Shown here one piece after another: positions 1-64,000 of a stretch of 64,000 nt of DNA (the first letter of the stretch is position 1; each line of letters begins with the position of its first letter). The notes under the pieces are model-generated. The model did no database searches. It had not been told where the DNA came from and saw nothing but the letters and a program-made list of their open reading frames with translations. The position numbers were made by a program, and so were the translations under genes. Origin of the DNA: Prescottella soli (GTDB taxonomy: Bacteria > Actinomycetota > Actinomycetes > Mycobacteriales > Mycobacteriaceae); assembly GCF_040024445.1 (NCBI RefSeq), contig NZ_CP157276.1:124001-188000 (forward strand). The letters run 5' to 3'.

Positions 1-1229
1 GTTCCGGCCGCGAGCTTGTCCGCGCCGCCGGCCAGCTGGAAACTGCCGTCCGTCAGCTGCCCCATGCCCTGACTGAGCGTCGAGGCCCCGGAGCTGAGTT
101 GGTCGGCACCGTTGCGTAGTTGCCGCACGTCGGACGCGAGTCCGCCGTTCTGCAGCATTGCCAGGCCGCTCTGCAGGGGACTGTTCGGATCGGTCAGCTG
201 GTACTCGAGTGCCTGGGCGTCGGAGTGCAGCGCTTCGAGTTCCCCACGCAGATCCGCCGTTCCCGCGGTCGCAGCAGCCGGGCGGGTGAGTGGTGTGAGC
301 GCCGCGACGGCCTGCTGCACGATCGGATCCGAACTGCGGTTGAGGACGTTGATGACCTGTTCGACGGCCTGCACGGTCTGTGTCGGTGGTTGTTCCGCGT
401 TCGGGACCCGGGTCGCCAGATCGGCGAGCGACTGGCGCAGCTGCGCCACCTGTCCGCCGACGTTCGGCAGTGCGCCCCCCTCGAGCGCACTGAGCAGCGG
501 GTCGGCGACGCCGTCGACCGCCGCCGCCAGCTGGGAGGCACCCGCAGCCAGGGCGTCCGAGCCGTTTCGTGCCGTGACCATGTTGTCGGCGAGGGTGTGG
601 GCACCTGACGCGAGCTGATCGGCGCCGCTGTTGGCCTGGTCGATACCCGTGGCGAGCTGTTCGGCCCCGTCCGCGGCCTTCCCCAGGCCGGACCCGGCGC
701 TCTGCAGGCCGGTGAGGACCTGCCCCACGCCCTGCGCTCCGATGGTCGAATTGACTTGGTTGATCACCTGTTCCGACGCGTCCTGGCCGATGATTGTCGC
801 GAGATAGTTGTTCGCGTCGTTGAAGGTGAAGATGAGATCTGCCTTCTCGGGGTGGTCGCCGTTGGGTGACGAGACCGCGGCGCTGAAGTTCTCGGGAAGG
901 GTGATCGTGTAGTAGTACTTGCCGTCCGAGAGGCCCTTCGCGGCGTCTTCCTGGGACACTTCCGCGAGATCGAGTTGGCCGGACGCGATCAGGGACTTCA
1001 CGACCTGGTCGCCGGCGTCGAGTTCCTGGCCGTCCGCCGTCTTGCCCGTGTCGTTGTTGACGATCGCGGCCGGGATCTTGTCCACCGCGCCGAACGGATT
1101 CCAGAACGCCCAGAGGTACATCGCGCCGTAGAGCAACGGCATGAGGATGATCGTGATGATGGCGATTCGCGGCATCGTGCCACGGAAGTAGCGCTTCGAA
1201 TCGCTGCCCAGGGAAATTCCTGCAAGCAT
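1..1229 (-). CDS. YhgE/Pip-family membrane protein (3' end outside window)
   Basis: The reading frame is open from an ATG at 1229 to the window edge, so only about 409 N-terminal codons are seen. The N-terminus begins MLAGISLGSDSKRYFRG, followed by one hydrophobic segment (about residues 21-42) and the WAFWNPFG stretch typical of YhgE/Pip proteins. A long outward-facing region follows, with repeated Ala/Gly/Leu blocks such as GADQLASGA and GASQLAAAVDG, which this family uses as a coiled, repeat-rich extracellular part. The C-terminal membrane domain is expected beyond position 1. It lies 3 nt downstream of the ABC-like gene at 1233-2015, so the two are surely co-transcribed. Family members are linked to phage infection or to type VII/export functions; the substrate here is unknown. 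Confidence 0.85.
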   Translation of the reverse strand, partial: MLAGISLGSDSKRYFRGTMPRIAIITIILMPLLYGAMYLWAFWNPFGAVDKIPAAIVNNDTGKTADGQELDAGDQVVKSLIASGQLDLAEVSQEDAAKGLSDGKYYYTITLPENFSAAVSSPNGDHPEKADLIFTFNDANNYLATIIGQDASEQVINQVNSTIGAQGVGQVLTGLQSAGSGLGKAADGAEQLATGIDQANSGADQLASGAHTLADNMVTARNGSDALAAGASQLAAAVDGVADPLLSALEGGALPNVGGQVAQLRQSLADLATRVPNAEQPPTQTVQAVEQVINVLNRSSDPIVQQAVAALTPLTRPAAATAGTADLRGELEALHSDAQALEYQLTDPNSPLQSGLAMLQNGGLASDVRQLRNGADQLSSGASTLSQGMGQLTDGSFQLAGGADKLAAG

Positions 1230-1232
1230 CGG

Positions 1233-2015
1233 CTACCTCGCCTCGGTCATGACGCCGATGTCGCCGGCGTTCAGAAGCTGGTGCAGGTCCACGACGGCGC
1301 GGACGGAACTCCCCGGTGGGAGAGGATTCACGTCGGCGGTGATCACGGACTGGGTTTGGCCAAGTGCCACAAGCCGTTCCAGAACCATGAGGCGCTCTTC
1401 GTCGTCGGCGATCTTGTCGATCCTGCCGACGACGAGCAGGGGAGGTCGTCGCGTGTTCGCGACCGCGATCCGCAACAACAACTGCTGGATCTCGGGGAGG
1501 TCGTCGACGAAGGCGTTGAGCGGCGGCAGCGGAACGTCGCCGAACACCTCGCCGCACATGTCCTCGACACCGCTTGTCCCGACGCGCGGGACGAATCGGT
1601 ACCACGGCGAATCCCACCGCAGTTGTTCGGTGACGAGATCTCGAACGGTGACCGATGGGCGGACCTCGTCCAGTTCGTTGAGGCACGCGATGGTCGAGTT
1701 GCGGAACACCGCCATGGGCTTGTCCTCGAACCCGAGGACGGTGAGGGATCCGGCGGTCAGGCGCATCCGTCCGCACAGCGCCATCAACAGGGCCGTACGC
1801 GCGGCACCGGCCGGTGCGGCGAGCACCGTCACTCCGCCGATGTCGATGTCGAGATCGAGCGGCCCGAACACGTGGCCCCATGGGCCGTGAAGTTCGATTG
1901 CTCTGGCGGACAACAATGTTCCTGAGACCGGTTCCCACGGGGGTTGGTACCCCTCGACCTGTGTTTCGACCAATTCGCACTCCACATTCCCTCGTCGTTG
2001 GGTGAACGACGACAT
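1233..2015 (-). CDS. Degenerate ABC-transporter ATPase-like protein (likely non-hydrolytic)
   Basis: A 260-aa protein with the layout of an ABC nucleotide-binding domain, but every catalytic motif is altered. The Walker A position reads APAGAARTALLM around residue 67, lacking the GxGK(S/T) lysine. The signature region reads DDLPEIQQLLLRIAVA instead of LSGGQ. The Walker B position reads PPLLVVGRIDK with no Asp-Glu. It ends 3 nt before the YhgE/Pip gene, which suggests a regulatory or structural partner of that membrane protein rather than a pump motor. The ATG at 2015 is the only good start; its ribosome site is weak. The ABC fold is inferred from the overall pattern; a different P-loop-derived fold is possible. 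Confidence 0.7.
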   Translation of the reverse strand: MSSFTQRRGNVECELVETQVEGYQPPWEPVSGTLLSARAIELHGPWGHVFGPLDLDIDIGGVTVLAAPAGAARTALLMALCGRMRLTAGSLTVLGFEDKPMAVFRNSTIACLNELDEVRPSVTVRDLVTEQLRWDSPWYRFVPRVGTSGVEDMCGEVFGDVPLPPLNAFVDDLPEIQQLLLRIAVANTRRPPLLVVGRIDKIADDEERLMVLERLVALGQTQSVITADVNPLPPGSSVRAVVDLHQLLNAGDIGVMTEAR

Positions 2016-2085
2016 GTTCGGCTGCTGTCCTTGTCTCTCACTGTTTCGAAACCGACGTCGGATCGGCCCGCGGGCCGTCAGACCG

Positions 2086-3366
2086 TCACAGGCTGTTCTT
2101 GACGACCTGACCGTTCTTGACGATCACCGACAGGTACTTCTCCGGGTCGGCAAGCACGCTCAGGTCGTCGAGCGGGTTGCCGTCCACGAGCAGCACGTCG
2201 GCCCAGGCCCCCTGCGCCACGACCCCGAACGGGGCGTCCCGGTACGGATCGCGTTCACCGGCGAGCCGGAAGAGCTGTGCGTTGCCCGAGGTCAGCATGC
2301 GCAGCGCCTCGACATTGCTGTAGAAGTCGCCCAGTCTGGCCGCCATCTCGCTCTGTCGCTTCGCGAATTGCGGCTCGAGCAGCAGATCGGTGCCGAAGGC
2401 CACCTTCACCCCGTACTTCTGGGCCCAGCCGTAGATCCGGTCCACGCCGCTGCAGATCTGGCGGTTCTTCTCGGCGCGGTCGGGGTCGGGGTAGTGGTGA
2501 TCGTCCTCCGCGAAGGGCTGCATCGACAGCCAGACTTCGCGCTCTGCCATCAACTTGACGGTGGCCTCGTCAGACAGGTGGCCGTGCTCGATCGACTTGA
2601 CTCCGGCCTCGATCGCACGCCGGATGCCGGTCACGTTGTAGACGTGAGTGGCGACGTAGGTGCCGTAGTCGGTTGCGGCGTTGACCCCTGCTCGCAGTTC
2701 GGCGTCCGTGAACTGCACTGTGTACAGCGGGTCGTACGTCGACGCGGCTCCGCCGCCGACCATCATCTTGATCTGCGAGGCGCCCTTCTTGAGCTGCTCG
2801 CGCACCGCGGCCAGGACGCGCTCCTCGCCGTCGGCGATACGCATGAAACCGATTGTTTCCGAGCGATTCTCGGCTCCTCCGAGAGCGGACGGAGTGTCGT
2901 AGACGTTGCCGAAGTCGCCGTGACCGCTGGTCTGCGAGATCGCGGCCTGACACGGGTAGATGCGGGGCCCCGGGAACTGTCCGCGGTCGATGGCTGACTT
3001 GATGCTCGCGGTGTCGCCGGCCATGTCGCGAACGGCGGTGAACCCTCGCATCAGCATGTTCTTGGCCTCGGCGACGCCGTTGAGGGTGATGTGTCCCTCG
3101 GTGCCCATCAAGAGGTCGATGTAGGAATTGGCGTTCCCCACCAGGTGGACATGGGCATCGCTCATGCCGGGCATCAACACCCGCCCGCCACCGTCGATGA
3201 CGACAGTGTCCCTGCCGGGCTCGTCCCCGACGGGGGACGTCGACACGGCGGCGATCGTGTGGCCGTCGATCAGTACGTCCCCGTTGCTGAGTTCCGCCGA
3301 TACGCCGTCGAACACCCGGACGTTGCGAAACAGTAAACGCTTCTTGCTTTCCGGAAGAGTCGTCAT
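2086..3366 (-). CDS. Metal-dependent amidohydrolase (imidazolonepropionase-like family)
   Basis: About 426 aa of the amidohydrolase superfamily. The N-terminal beta-sandwich (NVRVFDGV..., VLIDG) leads into the metal-binding HVH motif (about residues 72-74). Later come the Lys-containing IKMMVGGG segment, THVYN, EHGHL and the FGTDLL catalytic Asp near residue 327; the C-terminal strand ends with ADVLLVDGNPLDDL. ISQTSGHGDF is typical of the broad branch that includes carboxypeptidase- and prolidase-like hydrolases, so the substrate cannot be named. The ATG at 3366 is preferred over the TTG three codons upstream because TAGCTT lies 8 nt before it, giving a leaderless arrangement. It is separated from the 3585-4232 gene by a strong hairpin. 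Confidence 0.85.
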   Translation of the reverse strand: MTTLPESKKRLLFRNVRVFDGVSAELSNGDVLIDGHTIAAVSTSPVGDEPGRDTVVIDGGGRVLMPGMSDAHVHLVGNANSYIDLLMGTEGHITLNGVAEAKNMLMRGFTAVRDMAGDTASIKSAIDRGQFPGPRIYPCQAAISQTSGHGDFGNVYDTPSALGGAENRSETIGFMRIADGEERVLAAVREQLKKGASQIKMMVGGGAASTYDPLYTVQFTDAELRAGVNAATDYGTYVATHVYNVTGIRRAIEAGVKSIEHGHLSDEATVKLMAEREVWLSMQPFAEDDHHYPDPDRAEKNRQICSGVDRIYGWAQKYGVKVAFGTDLLLEPQFAKRQSEMAARLGDFYSNVEALRMLTSGNAQLFRLAGERDPYRDAPFGVVAQGAWADVLLVDGNPLDDLSVLADPEKYLSVIVKNGQVVKNSL

Positions 3367-3374
3367 ACCTCGCA

Positions 3375-3380
3375 AAGCTA
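3375..3380 (-). promoter_or_regulatory. -10 box of a probable leaderless promoter for the amidohydrolase
   Basis: TAGCTT on the minus strand fits TANNNT and ends 8 nt before the ATG at 3366. Transcription would start at or next to the start codon, as is common in actinobacteria. Confidence 0.5.
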
Positions 3381-3523
3381 ACAGCGAGCCCTCCGGGGTG
3401 ATCGCCGGCGGAGCAGAAATAACCCCCTATATCACCCGTTCCCGAGGTGGCGGGAAGGGCCACCGGCGCGGACGCGAGTGCGCGGAAAGTGTGATTGTCA
3501 CGCAAAGGATTCCGGGCGCGAAA

Positions 3524-3574
3524 CGGCCGATCCCGCTGCCGTTCGACATCGCGTCGCGGCAGCGGGATCGGCCG
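3524..3574 (-). terminator. Strong hairpin, probable terminator
   Basis: A perfect 18-bp stem (3524-3541 pairs with 3557-3574) with a 15-nt loop lies 10 nt after the stop codon of the minus-strand membrane protein gene at 3585-4232. On that strand it is followed by TTT and then GC-rich sequence, a typical weak-tail actinobacterial terminator. Confidence 0.7.
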
Positions 3575-3584
3575 TGGACCTGGG

Positions 3585-4232
3585 TCAGATGGACTCGACG
3601 GGCTCCTTCGACGAACTCCGCGGTGCACCGAGGAAGATGACGGAGGCTCCGAAGAAGAACAGGGCCCCCACGAAGGTGCCGGAGTTGGCGAGGGATGCGT
3701 CCTCGACGCTTCCCGACTGCGTGATGAACGCGCCTACAGCGGAGAGGCCGAAGGCGAGCGAACCCAGGGCGTTGAACCAGCCGCTCTGCCAGTCGAGCGA
3801 GCGCGGAGCCCAGTACTGCTTTGCGCGGACGAGCATGAGTATCGCCAGATAACTGCTGATCAGGAACGCAATCGAACCCTCCGCGTTCGGTGTCCACACC
3901 AGATGCTTCTCGCCGGCGATGGTGTGGGCGTGCAATGCGGCCCCGGTGCTGACGTTGAACAGCACGGTGCCCAGGAACTGGGTGGCCGCAGCGAGCCATT
4001 CCGCGCGGATCGCGGGCTTGCCGGTGTCTGTATCCGTCGTCGTGGCCGCGCCGCTGAGTATCAGCTGGATGAACGCCGCGTAGGTGAAGAACCACGAGCC
4101 GACGAAGAAGGCCGTGTTGGCGGTGGCCGTTCCGAGGGCCGGTGCGAGGACCGGCGCGGAACCGAGTGCGAAGAGTAGCGAGCCGATCGTGAATCCCCAC
4201 GATTGCATCCGCAGAGTCGGGTGAATCAGCAT
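3585..4232 (-). CDS. Six-helix integral membrane protein, function unknown
   Basis: A 215-aa hydrophobic protein with six clear membrane segments: about residues 12-33, 39-62, 78-102, 121-140, 155-176 and 186-206. Short loops include an Asp/Thr-rich one (TTDTDTGKP) and the pair ALHAHTIAG/HLVWTPNAEG between helices 3 and 4. I do not recognise the family. The start is the ATG at 4232; a second ATG eight codons in (MQSWGF) is possible because neither has a good ribosome site. It stands alone, with a hairpin terminator just downstream and the divergent SRPBCC gene upstream. Confidence 0.7.
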   Translation of the reverse strand: MLIHPTLRMQSWGFTIGSLLFALGSAPVLAPALGTATANTAFFVGSWFFTYAAFIQLILSGAATTTDTDTGKPAIRAEWLAAATQFLGTVLFNVSTGAALHAHTIAGEKHLVWTPNAEGSIAFLISSYLAILMLVRAKQYWAPRSLDWQSGWFNALGSLAFGLSAVGAFITQSGSVEDASLANSGTFVGALFFFGASVIFLGAPRSSSKEPVESI

Positions 4233-4463
4233 GTGCGGCAGTATAGGTCGTGTTCTGTGGTGATGTGAGGAATCGGACCAAAGGGCTGCCGGTGGGTTGA
4301 TCGAATCGGCTTGTTGTGCAGGGGAAGACGGGTGTGATTCGACGACCGCGCTTACGTCCGTTGGGATTACGTTCACCGAAATGTTTCGTTGCGCTCGACG
4401 CGATGTCGGCCGCCGAACGGGTGCTCGCCGCCCCGTTCGGGTGCCGATCGACTCGGTGCGACG

Positions 4464-4469
4464 TACCGT
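4464..4469 (+). promoter_or_regulatory. -10 box of a probable leaderless promoter for the SRPBCC gene
   Basis: TACCGT (TANNNT) ends 6 nt before the ATG at 4476, with no Shine-Dalgarno sequence between. Confidence 0.45.
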
Positions 4470-4475
4470 TGACGC

Positions 4476-4946
4476 ATGAGCGACTCGAACGTCACGGCGG
4501 TCGATCGAGGACCGCGCAGAATTGCCCGCCGGGTCACCGTCGACGCACCCGCCTCGGCGGTCTTCGACCTGATCGCAGACCCGCGGCGCCACCACGAGCT
4601 CGACGGGTCCGGGACGGTGCAGGGCACGGTGTCGGGCCCGGACCGTCTCGACACGGGCGCCACGTTCACCGTCTCGATGAAGATGTACGGCGCGCCGTAC
4701 CGGATCAAGAGCCGGGTGGTCGACTTCGAGGACGGACATGTTGTCGAATGGAAACACCCCCTCGGGCATCACTGGCGGTGGGAGTTCGAGGAGACCACTC
4801 CCGGGCACACCGAGGTGACCGAGGTGTTCGACTATTCGATGGTCAGGTTCCCGCAGTGGGTGCAGCTGATGGGCTTCCGCGCGAAGAACGAGCAGGGCAT
4901 CACCTCGACCCTCGAGCACCTCCGCGCGCGATACGCCGCCGCGTGA
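4476..4946 (+). CDS. SRPBCC (START-like) family protein
   Basis: A 156-aa soluble protein with the polyketide-cyclase/dehydrase type SRPBCC fold. The opening strand RRVTVDAPASAVFDLIADP is the family hallmark. The middle strands (FTVSMKMYGAPYRIKSRVVDFEDGHVVEWKHPLG) and the long C-terminal helix close the hydrophobic pocket. Such proteins bind small hydrophobic ligands; none can be named here. The ATG at 4476 has no ribosome site but a TACCGT box 6 nt upstream, so it is probably leaderless. Its stop codon is separated by a single base from the stop of the convergent gene at 4948-5634. Confidence 0.8.
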   Translation: MSDSNVTAVDRGPRRIARRVTVDAPASAVFDLIADPRRHHELDGSGTVQGTVSGPDRLDTGATFTVSMKMYGAPYRIKSRVVDFEDGHVVEWKHPLGHHWRWEFEETTPGHTEVTEVFDYSMVRFPQWVQLMGFRAKNEQGITSTLEHLRARYAAA

Positions 4947-4947
4947 C

Positions 4948-5634
4948 TCACACGGGCGTGAAGTAGGCCTCGCCGACCGCGAACATCCCCCGCTGCGGCA
5001 GCCAGAACCCACCGAGCCGCGCCTGCTCGGTGAGGGCGCCCGGTGGTCCGAGGTCGACGCCGTCGACTGTCGCCCGGCTGCGCTGCACGACCCACACCCG
5101 GCGCGGATTGGCCCGGAACGACTGCCCGTTCGGGGTCTTCCCCGTCAAGCCGACCCGGCCCGCCCCGAGCAGCGGACCGGCAACCCGGGACATCAGCGCC
5201 AGCACGCGGTCGTTGCGCCACAGCGCGGCGGGCAGGAGCGATCCGGCAGCGGTCATCGCGCGGGAGGCGAGGGAGCGCGTCAGCGTCACCGACCAGTCGA
5301 TCGTGTCGGCCACGGACACGCGGAAGTCGTCCGGTCCGGTCCAGGTGACGGTGATCTCCGCGGTTCGCGATTCGGTCAGGGCCTGCCCGAAGTAGCGCGG
5401 ACAACCGGACTGTGTCGCGCCGCTGGTGTACATGACCCACCGGCCGGCCGGATTCCGGTGCCAGACCGAGTCGTATCCGGGACCGATCGAGCTCGCCGGG
5501 AAGTGCCGGAAGGCGAGGCAGTGGCCGCTGGCGAATGGCAGGCCCATCACCCCGTATCCGGCGAACCGTTCGAGATCGTCGCCGGGTGGGAGGGCTGGCG
5601 GTCGTTCGGCAATGGTCCGCGGGCTCGTGGACAT
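4948..5634 (-). CDS. Conserved hypothetical protein
   Basis: A 228-aa protein of unknown function. The N-terminal half resembles a compact beta-rich domain (GHCLAFRHFPASSIGPGYDSVWHR, GRWVMYTSG...SGCPRYFG). The C-terminal half contains GLTGKTPNGQSFRANPRRVW and RGMFAVGEAYFTPV. There is no signal peptide; one moderately hydrophobic stretch lies near residues 125-160. The start is set by a GGGAG ribosome site upstream of the ATG at 5634; the frame stays open 19 codons further upstream, but that part is Arg-rich and unlikely to be translated. It converges with the SRPBCC gene. Confidence 0.6.
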   Translation of the reverse strand: MSTSPRTIAERPPALPPGDDLERFAGYGVMGLPFASGHCLAFRHFPASSIGPGYDSVWHRNPAGRWVMYTSGATQSGCPRYFGQALTESRTAEITVTWTGPDDFRVSVADTIDWSVTLTRSLASRAMTAAGSLLPAALWRNDRVLALMSRVAGPLLGAGRVGLTGKTPNGQSFRANPRRVWVVQRSRATVDGVDLGPPGALTEQARLGGFWLPQRGMFAVGEAYFTPV

Positions 5635-5750
5635 GGTCGCTCCCGATAGTCGGCGGGCAGCCGACCGACGTCCGCGTCCGCGCCCGCACATACTGTCCCG
5701 TCAGCGTAGGCACAGAACGGTCCCTGGCGGTAGGCCGTGATCCGGCCGAA

Positions 5751-6368
5751 TCACACCGCGGTGGCGAGGGCCGCGGCGGCGGTGAAGAACAGGGTCGCGA
5801 AGACGCGGCTGGTGACCTGCTGTTGACGCGGCGAGCGCAGTACCCGGAGCACCCGTGCCGCGAGACCGGTGTATCCGGTCATCACGACGGTGTCGACGGC
5901 GACCATCGTGGCCGCCATGAGTGCGTACTGCGGTAGGAGCGGTGCCGCCGGGTTCAGGAACTGCGGCAATACCGCCAGCATGAAGACGATCGCCTTCGGG
6001 TTGCTCGAGTTGATCAGGAATGCCCGCAGCACCAACGCCGCGGCGGTGGCCCGGCTGTCGTCCGGTTCGGCCTCGATCGGAGTGGGCGCCGAGCGCCACT
6101 GCCGCACGCCGAGATACGCGAGGTACGCGACGCCGAACCACTTCACGATCAGGAACGCCGTCGTGGAGCCGGCCAGCAGAGCTCCGACGCCGGCCGCGAC
6201 GATCACGATCTGCAGCAGTAGCGCGAGCTGGAGGCCGAGGATGTTCCAGTAGCCGCGCAGGAAGCCGTGCCGCAGGCCAGTCGACATCGACGCGATCGCG
6301 CCGGCTCCCGGTGACAAACTGATCACCCAGCTGGCGCCGAAGAACGCCAACCAGATCTGCCACGACAC
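5751..6368 (-). CDS. LysE/RhtB-family amino-acid exporter
   Basis: A 205-aa membrane protein with the LysE/RhtB pattern. The first segment SPGAGAIASMSTGLRHG carries the conserved SPGP-like turn; about six hydrophobic helices follow, including WFGVAYLAYLGVRQWRS and FLINSSNPKAIVFMLAVLPQF, which matches the N-P-K-A motif. These proteins export amino acids or homoserine-lactone-like compounds with proton motive force. The specificity is unknown. It lies 48 nt downstream of the GH1 gene's stop codon on the same strand and may be read through from that operon. Confidence 0.85.
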   Translation of the reverse strand: MSWQIWLAFFGASWVISLSPGAGAIASMSTGLRHGFLRGYWNILGLQLALLLQIVIVAAGVGALLAGSTTAFLIVKWFGVAYLAYLGVRQWRSAPTPIEAEPDDSRATAAALVLRAFLINSSNPKAIVFMLAVLPQFLNPAAPLLPQYALMAATMVAVDTVVMTGYTGLAARVLRVLRSPRQQQVTSRVFATLFFTAAAALATAV

Positions 6369-6416
6369 GGGCGCAGAGTCTATGCCCGCCCGTGCCGGTG
6401 GACCGCGGTGGGGCGC

Positions 6417-7718
6417 CTACGAGCCGCCCGCCGATCCGTTCGAGGAGCCGGAGGCGAGGCAACTTGCCGGCGGATCGACGAGCGAGCAGAACGCCGGGGG
6501 AATCACTGGCCGGTAGTCCGCCGGTACCCCGCCGTCCGCGATGGTGGTCCGGTACGTCGCGACGGCGTCCGTGGCACGACGGGTCAGCGTCGAATCGGTG
6601 AGTGCATCGACCGTGTACAACCCGAATCGGGGACGGTACGTGCCCCATTCGTAGTTGTCGGTGATCGACCAGTAGTTGTAGCCGATCACGTCGGCGCCGT
6701 CCTCCCGGGCGCGCTCGATCCAGTAGACGTGATCGCGCAGGTGGTCGGAGCGGGTATATCCGTCGGGGCGGGGTTTGCCGTCGTCGGTGGGCATGCCGTT
6801 CTCCACGACGTACAGCGGCATGCCGGGCAGCTTCCGGTGGTACGCCATGAGCGCGTGGTAGATCCCGTCCGGTTGCGGCACCACGTCGTAGAAGCGGTCG
6901 GTGGCCGCGGCGATCGCCGACGTGTTGTCGAGTGAGACGCCGTAGTAGTAGTCGATTCCGAGGAAATCCAGCTTGTCGGTCACCCGGTCGACGAACGACC
7001 TGTCGAGCGTCCCGAAGACCGCCGGGATGAACGCGAGATTGCTGCCGACCCGTGCCGTCGGATCGAGTTGGTGGATCCGGTCGTAGATCGCGCGGTGGGC
7101 CCGCACCAGCCCGTCGAACATCTTCGGCGCGTCACCCAGCGAGATCCCGCCGAAGGTCATTTCCTTCTGTGCGTACGCCGTCGGCTCGTTGAAGGTGATC
7201 CAGATCGCGCCGGCGTCCTTGTAGCGGTCGACGACCTTCTCCGCGTTCACCAGCCAGTCGTCGGGCGTCCGGGGGTCGGCCCACCCGCCACGGTCCGCGA
7301 TCCAGCCCGGATACACCCAGTGGTCGAGAGTGATCATCGGCGTCATCCCGTGACTGCGGATGCGCCGGACCACGTCGTCGTAATAGGCGAACTCGGCCTC
7401 GTCCCACGTCCCCGGGCTCGGCTGCACCCGGGCCCACTCGATGCCGAAGCGGAACACGTCGACCCCCATCGCGGCGGCGTTGTCGATGTCCTCGCCGTAC
7501 CGGTGCCGGAAGTCCACCGAATCACCGACCTTGTCGTGCGTCTTGCCCGACGCCGAGTACCGCGCCCAGTTGCTGTCCGGGGACGACCCCTCGGACTGGA
7601 AGCCGGACGTGGCGACGCCCCACAGGAAGTCGTCGCCGAGCGGTCCGGCGTGGGCGACGGGTGCGGCGAGGAGCGTCGCGGCCAGGGCGACGATCGCGGA
7701 GCGCAGAACGGTCTTCAC
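6417..7718 (-). CDS. Secreted family 1 glycoside hydrolase (beta-glucosidase type)
   Basis: A 433-aa protein with a Sec signal peptide (MKTVLRSAIVALAATLLAAPVAHA). The mature part begins LGDDFLWGVATSGFQSEG, as GH1 enzymes do. The acid/base Glu is in TFNEPTAY (about residue 189) and the nucleophile Glu in YVVENGMP (about residue 309). The tail ends in a Ser/Gly-rich stretch after SLVDPPASCLASGS. Secreted GH1 enzymes are less common than cytosolic ones. The start codon lies 10 nt after the stop of the GMC oxidoreductase, so the two exported enzymes form one operon. The natural substrate could be a beta-glycoside such as a sterol or plant glycoside; that is inference. Confidence 0.88.
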   Translation of the reverse strand: MKTVLRSAIVALAATLLAAPVAHAGPLGDDFLWGVATSGFQSEGSSPDSNWARYSASGKTHDKVGDSVDFRHRYGEDIDNAAAMGVDVFRFGIEWARVQPSPGTWDEAEFAYYDDVVRRIRSHGMTPMITLDHWVYPGWIADRGGWADPRTPDDWLVNAEKVVDRYKDAGAIWITFNEPTAYAQKEMTFGGISLGDAPKMFDGLVRAHRAIYDRIHQLDPTARVGSNLAFIPAVFGTLDRSFVDRVTDKLDFLGIDYYYGVSLDNTSAIAAATDRFYDVVPQPDGIYHALMAYHRKLPGMPLYVVENGMPTDDGKPRPDGYTRSDHLRDHVYWIERAREDGADVIGYNYWSITDNYEWGTYRPRFGLYTVDALTDSTLTRRATDAVATYRTTIADGGVPADYRPVIPPAFCSLVDPPASCLASGSSNGSAGGS

Positions 7719-7728
7719 GCTTGCTCCT

Positions 7729-9354
7729 TCAGAAGACGGCGCCGACGTCGGCGGTCACGAGGGTGTCCATGCTGTGTTCGGCGAGCGCCGCGATCGTCAT
7801 CGACGGATTGCACGCGCCCGTCGAGCCGGGAATGCGTGCGCCGTCGAGGACATACAGGCCCCGGTGCCCGTGGACGCGCCCGGCGTCGTCGCACACCGAA
7901 CCGAACGGGGCACCGCCGAGCGGATGGAACGTGTTGGTGTCGAACGCATTCACATCGACGGCGAGTACCCCGAACCCGGCGCCGACGATCTGCTCGATCC
8001 GGGCTCGGATCGCGTCGGTCAGTCCCTTGTCGTACGCCTGGTTCCAGGTGAGGACGGCGTCGTCGCGGTTCGGGTCGTGGTTCCACACGCCGAGACCCGG
8101 CACCACGCCGTAGCCGATGACCGACGTCGTGTGCACGTCGACGGGGAAGGGCACCGGGCCCGTGACGATCGTCAGCGCACCAGCCGGGTTGTCCCAGTCC
8201 TTGACGCCGACACACGCGGGCCCGCCCTGCCACGCGCCGGGGCTGCCGTCGGCGCGGGTGACCATGAAGATGCGGTCGCCGTTGTTGCCCCAGCCGGTGC
8301 CGACGGCGTCGGGTAGGTCGGGGACGAGGTTCTTCGCCCGTGCCTTCACCAGCAGCCGTGTCGTGCCGGGGGAGCCGGCGGCGAGGAACAGGGCGTCGGT
8401 CACCACCCGCTTGCGCTCGAGCACGGTGCCGTCCGTGCCGATGCGGTCGCAGTGCACGATCCACGTCCCGTCGCGGCCGAGTTCGACGTCGTTCACCCGG
8501 TGCAGCGGCGCCACCTCGACCCGCCCGGTGGCCTGGGCCTCGGCGAGATACGTGACATCGAGCGAGTGCTTGCCGCCGTTGTTGACGCCGTAGATGACGT
8601 CGCCGTTGGTGTACGACGGGCGCATCTCGCCGCGCAGTTCCCGGCGCGCGAACTCCCAGTCGATCGGCATCGGTACCCGGAACGTGTCGAGGCCCTGCGC
8701 CCTGGCCGCCTCCAGGAACTGGCGAGACGACAGGTACTGCGGACTCGCGAGGACGTCGTCCGGGATCGTCGCGATGCGCAGCATGCGTGCCACCCGCGGG
8801 TAGTAGACCTCGTCCATCAGTTGGTAATCGATGGATGACGAGACGCAGTCGGCGAAGTTCGCGGCGTTCGGCTGCATCGTCATGCCGTGGTAGACCAACG
8901 AGCCGCCGCCGACTCCGGCGCCGCACAGGACGTCCATGCCGTTACCCGGGATTCGTTCCATGATCCCGGTGAACGGCGCGAACACCGCCGGGGGAGCGCC
9001 GGTCATCACCGGGTGCGGCTGCAGCCACGCCGACCGCTGGTCGGGCGCGAACATGTGGGGGAAGGTCTCCGCGTCGGGGCCGGTGGGCCACCAGATGCCG
9101 CGCTCCAGGATCAGCGTGTCGACGCCGGCGCGCGCGAGGTGCAGCGCGGCGATCGAGCCGCCGAACCCGCTGCCGACGACGACGGCGCGGCGCCGCTCCT
9201 CGGTCACCGCCGGGCCCTGCGGCGGCGCGGCGGCAGCAGGGTGCGTGGCGGCCGCGGCGATCGTGGCTGCGGCGGTCCCGCCGAGGCCGCCGAGGAACAT
9301 GCGTCGCGTCACTCCGTGTCGGGTGGGCACGGCCGGATCGGGGTGTGTGGTCAC
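7729..9354 (-). CDS. Tat-exported GMC oxidoreductase, cholesterol-oxidase-like
   Basis: A 541-aa flavoenzyme. The N-terminus has a twin-arginine signal ([12 protein letters not shown] then an Ala-rich stretch ending AAAA). The FAD site follows as [20 protein letters not shown], then LERG. GMC features continue with [21 protein letters not shown] and the C-terminal [21 protein letters not shown]...[22 protein letters not shown], which matches class I cholesterol oxidases with their active-site His and Asn. It would oxidise a 3-hydroxysterol outside the membrane and release peroxide. The GTG at 9354 is chosen for its AGGGAG ribosome site and for placing the Tat motif near the N-terminus; the frame is open 35 codons further. 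It is co-transcribed with the GH1 gene. Other GMC alcohol oxidases are not excluded. Confidence 0.82.
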
Positions 9355-9398
9355 TGCGGCTCCCTGCGTTCGCGTCCGACGAGGTCTCGCCGGTCGGG

Positions 9399-9421
9399 AC
9401 TCTATGGTGGACACGTGTCCA
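9399..9421 (-). promoter_or_regulatory. 14-bp palindrome in the promoter of the oxidase/GH1 operon
   Basis: TGGACACGTGTCCA at 9408-9421 is a perfect 14-bp inverted repeat. It sits just upstream of a minus-strand TAGAGT -10 box (9399-9404), between the presumed -10 and -35. The form is that of a TetR-type operator, so the exported oxidase operon is probably repressed by a dimeric regulator encoded elsewhere. Confidence 0.5.
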
Positions 9422-9515
9422 GTGTGGTGTCTTTCGGGTAAATCGCAGTTCAGGCACACCGTTCACCGCGGTGGGGGATCCGTTCGACGCGCGTGTGGGG
9501 CCGGAACGAAAGAAC

Positions 9516-9544
9516 TTGCAGCGATCACGGATAATCGGTGTAAA
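9516..9544 (+). promoter_or_regulatory. Promoter of the his operon
   Basis: TTGCAG (9516-9521) and TGTAAA (9539-9544) are separated by 17 nt and lie 25 nt before the hisD start. This is the best housekeeping-type promoter in the 215-bp gap between the divergent genes. Confidence 0.45.
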
Positions 9545-9569
9545 CCCCGTTCTCCAGAGAGGACCCTTC

Positions 9570-12016
<2,447 letters not shown>

Positions 12017-12025
12017 AGGACTGCG

Positions 12026-12640
12026 ATGAGTGATCGGATCGCACGGGTGGAGCGGACCACCAAGGAATCGAGCATCGTCGTCGAGCTCAATCTCGACGGC
12101 ACCGGGAACGTATCTGTGTCGACAGGAATCCCGTTCTTCGACCACATGCTCACCGCGCTCGGCGCCCACGCCAGCTTCGACCTGACCGTCGAGGCGAAGG
12201 GCGACATCGAGATCGACGCGCACCACACCGTCGAGGACACCGCGATCGTGCTCGGTCAGGCGCTCGGCCAGGCGCTCGGCGACAAGCGCGGCATCCGGCG
12301 CTTCGGCGACTCGTTCATCCCGATGGACGAGACCCTCGCCCACGCCTCCGTCGACGTCTCCGGTCGTCCCTACTGTGTGCACACCGGCGAGCCGGAGCAC
12401 CTGCTGCACAGCGTGATCGGCGGCTACCCGGGGGTGCCGTACCCGACGGTGCTCAACCGTCACGTGTTCGAGTCGATCGCGCTCAACGCGCGGATCGCGC
12501 TGCACGTGCGCGTGCTGTACGGGCGCGATCAGCACCACATCACCGAGGCCGAGTTCAAGGCTGTCGCTCGCGCGCTGCGCGAGGCCGTCGAACCGGACCC
12601 CCGGGTGACGGGCGTGCCGTCGACCAAGGGTGCGCTGTAG
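12026..12640 (+). CDS. hisB: Imidazoleglycerol-phosphate dehydratase
   Basis: A 204-aa monofunctional HisB (no phosphatase domain), the usual actinobacterial form. It has the two half-site repeats with manganese-binding His clusters: [16 protein letters not shown] and [11 protein letters not shown] in the first, and [19 protein letters not shown]-like sequence in the second. [18 protein letters not shown] is also characteristic. The stop codon is 3 nt before the start of a small membrane protein gene. Confidence 0.97.
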
Positions 12641-12643
12641 GGC

Positions 12644-12796
12644 ATGGATACCGTCTTCATCTACATCCTGTTCCTGGGTGCCGGCTTCGCCATCGGCGGC
12701 GCGTACTCGCTGTGGAAGATCAACAAGCTGGCCTCGGGTGTGCTCGTGGCACTCGCGATCCTCGCGGCGGCGTCGGGCATCCTGCGGCTGATCTGA
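12644..12796 (+). CDS. Small two-helix membrane protein in the his operon
   Basis: A 50-aa protein encoded between hisB and the MFS gene. It starts at an ATG 3 nt after hisB and its TGA overlaps the next ATG (TGATG). It has two hydrophobic segments, FIYILFLGAGFAIGGAYSL and GVLVALAILAAASGILRLI, joined by the basic turn WKINKLAS. The tight coupling on both sides argues that it is translated. The function is unknown. Confidence 0.75.
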   Translation: MDTVFIYILFLGAGFAIGGAYSLWKINKLASGVLVALAILAAASGILRLI

Positions 12797-13941
12797 TGCG
12801 TGAACTCCTGCGAGCCCGCGGGATCCTGGTTGCTCTCCTCATGGGCGCCACCACGTTCGGTGGGTGGTCGCTGCTGCTGCCGGTCGTCCCGCTGGCCATC
12901 GCCGACGGCGGCGGGTCAGCCGCGGCGGCCGGCGGGTCGACGGCGGTGTTCATGGCGACGACGGTCGCGACCCAGTTGAAGGTGCCGGCGCTGCTGCGCC
13001 GCCACGGCTACCGGGTCGTGCTCGCGATCGGTTGCCTGCTGCTCGGGCTCCCGGCACTCGGATTCCTGTGGAGCACGGCAACCGCTCCCGCGCTGATCAT
13101 CTCCGCGATCCGGGGCATCGGATTCGGTCTGGTCACCGTCGCCGGCATCGGGCTGCTGGCCGAGTTGGCGCCGCCGAACCTGCTCGGCCGCGTCACCGGC
13201 GCGAACGGTGTGGCGATCGCGGCAGCCCAGATGATCGTCCTACCGCTCGGGCTGGCGCTGTACCAATCCGGCCACCACGCCGTCGTGTTCGTGCTGGGTA
13301 CCGCGGTCCCGTTGGTGTCGCTGCTGACGATCACCCGCCTGCCGGTGGTCCCGAAGCCCGGTCTGCCGGCGGGGCGCAAGGGCCTGCCGGTGAGCGTGCT
13401 GGTGGTTCCGTGCCTGGCGATGTTCGTGGTCGCCGCGGCCTACGGCGGCATGTCCTCGCTGCTGCCGATCGCGTCGGAGAACCGTGCCGCGATCGCGGGA
13501 CTCGCTCTGTCGGCGTCCGCCGGCGCGATGCTCGTCGGCCGCTACGGCGCCGGCGTGATCGCCGACCGAATCGGCGCCGGGCGGACCATGGTGCCGGCCC
13601 TCCTCCTCGCCGCGGTCGGAATGGGCCTGCTGGCGCTGGCGGTTGTCGGCGTCGGCGGCGCTGATGTCGCGCTGATCGCCGGCGCACTGTTGTTCGGCGC
13701 GGGTTTCGGTGCGGTGCAGAACGAGGCGCTGCTCACGCTGCTCGCCTCGGCCGGACGCGACCGGGTGGGGGCGGCGAGCGCCGCCTGGAACATCGCGTAC
13801 GACGGCGGTACCGGCGTCGGGTCCCTCGCGCTCGGAGTGGTCGCGGGACTCTCGGGCTACCCGACGGTGTTCGCACTGGCATCGGTACTCGCGCTCGCAG
13901 TCGTGCCGGTTGCATTGCGAGGTAGCGTCCCCTCTCCGTGA
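12796..13941 (+). CDS. MFS transporter in the his operon
   Basis: A 381-aa major facilitator superfamily protein with about twelve hydrophobic segments. RRHGYRVVLAIGCLLLG fits the loop 2-3 region, and a second-half repeat occurs at ADRIGAGRTMVPALLLAA. FGAVQNEALLTLLASAGRDRVGAASAAWNIAYDGGTGVG is a distinctive region of sugar/drug-efflux type MFS members. It begins at the ATG overlapping the stop of the 50-aa protein, so it is co-translated with the his genes. The substrate is unknown; export of histidine-pathway compounds would be a guess. It is the last backbone gene before the 3.6-kb accessory block. Confidence 0.88.
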   Translation: MRELLRARGILVALLMGATTFGGWSLLLPVVPLAIADGGGSAAAAGGSTAVFMATTVATQLKVPALLRRHGYRVVLAIGCLLLGLPALGFLWSTATAPALIISAIRGIGFGLVTVAGIGLLAELAPPNLLGRVTGANGVAIAAAQMIVLPLGLALYQSGHHAVVFVLGTAVPLVSLLTITRLPVVPKPGLPAGRKGLPVSVLVVPCLAMFVVAAAYGGMSSLLPIASENRAAIAGLALSASAGAMLVGRYGAGVIADRIGAGRTMVPALLLAAVGMGLLALAVVGVGGADVALIAGALLFGAGFGAVQNEALLTLLASAGRDRVGAASAAWNIAYDGGTGVGSLALGVVAGLSGYPTVFALASVLALAVVPVALRGSVPSP

Positions 13942-13977
13942 AGCACTGACCCGATGCGTGGTCGAGTCGGCGGTGGA

Positions 13978-14181
13978 TCATCGAGAGCCCCCGAGAACAT
14001 CGAGGGAGTCCTGCTCGGACATCTGCCGCTCGAGTCTGGGCTCGTCGGCATCGTGGGTGTTGCGGCGGATGAGTGGATTGCGGAGGTGTTCGGTGCGGTC
14101 CAACGCCTCGCTGTTCGGTGCGAGCTCGCGGCGCTCGAGCAACTTCGCGTCATCAAGTACCTGCCAGGGCCATTGCTTGTG
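13978..14181 (-). pseudogene. Possible remnant of a minus-strand gene (3' part)
   Basis: A 68-codon stop-to-stop stretch with a charged, protein-like translation (DDAKLLERRELAPNSEALDR and, further on, RRNTHDADEPRLERQ) ending in a stop at 13978. There is no ATG or GTG near the 5' side, and the upstream frame is closed by a TGA. It reads like the C-terminal end of a lost gene. I cannot assign a family. Confidence 0.3.
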
Positions 14182-14318
14182 TCAGGGTGCCGCGAGCGTT
14201 GTCAGTTCCCATCTTTGTCAGACACGCCCTGAGTCTCGATGGCACGAGTCCGAAGCGGATCGAATATCAGAACCTCCGAAGTTTCGGGGACAGTGTCAGG
14301 CCGCTGTCCCATGGGGAA

Positions 14319-14549
14319 TCACCCAAAGGGTCCGAATCTGCACCGTTCATCCGCGGCGTCGTTCGGGAACAGTGCCGCGTGGGCCGTCACCAGTGTGAGC
14401 GCGAGCGTGAAGTCGGCAGGCGCGTCCTCCGTGAGCCACTCGTACGCGGCGACGTCGGTCTGGACGAGATCCGGCGACTGGCTGACGACGTAAGGCGGTC
14501 GTCGGGCCGTTAGGGGGCCTGCGACCGACCTCGATGGATCGACAGCGGC
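14319..14549 (-). pseudogene. Possible remnant of a minus-strand gene (3' part)
   Basis: A stop-to-stop stretch of 77 codons. The distal 55 residues look like an ordered protein end: SPDLVQTDVAAYEWLTED, then ADFTLALTLVTAHAALFPND. The codon pattern is coding-like (G/C at third positions), but there is no start codon and a stop lies just upstream. This is probably a 5'-truncated gene; the family is unknown. Confidence 0.35.
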
Positions 14550-14742
14550 TCAGTCGGGGACGCCTCCGCCCATTCAGCGTATCGATTCGAGCGAGCCGCT
14601 GACCGCGAATCATGAGTCGTCAGACAGCCTGCAGTAACGGCGAATCTGCACGCTCGGCGGGCTGGCGGGCGAGGGTGCATTGCGCGCGAGAGGCGTCCCC
14701 GCGGCGCCCCACCGACACCCAGCGTGACCATTCCCCTCAAGG

Positions 14743-14767
14743 GTGTAGACCGGGCTCGAACGGGTAC
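14743..14767 (+). promoter_or_regulatory. SigF-type promoter of the frameshifted gene
   Basis: GTGT (14743-14746), a 15-nt spacer and GGGTAC (14762-14767). This is one mismatch from the GTTT-N15/16-GGGTAC form recognised by SigF/SigB-group factors in mycobacteria. The leader to the GTG at 14815 would be about 40 nt. Confidence 0.5.
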
Positions 14768-14814
14768 TCGATATCGTGCCGGACCTCGCCGGCAGGTAGT
14801 GAGGAGCGCTGACA

Positions 14815-15225
14815 GTGAACGACAAGGACGCGACGCCAAGCGAAGAACCCCAATCCGCGCGTGGCGCGCCCGGGTCCCGTGACACAGGCTCGGACGAACC
14901 GGGAGGCGGCGAGACCGACAGGCCGTCTGGTTCGTTCGACGACGAGATCGTCACCTCGAGCGGTGAGCCCGGGTGGACTCGGCCCGATACTCGGAGGCCA
15001 AGCCCGGACGCGGCCGAGGTACCCCGTACGAGGGACGCGCCAACACAGCACAGTCTGTCGAGGAACAAGAAGCCAAGGCTGGAAAGTCGGTGCGAGGAGC
15101 AAACTCTGGCGGCACGAGCGCCCCCGGCCGAGGAATCCAAGCCCACAGAAACCGACGAAGGGACAGGGCCGGCGCACCAGTCTGGCGTACGGGTGAGGAT
15201 CACCCTCGCGAGGCAGATTGAGTGA
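14815..15225 (+). pseudogene. Frameshifted gene for a small disordered hydrophilic protein
   Basis: A GTG at 14815 with GAGGAG upstream opens a frame beginning VNDKDATPSEEPQSARGAPG and rich in Gly/Ser/Asp/Glu (SRDTGSDEPGGGETDRPSGS). About 50 codons in, the hydrophilic character moves to another frame, with GTPYEGRANTAQSVEEQEAK around 15019-15080. It then returns to the first frame (ETDEGTGPAHQSGV, about 15150-15190) and ends in the other frame (RTGEDHPREAD, stop 15221). I recall rhodococcal proteins with the same order of segments, PYEGR and GPAHQ included. Either the gene carries several indels or the assembly has errors here. It has its own stress-type promoter. Confidence 0.5.
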
Positions 15226-15272
15226 CCGGTCCGACGCCCGACATCCGTCCCACGACATGATCGGGAGCTGCC

Positions 15273-15701
15273 ATGATCCTCATCGGCCTCATCATTATGG
15301 TCGCCGCCATCGTCATCGGAGTCGCGGGAGTGCTCGCCAACGCGGGTGCCGAACACGCGTTGACCGGCGATTTCACAGTGTTCGGCTACCACGTCACCGG
15401 ATCCACAGGAGCGCTGTTCCTCTACGGAATCGTCGTCGGCGCGGTCGGCGTCGTCGGACTCAGCCTCCTACTCACGGGGGCTCGACGGACATCGCGACGG
15501 GGACGCGCCGCGCGAAACGAGCTCGAGCGATCACGCCGCAACGAGGCCGCTTTGGCCCAACAGCGCGACGCCCTCGCAGACGCAGGGACACAAACAAGCA
15601 CGGTCCGGCATGCCGACACCACCACCGGCAGTGCTCGGAGCTGGAAACACCCCTTCGGAAGACAGCAGGGACCTCCGTCCACTCCCCGACCGGCACATTG
15701 A
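15273..15701 (+). CDS. Small two-helix membrane protein
   Basis: A 142-aa protein with a GGGAG ribosome site before the ATG at 15273. Helix 1 (about residues 2-23) and helix 2 (about 47-68) are linked by GAEHALTGDFTVFGYHVTGSTG. A highly basic cytoplasmic segment (ARRTSRRGRAARNELERSRR) follows, then a probable coiled stretch and a disordered Ser/Thr/Pro tail. This is the form of small stress-related membrane proteins of actinobacteria. The function is unknown. It shares orientation with the flanking accessory genes. Confidence 0.65.
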   Translation: MILIGLIIMVAAIVIGVAGVLANAGAEHALTGDFTVFGYHVTGSTGALFLYGIVVGAVGVVGLSLLLTGARRTSRRGRAARNELERSRRNEAALAQQRDALADAGTQTSTVRHADTTTGSARSWKHPFGRQQGPPSTPRPAH

Positions 15702-15822
15702 GGCAAAACAGGGCTCCGTTGATCCATCAGGTCATGCAATTCACCTCGGTGCCATGCCGCATCCAGCATCGCCGGGCGCATCGGGCCTCTTCTCTTCCAA
15801 CAACCGAAAGCAGGTGGTCGTC

Positions 15823-15978
15823 ATGATCATTCTAGGAATCGTGCTCGCCGTCGTGGGTGCGATCGTCAGCGTTCCCATCCTCTTGTACGTCGGGGTGGCG
15901 TTGATCGTCGTCGGTGTAGTGCTCGAGATCATGGGAATGACGGGCCACCCGGTGGCTGGTCGACGCCACTACTACTGA
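15823..15978 (+). CDS. 51-aa hydrophobic protein, copy 1 (DUF6131-like)
   Basis: Begins MIILGIVLAVVG and ends GRRHYY: two closely spaced hydrophobic segments and a short basic-aromatic tail. The ATG at 15823 follows GCAGGTGG. A paralogue of identical length (51 aa, about 24 identical residues, ending GRRYWY) lies at 31558-31713 in the second accessory region. The layout resembles DUF6131-type small proteins as I recall them. The in-frame upstream extension is Pro/Ser-rich and not conserved in the paralogue, so the short start is chosen. Confidence 0.75.
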   Translation: MIILGIVLAVVGAIVSVPILLYVGVALIVVGVVLEIMGMTGHPVAGRRHYY

Positions 15979-16058
15979 CCCCGTAGGCAGGGTTGCGCCT
16001 GGGAACGACATGACTTCCTCCGTTGTGGCGGGCCGGCTTCGACCCCGCGGGAGTATGT

Positions 16059-17279
16059 ATGGCGATCTCCGATATCAGGGAGTATGCGCACCTGACCGGG
16101 GAAGACGTCGAGGCGCTCAGCGATGCACTGAACCGGATTCGCTGCGATGTCGTCACGTCCCTCGGTGGGCGAGACGCGGCCTACATTCGCCGCGTCATTG
16201 CCTGCCAGAGAGTGCTCGATGCCGCGGCACGGTTGGTCATCTACGGCAGTCGGAGCGCAACCGGGTGGATACTCGGAACGGCGGCCCTTGCGGTGGCCAA
16301 GAGTGTGGAGAACATGGAACTCGGGCACAACATCTCCCACGGGCAATGGGACTGGATGAACGATCCGGAAATCCACTCCCGCAACTGGGAATGGGACATG
16401 GCAGGCCTTTCGTCGCAGTGGCGCTACTCCCACAACTATCGCCACCACGTGTTCAGCAACGTCGTCGGGATGGACGAGGACCTCGGCTACGGTGTCCTCC
16501 GCGTCACCCGCGACCAACCGTGGAAGCCCCACCATCTGCTGCAACCGCTGCGGAATCTGTTGCTGGCTGCCACGTTCGAATGGGGCATCGCTCTGCACGG
16601 CTTGCATTCAGAACATGCCCGCACCAACACCGACGGCGAGAAGTCCGCCCACACCCGGGCACTGATCGGCAAGATCGTCCGCCAGGCCGGCAAGGACTAC
16701 CTGTTCTTTCCCGCCCTCAGCGGGCGTCGCTGGCGGCGAACCTTGAAAGCGAATTTGGCCGCGAATCTGCTGAGGAACGTGTGGGCCTACGTGGTGATCT
16801 TCTGCGGGCACTTCCCTGACGGCGCCGAGAAATTCACCGCAACCGAACTCGAGAACGAAAGCCAGGCGGAATGGTATCTGCGGCAGATGCTCGGCGCGGC
16901 GAACTTTCGTGCCGGACCGGTGCTGGCGTTCCTCAGCGGCAACCTCTGCTACCAGATCGAGCATCACCTGTTTCCCGACCTCCCCAGCAATCGCTACGCG
17001 CAGATCGCCCCTCAGGTGCGCGCACTGTGTGACAGCTACGACCTGCCGTACACCACCGGTTCCCTTGCCCGGCAGTATCTTCTGACCCTGCGCACCATCC
17101 ACAAACTCGCGTTTCCCGACCGATTCCTGGCCGCGACCCCCGACGACGCCCCGGAGACAGCCTCGGAACTGAAATTCCTCCGCACCCCCTTGCGTGAGCA
17201 TGACAGAACGGGTCCAGCGTCCCGATACGGGCTTCGGACCGCGCTGCAGGCACTGGCCGCTTCCCGCCGTACCCGCTGA
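16059..17279 (+). CDS. Membrane fatty-acid desaturase (DesA3-like)
   Basis: A 406-aa di-iron desaturase with all three histidine boxes: GHNISHGQWDWM (about residue 89), HNYRHH (about 127) and QIEHHLF (about 305). Hydrophobic segments flank the boxes. It would introduce a cis double bond into an acyl chain at the membrane using oxygen and reductant from a ferredoxin or similar carrier. The ATG at 16059 follows CGGGAG. It is the last gene of the accessory block inside the his cluster. It could help adjust membrane lipids under stress along with the small membrane proteins upstream; this is inference from context. Confidence 0.9.
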   Translation: MAISDIREYAHLTGEDVEALSDALNRIRCDVVTSLGGRDAAYIRRVIACQRVLDAAARLVIYGSRSATGWILGTAALAVAKSVENMELGHNISHGQWDWMNDPEIHSRNWEWDMAGLSSQWRYSHNYRHHVFSNVVGMDEDLGYGVLRVTRDQPWKPHHLLQPLRNLLLAATFEWGIALHGLHSEHARTNTDGEKSAHTRALIGKIVRQAGKDYLFFPALSGRRWRRTLKANLAANLLRNVWAYVVIFCGHFPDGAEKFTATELENESQAEWYLRQMLGAANFRAGPVLAFLSGNLCYQIEHHLFPDLPSNRYAQIAPQVRALCDSYDLPYTTGSLARQYLLTLRTIHKLAFPDRFLAATPDDAPETASELKFLRTPLREHDRTGPASRYGLRTALQALAASRRTR

Positions 17280-17533
17280 CATCACGGGCAAACCTGGCAG
17301 AGCCGCTCCGACGCCGCGAACGCGGAGGCGTGCATCACGACCGCAGAATCAGCGGGCGATAATCGTGAGAGCAAGAGTAGCGATGAACAGCTCAGAAGAG
17401 GCCGTGCGTGCTGTATCGAAGACAACGGCGGGCTGCGTGGTTCCCTCCGAAGACGACAGCCTGGTCGATCGAAAGTGGCCCGTCGGGGAGGTTGGGGCGA
17501 GGTGCGGGAGAGGGGCATCGATAGAGTTTCCCC
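17280..17533. other. Junction between the accessory block and hisH
   Basis: 254 bases with no convincing gene. A 57-codon open frame from an ATG at 17383 has a poor ribosome site and no recognisable features. The hisH promoter must lie here; I could not pick a clear one. Confidence 0.4.
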
Positions 17534-18169
17534 ATGACCGCACGCAAGGTTGCCCTTCTCGATTACGGCTCCGGAAATCTGCACTCGGCCCAGCGCGCCC
17601 TCGCCCGCACCGGTGCGCAGATCGAGGTGACCGCGGACCCGCAGGTCGCGCTCGCCGCGGACGGCCTCGTGGTTCCCGGCGTCGGCGCCTACGCCGCGTG
17701 CATGGAGGGCCTGCTGAAGGTCAAGGGTGATCGGATCATCGGCCAGCGACTCGCGGGCGGCCGCCCGGTCCTCGGTATCTGTGTCGGCATGCAGATCCTT
17801 TTCGAGCGTGGCGTCGAGTTCGGCGTCGAGGCCGAGGGGTGCGGCGAGTGGCCCGGCACCGTCGAGCGCCTCGAGGCCGACGTCCTGCCGCACATGGGCT
17901 GGAACACCGTCGAGGCGCCCGAGGGCAGCGTCCTGTTCGCCGGCATGGACCCGGACACCCGCTTCTACTTCGTGCACTCCTACGGCGTGCGCAGGTGGGA
18001 GCTGCCCCCATCGGATCTCATCGCGCCGCCCAAGCTGACGTGGGCCGAGCACGGCGACCGCTTCCTCGCGGCCGTCGAGAACGGTCCGCTCTCCGCCACC
18101 CAGTTCCACCCCGAGAAGTCCGGTGACGCCGGCGCCCAACTGCTGGAGAACTGGGTCCGCAGCCTGTGA
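17534..18169 (+). CDS. hisH: Imidazole glycerol phosphate synthase, glutaminase subunit
   Basis: A 211-aa class I glutamine amidotransferase that supplies ammonia to HisF. Hallmarks are [17 protein letters not shown] at the N-terminus, the oxyanion strand VPGVGAY, the nucleophile Cys in [12 protein letters not shown] (about residue 80) and the His-Glu pair in [10 protein letters not shown]. The start is the ATG at 17534. Its stop overlaps the GTG of the next small gene. In this genome it is separated from hisB by the 3.6-kb accessory block. Confidence 0.96.
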
Positions 18170-18450
18170 TCGGCGGCCCCGGCGACCGGGCGGGCAGGGA
18201 CCTGTCGATCGCGGGGCTCGCGCTCGCGACGATGGGGACTGCCGCCGCGGTTCTCGTCGTGGTCGCGGCGCTGATCGTGATCCTGGAACCGGGGCCGGTC
18301 GTGGGGCTCGTGATCGCCCTCGTCGGCATCGTCGTCGCCATCGCAGCGATGGGTGCGGTTTCGAAACGCATGACCAGGCGCGCGTACGGCGACCAGGGAC
18401 GTCGACACGACGAGCCCGGTGACGACCCGGGGCCCGGTCGTGGGCGATGA
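18166..18450 (+). CDS. Small membrane protein between hisH and hisA
   Basis: A 94-aa protein starting at a GTG that overlaps the hisH TGA (GTGA). Two hydrophobic segments (about residues 15-38 and 43-64) are followed by a basic, Gly/Asp/Arg-rich tail ([20 protein letters not shown]). The coupling suggests real translation; the function is unknown. The hisA -10 box lies just after its stop. Confidence 0.65.
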
Positions 18451-18455
18451 CCCAC

Positions 18456-18461
18456 TAGGAT
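18456..18461 (+). promoter_or_regulatory. -10 box of a probable leaderless promoter for hisA
   Basis: TAGGAT ends 7 nt before the GTG at 18469, with no ribosome site between. This gives the second half of the his genes its own promoter. Confidence 0.5.
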
Positions 18462-18468
18462 CGGCGCA

Positions 18469-19203
18469 GTGAGCCTGGTCCTTTTGCCTGCTGTAGATGT
18501 CGCCAACGGTGAAGCTGTTCGCCTCGTTCAGGGAGAGGCGGGGAGCGAGACCAGTTACGGTGCGCCCCGCGAAGCCGCCCTCGCGTGGCAGAACGACGGT
18601 GCCGAGTGGGTGCATCTGGTCGACCTCGACGCCGCGTTCGGGCGTGGATCCAACCGTGACCTGCTGGCCGCGGTCGTCGGCGAGCTCGACGTGAAGGTCG
18701 AGCTGTCCGGTGGCATCCGCGACGACGAGTCCCTCGAGGCCGCCCTCGCTACGGGCTGCGCCCGCGTCAACCTCGGCACGGCCGCCGTCGAGAACCCCGA
18801 CTGGTGCGCGCGAGCCATCGCCAAGCACGGCGAGCGCATCGCCGTCGGCCTCGACGTCAAGCTGATCGACGGCGACTACCGCCTGCGTGGCCGCGGCTGG
18901 GTGTCCGACGGTGGCGACCTGTGGGAGGTCCTCGAGCGCCTCAACCGTGACGGCTGCTCGCGCTACGTCGTCACCGACGTCAGCAAGGACGGCACCCTCA
19001 CCGGACCGAACCTCGAGCTGCTCAGCGCGGTGTGCGCAGCCACCGACGCGCCGGTCGTCGCGTCGGGTGGTGTCTCGACGATCGCCGACCTCGAGGCCAT
19101 CGCCGGTCTCGTCGGCGAGGGCGTCGAGGGCTCGATCGTCGGAAAGGCGCTCTACGCCGGACGATTCACGCTTCCCGAGGCCCTGGCCGCGGTCTCGCGC
19201 TAG
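18469..19203 (+). CDS. priA: ProFAR isomerase, probably bifunctional HisA/TrpF (PriA)
   Basis: A 244-aa (beta/alpha)8 barrel. [19 protein letters not shown] carries the N-terminal catalytic Asp; [27 protein letters not shown] and [14 protein letters not shown] carry the phosphate-binding and second catalytic Asp regions. It isomerises ProFAR in histidine synthesis. In actinobacteria lacking trpF, this protein also isomerises phosphoribosyl-anthranilate, and no trpF is present in the trp cluster at 35-40 kb, so that dual role is likely. The start is a GTG that appears leaderless. Confidence 0.93.
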
Positions 19204-19213
19204 GAACGACGCG

Positions 19214-20047
19214 ATGAGCCTGCCCCGGGACCCGCTCGAGCTGCTCGCGATGGCGAGCGACGTCCTCGACGGTGCCCGGGACCGGTTCGTCGCCGGGCTC
19301 GGTGCCCCCAGCGCGGTTCGCAAGGGCCCCAGGGACTTCGCGACCGCCGTCGACCTCGAACTCGAAAAGTCGATATCCGCGGAGCTCGAGCGCCGCACCG
19401 GGATCGAGGTGCACGGCGAGGAATTCGGTGGGCCCGAGTTGTCCGTCGGAGACGTGTGGATCCTCGACCCCATCGACGGCACGTTCAACTACTCGGCCGG
19501 CCTGCCCACCGCGGGCATGCTGCTGGCGCTGCTGCGCGGGGGCGTCCCGGTACTGGGGCTGACGTGGCTGCCGCTGACGGACGAACGATTCGCCGCGGCC
19601 GAGGGCGGTCCGCTGTTCCGCAACGGCGTCGCGCTGCCTCAGCTCCAGCCGAGCGCGCTGTCCGACGCCATGATCGGGTTCGGTGCGTTCAACATCGACA
19701 GCCGTGGCCGGATCCCGGGGGCGTACCGCTTCGAGCTGCTCGGTCAGCTCAGCCGGGTGTCGTCGCGGATCCGGATGCACGGATCGACCGGCGCCGACCT
19801 GGCCTACACCGCCGCGGGCATCCTGGACGGTGCGGTGGTGTTCGGCCACCACGTGTGGGACAACGCCGCCGGTGTAGCGCTCGTGCGGGCGGCCGGCGGC
19901 GTCGCCACGGACCTGCGTGGCGACGACTGGCACGTCGGCTCCCGGTCGGTGCTCGCCGCGGCGCCCGGCGTGCACGCTGAACTGCTCGACATTCTCCACT
20001 CTCTGGGTAATCCGGAGGAGCGGCCTGAAGGAGGGCCACGACAATGA
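19214..20047 (+). CDS. impA: Inositol monophosphatase-family phosphatase
   Basis: A 277-aa protein of the lithium-sensitive phosphatase fold. Metal motifs are EEFGG (about residue 73), [11 protein letters not shown] (about 87-97) and [10 protein letters not shown] near residue 215. It sits between hisA and hisF, as impA does in M. tuberculosis. It may dephosphorylate inositol phosphate for lipid and mycothiol synthesis; a histidinol-phosphatase role is conceivable from context but not shown by sequence. The start is the ATG at 19214, 10 nt after hisA. Its stop overlaps the hisF ATG. Confidence 0.88.
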
Positions 20048-20817
20048 CATTGGCTGTTCGGGTGATCCCGTGTCTCGACGTCGACGCGGGTCGCGTCGTC
20101 AAGGGCGTCAACTTCGAGAACCTGCGTGACGCAGGCGATCCCGTCGAGCTCGCGGCGACCTACGACGCGCAGGGCGCGGACGAACTGACGTTCCTCGACG
20201 TCACCGCCTCGAGCGGTGACCGCGGCACGATGCTCGACGTCGTCACCCGCACCGCCGAGCAGGTCTTCATCCCGCTCACCGTCGGCGGCGGTGTGCGCAC
20301 CGTCGCGGACGTCGACCGCCTGCTGCGCGCCGGCGCCGACAAGGTCAGCGTCAACACCGCCGCGATCGCCCGCCCCGAGGTGCTGCGGGAGATGTCGGAG
20401 CGGTTCGGTTCGCAGTGCATCGTGCTGTCGGTCGACGCCCGCACCGTCCCGGAGGGGCAGGAGCCGACGCCGTCCGGGTGGGAGGTCACCACGCACGGCG
20501 GCAAGCGCGGTACCGGCATCGACGCGGTCGAGTGGGCGATCCGCGGCGCAGAGTTGGGGGTGGGGGAGATCCTGCTCAACTCGATGGACGCCGACGGCAC
20601 CAAGGCGGGCTTCGACCTGAAGATGATCCGGGCCGTCCGCGCAGCGGTGCACGTGCCGGTGATCGCCAGCGGCGGCGCCGGAGCGGTCGAACACTTCGCG
20701 CCCGCCGTCGAGGCCGGCGCCGACGCCGTCCTCGCCGCCAGTGTCTTCCACTTCGGGGACATGACGATCGGGGACGTCAAGGCGTCCATGCGTGCAGAAG
20801 GGATCACCGTCCGATGA
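20044..20817 (+). CDS. hisF: Imidazole glycerol phosphate synthase, cyclase subunit
   Basis: A 257-aa barrel enzyme that uses ammonia from HisH to form imidazole glycerol phosphate and AICAR. Hallmarks are [18 protein letters not shown] with catalytic Asp 11, [30 protein letters not shown] with the second catalytic Asp, and [11 protein letters not shown]. The ATG overlaps the upstream TGA and the stop overlaps the hisI ATG, so the three are translationally coupled. Confidence 0.97.
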
Positions 20818-21164
20818 GCCTCGACCCGGCGATCGCCGCCCGCCTCAAGCGCAACGAGGCCGGCCTGTTCAGCGCGGTGGCGCAGGAGAAGTCCACCGGC
20901 GACGTGCTGATGGTCGCGTGGATGGACGACGAGGCCCTCGCGCGCACCCTCGAGACCCGCAAGGGCACCTACTACTCGCGCTCGCGGCAGCAGTACTGGG
21001 TCAAGGGCGAGACGTCCGGCCACACCCAGTACGTGCACGAGGTGCGCCTGGACTGCGACGGCGACAGCGTCCTGCTGATCGTCGACCAGGAAGGCGCCGC
21101 GTGCCACACCGGCACCCACACCTGCTTCGACACCGACGTCCTGCTTGCCGCCGAGTCTGGGTAG
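20814..21164 (+). CDS. hisI: Phosphoribosyl-AMP cyclohydrolase
   Basis: A 116-aa zinc/magnesium enzyme opening the adenine ring of PR-AMP. The expected motifs are all present: [39 protein letters not shown] and the zinc ligands in [12 protein letters not shown]. There is no fused HisE domain, as usual in actinobacteria. It is the last his gene here; the backbone resumes at trpE 14 kb later. Confidence 0.96.
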
Positions 21165-21288
21165 AGTCCTCCGGCAGCAGTTGTTCGGCTGGAGTGGACA
21201 CACCCCGGCACCCTGACTGATCTGAATGGCTGCGCCGCGTCGGGTGGGCCGACGTCACGTGCCGCGCCGTGATGGTCTCTCGCCCGCC

Positions 21289-21326
21289 GCGCAGACGCTA
21301 CTTCTGTTTGCGCAGACGCTACTTCT
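21289..21326. repeat. Tandem duplication across the csbD-like stop codon
   Basis: A 17-bp identical core (GCGCAGACGCTACTTCT) occurs at 21289-21305 and 21310-21326, period 21. The second copy contains the stop codon of the CsbD-like gene, so its last codons and stop are repeated just downstream. Confidence 0.75.
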
Positions 21327-21570
21327 CTTGTTCGGCGCGCTGACGCGCTTCGTGGGCGGCAGCCTTGCCGCGTGCCTTCTCCGCGGCGGCTTCCTTGCCC
21401 GCGGCCTCGCGCTGGGACTTGGCCTTGTCCTGCTGGGCCTTTCCCTCGCGGACCATATCGTCCTGACCGGAGACTGCACCTGCCGCCTCCTTGACCTTTC
21501 CCTTCACGTCCTCGACGACTCCCTTGACGCCTTCTGCGGGACCCGACTTCTTCTTGTCCGACATGATCAT
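21319..21570 (-). CDS. CsbD-like stress protein
   Basis: About 83 aa, extremely hydrophilic, rich in Lys, Glu, Ala and Gly. The segment EGVKGVVEDVKGKVKEAAGA carries the KGxxKE repeat of CsbD-like general stress proteins; the tail is a long charged helix (KSQREAAGKEAAAEKARGK). Either the ATG at 21570 or the one at 21564 may be used; AAGGGA lies in front of both. A near-consensus SigF-type promoter precedes it, which fits CsbD genes being controlled by general stress sigma factors in other bacteria. The molecular function is unknown. Confidence 0.8.
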   Translation of the reverse strand: MIMSDKKKSGPAEGVKGVVEDVKGKVKEAAGAVSGQDDMVREGKAQQDKAKSQREAAGKEAAAEKARGKAAAHEARQRAEQEK

Positions 21571-21608
21571 CAATTCCCTTCATGCAGAGGAGATCTGTTC
21601 TCAGAGGG

Positions 21609-21633
21609 CTACCCGTGACGTTTCCGGGCAAAC
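21609..21633 (-). promoter_or_regulatory. SigF-type promoter of the csbD-like gene
   Basis: On the minus strand GTTT (21633-21630), a 15-nt spacer and GGGTAG (21614-21609). This is the best match in the window to the GTTT-N15/16-GGGTAT pattern of SigF/SigB-group factors. The leader would be about 35-40 nt. Confidence 0.65.
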
Positions 21634-21783
21634 ATCGAATAGTAGTCGGCATGGCTCGTGGGCCGAGATGTTCGGCTCGCGCGGCATTCTCGGGCCGTTC
21701 GATGCCGAAGCGCGGCAAGAACGCTGTGCGATCCGACCAGTAGCCATGCGACGCAAATGATTCCGTCTTCTCGTAATTCGCTG

Positions 21784-22527
21784 TCAATCCGAACCGTTGG
21801 TCACCTTGTCCAGGAGTTGGCGGGCCACCACACGCAATTTGACATTCGACTCTTGCGACTTGCCGACCAGTCGGTCGAAAGCTTCCTGCGACGAGATGCT
21901 GTGCAGGGCCATGACGACGCCGATCGCGTGGTCGATGTCGGCTCGGGAGGTCAGCGCTTGCTGGAGGTTGCGAATGGAACGGACCGCCCGACGGTGGCGT
22001 TCGGCCTGCAGCAATGCGGTCACCGCGGCCGTGGTGAATACCTCGAGCAGCGATTCGTCCAGCGACCTGAAACCTTGGGGATCGCTGCTGTACAAGTTGA
22101 ACGAACCCTGCGTCTCATCCGACAGGGAGAGCGGAAATGCGATGAAGCTCTTGACACCGACTCGTGCGGCGGGTTCCTCCAGTTCCGGCCACAATGCACG
22201 CACTTCGTCTACGTCCGCCACCACGCTCCGACCCTCGCGAGCAGCTACGAGGCCGGGACCGCGGTTGCCGGCATACTGCGCGGCGTCGACTTCCCTCACG
22301 TTGGGATGGTTTGCGGCAACGGTTTCAGGGGCCGTTCCCTCATTCAGGAGTGTCACGCCTGCCAGGTCGGCGTCGGGAACGATTCGAACAGCGGTCTCAA
22401 CGAGATGCTGGAGAACCACGGTGAGTTCGTCGTATTCGTCCAGGACGTCGGACAACTGTTGCAACGCCTCGTTGAGATCGTCGAAGCGTTCGCCCAGTTC
22501 ATCGTAGGAGTCGTCCGGGTAGCCCAT
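21784..22527 (-). CDS. GAF-ANTAR regulator
   Basis: A 247-aa cytosolic protein. An N-terminal coiled segment (about residues 1-35) precedes a GAF sensor domain (about 40-165: TAVRIVPDADLAGVTLL, VGVKSFIAFPLSL). A C-terminal ANTAR RNA-binding domain follows (about 175-240: IDHAIGVVMALHSISSQEAFDRLVGKSQESNVKLRVVA). ANTAR proteins bind paired hairpins in mRNA and stop transcription termination. The ATG at 22527 overlaps the STAS gene's TGA by one base, so both are one unit. It probably links a small-molecule or redox signal to the stress regulon next to it; the ligand is unknown. Confidence 0.88.
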   Translation of the reverse strand: MGYPDDSYDELGERFDDLNEALQQLSDVLDEYDELTVVLQHLVETAVRIVPDADLAGVTLLNEGTAPETVAANHPNVREVDAAQYAGNRGPGLVAAREGRSVVADVDEVRALWPELEEPAARVGVKSFIAFPLSLSDETQGSFNLYSSDPQGFRSLDESLLEVFTTAAVTALLQAERHRRAVRSIRNLQQALTSRADIDHAIGVVMALHSISSQEAFDRLVGKSQESNVKLRVVARQLLDKVTNGSD

Positions 22528-22991
22528 CAGTGCACTCGCTCGTTGTCGTGCTCCGTTGGTTCGGACATCCCTCCGACGATCTCGGAGCCGACAGCCGATT
22601 CGACGGTCGGGTGACACGAGAAACGCCGGCGTGTCTCGGTAGCGGCGAGGGCGTGCTCGACGCCCCGCGTCGCGATGACGAGTTTGAAGTCGAAACCACG
22701 GCAGGAGGCGAGCTCCTTCGCCTCGATGAGTGCCGATGTGGCCTCGATGCTGACGAAGTCGACGCGCGACAGGTCGAGGACGATGGGGCTTCCCGCTGGG
22801 AGGCCGTCCGCGGAGGCTGCGTCGACCAAGTCGAGGTACGCATGGCGGAAACCGTCGGCCGTACTCATGTCAAGACTGGTAGCGAGCTCGATGACCAACG
22901 CGGCAGCTGGAAGCGGCGTCGGAGACCGCTCGTCAGTAGTGTGGCCGTCGGTCAGAATCAGGGTGTTTGCTGAAATAGAGAGATCAGGCAC
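22527..22991 (-). CDS. STAS-domain protein (anti-sigma antagonist type)
   Basis: A 154-aa protein with one STAS domain (about residues 25-125). The core SPIVLDLSRVDFVSIEATSALIEAKELA has the loop and following helix where antagonists are phosphorylated, with Ser at the SIEAT position. GFDFKLVIATRGVEHAL forms the next strand/helix. The GTG at 22991 is chosen because GGAGG lies 7 nt upstream; the frame opens six codons earlier. It is encoded next to the anti-sigma/sigma pair at 23.3-24.5 kb, so it may release SigF by binding the anti-sigma factor. Confidence 0.82.
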   Translation of the reverse strand: MPDLSISANTLILTDGHTTDERSPTPLPAAALVIELATSLDMSTADGFRHAYLDLVDAASADGLPAGSPIVLDLSRVDFVSIEATSALIEAKELASCRGFDFKLVIATRGVEHALAATETRRRFSCHPTVESAVGSEIVGGMSEPTEHDNERVH

Positions 22992-23275
22992 GCCATGCCT
23001 CCATCTCATCCGAACGCGTCCCTGGCGTTTCGGTTCGCCGGACCGGCGACGGAAGCCATGAGAGTCGTTTCCTGTGTGGCGACAGGCTGCTTGCTCAACC
23101 TTCTACGTTTCTAACACTGACTTGACCCTATGTACAGGTAGCGCGGCGCCGCCGCGGGGTTTCCGGTGACGGTTCGCGGGTCTTCCGAACCGACGCGTGG
23201 TTTCAGCGAGCCGTGCGGGATGACCTCGGCAGGCTCGTGAACGGAAGGGGGCGGTCCGGTGGCCGAGTGCGAGAT
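22992..23275. other. Gap between sigF and the STAS operon
   Basis: 284 bases, no gene seen. It must contain the promoter of the STAS/GAF-ANTAR pair unless they are read through from sigF; no SigF-type match was found here. Confidence 0.5.
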
Positions 23276-24049
23276 TCACCTCTCTGCCCGTTCTCGGAGC
23301 TTCGTGAGGGTGTCCGACAGGATGCGCGAGACGTGCATCTGCGAGACTCCGATCCGATCGGCGATCTGCGATTGCGTCTGGTTGCCGAAGAAGCGAAGAA
23401 GCAGAACGGTCCGTTCCCGTGCGGGCAGTTCTTCCAGGAGTACCCGAATTACCTCGTGGTCCTCGACGTCGGCCAGCGCGCTGTCGGTGTCGCCCAACAC
23501 TTCGGCGAGCGTCAGGGTGGTCTCAGTTCCGCTCATGCCCGCGTCCACCGAGATTGCCTGATAGCCGTTTGCCGCTTGAAGACCCTGCGCGACATCTTCG
23601 TCGCTGACACCCAACTCGGCAGCCATCTCGCGAGTGGTCGGGGAACGCCCCAGCCGCTGAGCCAGAGTCGAACTCACCCGGTTGAGATCCAGGTGCAATT
23701 CTTTCAAGTGTCTCGGAACGCGAACCACCCAACCTGCGTCCCGGAAATGTCGGCGTACCTCGCCCATGATCGTCGGTACCGCGAAAGCGAGGAAATCGGA
23801 TCCGCGGTCCACATCGAACCGATCCACCGCGTTGACGAGACCCAAGCTGGCGACCTGAACCAGATCGTCGAACGGTTCTCCCCGTTTGTCGAAGTGGCGC
23901 GCGATGTGTTCGGCCAGTGGCAGGCACCGGGTGATGATGTCCCGGCGCAGTTCCTGACGCGCCGGATCGTCCGGGTCCATCGACTTCAGGGATATGAATA
24001 TCGGCTTCACATCGCTGTATTCGTCGGGGCGATCGGCTGTGCGGCTCAC
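23276..24049 (-). CDS. Alternative RNA polymerase sigma factor, SigF/SigB group
   Basis: A 257-aa group 3 sigma factor. Region 2 is PLAEHIARHFDKRGEPFDDLVQVASLGLVNAVDRFDVDRG and FLAFAVPTIMGEVRRHFRD. Region 3 (LGRSPTTREMAAELGVSDEDV) and region 4 (LLLRFFGNQTQSQIADRIGVSQMHVSRIL) follow. This is the general-stress/sporulation type found in mycobacteria (SigF) and Bacillus (SigB). The GTG at 24049 is one base after the stop of the anti-sigma gene, the usual cognate pair arrangement. Matching promoters occur in front of its own operon and several neighbours. Confidence 0.92.
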   Translation of the reverse strand: MSRTADRPDEYSDVKPIFISLKSMDPDDPARQELRRDIITRCLPLAEHIARHFDKRGEPFDDLVQVASLGLVNAVDRFDVDRGSDFLAFAVPTIMGEVRRHFRDAGWVVRVPRHLKELHLDLNRVSSTLAQRLGRSPTTREMAAELGVSDEDVAQGLQAANGYQAISVDAGMSGTETTLTLAEVLGDTDSALADVEDHEVIRVLLEELPARERTVLLLRFFGNQTQSQIADRIGVSQMHVSRILSDTLTKLRERAER

Positions 24050-24050
24050 G

Positions 24051-24485
24051 TCATGACACCGCTACGATGGTGAACGAAATCGTCACTGTCGAGGATTTGC
24101 CGTTACCGTTGCCATGATGTCGATGCAGTTCCAAATCGTCGGTGAGTGTGCGAAGTACGTGCCAACCGAATCGACGCTCATATGGCCGGTCGACCTCCGT
24201 TCGGGTGGTGGCGACACCGGCGGAGAAGTTGAACGCGTCCGAGGACAGCCGATACTTGCAGAAGATCTCGGAGCCTTGAATTGCGATTCTGAAGAGAGTG
24301 CTGCACGCCTCGTCAACGGCGAGTCGCAGATCGGCGATCTGGTCGAGGCTCATGTTGCACTGCCCGGCCAGTGCTGCGGACACACCTCGAATCGGGGCCA
24401 GCTGCGAGGCTTCGGCCGGAGTTCGCAGTTCGATCACAGGTCCCAAGTTCTCGGACTTCCTCGAGGTTGCGGAGGTTTGAGTCAT
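24051..24485 (-). CDS. RsbW-type anti-sigma factor (histidine-kinase-like ATPase)
   Basis: A 144-aa protein with the HATPase fold of RsbW/SpoIIAB/UsfX: IRGVSAALAGQCNMSLDQIADLRLAVDEACST contains the N-box Glu/Asp region (AVDEAC). The C-terminal half has a relatively degenerate G-box (RRFGWHVLRTLTDDLEL). It should hold the downstream sigma factor inactive until a STAS antagonist removes it. The ATG at 24485 follows GCGAGGAATC. A GTTT-N16-GGGAAC promoter lies 80-100 nt upstream, suggesting autoregulation through the sigma factor. Confidence 0.86.
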   Translation of the reverse strand: MTQTSATSRKSENLGPVIELRTPAEASQLAPIRGVSAALAGQCNMSLDQIADLRLAVDEACSTLFRIAIQGSEIFCKYRLSSDAFNFSAGVATTRTEVDRPYERRFGWHVLRTLTDDLELHRHHGNGNGKSSTVTISFTIVAVS

Positions 24486-24560
24486 GATTCCTCGCTCCGA
24501 AGGTCGCCCGGGCACGAGGCGGGATTGCCGCGTGTTTCGATCGGCACCGACACCTCAGAA

Positions 24561-24586
24561 GTTCCCGCCGCCGGGCGCCTCCAAAC
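24561..24586 (-). promoter_or_regulatory. SigF-type promoter of the rsbW-sigF operon
   Basis: On the minus strand GTTT (24586-24583), a 16-nt spacer and GGGAAC (24566-24561), about 75 nt before the anti-sigma start codon. It supports positive autoregulation. Confidence 0.55.
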
Positions 24587-24627
24587 CCCGAGTCGGGGAT
24601 TTCGGAGGACGGTTCGATGCCGTGGGT

Positions 24628-25845
24628 TCATCGACCGACACCGCCGGTCGAGTGGGGAAGTAGCTGCCCCGAGACCGTGCGGTATATCCGCTCGGTTTCG
24701 TCGGCAATGCGATCCCACGCGTAGCGTTGTACCGCCCGGTCCCGCCCGGCGTACCCGTACTGTTCCCGCCGCAGCGGCTCGCGCAGGAGGGTATGCACGG
24801 CATGCGCGAGTGCGTCGGAATTGCGTGGTGGAACATGGATTCCGGTGATACCGTCGACGACGGTGTCGGCCAGCCCTCCGACGGCGCTGGCGACCACCGG
24901 TTTCGAACACGCCATCGCTTCGAGAGGCACGATCCCGAACGGCTCGTACCACGGTGAGCAGACGACCACATCGGTCGAGCGCAACAGCCTGGGCATCAGA
25001 TTCCGCGGAACCCGACCCGGCATCGCCAGTCTCTCGGCCACCCCGAGCCGTGCGGCGAGATCCGACAATCTTCGTGCTTCGGCATCCTCCCGGACTGCAC
25101 CGTCGGTAGGGCCACCGGCAATCACGAGTTCGGTGTTCGCGAGCTTCGCGAGTGCGCGGATCGCGACGTCGAATCCCTTTCGGGGGACCAGGCGTCCGAC
25201 GCTGGTGAGCCGCGAGCGATTGCTACGACGAGTGCGTGGACCGTCCGGTCGGAACTCGTCGACGTCGACGCCACACGGCACCACGGCGATGCGTGAACGC
25301 GGAATGCCCATCCGAACCAGTTCGAACACCTCGTCCGACGATGTCGCGACGACTGCGTCAACACTCCTGCCGACCTTGCACTCCAGCGGGATCCGTTCCG
25401 GGGGGCTCGTATCGCCTGCTCCCTCGTAGCGTTTCTGCACGATGCCCAATGCGTGGAAGGTGTGGACGATCGGGAGATGACAGGTCCGTCCGGCCAGCCC
25501 AGCGGTCAGTCCGGACGTCCAGAAATGCGAATGGACGACGTCGAATTCCGAGTGGGAGAAATAGTCTCGAACTCGATGTGCGAACTGCCGCAGGTGCGGC
25601 AGCAAGTCGTCCTTCGGAATCGTCTCGACTGGTCCGGCCGACACGTGTATCACGTCGTAGCCCTCGGGTGCCCGCAGCCGTTCCGGCACCGATTCGCTCT
25701 CCCGGCGGGTGAAGACGACAACCTCGTGACCGTGTCGGACCAAAGCCGCGGACAAGGCGGCCACATGGACGTTCTGTCCGCCGGCATCCGGTCCACCCGG
25801 GGCGGCGATTGGACTGGCGTAATCCGAGACCATCGCGATCTTCAT
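24628..25845 (-). CDS. Family 4 glycosyltransferase (GT-B fold)
   Basis: A 405-aa retaining glycosyltransferase. The N-terminal domain begins MKIAMVSDYASPIAAPGGPDAGGQNVHV, with the GG loop contacting the nucleotide sugar, and has VVHSHFWTSGL. The C-terminal domain has SVGRLVPRKGFDVAI, the donor site and the EX7E motif in SPWYEPFGIVPLEAMA. The ATG at 25845 follows GGAAGG. It begins 62 nt after gvpK on the same strand, so it is probably expressed with the gas-vesicle operon. Acceptor and sugar are unknown. MshA-like enzymes share this architecture, but no mycothiol context exists here. Confidence 0.85.
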   Translation of the reverse strand: MKIAMVSDYASPIAAPGGPDAGGQNVHVAALSAALVRHGHEVVVFTRRESESVPERLRAPEGYDVIHVSAGPVETIPKDDLLPHLRQFAHRVRDYFSHSEFDVVHSHFWTSGLTAGLAGRTCHLPIVHTFHALGIVQKRYEGAGDTSPPERIPLECKVGRSVDAVVATSSDEVFELVRMGIPRSRIAVVPCGVDVDEFRPDGPRTRRSNRSRLTSVGRLVPRKGFDVAIRALAKLANTELVIAGGPTDGAVREDAEARRLSDLAARLGVAERLAMPGRVPRNLMPRLLRSTDVVVCSPWYEPFGIVPLEAMACSKPVVASAVGGLADTVVDGITGIHVPPRNSDALAHAVHTLLREPLRREQYGYAGRDRAVQRYAWDRIADETERIYRTVSGQLLPHSTGGVGR

Positions 25846-25907
25846 CGGCGACCTTCCGCGACAAACGACGATCGGTGGGCATCGATCATGTCGGCGCTCC
25901 CGGGACG

Positions 25908-26249
25908 TCATTCGTCGGCGAGCAACGGTCCGAGCGGGCCCAGGTCGATGTTCAGATCCTCGGGCGTGAGTCCGAAATGCTCGCGCAGCTCCTCCATCTT
26001 CTCCTCGAGCAACATCAACGTCGTACCGATGCGTTCGATCTGCTCTTCGGACAGATCGCCGGCATCGACCCGGCGCAGGGCCTGCCGCTCCATTAGCTGA
26101 CGCAGCAGTTCGACCAAAGTGAGCACCAGCGCCACGAGGCCGCGCTCGACCGATTCGGGATCAGAATCGATCCGTTGTCGCAACGACGGACCGCGCTCGC
26201 GGAGCGAATCGTCCTCCGTGGTGTGCGATGGGTCGGGAATCTCGTTCAC
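25908..26249 (-). CDS. gvpK: Gas vesicle protein GvpK
   Basis: A 113-aa protein with the GvpK domain: VERGLVALVLTLVELLRQLMERQALRRVDAGDLSEEQIERIGTTL and EDLNIDLGPLGPLL at the C-terminus. It is a minor structural or assembly protein. The GTG at 26249 overlaps the upstream gvpS stop (GTGA). This is the last gene of the gas-vesicle set, as in Streptomyces, where the order ends in S-K. Confidence 0.93.
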   Translation of the reverse strand: MNEIPDPSHTTEDDSLRERGPSLRQRIDSDPESVERGLVALVLTLVELLRQLMERQALRRVDAGDLSEEQIERIGTTLMLLEEKMEELREHFGLTPEDLNIDLGPLGPLLADE

Positions 26250-26449
26250 GGGCCGCTCTCGGGCGTCCGGCCCGGCGAAGGCGTCAGCGCACTGACCGAG
26301 GAGACCAGCGTCCTGAGCGAGATGTGGACCATGTCCACGTCCGCGATCGAGAGGGTGATCTCGCCGGCGACCACCACGCCACCGCCGAGGACCCGATCGA
26401 GCAGATCCACCAGCGCGATCCGGCGATCCGGGTAGGCGGGAACGTTCAT
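26246..26449 (-). CDS. gvpS: Gas vesicle protein GvpS (GvpA superfamily)
   Basis: A 67-aa short GvpA-superfamily member: ALVDLLDRVLGGGVVVAGEITLSIADVDMVHISLRTLVSSV follows the GvpA/J/M/S beta-hairpin-helix pattern. It is probably a tip or nucleation component. The ATG at 26449 overlaps the gvpL TGA, and its own TGA overlaps the gvpK GTG. It is the smallest of three GvpA-fold proteins in this operon. Confidence 0.9.
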   Translation of the reverse strand: MNVPAYPDRRIALVDLLDRVLGGGVVVAGEITLSIADVDMVHISLRTLVSSVSALTPSPGRTPESGP

Positions 26450-27228
26450 CCCCCGCTCGATTCGACAAACGTGAACGAGTACGGCGGCCACGGACCTGTG
26501 AGGACGGTCTCGACCCCGTCGACACGAGCATTGATGTCGTCGACCGCCGTGGCGAATTCGTGGGTCCGGCGGTTGTCGACCAGATATGTCGCGTTGAGGA
26601 TTTCCCATGCCCGGTGAGGGGAGAGGGTCGGCGCGGTGGGCGGTTGCCGCGTCGCGGCGACTGCGAGATTCGCGAGTTGGGCGTAGATCTCGTCCGCCTG
26701 TCTCGCAGCAACAGACTCCGCGTCTCTGCGAGCAGCTGCTTGCGCCCGCCGGCGCATGAGATACGCCGTTCCTGAGCTCGTTCCGTTCTCGTCCGAGGTG
26801 TCACCGCGCTCGGTGGACTTGCCGCGATCGGCGTAGGCCCTGACACCCCATTCCGCTCGGTCCGCGATCCGATCCAGCGCGTCCGTGAAGTCGTTGACAT
26901 TCTCGCGCAACATGATTCGCACTCGTTCGTCGTCGTAGTAGACCGTCGCAAGGCGAAGGGGGACCGTTGCGCCGCCGGCACAGATGGCGGCTACGACTGC
27001 GTCGTGACGGCGCGCGGCGTCCGAGAGCCAATCGAGGTCTTCGAGATTGCGTCGCAGTGCGTCCTCACCATACTCGCCGAGATCGACCGACCCCACTACA
27101 GCGGTGAAGCCGCCGGCGGCCACCGTGCGCAACTGCTCGCCTGCTACACCACGGATTCCGGAGATCCCGTTGGGAAAGGAACTGTCGGTCGTGACCGCAT
27201 AGACCCACACGCCCTCATTCCTGGTCAC
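26446..27228 (-). CDS. gvpL: Gas vesicle protein GvpL (GvpF/L family)
   Basis: A 260-aa GvpF/L-family protein: VWVYAVTTDS at the N-terminus, LRRNLEDLDWLSDAARRHDAVV, VPLRLATVYYDDERVRIML, and WPPYSFTF at the end. These are the two ferredoxin-like halves of the family. It is an accessory protein thought to bind GvpA and help nucleation. The GTG at 27228 follows GAGGAG. The shared bases with gvpJ and gvpS show tight packing. Confidence 0.92.
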   Translation of the reverse strand: MTRNEGVWVYAVTTDSSFPNGISGIRGVAGEQLRTVAAGGFTAVVGSVDLGEYGEDALRRNLEDLDWLSDAARRHDAVVAAICAGGATVPLRLATVYYDDERVRIMLRENVNDFTDALDRIADRAEWGVRAYADRGKSTERGDTSDENGTSSGTAYLMRRRAQAAARRDAESVAARQADEIYAQLANLAVAATRQPPTAPTLSPHRAWEILNATYLVDNRRTHEFATAVDDINARVDGVETVLTGPWPPYSFTFVESSGG

Positions 27229-27625
27229 GGTGCTGCTCCTCGGCGATCGCCCGGTCGGCCTCTGCCGGTTGGTGCGAGGTGGTGAGGTCCGCAGCGGCGT
27301 GGTCGCCCGATTCCAGTGCCGCAATACGGTCACGCAAGCGCTGATTCTCCATCTCGAGGTCGTTGCTGCGCCCGGTGAGCCACGGGTCGTGCTCCCACCA
27401 GTTGATTCCGACCTCGCGAGCCGTCTCCAAAGAGGCGATCACCAATCGGAGCTTGATGGTCAGCAATTCGATGTCGAGTAGGTTGACGCGGATGTCACCC
27501 GCAATGACGATTCCCTTGTCGAGGACGCGCTCGAGAATGTCTGCGAGGTTGGCCGGTTCGTGTCCGGCGCCGCCGAGTCCCTGACTGTAGGGCTGTGGGT
27601 AGCCGGAGCCTCCCGCCCGCGTCAC
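27215..27625 (-). CDS. gvpJ: Gas vesicle protein GvpJ (GvpA superfamily)
   Basis: A 136-aa GvpA-superfamily protein of J type: NLADILERVLDKGIVIAGDIRVNLLDIELLTIKLRLVIASLETAREVGINWWEHDPWL, then a coiled-coil tail (NDLEMENQRLRDRIAALES). The tail and the WWEHDPW motif separate it from GvpA. The GTG at 27625 overlaps the gvpO stop (GTGA). It is a probable tip component of the vesicle. Confidence 0.92.
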   Translation of the reverse strand: MTRAGGSGYPQPYSQGLGGAGHEPANLADILERVLDKGIVIAGDIRVNLLDIELLTIKLRLVIASLETAREVGINWWEHDPWLTGRSNDLEMENQRLRDRIAALESGDHAAADLTTSHQPAEADRAIAEEQHRDQE

Positions 27626-27948
27626 GACCCCGAACCCTTCGAATGTCCCCGCGTGTACTGACGAATTCGCTGGTAGGACAACAGCATCCCGTCCAGATCC
27701 AGGACGACGGCGTAGATGGCCAGGACGTCGGACGACGACGGGATGCGGCGGTCCTCGAGGACCTCCACCTCCACGGACCATCCTTCGTCGCTCGGCGCGA
27801 CGGATACCGCGCCGAGCGGAGTTCGCCCGGTGAGTTGGGCGATCTGGCGGGCCGCTTCGGCGGCGGCCTGCGGGGCTGTCAGGTCGATACCCTCGCCGGC
27901 GTCCTCGCCGGCGTCGCGGGCTATGTCCGGGTCATGTGGTCCCGTCAT
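27622..27948 (-). CDS. gvpO: Gas vesicle protein GvpO
   Basis: A 108-aa protein with the GvpO domain: AARQIAQLTGRTPLGAVSV, then GWSVEVEVLEDRRIPSSSDVLAIYAVVLD and YQRIRQYTRG. GvpO is required for or regulates vesicle formation in haloarchaea. It lies inside the operon between gvpG and gvpJ rather than at the front as in S. coelicolor. The start is 3 nt after the gvpG stop. Confidence 0.9.
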   Translation of the reverse strand: MTGPHDPDIARDAGEDAGEGIDLTAPQAAAEAARQIAQLTGRTPLGAVSVAPSDEGWSVEVEVLEDRRIPSSSDVLAIYAVVLDLDGMLLSYQRIRQYTRGHSKGSGS

Positions 27949-27951
27949 GGC

Positions 27952-28206
27952 TCACTCCTGTCGACCGGCGTCGTCGGCACCCTCAGGGTGCGTCATCGAG
28001 TCGAGGATTTGTTTCTCGGCCAGCGCAGCCTCCTCCTCGGACAGTTGTCCCGACGATCGAGCGTCGTCGACCTCTTCCAGACGGCGCCGCAGGGCGGCCG
28101 GACTGTACATTTCCTCCTCCACCTGGCGGCGCACGATCTCACTGATCCACATCACCCCGCGAACAGGTGCGAGAGGAAGCCCGAATATTGCGGTGAAGAT
28201 GCCCAT
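27952..28206 (-). CDS. gvpG: Gas vesicle protein GvpG
   Basis: An 84-aa protein of the GvpG family: IFTAIFGLPLAPVRGVMWISEIVRRQVEEEM followed by a helical region RRRLEEVDDARSSGQLSEEEAALAEKQIL. It is an accessory protein for assembly. The ATG at 28206 is 2 nt after the gvpF stop; the frame is open upstream but lacks GvpG character there. Confidence 0.92.
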   Translation of the reverse strand: MGIFTAIFGLPLAPVRGVMWISEIVRRQVEEEMYSPAALRRRLEEVDDARSSGQLSEEEAALAEKQILDSMTHPEGADDAGRQE

Positions 28207-28208
28207 GC

Positions 28209-28988
28209 TCAGGTCCCGGGCGCTCGGGTCTTCGTGAAGTCGTAGGCAGCGAGGGGGCCGAGGACGGTGAGATCGACGCGATCCTGCCAATCCTGGGCCA
28301 GCTGCGTGACCGTCTTGTCCAGAGTGTCGATCTCGTCCGTGGCAATCAGCACGGCGACGGAACCGGCATCCTCCTCGTTGGTTGCGTCGCGGACCCGCAG
28401 TTCCTTCGCCACCGGCTCGAGCGCCTCGACCAGTCGCTGCGTGTCGTGGTCACGCTTGGCGGACAACGTCTGGCTGATGCGCTCGCCGAGCGCCAGTCGT
28501 TCATCGCGCGTGACGTCCTCCGGTTGCTCCCGAATGATCTCCCGGAGCCGGGCGGTCTCCTCGTCCTCGGACAGGATCTCGCGGAGGATGGAGTCCTCGA
28601 CGTATCGTCCCTTCACCACGTACTGGACGAGCCCCTCGAGCTGGTCGAGCGCCTGTTGGAACTCGTCCCGGTACGGTTCCAGGAGTTCGGACACGACCGC
28701 GTCGCTATCGGTCATCACGGCGCCGAACCGGAACGGCAGCACAGGTGCGACCATGGCCGTGGTGTCGAGAATCCTCGCGTGGGCCCGAAGGTCGTCCGGT
28801 GTCCCCAGTTGCGCATCCGGATCGATCTCGCTGACGAGTGCGGCAATGTCGTCGAACGTGACGGTGGCAAGCGGGCGTGGGGGTGTGCCGATGCCGGTCG
28901 CGTCCGGTTTCACCTCGACATCCGCCGGCACCAGGCCGTAGACGTATACCGCTGGGCGGTCGCCGTTCTCGGATTTCTGCTCTGTCAT
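28209..28988 (-). CDS. gvpF: Gas vesicle protein GvpF (GvpF/L family)
   Basis: A 259-aa Gvp[15 protein letters not shown] at the N-terminus, [55 protein letters not shown], and the C-terminal strand [18 protein letters not shown]. It is an accessory protein located at the gas-facing side in cyanobacteria. The ATG at 28988 overlaps the gvpA stop. It is a second GvpF/L paralogue in the operon, next to GvpL, as in other actinobacteria. Confidence 0.93.
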
Positions 28989-29386
28989 TGCTCGCTGCCT
29001 CCGCGGGATCGTCCTCGTGGCTGCTTCTCTCGGGCCTCCTCGACGCTGCCGAGGAAGTCGGCCACCTTCTCGCCGGCCGCCTCGATAGCGCCCTTCGACT
29101 TCGAGTGGGCGGCACCCTGCGTCATGCCCTCCACCATGTCCGGTAGGCCCTGCGGTTCGGAGCCGGAGATCTCCAACCGGTTGACGGCCTCGGCGAAACG
29201 CAGATATGTATCGACGCTTGCGACCACGACTCGGGCGTCGATTGTGAGGACTTCGATACCCACCAGCGACACGCGGACGTAGGCGTCGATGACGAGACCC
29301 TTGTCCAGGATTGTGTCGATCACGTCGGCGAGGCTGCTGGAACTCGGTCCACCACCTGCGCCTCCACCACCTTGCACCATGGTCAT
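28985..29386 (-). CDS. gvpA: Gas vesicle structural protein GvpA
   Basis: A 133-aa protein, the main shell subunit type. [57 protein letters not shown] matches the conserved GvpA core closely. A Gly-rich lead and a long hydrophilic tail ([27 protein letters not shown]) are typical of actinobacterial GvpA. The ATG at 29386 overlaps the SRPBCC gene's stop. There is one copy only, which makes the operon position of gvpA (third) notable. Confidence 0.95.
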
Positions 29387-30441
29387 CGGGTTGCCTCCTG
29401 CTTCCGGCGCCGCCTCGGCCGTGGCGCCACCGCGTCCTCGTTCTCGTCCTCGTGTTCGTCGTCGGACGGCTGCTCGTCTCCTCGCTCGTCATCGGCCGGC
29501 TCGTCGGAATCTTCCTCCGCGTTGTCGCGGTCGCGATCCTCCTCCTCTTCTTCCTCCTCCGGTTCTTCTTCGGGTTCCTCGAGTTCGTCCTGCTCTTCCT
29601 CGTCCCGGTCTTCGAGTTCCTCGAGCGGCACGACCTGACTGTCGTGGATCTCGCCGTGCCACCCCTCCACATCGTCCGGGTGCAGCACCGTTTGCGTCAT
29701 GACGTGACGCTGGAAGTGCTTGAGCTCCAATCTGATCCGACGTCCCTGGGCCCGCCAGATGTTGCCGGTCTTCTCGAAGAAGCCCTGTGGGTGGTACTCG
29801 ATGATCACCTGAACCCGCGTCAGGCCGGGTGCGAGTTCGTGGAAGGTGATGGCGCCGTCGAGATAACCCTTGTCTCCCTTGGAACGCCACACGATGCGTT
29901 CGTCGGGTACCTGTTCGACGATCGTCGATTCCCACGATCGATGCGACCAGAAGACCTGCCCCTTCCACCGCAGTTTCTCGTCCGAGACCTGCTCCACCTG
30001 TTCGAGTTTCTTCATGAACTTCGGGAAATCGGTGAACTGTGTCCATTGGTCGTACACGAGGTCGACCGGGGCTCCGATGTCGATCTGTTCGACGATATTG
30101 GTGATCTTGCCGCCCTTGCCCTTCCCCTTGCCTTTGCCTCCGGTCAGGGTCTCCTTGAGGTCGCGGCCCTTCTCCTTGATCTTGCCGGTGATACTTGACC
30201 ATCCGGCCTTCATCGCCGCCTTGGCCGGAGAATCGCCCTGCGCCAACCCCGACACCGCGGTGGCGAGCCCCCCTTTACCGCCGCCTGCGGCGAACGCGTC
30301 GAGGTTCCCCACCGTCGACGTCACGGTGTCGGTCAGTGACTTCACACCCTTCTCGGCGACTGCACCGACGAGGTGCTGAAGCGAGTCCTTGAGTTGGTCC
30401 GCACCGCCTGTCGGCTTCTTTTCTTCCTGGGTTGTGGACAC
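29383..30441 (-). CDS. Gas-vesicle-cluster SRPBCC protein with acidic tail (GvpZ-like)
   Basis: About 352 aa. An N-terminal Gly/Ala-rich helical segment (about 1-95) precedes a GK repeat. An SRPBCC domain follows (about 107-250: [46 protein letters not shown]). A long Glu/Asp run and a basic end (RPRRRRKQ) complete it. SRPBCC proteins accompany gvp genes in actinobacteria and I recall GvpZ as such; the name is tentative. The GTG at 30441 has GGGAGG 8 nt upstream; a GTG at 30450 overlaps the previous stop. It may stabilise or chaperone vesicle proteins; this is not known from sequence. Confidence 0.72.
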
Positions 30442-30446
30442 GCCGT

Positions 30447-31121
30447 TCACCTCCCGGTCCGGCGAACCGGTGCGTCGTCCGACGCGGCAGATCGTGCACT
30501 CGTCCGCGCCTTCGGTTGGGTGGTCTTCGATTGGGCGGCCTTGCGTGTTCGCGCCGTGCTACTGCGCGAGGAGGTGGATCTCGCCCGGCTAGTTGTGCTT
30601 CGGCGCCGTGGTGCTCCGGCGGGGGCGTTCGTGTCCTCCCGATCGCCTGCTCGGTCATCGTCGCCTCGATCGGCGGCTGCCGGGCCGTGCCGATGCTCGC
30701 CCGCGGTTTCCCTTTCCTGCGTGGTGTTCTCGCCGGACTCGGGTTCCTCGGTGTCCGCGTGTTCTGCCTCGGGCGCGAGCACACCCGTCAGTCCTTCGGT
30801 CAAACCCTCGGCTCCTTTGGTCAAAACTTCGGTCGTTCCTTCGATCCGACTCGTCAGAGCGTCGATCCGGTTGCTCGCTGCTGCGATCGCGGCGTTCTTG
30901 GCGGCGTCGGCCAATTCGCCACGCACGCTTTCCGCGAGCTTCGAGACCTCCCCGGAATCGCCGAGCCGTTTGACGCCCTCACGTACCAACTCCCGTGAAC
31001 TGCTCGGAAGCCGACCAGTCGCTCCCGCGCCGGCGAGCATAAGCGCGGCCTTCATCTTCTTTGTGCGACCGAGGAAGTAGCCGACCGCGACCGCAAGAGC
31101 GACTCGCATACCACCTTTCAT
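30447..31121 (-). CDS. First gene of the gas-vesicle operon, membrane-associated with basic tail (GvpY-like)
   Basis: 224 aa. An N-terminal hydrophobic segment (MRVALAVAVGYFLGRTKKMKAALMLAGAGA) is followed by a helical region (ELVREGVKRLGDSGEVSKLAESVRGELADAAKNAA). An acidic linker (AEHADTEEPESGENT) comes next, then a strongly basic Arg/Ser/Lys/Thr-rich tail (about 165-224). It opens the operon, with a SigF-type promoter 70 nt upstream. By position it corresponds to the poorly characterised gvpY-type genes of Streptomyces; that name is a guess. The basic tail could bind the acidic tail of the next protein or nucleic acid. Confidence 0.65.
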   Translation of the reverse strand: MKGGMRVALAVAVGYFLGRTKKMKAALMLAGAGATGRLPSSSRELVREGVKRLGDSGEVSKLAESVRGELADAAKNAAIAAASNRIDALTSRIEGTTEVLTKGAEGLTEGLTGVLAPEAEHADTEEPESGENTTQERETAGEHRHGPAAADRGDDDRAGDREDTNAPAGAPRRRSTTSRARSTSSRSSTARTRKAAQSKTTQPKARTSARSAASDDAPVRRTGR

Positions 31122-31192
31122 GACTCCTCCGTGGGTTGAAGACGCGTGTCCGGTGCCCTGTCGGTCCGGATCGCAGATGTCCTCCCGAGGGT

Positions 31193-31217
31193 TAGCCCAC
31201 CTGGCCCGGCGACAAAC
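31193..31217 (-). promoter_or_regulatory. SigF-type promoter of the gas-vesicle operon
   Basis: On the minus strand GTTT (31217-31214), a 15-nt spacer and GGGCTA (31198-31193). The first three -10 bases and the -35 fit. It lies about 70 nt before the first gas-vesicle-operon gene. It is the weakest of the five sites at the -10 end. Confidence 0.45.
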
Positions 31218-31557
31218 ACGAAATTGGAGGAAAAAATCATCAGGACACCATCACCGATCCACGAGCGCTACGCGGGACTGATCCCGGTCCCTCCAACGAC
31301 ACGCCTGACCACGACACGGGTTTCCCAGTTACGGGCACGGCGACGATAGTCGCTGTCGCCGTGGGCTTGATCGTGGTGGCGGTCCGCGTTGTGTGACTCG
31401 GTAGGTATCCGGACGTCAGTACTGGGACCCCGCCAGGGCAATCGTTTTCGCTTCGATTGCGACTCCTTTGCGCGGACGTCTGCGCGGCGAGTCGTGAGGA
31501 CTTCGCCTCTCGACCGGATCCGAGAGGGCGTCGGCGACCTGTGCGGTGTCGATGGAG
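31218..31557. other. Intergenic region upstream of the gas-vesicle operon
   Basis: About 340 bases with no gene I can support. Short open frames on both strands have no ribosome sites or recognisable sequence. It separates the gas-vesicle promoter from the second 51-aa hydrophobic protein gene. Confidence 0.5.
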
Positions 31558-31713
31558 CTAGTACCAGTACCGTCGGCCGCCGACTGCGCGTCCGCTGGCT
31601 CCGATGAGTGCAAGGACCACGCCGACTACGACCAGAACGATTCCGATGGTCCAGATTATCGAGACTCCTGTCAGAAATCCGATGACCAACAAGATCAATC
31701 CCAGGACGATCAT
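31558..31713 (-). CDS. 51-aa hydrophobic protein, copy 2 (DUF6131-like)
   Basis: Begins MIVLGLILLVIG, continues with IIWTIGIVLVVVGVVLALIG and ends GRRYWY. It is the same length and layout as the gene at 15823-15978: two short membrane segments and a Gly-Arg-Arg-aromatic end. The ATG at 31713 follows GTGAGGTGC, a fair ribosome site. It has a SigF-type promoter about 75 nt upstream. The codon pattern is good despite the small size. The function is unknown; induction in stress is suggested by the promoter. Confidence 0.78.
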   Translation of the reverse strand: MIVLGLILLVIGFLTGVSIIWTIGIVLVVVGVVLALIGASGRAVGGRRYWY

Positions 31714-32202
31714 GATCGCACCTCACTCCGTGTTCGTGGGAAGCGCGCACCGACTCTCGAACCGTGCCGAGCGCTCAACCACCCGGGTGATATTCCCGCC
31801 GGCGGCGGCTGCGAAACGTACGAACCGCTGCGCGTCGTCCGATTCCGCGGTTGCGGCACCAATGGGTGTGCACCAGTGCAGCTGCGGTCGAGTGCTCGCG
31901 CTGTGGCTGGCTTCCGGTCCGGTACATCGGCTGACTACGTGGTGCGCACGATCTCGGTGAACCCTGTGGTGGCGGGGCCGCCGCTCCGCGTGACGTGACT
32001 CGGTACGCGAGGTGAATTTGATTGGCGGGGTGGTGGTTTCGGTGGTCGGATGGTCGGAGGCCTCGTGGGAAGTGCTGTGACGCTGACGCTTCCGCACGGA
32101 CGTGCCCACATGCCCTGTGTCACGGACGGCAACGGGTCGGATCGCGGCCATTGGCATGCGTTCGATCGGCTCGTCCCGGCACCGTTTGACACAATCCTTG
32201 TC
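31714..32202. other. Intergenic region before the tautomerase gene
   Basis: 489 bases. Apart from the SigF-type promoter at 31792-31817 I see no supported feature; the open frames here overlap each other on both strands and lack ribosome sites. Confidence 0.5.
31792..31817 (-). promoter_or_regulatory. SigF-type promoter of the second 51-aa gene
   Basis: On the minus strand GTTT (31817-31814), a 16-nt spacer and GGGAAT (31797-31792). It lies about 78 nt upstream of the ATG at 31713. Confidence 0.5.
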
Positions 32203-32382
32203 ATGCCGATGATTCAGATCAGCCAGACACCCGGCCTCACGGCGGACCAGAAGCGCGCGGTGATCGCCGCGGTGACGACCGCGTACGCCGACGCCGCGGG
32301 CAAGGACCCCGCGAAGGTGTGGGTGACGATCACCGAGGTGCCCCGCGAGAACTGGGGGGTCGGCGGCGAACCGCTCGGGTGA
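32203..32382 (+). CDS. 4-oxalocrotonate tautomerase-family protein
   Basis: A 59-aa protein: Met-Pro at the start (MPMIQISQTPGLTADQKR) gives the N-terminal proline base once Met is removed, and KVWVTITEVPRENWGVGG is the usual second half. These small tautomerases convert enol and keto forms of aromatic breakdown products. It lies next to an extradiol-type dioxygenase and a MarR regulator, in keeping with aromatic metabolism. It converges with the MarR gene. Confidence 0.85.
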   Translation: MPMIQISQTPGLTADQKRAVIAAVTTAYADAAGKDPAKVWVTITEVPRENWGVGGEPLG

Positions 32383-32400
32383 GTGGCGGCCGGTTCGGTC

Positions 32401-32895
32401 CTACGCCTTGCCGGTGCCCGCGGCGATGCCCTTGTCGAGTTGCACGACCAGCGCCTTGCCCAGCTCGGACAGCTGGGCGACCTGATCGTCGTCGAGGCCC
32501 TCGAACACCAGTGCCTGCACGGTCTCGACATGTCCGGGCGCGGCCGAGACGACCTTCGCCATCCCGTCGTCGGTGAGGACGGCGAAGGCGCCGCGAGTGC
32601 CGGCCACCGTCTCGCGGCGCGCCCAGCCGCGCTTCTCGAGTCGCGTGACGACGTGTGAAAGCCGCGACAGCGACGCGTTCGCCTGGCACGCCAGCTCCGA
32701 CAGGCGCAGCCGACGATCCGGCGCCTCGGACAACACGGCCAGGACGAAGTACTCGAAGTGGGTGAGGTCGGAGTCGCGCTGCAGCTGGGTGTCGAGCGCA
32801 GCGGGCAACCGGGTGACGAACGAGACGAGCGTGCGCCACGCATCCTGCTGGGCCTCGGTGAGCCACTTGGTGTCGGTGCTGTCCTGCGCGCCCAT
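32401..32895 (-). CDS. MarR-family transcriptional regulator
   Basis: A 164-aa winged-helix protein: LPAALDTQLQRDSDLTHFEYFVLAVLSEAP, then LRLSELACQANASLSRLSHVVTRLEKRGWARRE (recognition helix) and the wing GTRGAFAVLTDDGMAKV. It is divergent from the LigB-type dioxygenase gene, with a perfect palindrome between them, so it probably represses that gene and releases it on binding an aromatic ligand. Confidence 0.9.
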   Translation of the reverse strand: MGAQDSTDTKWLTEAQQDAWRTLVSFVTRLPAALDTQLQRDSDLTHFEYFVLAVLSEAPDRRLRLSELACQANASLSRLSHVVTRLEKRGWARRETVAGTRGAFAVLTDDGMAKVVSAAPGHVETVQALVFEGLDDDQVAQLSELGKALVVQLDKGIAAGTGKA

Positions 32896-33019
32896 CGGGT
32901 CGTTCTCCGATCAGTGAAAGCCAGAATCTCGGGTGAATGCCTACAGCGTGTCAAACATGTGCCGTCGCGTGTGCGGCGGGGAACAGGCGGTATCCGGGTG
33001 CGTTGACTCCCATGTTAGC

Positions 33020-33031
33020 TTGAAGCTTCAA
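33020..33031. promoter_or_regulatory. Perfect 12-bp palindrome, probable MarR operator
   Basis: TTGAAGCTTCAA lies 2 nt before the AAAGGAG ribosome site of the dioxygenase gene, in the MarR/dioxygenase divergent region. The size and sequence type suit MarR binding. Confidence 0.65.
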
Positions 33032-33044
33032 CAAAGGAGTTCAT

Positions 33045-33821
33045 GTGAGTGACATGCCGGCGATCTTCCTCAGCCACGGCGCACCGCCGCTGGTCGACAG
33101 TGACCGGTGGGTCGCCGAGCTGTCGCAGTGGTCCGCGGACCTGCCCCGCCCGACGGCCATCCTCGTGGTGTCGGCGCACTGGGAGTCGGCGCCGCTGACG
33201 ATCGGCGCCATCGAGACCGGTACCCCGCTCGTCTACGACTTCGGGGGCTTCCCGCAGCGCTTCTACGAGGTCACGTATCGCTCGCCCGGCGCGCCGGACC
33301 TCGCCCGGCAGGTGGCGGCGCTGATGCCCGACAACGAGCCGGTGTACCAGGACCCGCGGCGCGGCCTCGACCACGGCGCGTACGTGCCGCTGACCGTCAT
33401 GTACCCCGACGCGGACGTGCCGGTTCTGCAGATCTCGATGCCCACCCTCGACCCGCAGCGCCTGCTCGAACTCGGGCGCCGGCTGCGGCCGCTCCGCGAG
33501 CAGGGTGTGCTGATCATCGGATCGGGCTTCACCACGCACGGCCTGCCTTTCCTGCGCGACCCGTCGCCGGACGCCGCGGCGCCGGGCTGGTCGGCGGAGT
33601 TCGACGCGTGGGCGGGGGAGCGGCTGGCGGCCGGCGACGTCGACGCCCTCGTCGACTTCCGCGCCCAGGCGCCCGGCATGCCATACGCGCATCCGACGGT
33701 CGAGCACTTCGCGCCGCTGTTCGTCACGCTCGGAGCGTCGAGCAACCCCGAGCAGGTGGCGAAGCAGGTGATCGACGGGTTCTGGATGGGTCTGGCGAAA
33801 CGGTCGATCCAGGTCGACTGA
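33045..33821 (+). CDS. DODA/LigB-type extradiol ring-cleavage dioxygenase family protein
   Basis: A 258-aa protein: AIFLSHGAPPLVDSDRWV at the N-terminus with the metal His, ILVVSAHWES with a second ligand, RRGLDHGAYVPL, and IGSGFTTHGLPF. This is the YgiD/DODA branch of LigB-type proteins, using Zn or Fe to open catechol-like rings (DOPA in plants). The substrate here is unknown. The GTG at 33045 is set by AAAGGAG 5 nt upstream. Its last 100 bases are duplicated at 34944-35037. Confidence 0.88.
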   Translation: MSDMPAIFLSHGAPPLVDSDRWVAELSQWSADLPRPTAILVVSAHWESAPLTIGAIETGTPLVYDFGGFPQRFYEVTYRSPGAPDLARQVAALMPDNEPVYQDPRRGLDHGAYVPLTVMYPDADVPVLQISMPTLDPQRLLELGRRLRPLREQGVLIIGSGFTTHGLPFLRDPSPDAAAPGWSAEFDAWAGERLAAGDVDALVDFRAQAPGMPYAHPTVEHFAPLFVTLGASSNPEQVAKQVIDGFWMGLAKRSIQVD

Positions 33822-33822
33822 C
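33717..33822 (+). repeat. Direct repeat copy A: 3' end of the dioxygenase gene
   Basis: The last 105 bases of the dioxygenase gene plus one base. They are nearly identical to 34944-35037 except for four substitutions and a 12-bp piece (from one CAGGTG to the next) missing in the other copy. Confidence 0.9.
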
Positions 33823-34010
33823 GATCGCGCTGCACGAGAAGGCGAAGCACACCAAAGAGGTTCGGCGAAAGACGACGCGACACCCCAATTGGTGGAATGT
33901 CCCGATCGTCAGGCACCCCCTGGAGGCGACTGCAGCGCCGGATGCACACTCGTCCGGTAGCGAACCCTTCTTGCTGGACCGCGCCGGTTGAACGGTGCGA
34001 AACTTGACAG

Positions 34011-34652
34011 GTGGCGACGCCGAGTGACGACTTCAGGGTCCTGATGTCCAGGCGGCTCGAGCGGGTCGGGAGCTTCAGCTTCTACTTCGATGGTGAGCGG
34101 TGGGAATGGTCGGACGCGGTCGCCCGCATGCACGGCTACGAGCCCGGTGAGGTCGTCCCCACCACTGCACTGCTGCTCGAACACAAGCACCCCGACGACC
34201 GGGGAGGTGTGGCGGATCTGCTGCGGCGGGTACTGCAGGACGGCGAGCCGTTCAGTAGCAGACATCGGATCATCGACACCGCCGGCAACGTCCATCACGT
34301 CGTGGTGGTAGGTCAGCGCATCATGGCCGCCGGGCGTGCCGTCGGGACGTCGGGCTTCTACGTCGACGTCACCAACGCTGTCCGCCGCGATGTCGACCGC
34401 ACCATCACCGAGAACCTCCCTGAACTCGTCGAGGCCCGCGCGATCATCGAGCAGGCGAAGGGCGCGCTGATGGTCGTCTACGGCATTGATGCCGATCACG
34501 CGTTCGACGTTCTCACCTGGCGATCTCAGGAGCTGAACGTCAAACTTCGCGTGGTGGCCGACGAGCTGGTCGCCGCGCTCCCGACTGCCATCGACATCCC
34601 CAGCAGCCTCCGAACTGTGTTCGATCGCATCCTCCTCAACTCGGGCGAGTAG
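34011..34652 (+). CDS. PAS-ANTAR regulator
   Basis: A 213-aa protein. A PAS sensor domain (about residues 15-125: VGSFSFYFDGERWEWSDAVARMHGYEPGEV, HPDDRGGVADLL, SSRHRIIDTAGNVHHVVVVG) is followed by an ANTAR domain (about 135-200: LVEARAIIEQAKGALMVVYGIDADHAFDVLTWRSQELNVKLRVVADELV). This pairing occurs in many actinobacterial cytosolic regulators. It has no kinase partner here. The GTG start at 34011 has a poor ribosome site. The gene lies between the two copies of the dioxygenase 3' end. Confidence 0.86.
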   Translation: MATPSDDFRVLMSRRLERVGSFSFYFDGERWEWSDAVARMHGYEPGEVVPTTALLLEHKHPDDRGGVADLLRRVLQDGEPFSSRHRIIDTAGNVHHVVVVGQRIMAAGRAVGTSGFYVDVTNAVRRDVDRTITENLPELVEARAIIEQAKGALMVVYGIDADHAFDVLTWRSQELNVKLRVVADELVAALPTAIDIPSSLRTVFDRILLNSGE

Positions 34653-34943
34653 CTGGTCCGCCCAGCCGCGCACGCCCGGCCCGAAGGCGCCGACAGCGGG
34701 TGGTGTCAGCGCCGTGCAGGGTTCGGAGAACCACGACCCGTATCGGAACGCCCCAGCGCGGAGAACCTCGTGGTCCTCGGCGCTCTTCTCGTCCGCCTGT
34801 GACATGTGGTGATCATTCACCTGACCGACAGCCCATCTGACACGGGGACGCCATCACATTCCTTCCCTTCGGTACGCGTGGCGGATACCCACCCGCCGTA
34901 CGTGAAACTGAACTCCCAGCGGGCGAGACTCGTCATCGCGGCC
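34653..34943. other. Region between the PAS-ANTAR gene and the repeat copy
   Basis: About 290 bases. A minus-strand open frame enters the PAS-ANTAR gene and is taken as a shadow. No promoter for trpE was recognised with confidence. Confidence 0.4.
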
Positions 34944-35037
34944 CTGTTCGTCGCGCGCGGAGCGTCGAGCAACCCCGAGCAGGTGATCGACGGGTTCTGG
35001 ATGGGTCTTTCGAAACGGTCGATCCAGGTCGACTGAC
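34944..35037 (+). repeat. Direct repeat copy B: detached 3' end of the dioxygenase gene
   Basis: A 94-base copy of 33717-33822 with a 12-bp in-frame deletion. It still encodes SNPEQVIDGFWMGLSKRSIQVD and a stop, but has no dioxygenase body. It is a gene fragment left by duplication or insertion. Confidence 0.9.
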
Positions 35038-35105
35038 AATTGCCGTCGCCACCGTTGGGGACCCGTGGCCGCGGCCTCGATCGGTCGCCCTGGGATGATG
35101 GGTGC

Positions 35106-36707
35106 ATGCGCGGCGAGTCCACCACCATCCCAGCAGCAACCTCGGCGTCTCCCGGCGGGGCAGCCCGACACGATTCGACGACCTCGCGTGAACAGTTCCG
35201 CGCGCTGGCCGTCGAGCATCGTGTGGTCCCTGTCATCCGCAAGGTGCTCGCGGACGCCGAGACCCCGCTGTCGGCGTACACCAAGCTGGCCGGCAGCCGT
35301 CCCGGCACCTTCCTGCTTGAGTCGGCCGAGAACGGCCGATCGTGGTCGCGCTGGTCGTTCATCGGCGCGGGCAGCCCGGCCGCACTCACGGTCTGTGACG
35401 GCGAGGCCGCCTGGTACGGCAACGTCCCCGTCGGTGCCCCGTCCGGCGGCGATCCGCTGGTCGCGCTCGGGCGCACACTCGAACTGCTGCGCAGCGAACG
35501 TCTCCCGGATCTGCCACCGTTGACCGGCGGCATGGTCGGCTTCCTCGGCTACGACGCCGTCCGGCGGATCGAGCGACTGCCCAGCCACGCGGTGGACGAC
35601 CTGCAGATCCCCGAGATGGTGATGCTGCTCGCGACGGATCTCGCTGCGGTCGACCATCACGAGGGCGCCATCACGCTCATCGCCAACGCGGTCAACTGGG
35701 ACGGCTCCGACGAACGGGTCGACGAGGCCTACGACGACGCGGTCGCCCGCCTGGACCGGATGACCGACGCGCTCGCCGCACCCGCGCCGTCGACCGTGTC
35801 GACGTTCGCCCGGACCGAGCCCGACTACCGGCGGCAGCGCACCACTGAGGGCTTCGGGATCGACGTGCGCCGACTCATCGGCGAGATCGAGGCCGGCGAG
35901 GCGTTCCAGGTGGTCCTGTCGCAGCGGTTCGAAATGGACTGCGCCGCAGAGCCGATCGACGTGTACCGGATGCTGCGGGCGTCGAACCCGAGCCCGTACA
36001 TGTACCTGGTGCAGGTCCCCGGCGCAGACGGGGAGACGGCCTTCTCGATCGTGGGGTCGAGCCCCGAATCGCTCGTCACGGTGAAGGAGGGCGTCGCGAC
36101 GACGCATCCCATCGCGGGCACGCGGTGGCGCGGTGCCACCGAGGAGGACGACATCCTGCTCGAGAAGGACCTGCTCGCCGACGAGAAGGAGAACTCCGAG
36201 CATCTGATGCTCGTGGACCTCGGACGCAACGATCTGGGGCGGGTGTGCGAGCCGGGTACCGTGAAGGTGCACGACTACCGGCACATCGAGCGCTACAGCC
36301 ACGTGATGCACCTGGTCTCGACGGTGACGGGCCGCCTCGCCGCGGGGAAGCACGCCCTCGACGCAGTGACGGCATGCTTCCCGGCGGGCACGCTCTCGGG
36401 TGCTCCGAAGGTGCGGGCGATGGAGTTGATCGACGAGCTCGAGCCGACGCGGCGCGGGATCTACGGCGGGATCGTCGGTTACCTGGACTTCGCAGGCGAC
36501 GCCGACACGGCGATCGCGATCCGCACGGCGCTGATCAAGGACGGCACCGCGTACGTGCAGGCCGGTGCCGGTGTGGTGGCGGACTCGGATCCCGTCTACG
36601 AGGACACCGAGGCGAGGAACAAGGCGATGGCAGTGCTCAGTGCCATCGCGGCAGCGCAGACGTTGCGGCCCTTCGGGGGTCGCTCGGAGGTGAACAGCGG
36701 TGAGTGA
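35106..36707 (+). CDS. trpE: Anthranilate synthase component I
   Basis: A 533-aa chorismate-using enzyme. The N-terminal tryptophan-sensing element [19 protein letters not shown] contains LLES, so feedback inhibition is retained. The catalytic domain shows [44 protein letters not shown], and [23 protein letters not shown]. It needs a TrpG glutaminase, which is not in this window. The ATG at 35106 is the most likely start; no Trp-rich leader peptide was seen before it. The next gene starts inside its last codons. Confidence 0.96.
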
Positions 36708-37422
36708 GAACAGGACCGGCGGTCGTCGCGCCGTCGGGATCGCGGCGCTGCTGCTCGCGGTCGCGGCGGTGTGCCTGTGGGGCGCGTCGCGGATGACGTG
36801 GGTGACGGTCAACTCGTCGGACGGGTTGGGCGTGGATCGCGTCACGAACCTCGACGGCGGCACGTGGGCGGCCGCGACCACGCCGCTCGCGCTCGTCCTT
36901 GTCGCAGCGATCGCCGCCGCGTTCGCGGTGCGCGGCTGGATGGTCCGGGTGCTCGGGGTCCTGGTCGCGGTCGTCGCGGTCGTCGCCGCGATTCCGGCGA
37001 TCGGTCTGCTGACCGGTGGGGCGTCGAACGAGCGCGCCGCGGACATCGCCGGCTTCGAACGCGTCGGAACGCAGGTGACGGCCACCGACGTGTCGACCGC
37101 GCCGGCACTGTTGGTGCTGTTCGGCTCGGTCGTGGCGCTCGCCGCGGCGGTCGTGCTGATCCGCAAACCGGCTGCGGCCGGGGGACTCTCGTCGAAGTAC
37201 GACAGTCCGGCCGCGCGCAAGGAGGCAGCCGCGAAGCGCGGGGCCGACGGAGGGCAGCCGGAGCAGCAGACCCAGCGCATGCTGTGGGACGCGCTGGACG
37301 CAGGGGAGGACCCCACCGTCGACGGTGTCGACGACGGCCCGACCAGTGATGGGTCGAGCCCGCGGGTGAACGATGTGAGCAAGGACACCGGGTCTGCGGG
37401 TACCCGCCCGGAGGGCGAATAA
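36700..37422 (+). CDS. Trp-region conserved membrane protein (TIGR02234 type)
   Basis: A 240-aa protein with four hydrophobic segments (about residues 10-28, 52-70, 75-96 and 130-150) and a hydrophilic tail ([20 protein letters not shown] then Asp/Gly-rich). It is the trp-linked membrane protein found in actinobacteria between trpE and trpC. The GTG at 36700 lies 8 nt inside trpE. A role in tryptophan synthesis or transport is inferred only from conserved position. Confidence 0.85.
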
Positions 37423-37501
37423 CCGCGACCTCTAGGCTGAGTCAAGATCCGATGAGGTTCCTCACATCGGTATTGACATGCCGGAAAGGACTCGAGCCAC
37501 G

Positions 37502-38311
37502 ATGACCGTTCTCGACTCGATTCTCGACGGGGTGCGCGCCGATGTCGCCGCCCGCGAATCCATTCTCGACATGGCCGCGGTGAAGGCCGCTGCCGCCGCC
37601 GCGCCGCCCGCGCTGGACGCCGCGGCCGCGCTGCGTGCCTCCGGCATCGGCGTCATCGCCGAGGTGAAGCGGGCCAGCCCCTCGAAGGGTGCACTCGCCG
37701 ACATCCCCGATCCCGCGGTGCTCGCCTCCGCGTACGAGGCCGGGGGTGCCCGGGTGATCAGCGTGCTCACCGAGGAGCGCCGGTTCCACGGATCGCTCGC
37801 CGATCTCGACGCGGTCCGTCGTGCGGTGAACATCCCGATCCTGCGCAAGGACTTCATCGTCGGGCCGTACCAGATCCACGAGGCGCGGGCGCACGGTGCG
37901 GACGTCATCCTGCTCATCGTCGCGGCGCTCGAGCAGAGCGCTCTGACCTCGCTGCTGGACCGCACCGAGTCGCTGGGCATGACGGCGCTCGTCGAGGTCC
38001 ACACCGAGGAGGAGGCGGACCGGGCGCTCGAGGCCGGCGCCAGTGTCATCGGCGTCAATGCCCGCAACCTCAAGACCCTCGAGGTCGACATGGACACGTT
38101 CGGCCGCATCGCGCCGGGGCTGCCGACGAACGTCGTCAAGATCGCCGAGTCCGGGGTGCGCGGCACCGCCGATCTGCTCGCGTACGCGGGTGCCGGGGCG
38201 GACGCGGTTCTCGTCGGTGAGGGGCTGGTGACCAGCGGCGACCCGCGGGCCGCCGTGGCGGAACTGGTGACGGCGGGCGCGCATCCGTCGTGCCCCAAGC
38301 CGGCTCGCTGA
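37502..38311 (+). CDS. trpC: Indole-3-glycerol phosphate synthase
   Basis: A 269-aa (beta/alpha)8 enzyme: [13 protein letters not shown] carries the catalytic Glu/Lys, [50 protein letters not shown] and [13 protein letters not shown] complete the signature. It is monofunctional (no TrpF half). The ATG at 37502 is preferred because the family begins VLDSIL; an ATG 8 codons earlier is in frame with a poor ribosome site. Confidence 0.96.
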
Positions 38312-38372
38312 TCCGTCGCGTGGATCGGGACCCGACCACTCGTTCTCGTGGGCGTTGGGGCAGACTGGAGGG

Positions 38373-39694
<1,322 letters not shown>

Positions 39695-39698
<4 letters not shown>

Positions 39699-40498
39699 GC
39701 CAACGAGAGTCACGCCTGGCGCCGACGTTCGCCCATTGCCGGGAGGAGAATCGGGCGGCCCTAGTCGGCTACCTGCCCGCCGGCTACCCGGACGTGCCGA
39801 CGTCGATCGACGTGTTCAAGGCGATGGTCGATTCGGGCTGCGACATCATCGAGGTCGGGGTCGCGTACTCCGACCCGGTCATGGACGGGCCGACGATCCA
39901 GGCGGCCGCCGAAACGGCACTGCGCAACGGCGTGCGGCTCCGCGACGTGTTCACCGTCGTCGAGCAGATCGCGTCGGTGGGCGGCAAGGCCGTCGTGATG
40001 ACGTACTGGAACCCGGTGCTCAAGTACGGCGTCGACGCGTTCTCCCGCGACCTGGCGTCGGCCGGAGGCCTGGGCATGATCACGCCGAACCTGATCCCGG
40101 AGGAGGCCGGCGACTGGATGGAGGCGTCCGAGCGGCACCATCTCGACCGCATCTTCCTCGTCGCGCCCTCGTCGACCGAGGAGCGGCTGGCGATGACGCT
40201 CGAGGCCAGCAGCGGCTTCATCTATGCGGCGTCGACGATGGGTGTGACCGGTGCGCGTGACAGCGTCTCGTCGATGGCCCCCGAGCTGACGGCGCGCATC
40301 CGGGCCCACTCGGACATCCCGGTCGGTGTCGGCCTGGGCGTTCGCTCCGGTGCGCAGGCCGCGGAGATCGCGTCGTACGCGGACGCCGTGATCGTCGGTT
40401 CGGCGATCGTTTCGGCGGTCGAGCAGGGCCTGGGCGCTGTGCGCGCGCTCACTGCCGAACTCGCGGAGGGTGTGCGCTCGGCTACCGTGGCCCCGTGA
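39695..40498 (+). CDS. trpA: Tryptophan synthase alpha chain
   Basis: A 267-aa barrel enzyme releasing indole from indole-glycerol phosphate. The catalytic Glu and Asp lie in [43 protein letters not shown] and [12 protein letters not shown] follow. The GTG overlaps the trpB stop (GTGA), ensuring equal translation with its partner. Its own stop overlaps the lgt GTG. Confidence 0.96.
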
Positions 40499-41502
40499 CT
40501 CCGATGGCGACTTCGACGCAAATCCTCGCTTACATCCCGAGCCCACCGCAGGGCGTCTGGTACGTGGGGCCGCTGGCCCTGCGCGCCTACGCGCTGTGCA
40601 TCATCGCCGGCATCATCGTCGCGATCGTGTGGGGCGATCGGCGTTGGGTCGCCCGCGGTGGTGAGAAGGGCACCGTCCTGGACATCGCGGTCTGGGCGGT
40701 GCCGTTCGGGCTGATCGGTGGCCGCCTGTATCACGTGATGACGGACTGGCCGACGTACTTCGGCCCCGGCGGTAACCCGGTCGACGCGCTCAAGGTGTGG
40801 CAGGGCGGCCTGGGGATCTGGGGTGCGGTGGCGCTCGGCGCCGTCGGCGCCTGGATCGGCTGCCGTCGCCGCGGGATTCCGTTGCCCGCGTTCGGCGACG
40901 CGATCGCGCCAGGGATCATCCTCGCGCAGGCGATCGGGCGTCTCGGCAACTGGTTCAACCAGGAGTTGTACGGGCGCGAGACGACGGTGCCGTGGGGCCT
41001 CGAGATCTACGAGCGCACCGACGCGTCGGGTCGCATCAACACCCTCGACGGTGTGTCGAACGGCGTGGTGCAGCACGTGGTCCACCCGACGTTCCTTTAC
41101 GAGCTGGTGTGGAACCTGCTCATCGTCGTGCTGCTGGTCGTGGTCGACCGTCGGTTCAAGATCGGCCACGGGCGACTGTTCGCGCTGTACGTGGCCGGAT
41201 ACTGCGCGGGCCGGTTCTGGATCGAGCTGATGCGTTCGGACCACGCGAGCCACATCCTGGGCATCCGGGTGAACTCGTTCACGTCGGCGATCGTCTTCGT
41301 CTGCGCCGTGGCCTACTTCGTCCTCGCCACCAAGGGACGTGAGGATCCGGCGGATCTGCAGCCGCACCGCGGGAGCGAACACGAATTGGTGAGCACACCA
41401 GGACCCGCGGCTGCCGACGACGAATCAGAGCAGTCGGATCGCGTCGACAGCGATCGGTCCGAGATGGAGGGGGAGAAGAAATTGAAGGGGAAGAAGAAAT
41501 GA
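40495..41502 (+). CDS. lgt: Prolipoprotein diacylglyceryl transferase
   Basis: A 335-aa membrane enzyme that attaches diacylglycerol to the lipobox cysteine of lipoproteins. The signature AQAIGRLGNWFNQELYGRET is present, with HPTFLYELVWNL and RFWIELMRSD; about seven hydrophobic segments. A charged, disordered tail (about residues 280-335) ends in EKKLKGKKK, an actinobacterial extension. The GTG at 40495 overlaps the trpA stop and has TACCGT 6 nt upstream, so it may also have its own leaderless transcript. Confidence 0.95.
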   Translation: MTPMATSTQILAYIPSPPQGVWYVGPLALRAYALCIIAGIIVAIVWGDRRWVARGGEKGTVLDIAVWAVPFGLIGGRLYHVMTDWPTYFGPGGNPVDALKVWQGGLGIWGAVALGAVGAWIGCRRRGIPLPAFGDAIAPGIILAQAIGRLGNWFNQELYGRETTVPWGLEIYERTDASGRINTLDGVSNGVVQHVVHPTFLYELVWNLLIVVLLVVVDRRFKIGHGRLFALYVAGYCAGRFWIELMRSDHASHILGIRVNSFTSAIVFVCAVAYFVLATKGREDPADLQPHRGSEHELVSTPGPAAADDESEQSDRVDSDRSEMEGEKKLKGKKK

Positions 41503-42224
41503 CGGACTCGGACAAGCCGTCCGGTGACGAATCGGCGAAGGACCCGACGTCCACGCCGACACCGCCCGAGTTCGGCTCGCCCTTCGACTACGACGCGACC
41601 GCGGACGCGTCGATGACCGAGTCGACGTCCGGGACCTCGTCGGTGCCCCCGTCGGGTGGGAACACCGCCGGCCCGGGCTGGGACACATTCTCGGGCGTCG
41701 GCAACGGTCCGGGTTGGGGAACCGGACCGACCTACCCGCCGCCGGTGGGCGACCAGCCCCTGCCCCCGACCGGGCCCGTCTACGGAACCCCGCAGCCCGA
41801 GTACGGCCAGCAGACGACGCCTCCGCCGTCGATGGGCTACCCGCAGGCACCTGTCCCGGGATATCCGAGTCCGCCCGGGTATCCGGCGGTTCCCGGGTAC
41901 GCCGCCGGATACGGTGACCCGAGCGCACCGTTCGGGCGTGACCCGATCACCGGTGAACCCCTCTCCGACAAGTCGAAGACCACCGCCGGTCTGCTGCAGA
42001 TTCTGCTGGGCTTCGTTTCGCTGCCGGGAATCGGTCGTCTCTACCTCGGAAGCATCGGCATCGGCCTCACCCAGATGCTGGTCTTCTGGCTGGGCCTGAT
42101 CACGACGATCTTCGGCATCGGGTTCGTGATCTTTCCGTGCATCTGGATCTGGGCGTTCGTGGACGGCATCCTGATGCTCACCGGCAGCGTCCGCGACCCA
42201 CAGGGCAGACCGCTACGCAGTTGA
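41499..42224 (+). CDS. TM2-domain protein with Pro-rich N-terminus
   Basis: A 241-aa protein. A disordered Pro/Gly/Tyr-rich part (about 1-140, with [14 protein letters not shown] and [14 protein letters not shown] repeats) precedes a TM2 domain (about 150-232: [37 protein letters not shown], then a second helix and [10 protein letters not shown]). The ATG overlaps the lgt stop. TM2 proteins are of unclear role; this one ends the trp-lgt transcript, before a clear terminator. Confidence 0.82.
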
Positions 42225-42252
42225 TTCCCGCCGGTCACGACTCGTTCGTACC

Positions 42253-42293
42253 CACCGCCCGCGCTGTTCTCCGGCGCGGGCGGTGCGCATTTT
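42253..42293 (+). terminator. Rho-independent terminator after the trp-lgt-TM2 operon
   Basis: A perfect 12-bp GC-rich stem (42253-42264 with 42274-42285), a 9-nt loop, and a TTTT run at 42290-42293. Confidence 0.8.
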
Positions 42294-42513
42294 CGCCATC
42301 GCTTCGGGTGGCCTCGGCGCGGTAAACTGGCCCGGCCGGATATGGAACTCGGCAACCTTCACGGGTCGACAGCGTGCCGGTGGACCCCGATCGATGCAGT
42401 CAGCACCCGTAGTTGGCGACCCCCGCCAGGGAGCCGCCGGAGAAGTGCGCGACGCGCGATGGTCCGCAGCGAAGCTCTCCCGAGCTTGGCGCGGGCCGGT
42501 GTGGAGGTGTTCG

Positions 42514-45500
42514 GTGCTGTACTCTCTGCAACCCGATTCCCGCGGCCTGTACGTCCGAGATCACGAATCCGATTCGTGCGGAGTGGCGATGGTGGCCGAC
42601 GTCCACGGCCGCCGCTCGCACACGATCGTCGCCGACGCGCTCCTCGCGCTCGACAACCTCGAACATCGCGGTGCCGCCGGTGCGGAGGTGAACAGCGGCG
42701 ACGGCGCCGGGATCCTGCTCCAGCTTCCCGGCGGGTACTTCCGGGACGTCGTCGAGTTCGAACTGCCTGTGCCGCTGCCCGACGGCACCGAAACGTTCGC
42801 CGCCGGGATGTGTTTCCTACCGCAGCACCCCGATCGCCGGGCCGAGGCTCGGCGGCGTATCCACGCGATCGCCGAGGCCGAGGGCGTCGACATCCTCGGC
42901 TGGCGCGACGTCCAGGTGGATCCGATCGGTGCCGACGTCGGCGCGACCGCGCTGTCGTGCATGCCGTACATGACGTACCTGTTCGTGGCGCTGCCGCCGG
43001 TGGACGGTGTCCGGGTCGGCGGCGTGGATCTGGACCGGCGGGTGTACGGGCTGCGCAAGCGTGCGGAGCGGGTGACGTCGGAGATCGACGACGCCGGAAC
43101 CGGCGTGTACTTTCCGTCGCTGTCGAGCCGGACCGTGACCTACAAGGGCATGCTGACGACGGCGCAGCTGGCGCTCTACTTCCCCGAGCTGAGGGACCCG
43201 CGCGTGACGAGCGCGATCGCCGTCGTCCACAGCCGGTTCTCGACCAACACGTTCCCTTCGTGGCCGCTGGCGCACCCGTTCCGCTACATCGCACACAACG
43301 GCGAGATCAACACCGTCCGCGGCAACCGGAACCGGATGCGCGCGCGGGAGGCGATGCTGGCGAGCACCGTCATCCCCGGCGACCTCGAGCGGCTGTACCC
43401 GATCTGCACCCCGGACGCCTCGGACTCGGCATCGTTCGACGAGGTCCTCGAGCTGCTGCATCTCGGTGGGCGTTCGTTGCCGCACGCGGTCCTGATGATG
43501 ATTCCGGAGGCGTGGGAGAACCACACATCGATGACCGACCAGCGGCGCGCCTTCTACCAGTTCCACGCGTCGTTGATGGAGCCGTGGGACGGCCCGGCGT
43601 GCGTGACGTTCACCGACGGGACCGTCGTCGGTGCGGTCCTCGACCGCAACGGGCTGCGGCCGGGGCGGTGGTGGCACACCTCGGACGGCCGGGTCGTGCT
43701 CGCGTCCGAGAGCGGTGTGCTGCCGATTCCGCAGTCCGAGGTGATCGCGAAGGGGCGCCTCGAACCGGGAGAGATGTTCCTGGTCGACACCGCGGCCGGG
43801 CGCATCGTGCCCGACAGTGAGATCAAGGCGCAGTTGGGGGCGGCGCAGCCGTACCGGGATTGGCTGCACGCCGGCCTGCTGGATCTGCGGTCGGTGCCGA
43901 GCCGTGGCCGGATCCCGCACGATCACGAGTCGGTGGTGCGACGCCAGCAGGTGTTCGGCTACACCGAGGAGGAACAGCGGGTGCTCCTGGCGCCGACGGC
44001 GACGGCGGGCGTCGAGCCACTCGGGTCGATGGGGACCGACACGCCCATCGCGGTGCTCTCGCAGCGACCGCGCCTGCTGTTCGACTACTTCGTCGAGCTG
44101 TTCGCGCAGGTCACCAACCCGCCGCTCGACGCGATCCGCGAGGAGATCGTCACGTCGCTGCGCCGCGTGATGGGGCCGGAGCAGAACCTGCTCGAGCCGA
44201 CCGCTGCGTCGTGCCGGCAGATCGTGCTGTCGTGGCCGGTGCTCGACAACGAAGAGCTCGGCAAGATCATCGACATCAACGCCGACGGCGACTGTCCGGG
44301 CTTCGCGGCGACCGTGCTGCGCGCGCTGTACGACGCGGACAGTGGCGGCGAGGGCATGGCCGAGGCGATCGAGGACCTGCGCGAGGCGGCGAGCGCCGCC
44401 ATCGCGAACGGATACCGGACGTTGGTGATCTCGGACCGGGACTCCGACCACCTGCGCGCCCCGATCCCGTCGCTGCTGGCGGTGTCCGCGGTCCACCACC
44501 ATCTGATCCGCACCAAGGAACGGACCAAGGTGGCGCTGGTGGTCGAGTCGGGGGACGCGCGGGAGGTGCACCACATCGCTCTGCTGATCGGGTTCGGGGC
44601 GGCCGCCGTCAACCCGTACCTGGCGATGGAGTCGATCGAGGACCTCGTCGCCGAGGGCGAGTTGACCGGCGTCGAATCCTCGGTCGCGGTCCGCAACTAC
44701 CTCACGGCGCTGGGCAAGGGCGTGCTGAAGGTGATGTCCAAGATGGGCATCTCGACCGTCGGGTCCTACACCGCCGCACAGGTGTTCGAGGCGATCGGGC
44801 TTTCGCAGGACGTGGTCGACGAGTACTTCACCGGCACCGTCAGCCGCCTTGGCGGGGTCGGTCTCGACGTTCTCGCGCGCGAGGTACAACTGCGGCACCG
44901 TGCCGCACATCCCGAGAACCCGTCGTCGCTCGTGCACCGACGCCTCGACGTCGGCGGCATCTACCAGTACCGGCGGGACGGCGAGCTGCACCTGTTCACA
45001 CCCGAGACGGTGTTCCTGCTCCAACACGCCACCCGGACGGGGCGGGACGACGTCTTCGGCCGGTACTGCACGGAGGTCGATCGGCTCTCCGCCGAGGGCG
45101 GCACGCTGCGCGGGCTGTTCGAGTTCCGGCGCGGCCTGCGCCCGCCCGTCCCCCTGTCGGAAGTCGAACCGGCGGAGGCTATCTTCGCGCGCTTCAACAC
45201 CGGTGCGATGAGTTACGGCTCCATCTCCGCCGAGGCCCACGAGACGCTCGCGGTGGCGATGAACCGGATCGGTGGGCGATCGAACACCGGTGAGGGCGGC
45301 GAGGACGTCGACCGTTTGTACGACCCGCTGCGCCGCAGTGCCGTCAAGCAGGTGGCGAGTGGTCGCTTCGGTGTGACGAGCGACTACCTCGTGAACGCGA
45401 CCGACATCCAGATCAAGATGGCCCAGGGCGCCAAGCCCGGTGAGGGCGGCCAGCTTCCGGCGTACAAGGTCTATCCGTGGATCGCGCGGACCCGGCACTC

Positions 45501-47097
45501 CACACCCGGGGTGGGCTTGATCTCGCCGCCCCCGCACCACGACATCTACTCGATCGAGGACCTCGCGCAGCTCATCCACGACCTGAAGAACGCGAACGAG
45601 AACGCGCGTGTGCACGTCAAGCTGGTCAGCTCGGTGGGCGTCGGCACCGTCGCCGCCGGGGTGAGCAAGGCGCATGCCGACGTCGTGCTGATCTCCGGCC
45701 ACGACGGCGGGACCGGCGCGTCGCCGCTCACCTCGCTCGAGCATGCGGGGCTGCCGTGGGAGGTCGGCGTCGCCGACGCGCAACAGACCTTGGTGCTCAA
45801 CGGGTTGCGCGATCGGATCACGATGCAGTGCGACGGCGGTCTGCGCACGGTGCGCGACGTGGTGGTCGCGATGCTGCTCGGCGCCGAGGAATACGGGTTC
45901 TCCACCGCGCCGCTGATCGTGGCCGGCTGCATCATGATGCGGGTGTGCCACCTCGATACCTGCCCGGTGGGGGTTGCGACGCAGAACCCGGAACTGCGCA
46001 AGCGGTTCACCGGCAAGCCCGAGTTCGTCGAGGCGTTCTTCCGCTTCATCGCCGAGGGCGTCCGGCAGTACCTCGCGGAACTCGGCTTCCGTACCGTCGA
46101 CGAGGCGGTGGGACATCCGGAGATGCTCGAGACCGCGGTCGGCGTGGCGCACTGGAAGAGCCTGGGACTGGACCTGAGCCCGATCTTCGCGACCGAGGTG
46201 CCCCAGACGGGCGGCGGGGTCCCGCAACGTCGGCGGGTGCGCGCTCAGGACCACGGCCTCGACCTCGCACTCGACCGCACCCTCATCCAACTGGCCGAGG
46301 GCGCCCTCGAGGACGCGCTACCGGTACGCCTCGAGCTGCCGGTCCGCAACGTCAACCGGACCGTCGGGACGCTGCTGGGATCGGAGGTCACCCGGCGCTA
46401 CGGCGCGGCCGGGCTGCCCGACGACACGATCCGCGTCCAGCTCGAGGGTTCGGCGGGGCAGTCGCTGGGCGCGTTCCTGCCCCCGGGGATCACGCTCGAC
46501 CTGGTCGGCGATGCGAACGACTATGTGGGCAAAGGTCTCTCGGGCGGACGCATCGTCGTCCGGCCGGCCGACGACGTGCTGTTCCTGCCCGAGACCCAGG
46601 TGATCGCCGGGAACACCCTCCTCTACGGCGCGACGTCCGGGGAGGCATACCTCCGCGGGCTGGTGGGCGAGCGGTTCTGCGTGCGGAACTCGGGTGCGGT
46701 CGCGGTGACCGAGGGCGTCGGTGACCACGCGTGCGAATACATGACAGGCGGGCGGGTCGTCGTGCTCGGACCGATCGGCCGGAACATGGCAGCAGGCATG
46801 TCGGGTGGGATCGCGTTCGTGCTCGACGCCGATCCCACGAAGATCAATCAGGCCATGGTGACGCTGCAGGCGCCCGACGGTGACGACCTGCGGTGGCTGC
46901 GGGTGGTGGTCGAGCATCACCTGCGCTGGACCGGATCCGCCGTCGCGGCCTCGGTCCTGGCCGACTGGCCGCGGCGCTCGGCGCTGTTCACGAAGATCAT
47001 GCCCGTCGACTACCAGCGCGTGCTCGAGGCGACGCGGATGGCCCGGGCCGAGGGCCTCGACGTCGACACGGCGATCATGGAGGCAGCTCGTGGCTGA
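42514..47097 (+). CDS. gltB: Glutamate synthase (NADPH) large subunit
   Basis: A 1527-aa GOGAT alpha chain. A 21-residue propeptide precedes the N-terminal nucleophile Cys in [14 protein letters not shown]. The glutaminase domain continues to about 420 ([24 protein letters not shown]). The central domain reads [23 protein letters not shown], and the FMN/Fe-S synthase domain is near residues 860-1230 ([70 protein letters not shown] with the 3Fe-4S cysteines). The C-terminal beta-helix is GLSGGRI...[11 protein letters not shown]. The GTG at 42514 is set by GGAGG 6 nt upstream. It overlaps gltD by 8 nt. Confidence 0.97.
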
Positions 47098-48595
47098 TCC
47101 GCAGGGTTTTCTGCACGTCGTGAAGAAGGAGGCGCGCAAGCGCCCGGTCTCTGAACGCGTCCACGACTGGCGCGAGGTGTACGAGCCGCAGTCCGCGAGC
47201 GAGCGCGCCCGTGAGGTGTCCGAGCAGGCGAGCCGCTGCATGGACTGCGGCATCCCGTTCTGTCATTCCGACAGCGCCGGGTGCCCGCTCGGGAATCTGA
47301 TCCCGGAGTGGAACGACCTGGTGCGCCGCGGCCGATGGGATGCCGCTGCCGAACGGCTGCACGCGACCAACAACTTCCCCGAGTTCACCGGGCGGGTCTG
47401 CCCGGCGCCGTGCGAGGCGGCGTGCGTGTTGGCCCTGGCCGACACCCACACCACCGGGAGCGTGACGATCAAGCGTATCGAGCAGGCCATCGCCGACGCT
47501 GCGTGGGAGAAGGGTGACGTGGGCCCCGCTCTGCCCGAGGTGCACACCGGCAAGCATGTCGCGGTCGTGGGCTCGGGGCCGGCGGGACTGGCGGCCGCGC
47601 AACAACTTACCCGCGCGGGGCACGAGGTCACCGTGTACGAGCGCGACGACCGGTTGGGGGGTCTGCTGCGGTACGGAATCCCGGCGTTCAAGCTCGAGAA
47701 GTCCGTTCTGGACCAGCGCCTGACCCAGATGCGCGTGGAGGGAACGCATTTCGTCACCGATGTCGAGGTTGGGGTGGAACTCCCGGTGTCGTCGCTGAAA
47801 GCCCGATTCGACGCGGTGGTGCTGGCGACGGGTGCGCTCAAGGCGCGGGACAACCGCGATCTGGTCGGCCGTGAACTGGATGGCGTCCACCTCGCGATGG
47901 AGCACCTCGTCGCGTCGAACCACGAGTGCGAGGGCGACGGCCCGTCGCCCATCACGGCGCGGGGCAAGCACGTCGTGATCATCGGCGGTGGCGACACCGG
48001 AGCCGACTGCCTCGGGACGGCCCACCGTCAGGGTGCGCTGTCCGTCACGCAGCTCGACTACCATCCGGCGCTGCCGACGGAGCGGGACGAATCGGCGACC
48101 CCGTGGCCGGCGTGGCCGATGGTGCTGCGCACCTCACCGGCGCACGCCGAGGGTGGCGTCCGGCGCTACGAGGTTGCGGTCCAACGGTTTCTGGGTGACG
48201 CGGAGGGCCGCGTCCGGTCGATGATCCTCGCGGAGGTGCGACTGGGACGCGACGCCGACGGTCGGCGGACGATCTTCCCGGTCGGTGAGGAGATCGAATT
48301 GCCCTGCGATCTAGCGCTTTTCGCGATCGGATTCGAGGGGACGGAGACTGGGCCCCTGCTCGACGACCTCGGAATCGCGACAAATCGCCGCGGATCGCTG
48401 TCGTGCGGATCCGACTGGCAGACCGCAGCTCCCGGTGTGTTCGTGTGTGGTGACGCACACCGGGGAGCGTCGCTGGTGGTGTGGGCGATCGCGGAGGGGA
48501 GGTCGGCCGCGCACGGCGTCGACGCGTTCCTCACCGGAAGTTCCGACCTGCCGGCGCCGGTCCATCCGACGGCGCTGCCGTTGACCGTCGTCTGA
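47090..48595 (+). CDS. gltD: Glutamate synthase (NADPH) small subunit
   Basis: A 501-aa beta chain passing electrons from NADPH through FAD and two 4Fe-4S clusters to GltB. Cluster ligands are in [20 protein letters not shown] and [16 protein letters not shown] binding is at [16 protein letters not shown] and NADPH binding at [44 protein letters not shown] is the C-terminal FAD contact. The GTG at 47090 follows GGAGG and lies inside gltB, so the subunits are coupled. Confidence 0.97.
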
Positions 48596-48655
48596 TGCTC
48601 ACACGTCCGTCACCCGTCGTTCGCCGGCCGAATAGAGTTCGTTCCTGAAGTTGAC

Positions 48656-48661
48656 TAGGCT
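48656..48661 (+). promoter_or_regulatory. -10 box of a probable leaderless promoter for pyk
   Basis: TAGGCT ends 6 nt before the GTG at 48668; there is no ribosome site in between. Confidence 0.5.
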
Positions 48662-48667
48662 TTCCCC

Positions 48668-50086
48668 GTGACCCGACGCACGAAGATTGTCTGCACTCTT
48701 GGCCCTGCAACCGCCACCGGCGACCGTGTCCGCGAGCTCGTCGAGAGCGGCATGGACGTAGCGAGACTGAACTTCAGCCACGGTGAACACTCTGATCACG
48801 AGGACAACTACCGACGGGTACGGGAAGCCTCCGAGGTGACCGGCCGCGCGGTGGGCGTCCTGGCCGACCTGCAGGGTCCGAAGATCCGCCTCGGCCGGTT
48901 CGTCGAGGGCAAGACGGTGTGGGAGACCGGTGAGCAGATCCGCATCACCGTCGCCGACTGTGACGGCACCCACGACCGGGTCTCGACCACCTACAAGCAG
49001 CTTGCCGAGGACGCCAAGCCCGGTGACCGGCTACTCGTCGACGACGGAAAGGTCGGCCTGGTCGTCGAGTCCGTCGACGGCGACGACGTGGTCTGCCGGG
49101 TCACCGAGGGCGGCCCGGTCAGCAACAACAAGGGCGTCTCGCTGCCGGGCATGAACGTCTCGGTGCCGGCTCTCTCCGAGAAGGACATCGAGGACCTCGA
49201 GTTCGCGCTGCGCCTCGGTGTCGACTTCATCGCCCTGTCGTTCGTGCGCTCGCCCGCCGACGTCGAACTGGTGCACGACGTGATGGACCGGGTCGGCCGG
49301 CGCGTCCCGGTGATCGCGAAGCTGGAGAAGCCCGAGGCCATCGAGAACCTCGAGGCTGTGGTGCTGGCGTTCGACGCGGTGATGGTCGCCCGCGGCGATC
49401 TGGGCGTCGAGCTGCCGCTCGAGCAGGTTCCGCTGGTGCAGAAGCGCGCCATCCAGATCGCCCGCGAGAACGCGAAGCCGGTGATCGTCGCCACGCAGAT
49501 GCTCGAATCGATGATCGAGAACTCGCGTCCGACGCGCGCCGAGGCGTCCGACGTCGCGAACGCGGTGCTCGACGGCGCGGACGCGGTGATGCTGTCCGGC
49601 GAGACGTCGGTCGGCAAGTACGTCATGGAGACCGTGCAGACCATGGCCCGGATCCTCGAGGCCGTCGAGACGGATCCCGCACGCGTGCCGCCGCTGACAC
49701 ACGTCCCGCGCACCAAGCGGGGTGTCATCTCCTACGGTGCCCGCGACATCGGTGAGCGTCTCGACGCCAAGGCGCTGGTCGCGTTCACGCAGTCCGGGGA
49801 CACGGTCCGCCGGCTCGCGCGGCTGCACTCGCCGCTGCCGCTGCTGGCGTTCACGCCGCTGGAGGCGGTGCGGAGCCAGCTGGCGCTGTCCTGGGGTACC
49901 GAGACCTTCATCGTCGACCCGGTGAAGTCGACCGACCAGATGTTCTTCCAGGTCGACCACGCGTTGCTGTCCCTCGGCCGGTACAACCGCGGCGATCTGG
50001 TCGTGATCGTCGCGGGTTCGCCGCCCGGCACAGTAGGCTCGACCAACCTGATCCACGTCCACCGGATCGGGGAGGAAGACCACTAG
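48668..50086 (+). CDS. pyk: Pyruvate kinase
   Basis: A 472-aa glycolytic enzyme forming pyruvate and ATP from phosphoenolpyruvate. Seen are TKIVCTLGPAT, MDVARLNFSHGEHSDHEDN, DLQGPKIRLG, the PK signature VPVIAKLEKPEAIENL and MVARGDLGVELPLEQVPLVQK, then ATQMLESMIENSRPTRAEASDVANAVLDGADAVMLSGETS. The C-terminal allosteric domain is complete. The GTG start appears leaderless. tesB follows 13 nt after the stop. Confidence 0.96.
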   Translation: MTRRTKIVCTLGPATATGDRVRELVESGMDVARLNFSHGEHSDHEDNYRRVREASEVTGRAVGVLADLQGPKIRLGRFVEGKTVWETGEQIRITVADCDGTHDRVSTTYKQLAEDAKPGDRLLVDDGKVGLVVESVDGDDVVCRVTEGGPVSNNKGVSLPGMNVSVPALSEKDIEDLEFALRLGVDFIALSFVRSPADVELVHDVMDRVGRRVPVIAKLEKPEAIENLEAVVLAFDAVMVARGDLGVELPLEQVPLVQKRAIQIARENAKPVIVATQMLESMIENSRPTRAEASDVANAVLDGADAVMLSGETSVGKYVMETVQTMARILEAVETDPARVPPLTHVPRTKRGVISYGARDIGERLDAKALVAFTQSGDTVRRLARLHSPLPLLAFTPLEAVRSQLALSWGTETFIVDPVKSTDQMFFQVDHALLSLGRYNRGDLVVIVAGSPPGTVGSTNLIHVHRIGEEDH

Positions 50087-50099
50087 AAGGGGGTACCGG

Positions 50100-50996
50100 G
50101 TGAGCGACCTGGAGGCGGGCGTCCGTCCGGCGCGATCGGCCGACTTGGAGACGCTTCTCGCGCTCCTGGATCTCGAGCAGATCGGCGAGGACACGTACCT
50201 CGGTCGACACCCGGAGCAGGTCGGCAGCCGGACGTTCGGCGGCCAGCTGGTGTCGCAGGCGTTGGTCGCGGCGGGTCGGACGGTCGACGGTGACCGTCCG
50301 GTCCACGCGATCAACGCGCACTTCATTCGCGGCGGCGACGTCAAGGCGCCGATCGAGTACCGCGTCGAGCGGTACCGGGACGGGCGCGCGTTCGCCAACC
50401 GCCAGGTCACGGCCTACCAGGACGGAAACGTCGTGTTCTCCATGTTCGCGGCCTTCCAGGACTGGGGCACCGGGCTCGAGCACGGTGCCGAGATTCCCGA
50501 CGTCGAAGGGCCGGACGATCTCCCGTCCTTCGACGACCACATCGTCGGGTACGAGGATCGCCTCCGGATGTTCGTCGACGCGCTCAAACCGATGGAGATG
50601 CGGTACGCGAACGATCCGACGTGGGTGCTCAAGGGTACCGGTGAACGCCTCAACCACAACCGCGTGTGGATCCGGACGGACGGGACCCTGCCGGACGACG
50701 CGTGGGCCCACAGCGCCGCACTGGCGTACTCGTCGGACACGACGGTCCTGGACTCGATCCTCACCACCCACGGCCTGTCGTGGGGTCTCGACCGGATCGT
50801 GGCCGCGACTGTCAACCACTCCATCTGGTTCCACCGACCGTTCCGTTTCGACGAATGGGCCTTGTACGCAACGGAATCGCCGGTTGCATCCGGTTCGCGT
50901 GGATTGGCGACCGGACGGTTCTTCACCCGCGACGGCGAGTTGATCGCGACCGTCGTGCAGGAGGGCGTGATCCGGCACTTTCCCGCCCGCCGGTGA
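50100..50996 (+). CDS. tesB: Acyl-CoA thioesterase II
   Basis: A 298-aa double-hotdog thioesterase: YLGRHPEQVGSRTFGGQLVSQALVAAGRTV is the TesB start. INAHFIRGGDVKAPIEYRVERYRDGRAFANRQVTAYQDG is in the first hotdog. TTHGLSWGLDRIVAATVNHSIWFHRPFRFDEWALY carries the catalytic Asp-Thr-Gln type residues. It hydrolyses medium and long acyl-CoAs. The GTG at 50100 follows AAGGGGGT, close behind pyk as in M. tuberculosis. Confidence 0.93.
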   Translation: MSDLEAGVRPARSADLETLLALLDLEQIGEDTYLGRHPEQVGSRTFGGQLVSQALVAAGRTVDGDRPVHAINAHFIRGGDVKAPIEYRVERYRDGRAFANRQVTAYQDGNVVFSMFAAFQDWGTGLEHGAEIPDVEGPDDLPSFDDHIVGYEDRLRMFVDALKPMEMRYANDPTWVLKGTGERLNHNRVWIRTDGTLPDDAWAHSAALAYSSDTTVLDSILTTHGLSWGLDRIVAATVNHSIWFHRPFRFDEWALYATESPVASGSRGLATGRFFTRDGELIATVVQEGVIRHFPARR

Positions 50997-51090
50997 CCGC
51001 GATTCCGCGATGACGCTCCGCCCCGATGTGCCCGGTGGCTAGAATTTTGGTTCTCCAGATACGGCACGCCATCGTCGATGGGGGAGCCTC

Positions 51091-52944
51091 ATGCGGAACG
51101 AACCGATCGACTGGAATCACGAGGCAGTCGCGAGTCTGCTCTGGACGGCACGAGCGTTCGCGATCGCGTTCGTCTGCCTGATCCTGGTCGGGATCCTCCT
51201 TGTGCGCTACACCCGGTGGGGCCGGCAGTTCTGGTCGATATCCGGCAGCTACTTCACGGGACGCGACAGTTGGCGTGTCTGGCTGCCGGTGGCCGCGATG
51301 CTGTTCCTCACGGTGATGGGCGTGCGGCTGACGATCCTCCTCTCGTATCAGGGCAACGAGATGTACACCGCCCTCCAGTACGCCGCGCAGGCGTTCTCGG
51401 GCGGCGACGATGCCGCGTTGAGCGACGCCAAGTCGACGTTCTGGCGGTCGATCGTCGTGTTCTCGGTGCTCGCGACGATCCACGTGCTCCGGTCGCTCCT
51501 CGACTACTACGTGGGGCAGGCATTCGTGATCCGCTGGCGGATCTGGCTGACCGACCGGGTGACGACGGACTGGCTGGGTGGTCGGGCGTACTACCGCGGG
51601 CGGTTCATCGGTGAGGGCGTCGACAATCCCGACCAGCGCATCGAGGCGGACATCACGAACATGGCCACGGTGTCGCAGTCGTTGTCGATGGGGTTGGTGA
51701 CGGCGGTGACGTCGGTTGTCGCGTTCACGAAGATCCTGTGGGATCTGTCCGGCCCGATGACGCTGTTCGGCGTGGAGGTTCCGCGGGCGATGGTGGTGCT
51801 GGTCTACGTCTACATCCTGACCGCGACCGCGGTCGCCTTCTGGATCGGACATCCCCTGATCCGGCTGAACTTCCTCAAGGAGCGATTCACTGCCAACTTC
51901 CGATATGCGCTGGTGCGGCTGCGGGACCGGGCCGAGAGTGTCGCGTTCTACAACGGTGAGTCGGTGGAACGCGGGGGACTGCTCGGACGGTTCACCTCCG
52001 TCATCGCCAACGCGTGGCAGATCGTCTTCCGCACCGTGAAGTTCAACGGATTCAATCTCGGCGTCAGTCAGGTGTCGGTGGTGTTCCCGATCGTCATCCA
52101 GGCGCCGCGCTTCTTCGCCGGGACGATCACGCTCGGCGACATCACGCAGAGCGCGCAAGCCTTCGGGCAGGTCTCGGATTCGCTGTCGTTCTTCCGGGAG
52201 TCGTACGACACGTTCGCCGGCTACCGGGCGAGCCTGATCCGACTGAGCGGGCTGATCAGCGGCGACGCGCGGGCGCGGGCCCTGCCGGAGGTGCATACCG
52301 AACATCTCGACGGTGCGATGGAGCTGTCTGCGGTGAGCGTCAACCTGCCCGACGGGCGTCCCCTCGTCGACGGACTCGATCTGCGGCTCAGTCCCGGCGA
52401 GGCCCTGCTGGTGTGCGGTCCGTCGGGAAGCGGGAAGACGACGCTGCTCCGGACGCTCGCGCAGATGTGGCCTTACGCGACCGGAACGGTGCGCCGGCCG
52501 ACGGGCACCGAGGCGATCTTCCTGTCGCAGTTCCCCTACCTCCCACTCGGTGACCTGCGCGACGTGGTGGCGTACCCGGCGCGCGCGGCCGATCTGGGCG
52601 ACGACGCCCTCCGGGAGGCGCTGCAGAAGGTCGCACTGGGCCACTTGGTCCATCGCCTCGACGAGCAGGAGGACTGGGCGGCCATTCTCTCGCCCGGTGA
52701 GCAGCAGCGGGTGGCCTTCGCGCGGATCCTGTTGACCCGGCCGAAGGTGGCCTTCCTCGACGAGGCCACCTCCGCGGTCGACGAGGGACTCGAGTACCAG
52801 TTGTATCGGCTCATCCGCGACGAGGTGCCCGAGTGCATGCTGTTCAGCGTCAGCCACCGCAGCACCGTCGACCAACACCACACCCGCCGACTGGAGCTAC
52901 TCGGCGACGGGCCGTGGCGGATGTCCGAGGTCGCGGTCAACTGA
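51091..52944 (+). CDS. SbmA/YddA-type ABC transporter, permease fused to ATPase
   Basis: A 617-aa half-transporter. The N-terminal membrane domain (about 1-370) has six hydrophobic segments and the SbmA/BacA-like stretch RFIGEGVDNPDQRIEADI. The ATPase (about 400-617) is intact: Walker A GPSGSGKTTLLRTL, signature LSPGEQQRVAFARILL, Walker B VAFLDEATSAVDEG. These relatives of peroxisomal ABCD proteins move acyl-CoAs, peptides or cobalamin (Rv1819c type). The substrate is unknown. TAGAAT upstream may be its -10. A strong hairpin follows the gene. Confidence 0.9.
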   Translation: MRNEPIDWNHEAVASLLWTARAFAIAFVCLILVGILLVRYTRWGRQFWSISGSYFTGRDSWRVWLPVAAMLFLTVMGVRLTILLSYQGNEMYTALQYAAQAFSGGDDAALSDAKSTFWRSIVVFSVLATIHVLRSLLDYYVGQAFVIRWRIWLTDRVTTDWLGGRAYYRGRFIGEGVDNPDQRIEADITNMATVSQSLSMGLVTAVTSVVAFTKILWDLSGPMTLFGVEVPRAMVVLVYVYILTATAVAFWIGHPLIRLNFLKERFTANFRYALVRLRDRAESVAFYNGESVERGGLLGRFTSVIANAWQIVFRTVKFNGFNLGVSQVSVVFPIVIQAPRFFAGTITLGDITQSAQAFGQVSDSLSFFRESYDTFAGYRASLIRLSGLISGDARARALPEVHTEHLDGAMELSAVSVNLPDGRPLVDGLDLRLSPGEALLVCGPSGSGKTTLLRTLAQMWPYATGTVRRPTGTEAIFLSQFPYLPLGDLRDVVAYPARAADLGDDALREALQKVALGHLVHRLDEQEDWAAILSPGEQQRVAFARILLTRPKVAFLDEATSAVDEGLEYQLYRLIRDEVPECMLFSVSHRSTVDQHHTRRLELLGDGPWRMSEVAVN

Positions 52945-52969
52945 TGTGGACACCCGAAGATGCACGGCC

Positions 52970-53009
52970 GCAGGGCCCTTCGCGCGAAGACCTGCGCGAA
53001 GGGCCCTGC
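52970..53009. terminator. Bidirectional hairpin terminator
   Basis: A perfect 15-bp stem (52970-52984 with 52995-53009) with a 10-nt loop between the convergent ABC-transporter and Rpf-like genes. There is no T-run; symmetry lets it serve both. Confidence 0.7.
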
Positions 53010-53017
53010 GGGCGACG

Positions 53018-53347
53018 TCAGAGGTACTGGCCGCACGCCGGCCATGCACCGGCACCCTCGTTTGCGAGGATCGACTCGGCCACCTGGATCTGTGCCTCAC
53101 GGGAGTTGTTGTGAGGCAGCCCTGCTCCGCCGTGCGCGTTCCATGTGCCGGGGCTGATCTGCAGGCCGCCGTAGTAGCCGTTGCCGGTGTCGGCGCCCCA
53201 GTCGCCGCCGCTCTCGCATTGCGCGACCGCATCCCAGTCGCCGCCGGCGGCGTTGGCCGGCGATGCGGACAGCGCGAGCGGTGCAGTGACGAGTGCGGCG
53301 GAGGCCGCGATGGAGCCGATGGTGCGTGTGACGGTGAACTTCGACAT
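53018..53347 (-). CDS. Small secreted resuscitation-promoting-factor-like protein
   Basis: A 109-aa protein: a signal peptide (MSKFTVTRTIGSIAASAALVTAPLALSASPANA) and one Rpf/transglycosylase domain. WDAVAQCESGGDWGADTGNGYYGGLQISPGTWNAHGG has the catalytic Glu in CESGG, and a pair of cysteines (CES..., ACGQYL) could form the domain disulfide. It cleaves peptidoglycan to wake dormant cells or remodel the wall. It is a minimal Rpf with no LysM or G5 domain. The ATG at 53347 follows GGAGAGGAC. A probable c-di-AMP riboswitch lies upstream. Confidence 0.93.
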   Translation of the reverse strand: MSKFTVTRTIGSIAASAALVTAPLALSASPANAAGGDWDAVAQCESGGDWGADTGNGYYGGLQISPGTWNAHGGAGLPHNNSREAQIQVAESILANEGAGAWPACGQYL

Positions 53348-53374
53348 AGATGATGTCCTCTCCGTGGTAGATGG

Positions 53375-53560
53375 CGAGGACTCCGGTGACGGTGACCGCG
53401 GACGGTTGCCGGGTCGGCCGGAGCTGCTTCCTTCGCCGTGCCCCTGAAAGGTCTTCGATTCCGGACCCGCTGGGGCAGAACAGTTGTGAAGCGGGCCGGG
53501 CGCTCGGTCGACTCGAGCTGGCCACGACGCTAGGACGGATCGGCCGACGCGTCACCAGTC
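53375..53560 (-). ncRNA. Probable c-di-AMP (ydaO-type) riboswitch before the Rpf-like gene
   Basis: The minus-strand leader of about 200-300 nt contains GAAGGAAGCAGC (53425-53440 area) with GGGGC just before it and a paired CCGGCCGACCCGG after it. These resemble the conserved 3' half of ydaO elements found before actinobacterial rpf genes. Exact limits are approximate. C-di-AMP binding would turn the Rpf gene off. The covariance-model match needs to be run. Confidence 0.5.
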
Positions 53561-53791
53561 GATTTTCTGGCACGTCGGTCCAAAATTCGGGATCAATCGC
53601 CGACATGTCCGCAGGTCGGCGGTTGATCTTGAGTCGCCGCGGAGATTGAACTTCGGTACATTCTGTGGTGAGGGTCACGTTTGGAGTGTGACGCGCGACA
53701 CTCTTTGATTCGGTCGAACGACGCACCTGTCCCGGTTGCGCCCAACTGTCGCCAATCGTGCATCAGTATTCGAGTGGCACAAAATGATTCG
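53561..53791. other. Intergenic region upstream of the riboswitch
   Basis: About 230 bases with no gene seen; it should contain the promoter for the Rpf leader. It follows the convergent end of the isochorismatase gene. Confidence 0.4.
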
Positions 53792-54448
53792 TCATTCGGA
53801 TCCGGCCGCGACGACGATCTCGGCGACCGTGAGCGGTGCAACTCCGATGGATCGGGCATCGGCCACGCGATCCGGTGTGGCGCGCGAGGTGGCATCGGTG
53901 GCCAGCACCACGCGATAGTCGAGGGACGACGCGTCGAACATGGTCGCGCGCGGGCAGTTCGGGAAGTTGCAGCCCGCCACGACGACGGTGTCGATCGCGG
54001 CTCGCTGCAGGTGAGCGTCCAGGTCGGTGCGGTGGAACGCGCTCCAGCGCGGCTTCCACATCACGGCCTCGTGCGGTCCGACCGTCTGGAAGTTGCCTGC
54101 TGTCAGCAGGTTCGGTTCGAGCGGGGGTGCGCCGGGCGGCAGCAGGCCGCCGAGGATCTGGGATCCCGGCGTGCCGGGGCGCACTATGGGTGCGTTGTCC
54201 CGCGTGATCGCGGTCCTGCGCACCCGATCGACGTCGTCGTCGTAGAGACGCACGACGTGCACGATCGGGCGGCCGGTACCGCGGTACGCGTCGATGAGCG
54301 TTCGAAGTCCGGGCACGATCGCCGCGGTGCCCGCGACCGGGTAGGCGCCGTCGTCCGCGAAGTCGTTCTGCATGTCGATCACCAGCAGTGCAGACGAATT
54401 CAGATGTGGGCGAACGTTGTCGTCGAGACCGGCCGTCGTATCCGTCAT
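53792..54448 (-). CDS. Isochorismatase-family cysteine hydrolase
   Basis: A 218-aa alpha/beta enzyme with the catalytic triad visible: Asp in LLVIDMQNDFADDG, Lys in MWKPRWSAFHRTDL, Cys in VVVAGCNFPNCPRAT. There is also a cis-peptide-like stretch before the Cys. Members hydrolyse isochorismate, nicotinamide or similar amides. The Asn-Phe-Pro-Asn after the Cys is not the usual isochorismatase sequence, so the substrate is open. The ATG at 54448 lies 7 nt after TAGGTT and is probably leaderless. Confidence 0.87.
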   Translation of the reverse strand: MTDTTAGLDDNVRPHLNSSALLVIDMQNDFADDGAYPVAGTAAIVPGLRTLIDAYRGTGRPIVHVVRLYDDDVDRVRRTAITRDNAPIVRPGTPGSQILGGLLPPGAPPLEPNLLTAGNFQTVGPHEAVMWKPRWSAFHRTDLDAHLQRAAIDTVVVAGCNFPNCPRATMFDASSLDYRVVLATDATSRATPDRVADARSIGVAPLTVAEIVVAAGSE

Positions 54449-54455
54449 GCGTCCG

Positions 54456-54461
54456 AACCTA
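54456..54461 (-). promoter_or_regulatory. -10 box of a probable leaderless promoter (isochorismatase gene)
   Basis: TAGGTT on the minus strand ends 7 nt before the ATG at 54448. Confidence 0.5.
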
Positions 54462-54484
54462 GCGGCAGCGGGAGGCCGGAGACA

Positions 54485-54520
54485 CGGAACGCTCCCCACT
54501 CCGAGGAGTGGGGAGCGTTC
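54485..54520 (-). terminator. Perfect 16-bp hairpin after the thiolase gene
   Basis: 54485-54500 pairs with 54505-54520 around a 4-nt CGAG loop, 28 nt after the thiolase stop. There is no T-run, typical of actinobacterial terminators. Confidence 0.7.
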
Positions 54521-54547
54521 CGGAGATGCGAATCCGTGCGGTTCGGC

Positions 54548-55744
54548 CTAGACCGAGACGATCACCGACGAGCCGTGGCCGAACAGACCCTGGTTCGCGG
54601 TGATGCCGACGCGGGCGCCCTCGACCTGACGGCCCTCGGCCTGGCCGCGCAGCTGCCAGGTGAGCTCGCACACCTGGGCCAGTGCCTGGGCGGGGACGGC
54701 CTCGCCGAAGCAGGCCAGGCCGCCGGACGGGTTCACCGGGATGCGACCACCGATGGTGGTGTCACCGGCGCGCAGCAGGTGCTCGGCCTCGCCGCGCTTG
54801 CACAGCCCCAGGTCCTCGATCCAGTCCAGCTCGACGGACGTGGCGAGGTCGTAGACCTCGGCGACGTCGACGTCCTCGGGGGAGATGCCGGCTTCCTCGT
54901 ACGCCGCGTCGCCGATCGACTCCTTGAACGTGCGCTCGGGTGCGGGCACTGCGGACGCCGACTCGGTGGAGAAGTTCGGCATGTCCATGATCGTCTGCGG
55001 GAACGTGGGCGTGACCGTCGAAATCGCCTTGATCCGAACCGGATCCACGATGCCCTTCTTGCGGGCGTACTCCATCGAGGTCAGGATGATGGCGGCGCCG
55101 CCGTCCGAGGTGGCGCAGATGTCGAGCAGGTGCAGCGGGTCGGCGACCATCGGCGACGCGAGCACGTCCGCAGCGGCAACCTCCTTGCGGTAGCGCGCAT
55201 TCGGGTTGTTCAGCCCGTGCTTGGCGTTCTTGACCTTGACCGCGGCGAAGTCCTCGACGGTAGCGCCGTAGAGATCGATGCGGCGGCGGGCGTTGAGCGC
55301 GAAGTAGCCGGGGTTGGTCATACCCATCAGGCGGAACCGCAGCCAGTCCGGATCGTCCCAGCGCTCACCGGCGTTCGGCGCGAGGAAGCCCTTCGGGGTG
55401 GTGTCGGCGCCGACCACGAGGGCGACGTCGGACAGGCCGGCCAGGATGCGGGCCCGGGCGGTGTCGAGCGCCTGCGCGCCAGTGGCGCATGCCGCGTACG
55501 ACGTCGCGACGCGGGCGCCGTTCCAGCCGAGGGCCTGCGCGAACGTCGCACCGGCGACGTAGCCGCCGTAGCCGTTGCGGACCGTCTCGCCGCCGACGAT
55601 GAGGTCGACATCCGTCCAGTCCACGCCCGAGTCGGCGAGGGCGGCACGGGCCGCGGCGACGCCGTACTTCACGAACGAGTGGCCCCACTTGCCCCACGGG
55701 TGCATGCCGACGCCGAGGACTGCCACATCATTGTTGGTGCTCAT
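54548..55744 (-). CDS. SCP-x-type thiolase (acetyl-CoA acetyltransferase-like)
   Basis: A 398-aa thiolase-fold protein of the lipid-transfer/SCP-x branch: VAVLGVGMHPWGKWG, then SYAACATGAQALDTAR with the nucleophile Cys. MADPLHLLDICATSDGGAAI-like sequence, EVYDLATSVELDWIEDLGL, and NPSGGLACFGEAVPAQALAQVCE complete it. These act as thiolases or retro-aldolases on branched or steroid-side-chain CoA esters. The ATG at 55744 overlaps the stop of the DUF35 gene, which in other systems is an obligatory partner. The substrate is unknown. Confidence 0.87.
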   Translation of the reverse strand: MSTNNDVAVLGVGMHPWGKWGHSFVKYGVAAARAALADSGVDWTDVDLIVGGETVRNGYGGYVAGATFAQALGWNGARVATSYAACATGAQALDTARARILAGLSDVALVVGADTTPKGFLAPNAGERWDDPDWLRFRLMGMTNPGYFALNARRRIDLYGATVEDFAAVKVKNAKHGLNNPNARYRKEVAAADVLASPMVADPLHLLDICATSDGGAAIILTSMEYARKKGIVDPVRIKAISTVTPTFPQTIMDMPNFSTESASAVPAPERTFKESIGDAAYEEAGISPEDVDVAEVYDLATSVELDWIEDLGLCKRGEAEHLLRAGDTTIGGRIPVNPSGGLACFGEAVPAQALAQVCELTWQLRGQAEGRQVEGARVGITANQGLFGHGSSVIVSV

Positions 55745-56193
55745 GCCTGTGCCCCGTTCTCTGCTGCAGTGACGGGCTTCCAGCGCCAGATGCTGCGGTC
55801 GCCGGTCTCGTCGGTGTAGAGGGTCTCGATGACCAGCTCGACGGGATTGCCAACCTTGAGGTCCGCGACACCGTAGCCGTCGGCGACCTGGCCGAGCACG
55901 ACGAGGCCCTCGGGCAGTTCGACCGCGGCGAGCGCGAACGGCACGTACGGATCCGTCGTGGCGATGTACGGCGCCGGCGGCTTGTACTGCGCGTCGGTGT
56001 ACGACCACACCTTGCCGAAGCGGGACAGTTCGACGTCGTCGAACTCCTCGCCGGAGCACGCCGGGTTCTTGCAGAAGGTGGTCTCCCGCGGGAACGAGAT
56101 CGTGCCGCAGGACCGGCACTTGGTGCCGATCAGGGCCGGCTCCGGCCCGGTGGTGAACCAGCCTTCGACGGCCGGTGTGGCGGTGTCGCTCAT
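55741..56193 (-). CDS. DUF35-type OB-fold/zinc-ribbon partner of the thiolase
   Basis: A 150-aa protein: a zinc ribbon (IGTKCRSCGTISFPRETTFCKNPACSG, four Cys) and a C-terminal OB-fold (VWSYTDAQYKPPAPY, AAVELPEGLVVLGQVAD, VGNPVELVIETL). These proteins form complexes with SCP-x thiolases/aldolases and acyl-CoA hydratases of sterol and acyl degradation. The tight ATGA coupling with the thiolase supports such a complex. Confidence 0.88.
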   Translation of the reverse strand: MSDTATPAVEGWFTTGPEPALIGTKCRSCGTISFPRETTFCKNPACSGEEFDDVELSRFGKVWSYTDAQYKPPAPYIATTDPYVPFALAAVELPEGLVVLGQVADGYGVADLKVGNPVELVIETLYTDETGDRSIWRWKPVTAAENGAQA

Positions 56194-56558
56194 GCAAACC
56201 TCATCTGCTTGTCGAGCCTGATCGGCCGGTCGTCAGAGGTGACCGGCAATGGAACGGGTTGCAGTATTGCATGAGTTAACTGATTCCCGATGTGCGATCC
56301 CATCCACCGGGCGGCCCGCCGGTCGGAGCACGTCGTGGTAGATCCCGACGCCCGTGTACGTCCGCCCAGTGGGACTCGTCCGGGGAGCGGGTGGGACGCC
56401 CCCCGAATCCGAACAAACGACCATATGCGACATCGGTGCCGTGGCTCGGTCGCACAACGCTCTGTCCTGCGGCGACACACGCCCTGATCGAGTGCCGGAA
56501 GTGCGTCACTGTCGGGCGACCGACCGTTAGGGTGAGTGCGACTCGTCGGAGGTGCGTA
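56194..56558. other. Divergent promoter region
   Basis: 365 bases between the DUF35 gene and the alpha/beta hydrolase gene, with no supported gene. An AT-rich spot with AGTTAACT and GCAATACT (about 56255-56285) is the probable promoter of the minus-strand pair. Confidence 0.4.
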
Positions 56559-57434
56559 GTGCCCAGATTGACTGTCAGGCCGGAGGATCGGGTGATCAGT
56601 CTGCGAGACGGTCGGTCGATGGGATTCGCCGACTACGGACCCGCAGACGGATTCGTCGTGGTCAACGCCCACGGTGAAATGTCGTGCCGACTGGACGTCC
56701 GGGCCGCGACTCCCCTCGCGGAGGCCGCCGGTGTCCGCCTGATCTCTCCGGATCGTCCCGGGATCGGGCTCTCCGATCCCAGCCCGGGGCGCACTGTGCT
56801 GGACTGGGCTGCCGACGTCGAACAATTGCTCGACCGACTCGGGGTCGAGCGCGCGGGTGTCCTCGGGTGGTCGATGGGTGGCCAGTACGCCGCCGGCCTT
56901 GGCTATGCGCTTTCGGAGAGGATCAGTCGCGTCGCCATCGTCGCGGGCGCGTTGCCGCTGAGTGAGGACGGCGCGATCGCCCGGTTGGGCTCGATGGACC
57001 GGTGGTGCACCCGGATGTCGAGGCGATGTCCCGGCCTGGCCACCGGGTGGTTTCGGGGCATGTCGCTCCTCTCTCGCTCGATGCCGAGGCAGTTCACGCG
57101 CATGGTGGCGCGGTCGGTCGGATCGGCCGACGCGGAGGTGTTGGAGAACGTCCTCGACGAGTTGGTCGAGATGACCGGCGAGGGACTGCGAAACCCGTCC
57201 GGTGTGGTCGAGGACTACCGCGCGTGGTCGCGGCCCTGGGGCTTCGCGCCGGAGGATCTCGAGGTGCCCGTCGACGTCTGGTGGGGCGCCGCGGACCGAA
57301 ACGTTCCCAGGGAATGGGTCACAGAGCTGGCGAGCCGAATCCCCAAGTCCACCTTGAACATCGGAATGGGTGGGCACTTCTTCGCCCAGCTGCACTACCG
57401 CGAGATTCTGGACTCGCTCGCGGAAGCGGTGTGA
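56559..57434 (+). CDS. Alpha/beta hydrolase
   Basis: A 291-aa alpha/beta-hydrolase. The oxyanion strand is VVVNAHGEMS, the nucleophile Ser lies in LGWSMGGQYAAGL (about residue 110), the acid is near DVWWGAADRNVP, and the His is in GMGGHFFAQLHY. There is a lid region with many Met/Arg (RWCTRMSRRCPGLATGWFRGMSLLSRSM). The substrate is unknown. The GTG at 56559 follows CGGAGG by 7 nt. It is a single gene between divergent and convergent neighbours. Confidence 0.88.
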   Translation: MPRLTVRPEDRVISLRDGRSMGFADYGPADGFVVVNAHGEMSCRLDVRAATPLAEAAGVRLISPDRPGIGLSDPSPGRTVLDWAADVEQLLDRLGVERAGVLGWSMGGQYAAGLGYALSERISRVAIVAGALPLSEDGAIARLGSMDRWCTRMSRRCPGLATGWFRGMSLLSRSMPRQFTRMVARSVGSADAEVLENVLDELVEMTGEGLRNPSGVVEDYRAWSRPWGFAPEDLEVPVDVWWGAADRNVPREWVTELASRIPKSTLNIGMGGHFFAQLHYREILDSLAEAV

Positions 57435-57561
57435 GGTTCGTCGCTACATCGGCCCCGGTTCGACACCACCGCCGACGCGCAACCTGATCGGCGTCGTGCT
57501 GATGTTGGGCGGGACGCGATCTTTCGGCCGTCGATTGGTCACCGCGACAACGCGAACCGTC

Positions 57562-59262
57562 TCATTCGTCGGCGCGCAACATGGGCCGCAGCCGTTCGGT
57601 CTGCTCCGGTGTCCACCCGGGTGGTTGGAGGACAGCGGCCCAGGCGTTGGCGATGTCTTTTACGTAGCGGTGGCCGTGCCCGTCGGGGACGTCGATCGCC
57701 ACGGCCATGTCGGCCGAGACCTGCAGGAATGTGACGACGGGAATCCATTCCATGTCGTCGGGGACGTCGTAGCCGCGGCGTTCGCGTAGCCAATCCGGCT
57801 TGGTGAAGAGCAGGTCGGGGTTCCACCAGGCGATCGGGTCGGAGGCGTGCTGTAGGTACACCACACGCGGATCCGCCCACGGGTCGGCGGGCTGTCCCAG
57901 GTCGTTTGGACGCGCGACGAACCGGATGTTGTCGCCCTGCTGATAGATCGGCAGCCATTGCGGTGAGCCGTCGTCGCGGTTGGCGGTGATGTCCGCCCAC
58001 ATGGCGTTGTTGAACGTCGGGCCACTGAACAGGGCGCCGTCGGTGCGGGCTTCGATGTTGTTCGGCGACAGGAACGGCGCCTCGCCGCCGAACGATCCGA
58101 GGCTTTCGCCGAATGCGACGAGCTTGGGGCGCTGGCCCTCCGGCAGCGCCCGCACCCGGCGGTCGACCGCCTCGAACAGCGCCTGCCCGGCCTGACGCGC
58201 GTTTTGCTTGTCCACCAAGAACGACAGCCAGCTGGGCAGGAACGAGTACTGCATGCTGACGATCGCGGTGTCACCGTTGAACATGTATTCGACCGTGTCG
58301 GCCTCTGCCTCGTTGATCCAGCCCGTGCCGGTCGTGGTGGCGACCGCGACCACTTTGCGCTGCAGCCCTCCGGTGCGCTCGAGTTCGCGCGCGGCCAGCT
58401 CGGCGGTGGCCCCGATCCCGTCGGCCGAGTTCATGCCGGCGTAGGCCCGGATCGGCTCGACCGCGGGCGCGCCGTTGAAATCCGACAGTTGCGCTGTGGT
58501 CGGCCCGCCGTCGACGAAGATGCGGCCCTGATGCCCCAGCGAAGCCCACGACACCAACGAGCCGGGGCCGCCCGAGCGCAGTGGTGATGCCGGCGCCGGG
58601 TTGTTCGGGCTCTGTTCGTTGTTGACCGTCTCGAAGGTGTTGTTGAGCGTGTGCATCGCGAACCGCACCACCACGCCGTTGAGTATCGCGATACCCAGCC
58701 CCACCACGAGCAGCACCGCCACGACTGCCGAAACCCGCGGCGGGGCAACGCGGTCGAGTTGCCGGATCAGGTGCCGGATCAGTCTGCCGATGAGCTGGCC
58801 CATCTCGACCAGAACGAACAACACCACAATGGCCAGCGCCGCGGTCAGCGGGTAGTCGTACCACTTGAGCCGCGGCACACCCATCAGGTCGCGTACGTGG
58901 TCCTGCCACACGTGGAACCAGACGATCATCGTGATCGTGCCCAACACACCCGCCACGATCAGCACGAGCCACGCCATCCGCGGAGCGGGCGGGCCGGCAT
59001 CCTTCGAGGCCATGAAGCGCACCAGCCACACCGCGAACACCCCGATCGCGTAGCCGATGGCGCCCGCGGACCCACTGACCAATCCTTGGAACAGCGGCCC
59101 ACGCGGAAGGAGCGACGGGGTCATCGACAACCACAAGAACACCAGTCCGACAGCCGTTCCGGTGAACGTGTAATGGCGCTTCCACCAGTCCAGCCGCGCC
59201 CCCGGCGTCACGGCCTCGTCCAGCTCGGGAGCCGACGACGGGGTCGTGTCCGATTCGCTCAT
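57562..59262 (-). CDS. Membrane-anchored alpha/beta hydrolase (PF15420/PF10081 type)
   Basis: A 566-aa protein. An N-terminal membrane part with about five helices (residues 35-215) begins TGTAVGLVFLWLSMTPSLLPRGP. The C-terminal hydrolase domain faces outward (about 245-560): GRIFVDGGPTTAQL, then the nucleophile Ser in LVAFGESLGSFGGEA and the end segment WIPVVTFLQVSADMAVA. The substrate is not known; related actinobacterial proteins are linked to lipids. It is followed by DUF2252 upstream on the same strand (123 nt gap). Confidence 0.87.
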   Translation of the reverse strand: MSESDTTPSSAPELDEAVTPGARLDWWKRHYTFTGTAVGLVFLWLSMTPSLLPRGPLFQGLVSGSAGAIGYAIGVFAVWLVRFMASKDAGPPAPRMAWLVLIVAGVLGTITMIVWFHVWQDHVRDLMGVPRLKWYDYPLTAALAIVVLFVLVEMGQLIGRLIRHLIRQLDRVAPPRVSAVVAVLLVVGLGIAILNGVVVRFAMHTLNNTFETVNNEQSPNNPAPASPLRSGGPGSLVSWASLGHQGRIFVDGGPTTAQLSDFNGAPAVEPIRAYAGMNSADGIGATAELAARELERTGGLQRKVVAVATTTGTGWINEAEADTVEYMFNGDTAIVSMQYSFLPSWLSFLVDKQNARQAGQALFEAVDRRVRALPEGQRPKLVAFGESLGSFGGEAPFLSPNNIEARTDGALFSGPTFNNAMWADITANRDDGSPQWLPIYQQGDNIRFVARPNDLGQPADPWADPRVVYLQHASDPIAWWNPDLLFTKPDWLRERRGYDVPDDMEWIPVVTFLQVSADMAVAIDVPDGHGHRYVKDIANAWAAVLQPPGWTPEQTERLRPMLRADE

Positions 59263-59385
59263 CTCGTGTACGTCTTTCGCTCACGTCTGCGGCCCGAGGT
59301 GGGCCGCGACCGTGACAGGCACCCCGGCAGGAGTCGCCGTTGCCCGGCATCAGCCGCTGCCCGACTCGGCGCGGCGCGCGGGTGG

Positions 59386-60741
59386 TTACCAGCCTGGGGC
59401 GGTGTCGACCTCGCCACGGTTGATGGCGGCGACGAGGTCGGCGTGGTCGTGACGGGTTTGGTCGGCGTAGGCACGGGCGAACTTGTTGACAGCGGCGCCG
59501 AAGGCCGTGCCCTTGCCTATGTAGGCCGCGATCGCGACGGGGTCGCCGCTGCGGGCGTGGGCCTTGGCGAGGGCATGGCCGCAAGAGTCGGCGAATTGGG
59601 ACAGGTAGGGCGCGATCTGCTTGCCGTCCGGGATGATCTTCATGTCGCGGAACTGGCGCACGTAGAAGTCGACTCCCTCGAGGCGAGTCCATCCGGCGAA
59701 GAGGTCGGGGGCCGACTGCATCAGATGCTGGCCGACGACGACGCGCTGGCCGTGATTGGGGTGTGTGCTCGGCGCGAGGTGCGGTTCGTAGACTGAGGCG
59801 CCGGCCTGTTTGATCTGCAGGAACAGCGGGGCCTCCCCGCTGCGTCCTTCGCACAGCACCAGGAACACGCGCATTCCGACGCTGCCGACGCCGACTACCT
59901 GGCGGACCACGTCTGTGAGTGTGAACCGCCCGAGCAGCCGATTGAGCTGTTCGGGCACCGTGGCGGAATAGGCGTCGATGACCTGCCGGGCGATCTCGGC
60001 CTCGTGCGCGTCTTCCGGGCGGTCCAGGTGCACGCGAAACGGCGGGTTCTCGGTGATGCGGCGGCGACCGTCGCGTACGTCGGTCATCTTCCGGAAGGCC
60101 CCCGCGCTGGTGCGCCGGGTGGCCTGCTTCTCGATATCGGCGGTCACCTCTCGCCGCGCGCGGGGGTCCAGGGACGCTAGGGGCACGGCGGCATCGATAC
60201 GGTCGTACCAGACATCGAGTTCGGACATCGCGGCGTAGGCGCGCATGTGGGCCTGGTAGGCGTCGACAGCGGCGCCAACGGCCGCGTCCCCGACGTGGGC
60301 GGGCAACCCGTTCTCATCGGCGCAGACCGCCAGGCTCGTCGCCAGCCGCTTGACGTCCCACTCGAATGGGCCGGGCAGCGTCTCGTCGAAGTCGCGCAGG
60401 TCGAAGGTCAGGTTGCGCTCAGGTGAGGCCCACAGCCCGTAGTTCAGCACGTGCGCGTCCCCGCACAGCTGCACGTTCAGACCGGTGTTGGGGTACAGGG
60501 CGAGATCGTCAGCCATCACCGCAGCCGCACCCCGCAAGTAGGTCCACGGTGAGCTGCTCATCCGGCCGTAGCGGATCGGCAGCAGGCTCGCGTCGCGTTC
60601 GGCGTGCTGGGAGAAGAGCACCTCGAGCGCCGAGCGAGTCCGGCCGGCGGGATCCCAGTCCGCGAGCCGGGCGCGAGCCACCACCTTGCGGGCGCCTCGG
60701 CCGCCCGCAATGGCTGCGTCGTTCCCCGGATTGCGTTGCAT
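59386..60741 (-). CDS. DUF2252 protein (kinase-like fold)
   Basis: A 451-aa DUF2252 protein: LLPIRYGRMSSSPWTYLRGAAAVMADDL, VQLCGDAHVLNYGLWASPERNLTFDLRDFDETLPGPFEWDVKRLATSL, and QIKQAGASVYEPHLAPSTHPNHGQRVVVGQHLMQSAPD. The HxxN and DFD-like motifs suggest a phosphotransferase-type fold; the function is unknown. The ATG at 60741 follows GGGGGGATC; an upstream in-frame ATG 21 codons away has no such site. It probably shares a transcript with the membrane hydrolase. Confidence 0.85.
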   Translation of the reverse strand: MQRNPGNDAAIAGGRGARKVVARARLADWDPAGRTRSALEVLFSQHAERDASLLPIRYGRMSSSPWTYLRGAAAVMADDLALYPNTGLNVQLCGDAHVLNYGLWASPERNLTFDLRDFDETLPGPFEWDVKRLATSLAVCADENGLPAHVGDAAVGAAVDAYQAHMRAYAAMSELDVWYDRIDAAVPLASLDPRARREVTADIEKQATRRTSAGAFRKMTDVRDGRRRITENPPFRVHLDRPEDAHEAEIARQVIDAYSATVPEQLNRLLGRFTLTDVVRQVVGVGSVGMRVFLVLCEGRSGEAPLFLQIKQAGASVYEPHLAPSTHPNHGQRVVVGQHLMQSAPDLFAGWTRLEGVDFYVRQFRDMKIIPDGKQIAPYLSQFADSCGHALAKAHARSGDPVAIAAYIGKGTAFGAAVNKFARAYADQTRHDHADLVAAINRGEVDTAPGW

Positions 60742-61216
60742 GCTCGATCCCCCCGTTCCGCTCGTCGTGCGGTAGGCATCGGCCGTGATGAGGCGTGTCG
60801 ACATTCTAACGGCCGGGGGAGCTGGTGAGAGAGCCTCTCAGAGGCAGCGGATTTGGGGGGCGGTGGACCGGCAACGTCCGATGCCGGGTGGTGGACGAGA
60901 AATGGTCTTCTTGGAACCTTCACCACCACATCATTTTTCGAACTCCTTGGTGCCACGAAGTCCGTCCAAGAGTTGCGGGGGTGAACTGCGGTCTACATTC
61001 GTCGAGGCCACGACCGATCGAATGGCGCCTGATCGACTACCGATCGGTCAACCCACCCAATCCGGCGGACGGACCGGACAACCCGCCATTGGTGAAACAC
61101 CTCATGAGGCGCGCTCGGCCCCAGGACCGTTCGATCTCCTGATCGACATGAGAGTCGGGGATCCGGGCCGGCGGCGCGGTGGTGACGTATCGACCAGCTC
61201 GCGGCCGGTCCGATCA
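60742..61216. other. Intergenic region between DUF2252 and the Leu tRNA
   Basis: 475 bases; open frames on both strands overlap and lack signals. No gene or clear promoter was identified. Confidence 0.5.
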
Positions 61217-61293
61217 TGGTGCCCTCGGTGAGACTCGAACTCACACTGCACGGGTTTTGAATCCGTTTCCTCTGCCAATTGGGATACGAGGGC
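61217..61293 (-). tRNA. tRNA-Leu (anticodon CAA), CCA encoded
   Basis: The minus strand from 61293 gives a 7-bp acceptor stem (GCCCTCG with CGAGGGC), a short D-arm, an anticodon arm with loop TTCAAAA (anticodon CAA, reads UUG), a variable region of only 5 nt, a T-arm GTGAG-TTCGAGT-CTCAC, then ACCA. The 31/39 pair is A-C. Leucine tRNAs normally have a long variable arm, so the short one is unusual. M. tuberculosis has a 74-nt leuT at the same place beside pdtaR, as I recall. Confidence 0.85.
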
Positions 61294-61397
61294 GTGCGGG
61301 TTCCCACTCTAGAAGATCACGGCCCACAGTCAAACCACCGGTACCCTCGAAACGTTCGCGCCCTGATCGGCGGGCGCCGATCAGAGGAGAATTCACC

Positions 61398-62018
61398 ATG
61401 AACGCTACCGCTCCGCAGGGCACGGAACGACAGTCGCGGCGCGTGGTGGTGGCGGAAGACGAAGCGCTCATCAGGCTCGACCTCGTCGAGATGCTCCGCG
61501 AAGAGGGCTACGACGTCGTCGGTGAGGCCGGGGACGGGCAGCGTGCCGTCGAGTTGGCGGAAGAGCTGCGTCCGGATCTGGTGATCATGGATGTGAAGAT
61601 GCCGCGCCGCGACGGGATCGATGCCGCGTCGGAGATCGCTGCGAAAAGGATTGCGCCCGTGGTGATCCTGACCGCGTTCAGTCAGCGTGAGCTCGTCGAA
61701 CGTGCGCGTGACGCCGGGGCGATGGCCTACCTCGTGAAGCCGTTCTCCAAGGCCGACCTGGTCCCGGCGGTGGAACTGGCGGCGAGCCGGTTCACCGAGA
61801 TCGCGCTGCTCGAGCGCGAGGTCTCGACGCTGACCGATCGGCTCGAGACCCGCAAGGTCATCGAGCGGGCCAAGGGCATGCTGATGCAGTCGCAGGGGTT
61901 GAGCGAGCCGGAGGCGTTCAAGTGGATCCAGCGCGCTGCGATGGATCGTCGGACGACGATGAAGGCGGTCGCCGAGGTGGTCCTCGACACGCTCGGGGGT
62001 GGCGGCGCGGGCGAGTGA
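61398..62018 (+). CDS. pdtaR: ANTAR response regulator (PdtaR-like)
   Basis: A 206-aa regulator. A receiver domain (about residues 14-130) has VVVAEDEALIRLDL, phospho-acceptor Asp in LVIMDVKMPRRDG, Thr in VILTAFSQ and Lys in YLVKPFSKADL. A C-terminal ANTAR domain follows (about 145-200: LETRKVIERAKGMLMQSQGLSEPEAFKWIQRAAMDRRTTMKAVAEVVL). In M. tuberculosis the homologue Rv1626 pairs with the kinase PdtaS (encoded elsewhere) and acts on RNA. The ATG at 61398 follows GAGGAG. Confidence 0.94.
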   Translation: MNATAPQGTERQSRRVVVAEDEALIRLDLVEMLREEGYDVVGEAGDGQRAVELAEELRPDLVIMDVKMPRRDGIDAASEIAAKRIAPVVILTAFSQRELVERARDAGAMAYLVKPFSKADLVPAVELAASRFTEIALLEREVSTLTDRLETRKVIERAKGMLMQSQGLSEPEAFKWIQRAAMDRRTTMKAVAEVVLDTLGGGGAGE

Positions 62019-62085
62019 GCCCGTACGGCGTGCCCACGACACCCGACGCGCGGGGAGGAAGGACGTGCCTGTCGGCGCGGCTCCC

Positions 62086-62091
62086 TAGACT
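62086..62091 (+). promoter_or_regulatory. -10 box of a probable leaderless promoter for polA
   Basis: TAGACT ends 8 nt before the GTG at 62100, with no ribosome site in between. Confidence 0.5.
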
Positions 62092-62099
62092 GGTCAACC

Positions 62100-64000
62100 G
62101 TGAGCCCCGCAACCACTTCTTCGTCCACCGCCTCCGCGACCGCTGACGCATCCGGCTCCGACCGGCCGACGCTGCTGCTCCTCGACGGGCACTCGCTCGC
62201 CTACCGCGCGTTCTTCGCGCTGCCGGCCGAGAACTTCAAGACGCACAGTGGGCAGTCGACGAACGCGGTGTACGGGTTCACGTCGATGCTGATCAACCTG
62301 CTGCGCGACGAACAGCCGACGCACGTCGCGGCCGCGTTCGACGTCTCACGGCAGACGTTTCGCGCCGAGGCGTTCCCCGAGTACAAGGCGAACCGCAGCA
62401 AGACCCCGGACGAGTTCAAGGGGCAGGTCGAGATCACCAAGGACGTCCTCGGCGCCATGGGCATCCCGGTGATGGCCATCGAGGGGTACGAGGCCGACGA
62501 CATCATCGCCACGCTCACCACGCAGGCCACCGCACTCGGCTACCGCGTGCTCGTCGTGACCGGCGATCGGGACTCGTTGCAGCTGGTGACCGACGACGTC
62601 ACCGTGCTCTACCCGCGCAAGGGCGTCTCCGACCTCACCCGGTTCACGCCCGAGGCGGTCGAGGAGAAGTACGGACTCACACCGCAGCAGTACCCGGACT
62701 ACGCGGCGCTGCGCGGCGACCCGAGCGACAACCTCCCCGGCATCCCCGGTGTCGGCGAGAAGACCGCGGCCAAGTGGATTCGTGAATACGGATCGTTCGA
62801 GAACCTGGTGAACGAGGTCGACAAGGTGAAGGGCAAGGTGGGCGAGTCGCTGCGGGCCAACCTGCCCGCCGTGGTCCTCAACCGTCAGCTCACCGAGATG
62901 GTGCGCGACGTCGCGCTGCCGTACACCGCGGACCAGTTGGCGCTGGCGCCGTGGGACCGCGAACGCATCCACGCGCTGTTCGACGACCTCGAGTTCAAGG
63001 TGCTGCGGGACCGACTGTTCGCGACACTCAGCTCCGCCGAGCCGGAGGCCGAGGAGGGCTTCGAGGTGCGCGGCCGCGCGTTGGCGCCGGGCGAGGTCAC
63101 GGCGTGGGTCGCCGAGCACGCGTCGACGGGGGAGCGGCACGGACTGTCCGTCGTCGGCGCCGGCACGCCGTACGGCGGCGACGTCACGGCTGTCGCGATC
63201 GCCGCCTCCGACGGGGAGGGCGCCTACATCCCGACCACCACGGTGACGCCCGAGGACGAGGCCGCACTGGTGGCCTGGCTCGCCGACGCGGAGCAGCCGA
63301 AGGCGCTCCACGAGGCCAAGCGCGCGATGCATGCGCTGTGGGGGCGCGGCTGGACCCTCGCCGGGTTGACCAGCGACACCGCGCTCGCGGCGTATCTGGT
63401 GCGGCCCGGGCAGCGCAGCTTCAACCTCGACGACCTGTCGCTGCGCTACCTCAAGCGTGAGCTGCGTGTGGAAGAGTCGGGGCAGCAACAGCTTTCGCTG
63501 TTGGACGACGAAGAGGCGGCGGACGCCGAAGTGGCCGAGGGCGAGATCCTGCGCGCACGTGCCGTCGTCGACCTCGCCGCCGCGCTCGACACCGAGCTGG
63601 CCGACATCGAGGCGACCGGGCTGCTGGCCGACATGGAGCTGCCGCTGCTCGAGGTGCTCGCCGAACTGGAGGCGACCGGTATCGCGGTCGACACCGACCA
63701 CCTGAACGATCTGCAGTCGACGTTCGCGGCGCGGGTCGCCGACGCCGCGGAGTCCGCGTACGAGGTGATCGGCAAGCAGATCAACCTCGGTTCGCCGAAG
63801 CAGCTGCAGGTGGTGCTGTTCGACGAGCTCGACATGCCCAAGACCAAGAAGACGAAGACCGGGTACACCACCGACGCCGACGCGCTGCAGTCGCTGTTCG
63901 AGAAGACCCAGCACCCGTTCCTCGAGCACCTGCTGGCGCACCGCGACGCCACGCGATTGAAGGTCACGGTCGACGGGCTGCTCAAGACCGTTGCCGAGGA
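62100..64000 (+). CDS. polA: DNA polymerase I (3' end outside window)
   Basis: About 633 codons of PolA are present. A Ser/Thr-rich lead comes first. The 5'-3' exonuclease domain (about residues 23-310) follows: LLLLDGHSLAYRAFFALPAENF, EADDIIATLTTQA, VTGDRDSLQLV, RGDPSDNLPGIPGVGEKTAAKWI. The inactive 3'-5' exonuclease-like domain and the start of the polymerase domain (LNLGSPKQLQVVLFDEL-like sequence) run to the window edge. It works in repair and Okazaki-fragment processing. The GTG start is leaderless. Confidence 0.96.
   Translation, partial: MSPATTSSSTASATADASGSDRPTLLLLDGHSLAYRAFFALPAENFKTHSGQSTNAVYGFTSMLINLLRDEQPTHVAAAFDVSRQTFRAEAFPEYKANRSKTPDEFKGQVEITKDVLGAMGIPVMAIEGYEADDIIATLTTQATALGYRVLVVTGDRDSLQLVTDDVTVLYPRKGVSDLTRFTPEAVEEKYGLTPQQYPDYAALRGDPSDNLPGIPGVGEKTAAKWIREYGSFENLVNEVDKVKGKVGESLRANLPAVVLNRQLTEMVRDVALPYTADQLALAPWDRERIHALFDDLEFKVLRDRLFATLSSAEPEAEEGFEVRGRALAPGEVTAWVAEHASTGERHGLSVVGAGTPYGGDVTAVAIAASDGEGAYIPTTTVTPEDEAALVAWLADAEQPKALHEAKRAMHALWGRGWTLAGLTSDTALAAYLVRPGQRSFNLDDLSLRYLKRELRVEESGQQQLSLLDDEEAADAEVAEGEILRARAVVDLAAALDTELADIEATGLLADMELPLLEVLAELEATGIAVDTDHLNDLQSTFAARVADAAESAYEVIGKQINLGSPKQLQVVLFDELDMPKTKKTKTGYTTDADALQSLFEKTQHPFLEHLLAHRDATRLKVTVDGLLKTVAE

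Follow-up and report, generated by a model that had tools for sequence, protein, structure and literature searches.

A gas-vesicle operon linked to a genus-specific SigF-type sigma factor module in Prescottella soli

Gas-vesicle (gvp) clusters have been described in Nocardia (PMC7600791) and Streptomyces (PMC5839063), and those of Rhodococcus are known by citation within published work; the occurrence of such a cluster in a soil-type actinobacterium, highlighted in an earlier note on the DNA analysed here, is therefore not exceptional. The role of gas vesicles in soil actinobacteria is still described as disputed (PMC5839063, PMC10344784, PMC9501494). In S. coelicolor, salt is reported to induce gvp genes (PMC5839063); upon acid shock, 11 of 16 gvp genes were reported as up, and gvpA and gvpF of one cluster as down (PMC2631018). 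For Rhodococcus sp. PDS1 under arsenite stress, enrichment of a gas-vesicle GO term has been reported (PMC13118703), and partner switching, sigma factors and gvp genes have been joined in the description of cyanobacterial hormogonia (PMC6495340).

The window analysed here is a 64,000-nucleotide stretch of the genome of Prescottella soli, whose genus is that of the Rhodococcus equi group. As the earlier note had claimed, it contains a complete ten-gene operon with intact domains on one strand, which is the minus strand: gvpY, Z, A, F, G, O, J, L, S and K follow each other head to tail (25908–31121, Table 1), and eight of them match gas-vesicle Pfam families, five in number, each over the curated cut-off. 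GvpA also matches the solved GvpA structures 7r1c and 8gbs. The gvpY-like gene has no family match in Pfam or NCBIfam; of 80 named actinobacterial loci, chosen from 538 as the most similar in GvpA and in part lying on truncated contigs, 71 have a homologue of it. The tight coupling proposed before was upheld by the junction coordinates. With the chosen starts, Z-A, A-F, O-J, L-S and S-K overlap by 4 nt and J-L by 14 nt, and the F-G and G-O gaps are 2 and 3 nt; Y and Z are separated by 5 nt, or overlap by 4 nt if gvpZ starts at an earlier GTG (30450), which is possible. PF00741 search of the genome gave three matches, all within this operon, ruling out a second gvp cluster. All ten genes are under purifying selection, with dN/dS of 0.08–0.34 in three pairwise comparisons (against G001, G002 and G006). 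Given the directional run of families, the single PF00741 cluster and these dN/dS values, the gvp set is not a chance assembly.

Table 1. Features of the gvp locus and the linked sigma module, in window coordinates
Feature	Position	Strand	Remarks
DUF6131 small membrane protein, upstream of operon	31558..31713	-	PF19626; membership doubtful
Putative SigF-type promoter of gvp operon	31190..31219	-	GTGTTTG-N15-GGCTAACC (GTTT-N16-GGCTA)
gvpY-like gene 1	30447..31121	-	224 aa; named by position only, homology to S. coelicolor gvpY not implied
gvpZ-like SRPBCC (Polyketide_cyc) protein	29383..30441	-	352 aa, acidic tail; PF03364 6.3e-21
gvpA, shell protein	28985..29386	-	133 aa; PF00741 1.4e-13; NF006872 and NF006874 over cut-off
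gvpF	28209..28988	-	PF06386 8.3e-58
gvpG	27952..28206	-	PF05120 3.9e-21
gvpO	27622..27948	-	PF05800 3.2e-25
gvpJ (GvpA paralogue)	27215..27625	-	PF00741 1.3e-16
gvpL	26446..27228	-	PF06386 9.6e-58
gvpS (GvpA paralogue; GvpM equivalent)	26246..26449	-	PF00741 8.3e-14
gvpK	25908..26249	-	PF05121 1.3e-38
GT4-type glycosyltransferase, after gvpK	24628..25845	-	PF00534/PF13439; gvp-unit membership doubtful
Putative SigF-type promoter of rsbW-sigF	24561..24586	-	GTTTGG-N14-GGGAAC
rsbW-like anti-sigma factor	24051..24515	-	PF13581
SigF-type sigma factor, genus-specific clade	23276..24049	-	Sigma70 regions 2, 3, 4
STAS (RsbV-like) protein, after sigF	22527..23009	-	PF01740 1.3e-9
GAF-ANTAR protein ending the run	21784..22617	-	PF03861, PF13185; start uncertain

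The dN/dS of gvpA is 0.08–0.16, the lowest of the operon against G001; gvpS is lower against G002 and G006. The idea that the GvpA core might be altered against assembly found no support in a comparison of the core, which deviates at none of the 39 alignment columns with a conservation of 95% or more. The earlier claim that all needed accessory families are present holds for the haloarchaeal set A, F, G, J, K, L, M (here S) and O, but not for the AAA+ ATPase GvpN, which was not found above cut-off (best match 41.5 bits, cut-off 266.8, with a profile that also gives weak matches in 12 of 14 controls). GvpC had no match among the ten operon genes. GvpN elsewhere elongates bicones into cylinders. 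According to one source every cluster conserves gvpN, but the table in that source has no gvpN for S. coelicolor (PMC9501494); we therefore do not take GvpN as defining a gvp cluster.

Placement of the set between hisI and trpE was correct in that hisI (20814–21164, confirmed as PRA-CH) and trpE (35040–36707) flank the operon, but other genes intervene on each side. The hisI-trpE interval is a variable site: among 14 genomes of the genus, the gvp operon is patchy, both the operon and a sigma module being present in seven, the sigma module only in three and neither in four; the hisI-tautomerase site is empty in four genus genomes. The GC3 of the island genes is 0.68–0.88, compared to 0.83–0.97 for the flanking genes, several of whose frames were initially chosen by a GC3-based score and are biased toward high GC3. 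A plasmid search gave only diverged gvp clusters (25 records, each covering less than 80% of the query). The glycosyltransferase adjoins gvpK in G000 and G001, lies ∼3 kb past it in G004 and G009, and went undetected in the gvpK-rsbW interval of G002, G006 and G007; the copy in the window may start further upstream, at an ATG at 25911 that overlaps the gvpK stop. The DUF6131 gene has a SigF-type site at −104, and GTTT-N15/16-GGG[AT]A was found upstream of three of three copies examined in the genus and none of four outside it, counts that carry no chance control.

In all seven gvp carriers, rsbW and sigF lie downstream of gvpK on the same strand and in the same order, with gvpK-to-sigF gaps of 0.6–9.9 kb (nearly 10 kb in two genomes). 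RsbW resembles the solved anti-SigF RsbW chains 8ih8 (E 3e-10) and 8jzt (E 4.5e-10). The linked SigF forms a clade of its own (support 100/99), distinct from the second SigF of the genome at C1:333141, which rules out that it is the ordinary SigF of the family. Away from the island, nine SigF stretches (one of this genome and eight of genomes in the family) contain no hisF, hisI, trpE or gvp match within 16–17 kb. The STAS gene follows sigF on the same strand in all ten genomes with the linked sigF; its product, which has no match among solved structures, may be the antagonist in the RsbW switch, and the GAF-ANTAR protein may also be linked to that switch. Phosphorylation-based partner switches use a kinase N-box Asn in RsbW and a DSSG phospho-Ser motif in RsbV. 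At the positions of these motifs the RsbW row reads AVDEACST and the STAS row FVSIEATSAL, so that both apparently lack them, a point against such a switch here; the solved anti-SigF RsbW 8ih8 likewise has AVDEVCTR at the position of AVDEACST.

Since three gvp-less genomes retain the sigma module, the module has other targets. Gvp carriers and the remaining genomes differ in having the module (7/7 versus 3/7, two-sided P 0.07, in related genomes), and this co-occurrence taken alone is weak evidence. The SigF tree places one gvp-less genome, G005, within the gvp carriers, suggesting that it lost gvp.

The arrangement GTTT-N16-GG[CT]TA, with a spacer of exactly 16, precedes gvpY in all seven gvp carriers of the genus. 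One such site is present in each of them and none in the other seven genomes, for a pattern derived from the very sites that it counts; the backward control gave one match in the 14 genomes. In its own genome the pattern is unique, which is weak evidence because the backward control pattern gave two matches there. Before rsbW, GTTTGG-N13/14-GGGAA was found in ten of ten genomes (with 16 bases between GTTT and GGGAA in nine of them and 15 in the other); it occurs once in its own genome, and its backward control does not occur. The DNA around both sites is otherwise diverged. The only words of at least seven bases common to all seven gvpY upstream regions are GTGTTTG and the leader word CGATCCGG, compared to 0.003 shared 7-mers per shuffle in a control that used two-base-block shuffles and ignored kinship. 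A leader hairpin with co-varying pairs was also considered and led nowhere, only one of its 12 pairs having a two-sided change.

The sites before gvpY and rsbW, judged by their bases, resemble the published consensus sequences GTTT-N14-19-GGGTA of M. smegmatis SigF, as given in PMC4694148, and GTTTAA-N12-14-GGG(A/T)A of SigB, as given in PMC8346170. For gvpY, the −35 and the spacing fit SigF, and the −10, GG[CT]TA, has one mismatch to GGGTA, at a nearly invariant G; the rsbW −10 is different, its GGGAA fitting the SigB form. Because the gvpY −10 departs from GGGTA, this site may be read by a different sigma factor, the second SigF being one candidate. Taken together, the same-strand linkage in seven of seven carriers and the SigF-type sites before gvpY and rsbW support, more strongly than the earlier note could, a link between the operon and a stress-type sigma factor.

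The order Y-Z-A-F-G-O-J-L-S-K is contiguous and on one strand in 61 of the 80 named loci. The position of gvpO inside the operon, pointed out in the earlier note, is thus real, but it is the common order, and an unusual arrangement was ruled out. Nine of the 80 loci lacked a Y match and were dropped when promoters were surveyed. Of the 71 loci outside the genus, 18 have a SigB/F-like site ahead of gvpY (1/71 on the opposite strand, 1.7% of random windows) and 53 do not, as measured from the gvpY homology match rather than the start codon, so that sites are missed where the match starts late; the P. equi locus L011, for which this survey gave none, has a site on direct inspection of its upstream region. 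With a narrower site pattern, 13 of 71 loci and no Nocardia locus were positive. G074, from another genus of the family, is a second case: its gvpK and sigF share a strand at a distance of 7.3 kb, with GTTT-N16-GGGTA before gvpY and GTTT-N17-GGGTA before rsbW. The family sample includes 13 further gvp genomes, and sigF is within 20 kb of gvp in one of these, at least 159 kb away in four, on another contig in four, and absent at E 1e-80 in four.

Our preferred reading, to which we give a probability of about 0.57, is that the intact operon is stress-induced by the linked SigF and probably gives small bicone-like vesicles. GvpA would form the shell, and J, S, K, L, F, G and O would nucleate and chaperone it. 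As part of the variable hisI-trpE island, the operon would be transcribed from the SigF-type promoter by the SigF paralogue just downstream, which would also drive its own rsbW-sigF transcript; RsbW would hold this SigF until its release, probably by a STAS antagonist, under stress or in stationary phase. The bicone-like shape is predicted from the missing GvpN.

A distinct though lesser possibility is that gvp transcription depends on a different sigma factor (the second SigF or the housekeeping one) and that the operon and the sigF module are mere fellow passengers. The variability of the site (four genomes with neither module, three with sigma only, seven with both), the lower GC3 of the island against partly GC3-picked flank frames, the gap of nearly 10 kb in two genomes and the unlike −10 elements of gvpY and rsbW fit such passengers, whereas strand and order constant in 7/7 carriers, GTTT-N16 before gvpY and, in 9/10 genomes, before rsbW, and the similar neighbourhood with such sites in G074 speak for wiring to the linked SigF. 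The Gvp proteins might instead be made for a storage, envelope or signalling role, or the shell might never be gas-filled, as GvpN below cut-off would allow and as one account might suggest by stating that there was no report of S. coelicolor making gas vesicles (PMC10344784); we consider this unlikely in view of the complete haloarchaeal essential set, the low dN/dS of gvpA (lowest of the operon against G001, with gvpS lower against G002 and G006), the conserved GvpA columns without deviation, and the statement elsewhere that Streptomyces forms gas vesicles (PMC9501494). That the cluster is decaying and silent, for which its presence in 7/14 genomes and the suggested loss in G005 might be cited, is very improbable, for all ten frames are open at dN/dS of 0.08–0.34 and the promoter-like gvpY site is conserved.

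Beyond the preferred reading of SigF-induced vesicles, a bolder one, which we hold as speculative and rather doubtful, would see in gas vesicles one of the chief products of a stress module that is dedicated to the purpose and varies horizontally: a specialised SigF paralogue preferring GG[CT]TA, a non-phosphorylation RsbW/STAS switch fed by the GAF-ANTAR protein, an autoregulated rsbW-sigF, and small, GvpN-free organelles for stress or dormancy, not flotation.

The operon itself is of a common kind among relatives; new to us is its proposed wiring to a genus-specific SigF. Nothing on a gvp-sigF linkage was recognised among titles and abstract openings of the literature, most subscription journals being outside the coverage. 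With the operon beside one sigF, one predicted promoter per carrier, and gvp-less sisters that keep the sigma module, the vesicle role is directly testable in Prescottella through one sigma factor.

We know of no sigF linked to the gvp clusters of S. coelicolor. Those clusters, O A F G Y Z J L S K, carry the same gene names as here (PMC5839063, PMC2631018), with gvpO first and Y-Z mid-cluster as described, whereas in Prescottella Y-Z come first and gvpO lies inside; S. coelicolor gvp expression is reported to be stress-responsive, as is predicted for Prescottella. The Nocardia cluster gvpAFGOJLMK (PMC7600791) shares the core order A F G O J L M/S K, and Y and Z precede the core in nearly all Nocardia loci fetched here (L023 ends early). 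Different from the Prescottella operon, it is described as adjoining nar nitrate-reductase genes (PMC7600791), and the Nocardia loci have no sigF match within the fetched flanks. The essential set A F G J K L M O given for Halobacterium salinarum (PMC9501494) has eight of eight counterparts in Prescottella; H. salinarum has GvpN and GvpC, and other regulators (GvpD/GvpE), whereas in Prescottella GvpN is below cut-off. Mycobacterial SigF/RsbW (PMC4694148; RsbW 8ih8, 8jzt) offer homologous SigF and RsbW proteins and GTTT-type promoters, as here; compared to mycobacterial SigF, the linked SigF of Prescottella belongs to a separate genus-specific clade and lies at another locus, and the −10 before gvpY is GG[CT]TA rather than GGGTA.

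The window contains a real, intact gas-vesicle operon of ordinary type, for which the evidence suggests wiring to a stress sigma factor in one genus. As a gas-vesicle operon it is ordinary: contiguous YZAFGOJLSK occurs in 61 of 80 named loci, which were brought in by GvpA and are the best 80 of 538 by GvpA similarity. The accessible sections of the published accounts give the cluster order as gvpAFGOJLMK in Nocardia (PMC7600791) and O-A-F-G-Y-Z-J-L-S-K in S. coelicolor (PMC5839063). At Rhodococcus koreensis and R. wratislaviensis loci (L052, L069 and L071), repeated A-F units surround Y-Z, suggesting that these clusters were duplicated or rearranged. In the family, gvpK was found in 18 of 121 genomes, 13 of them outside the genus; within Prescottella, 7 of 14 genomes carry it. 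The GvpA tree placed the window in one clade with the rows of P. equi (G004) and P. equi DSM 20307, which are identical to each other; on this ground the genus is taken to be Prescottella.

Pairwise dN/dS of the ten gvp genes against three genus genomes (G001, G002 and G006) is 0.08–0.34; the values are 0.083, 0.132 and 0.156, respectively, for gvpA, and 0.121, 0.076 and 0.114 for gvpS, gvpA being the lowest in the G001 comparison only. The control gene hisF has much smaller values (0.006 and 0.024). Its dS against G001 is 0.27, whereas every gvp gene is higher (0.43–1.08); the island has therefore diverged more than its neighbour hisF. In an alignment of 71 rows, the window GvpA shows no deviation at any of the 39 columns with ≥95% conservation; among solved structures, it matches the GvpA shells 7r1c (E 4.3e-23) and 8gbs.

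Positions of the operon and associated features in the window
Feature	Position	Strand	Basis
gvp operon, Y to K	25908-31121	-	
Linked sigF	23276-24049	-	
gvpY leader	31122-31180	-	
DUF6131 small membrane protein	31558-31713	-	family match

A GT4 glycosyltransferase gene comes next on the 3′ side of the operon, on its strand, followed by genes for an RsbW-like anti-sigma factor, a SigF-type sigma factor, and STAS and GAF-ANTAR proteins. The opposite flank contains DUF6131, tautomerase, MarR, LigB and PAS-ANTAR genes and trpE. GC3 is lower in 15 island genes than in 15 flanking frames (P 1.1e-5), a contrast that is flattered because a GC3-based score first selected several of the flank frames. 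Three arrangements of the hisI-trpE interval occur among the 14 genus genomes: neither module (G003, which is 79% complete, G008, G011 and G013), the sigma module without gvp (G005, G010 and G012), or both (seven genomes). The hisF-gvpK distance is ∼64 kb in P. equi, 53 kb in G009 and 5 kb in the window, making hisI-trpE a large and variable site within Prescottella. In 7/7 gvp carriers of the genus, sigF and gvpK share a strand, with sigF on the 3′ side at a distance of 565 to 9866 nt. Because gvp/sigma co-occurrence gives a Fisher P of 0.07, weakened further by the relatedness of the genomes, the case leans on arrangement and promoters.

Across the 350 nt upstream of gvpY in seven genomes, no words of 7 or more bases are shared except GTGTTTG and CGATCCGG (with the two 7-mers it contains), against a mean of 0.003 shared 7-mers in 300 two-base-block shuffles. 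GG[CT]TA follows GTTT by exactly 16 nt in all seven; 5′ of rsbW, GTTTGG and GGGAA are present in 10/10 genomes, nine of them with a GTTT-to-GGGAA spacing of 16 and the tenth with 15. In the genome of the window, the rsbW pattern occurs once and its backward control not at all; the gvpY pattern occurs once and its control twice, so the uniqueness of the gvpY pattern is near what chance would give. Each of the seven gvp carriers has a single match to a longer gvpY pattern, and 0/7 other genus genomes have one (backward control, one match); since that pattern was derived from the sites themselves, only the absence of further sites is informative. Between the promoter-like site and the start codon, all seven leaders contain a CGATCCGG[AG]CCG stretch; a hairpin of 12 pairs is predicted there, and one of these pairs has changed on both sides.

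Outside the genus, we set 13 gvpK genomes against SigF matches at E 1e-80. sigF lies within 20 kb of gvpK in one of them, G074 (7.3 kb, one strand), which has GTTT-N16-GGGTA 5′ of gvpY and GTTT-N17-GGGTA 5′ of rsbW. In four others sigF is at least 159 kb away on the same contig, in four it is on another contig, and four of the 13 gave no SigF match at this threshold. A Y match was available for 71 of the 80 named loci. GTTT-N15-17-GGnWW precedes gvpY in 18 of these, compared to 1/71 for the opposite strand and 1.7% for random windows; a narrower pattern was found in 13/71, none among the Nocardia loci surveyed. R. triatomae (L018) has GTTTGG-N13-GGGAA 5′ of gvpY, like the Prescottella rsbW site. 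Of 101 loci searched, six gave a DUF6131 match, one of which adjoins a plasmid-borne gvp cluster in R. opacus; GTTT-N15/16-GGG[AT]A precedes 3/3 genus copies (one genome without gvp) and 0/4 copies outside the genus.

In a 49-row SigF tree, the ten hisI-trpE copies group together (support 100/99); the second SigF of the window's genome is 61% identical to the linked one. In nine SigF stretches elsewhere (eight in family genomes, one in this genome), no match to hisF, hisI, trpE or gvp was found. RsbW was matched in all eight family stretches, and no RsbW match was found at the second SigF. A glycosyltransferase match lies 5′ of rsbW-sigF on the same strand in three of the eight (L166, L168 and L171), like the window; the GT4 gene may thus be part of the sigma module, although glycosyltransferases are a large family and these genes are only putative orthologues. 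The window RsbW is similar to solved anti-SigF RsbW chains; the STAS protein had no match among solved chains. The RsbW and STAS rows seemingly lack the kinase Asn and phospho-Ser motifs, and solved RsbW 8ih8 likewise lacks that Asn; release of the linked SigF may therefore proceed by a route other than phosphorylation.

Our literature search, judged by titles and the openings of abstracts, recognised no account of such gvp-stress sigma wiring and found no paper on Rhodococcus equi and gas vesicles. Elsewhere, the papers, as far as their available text goes, are in conflict. S. coelicolor gvp is induced by salt (PMC5839063); under acid shock 11/16 gvp genes rise in expression, but in one cluster gvpA and gvpF fall (PMC2631018). 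Soil bacteria form gas vesicles according to one review (PMC9501494) and have never been found with them according to PMC5839063.

At its third -10 position, the gvpY site does not fit the published consensus, given in the portions available as GTTT-N14-19-GGGTA for SigF of M. smegmatis (PMC4694148) and, for SigB homologues, as GTTTAA-N12-14-GGG(A/T)A (PMC8346170). In Halobacterium, the corresponding portions of PMC9501494 and PMC11445434 list A, F, G, J, K, L, M and O as essential and report that small bicones remain upon GvpN loss. Counterparts of all eight are present in the window, and no GvpN counterpart was found above cut-off in its genome; the predicted vesicles would be small and bicone-like, and would be made when the linked SigF is free.
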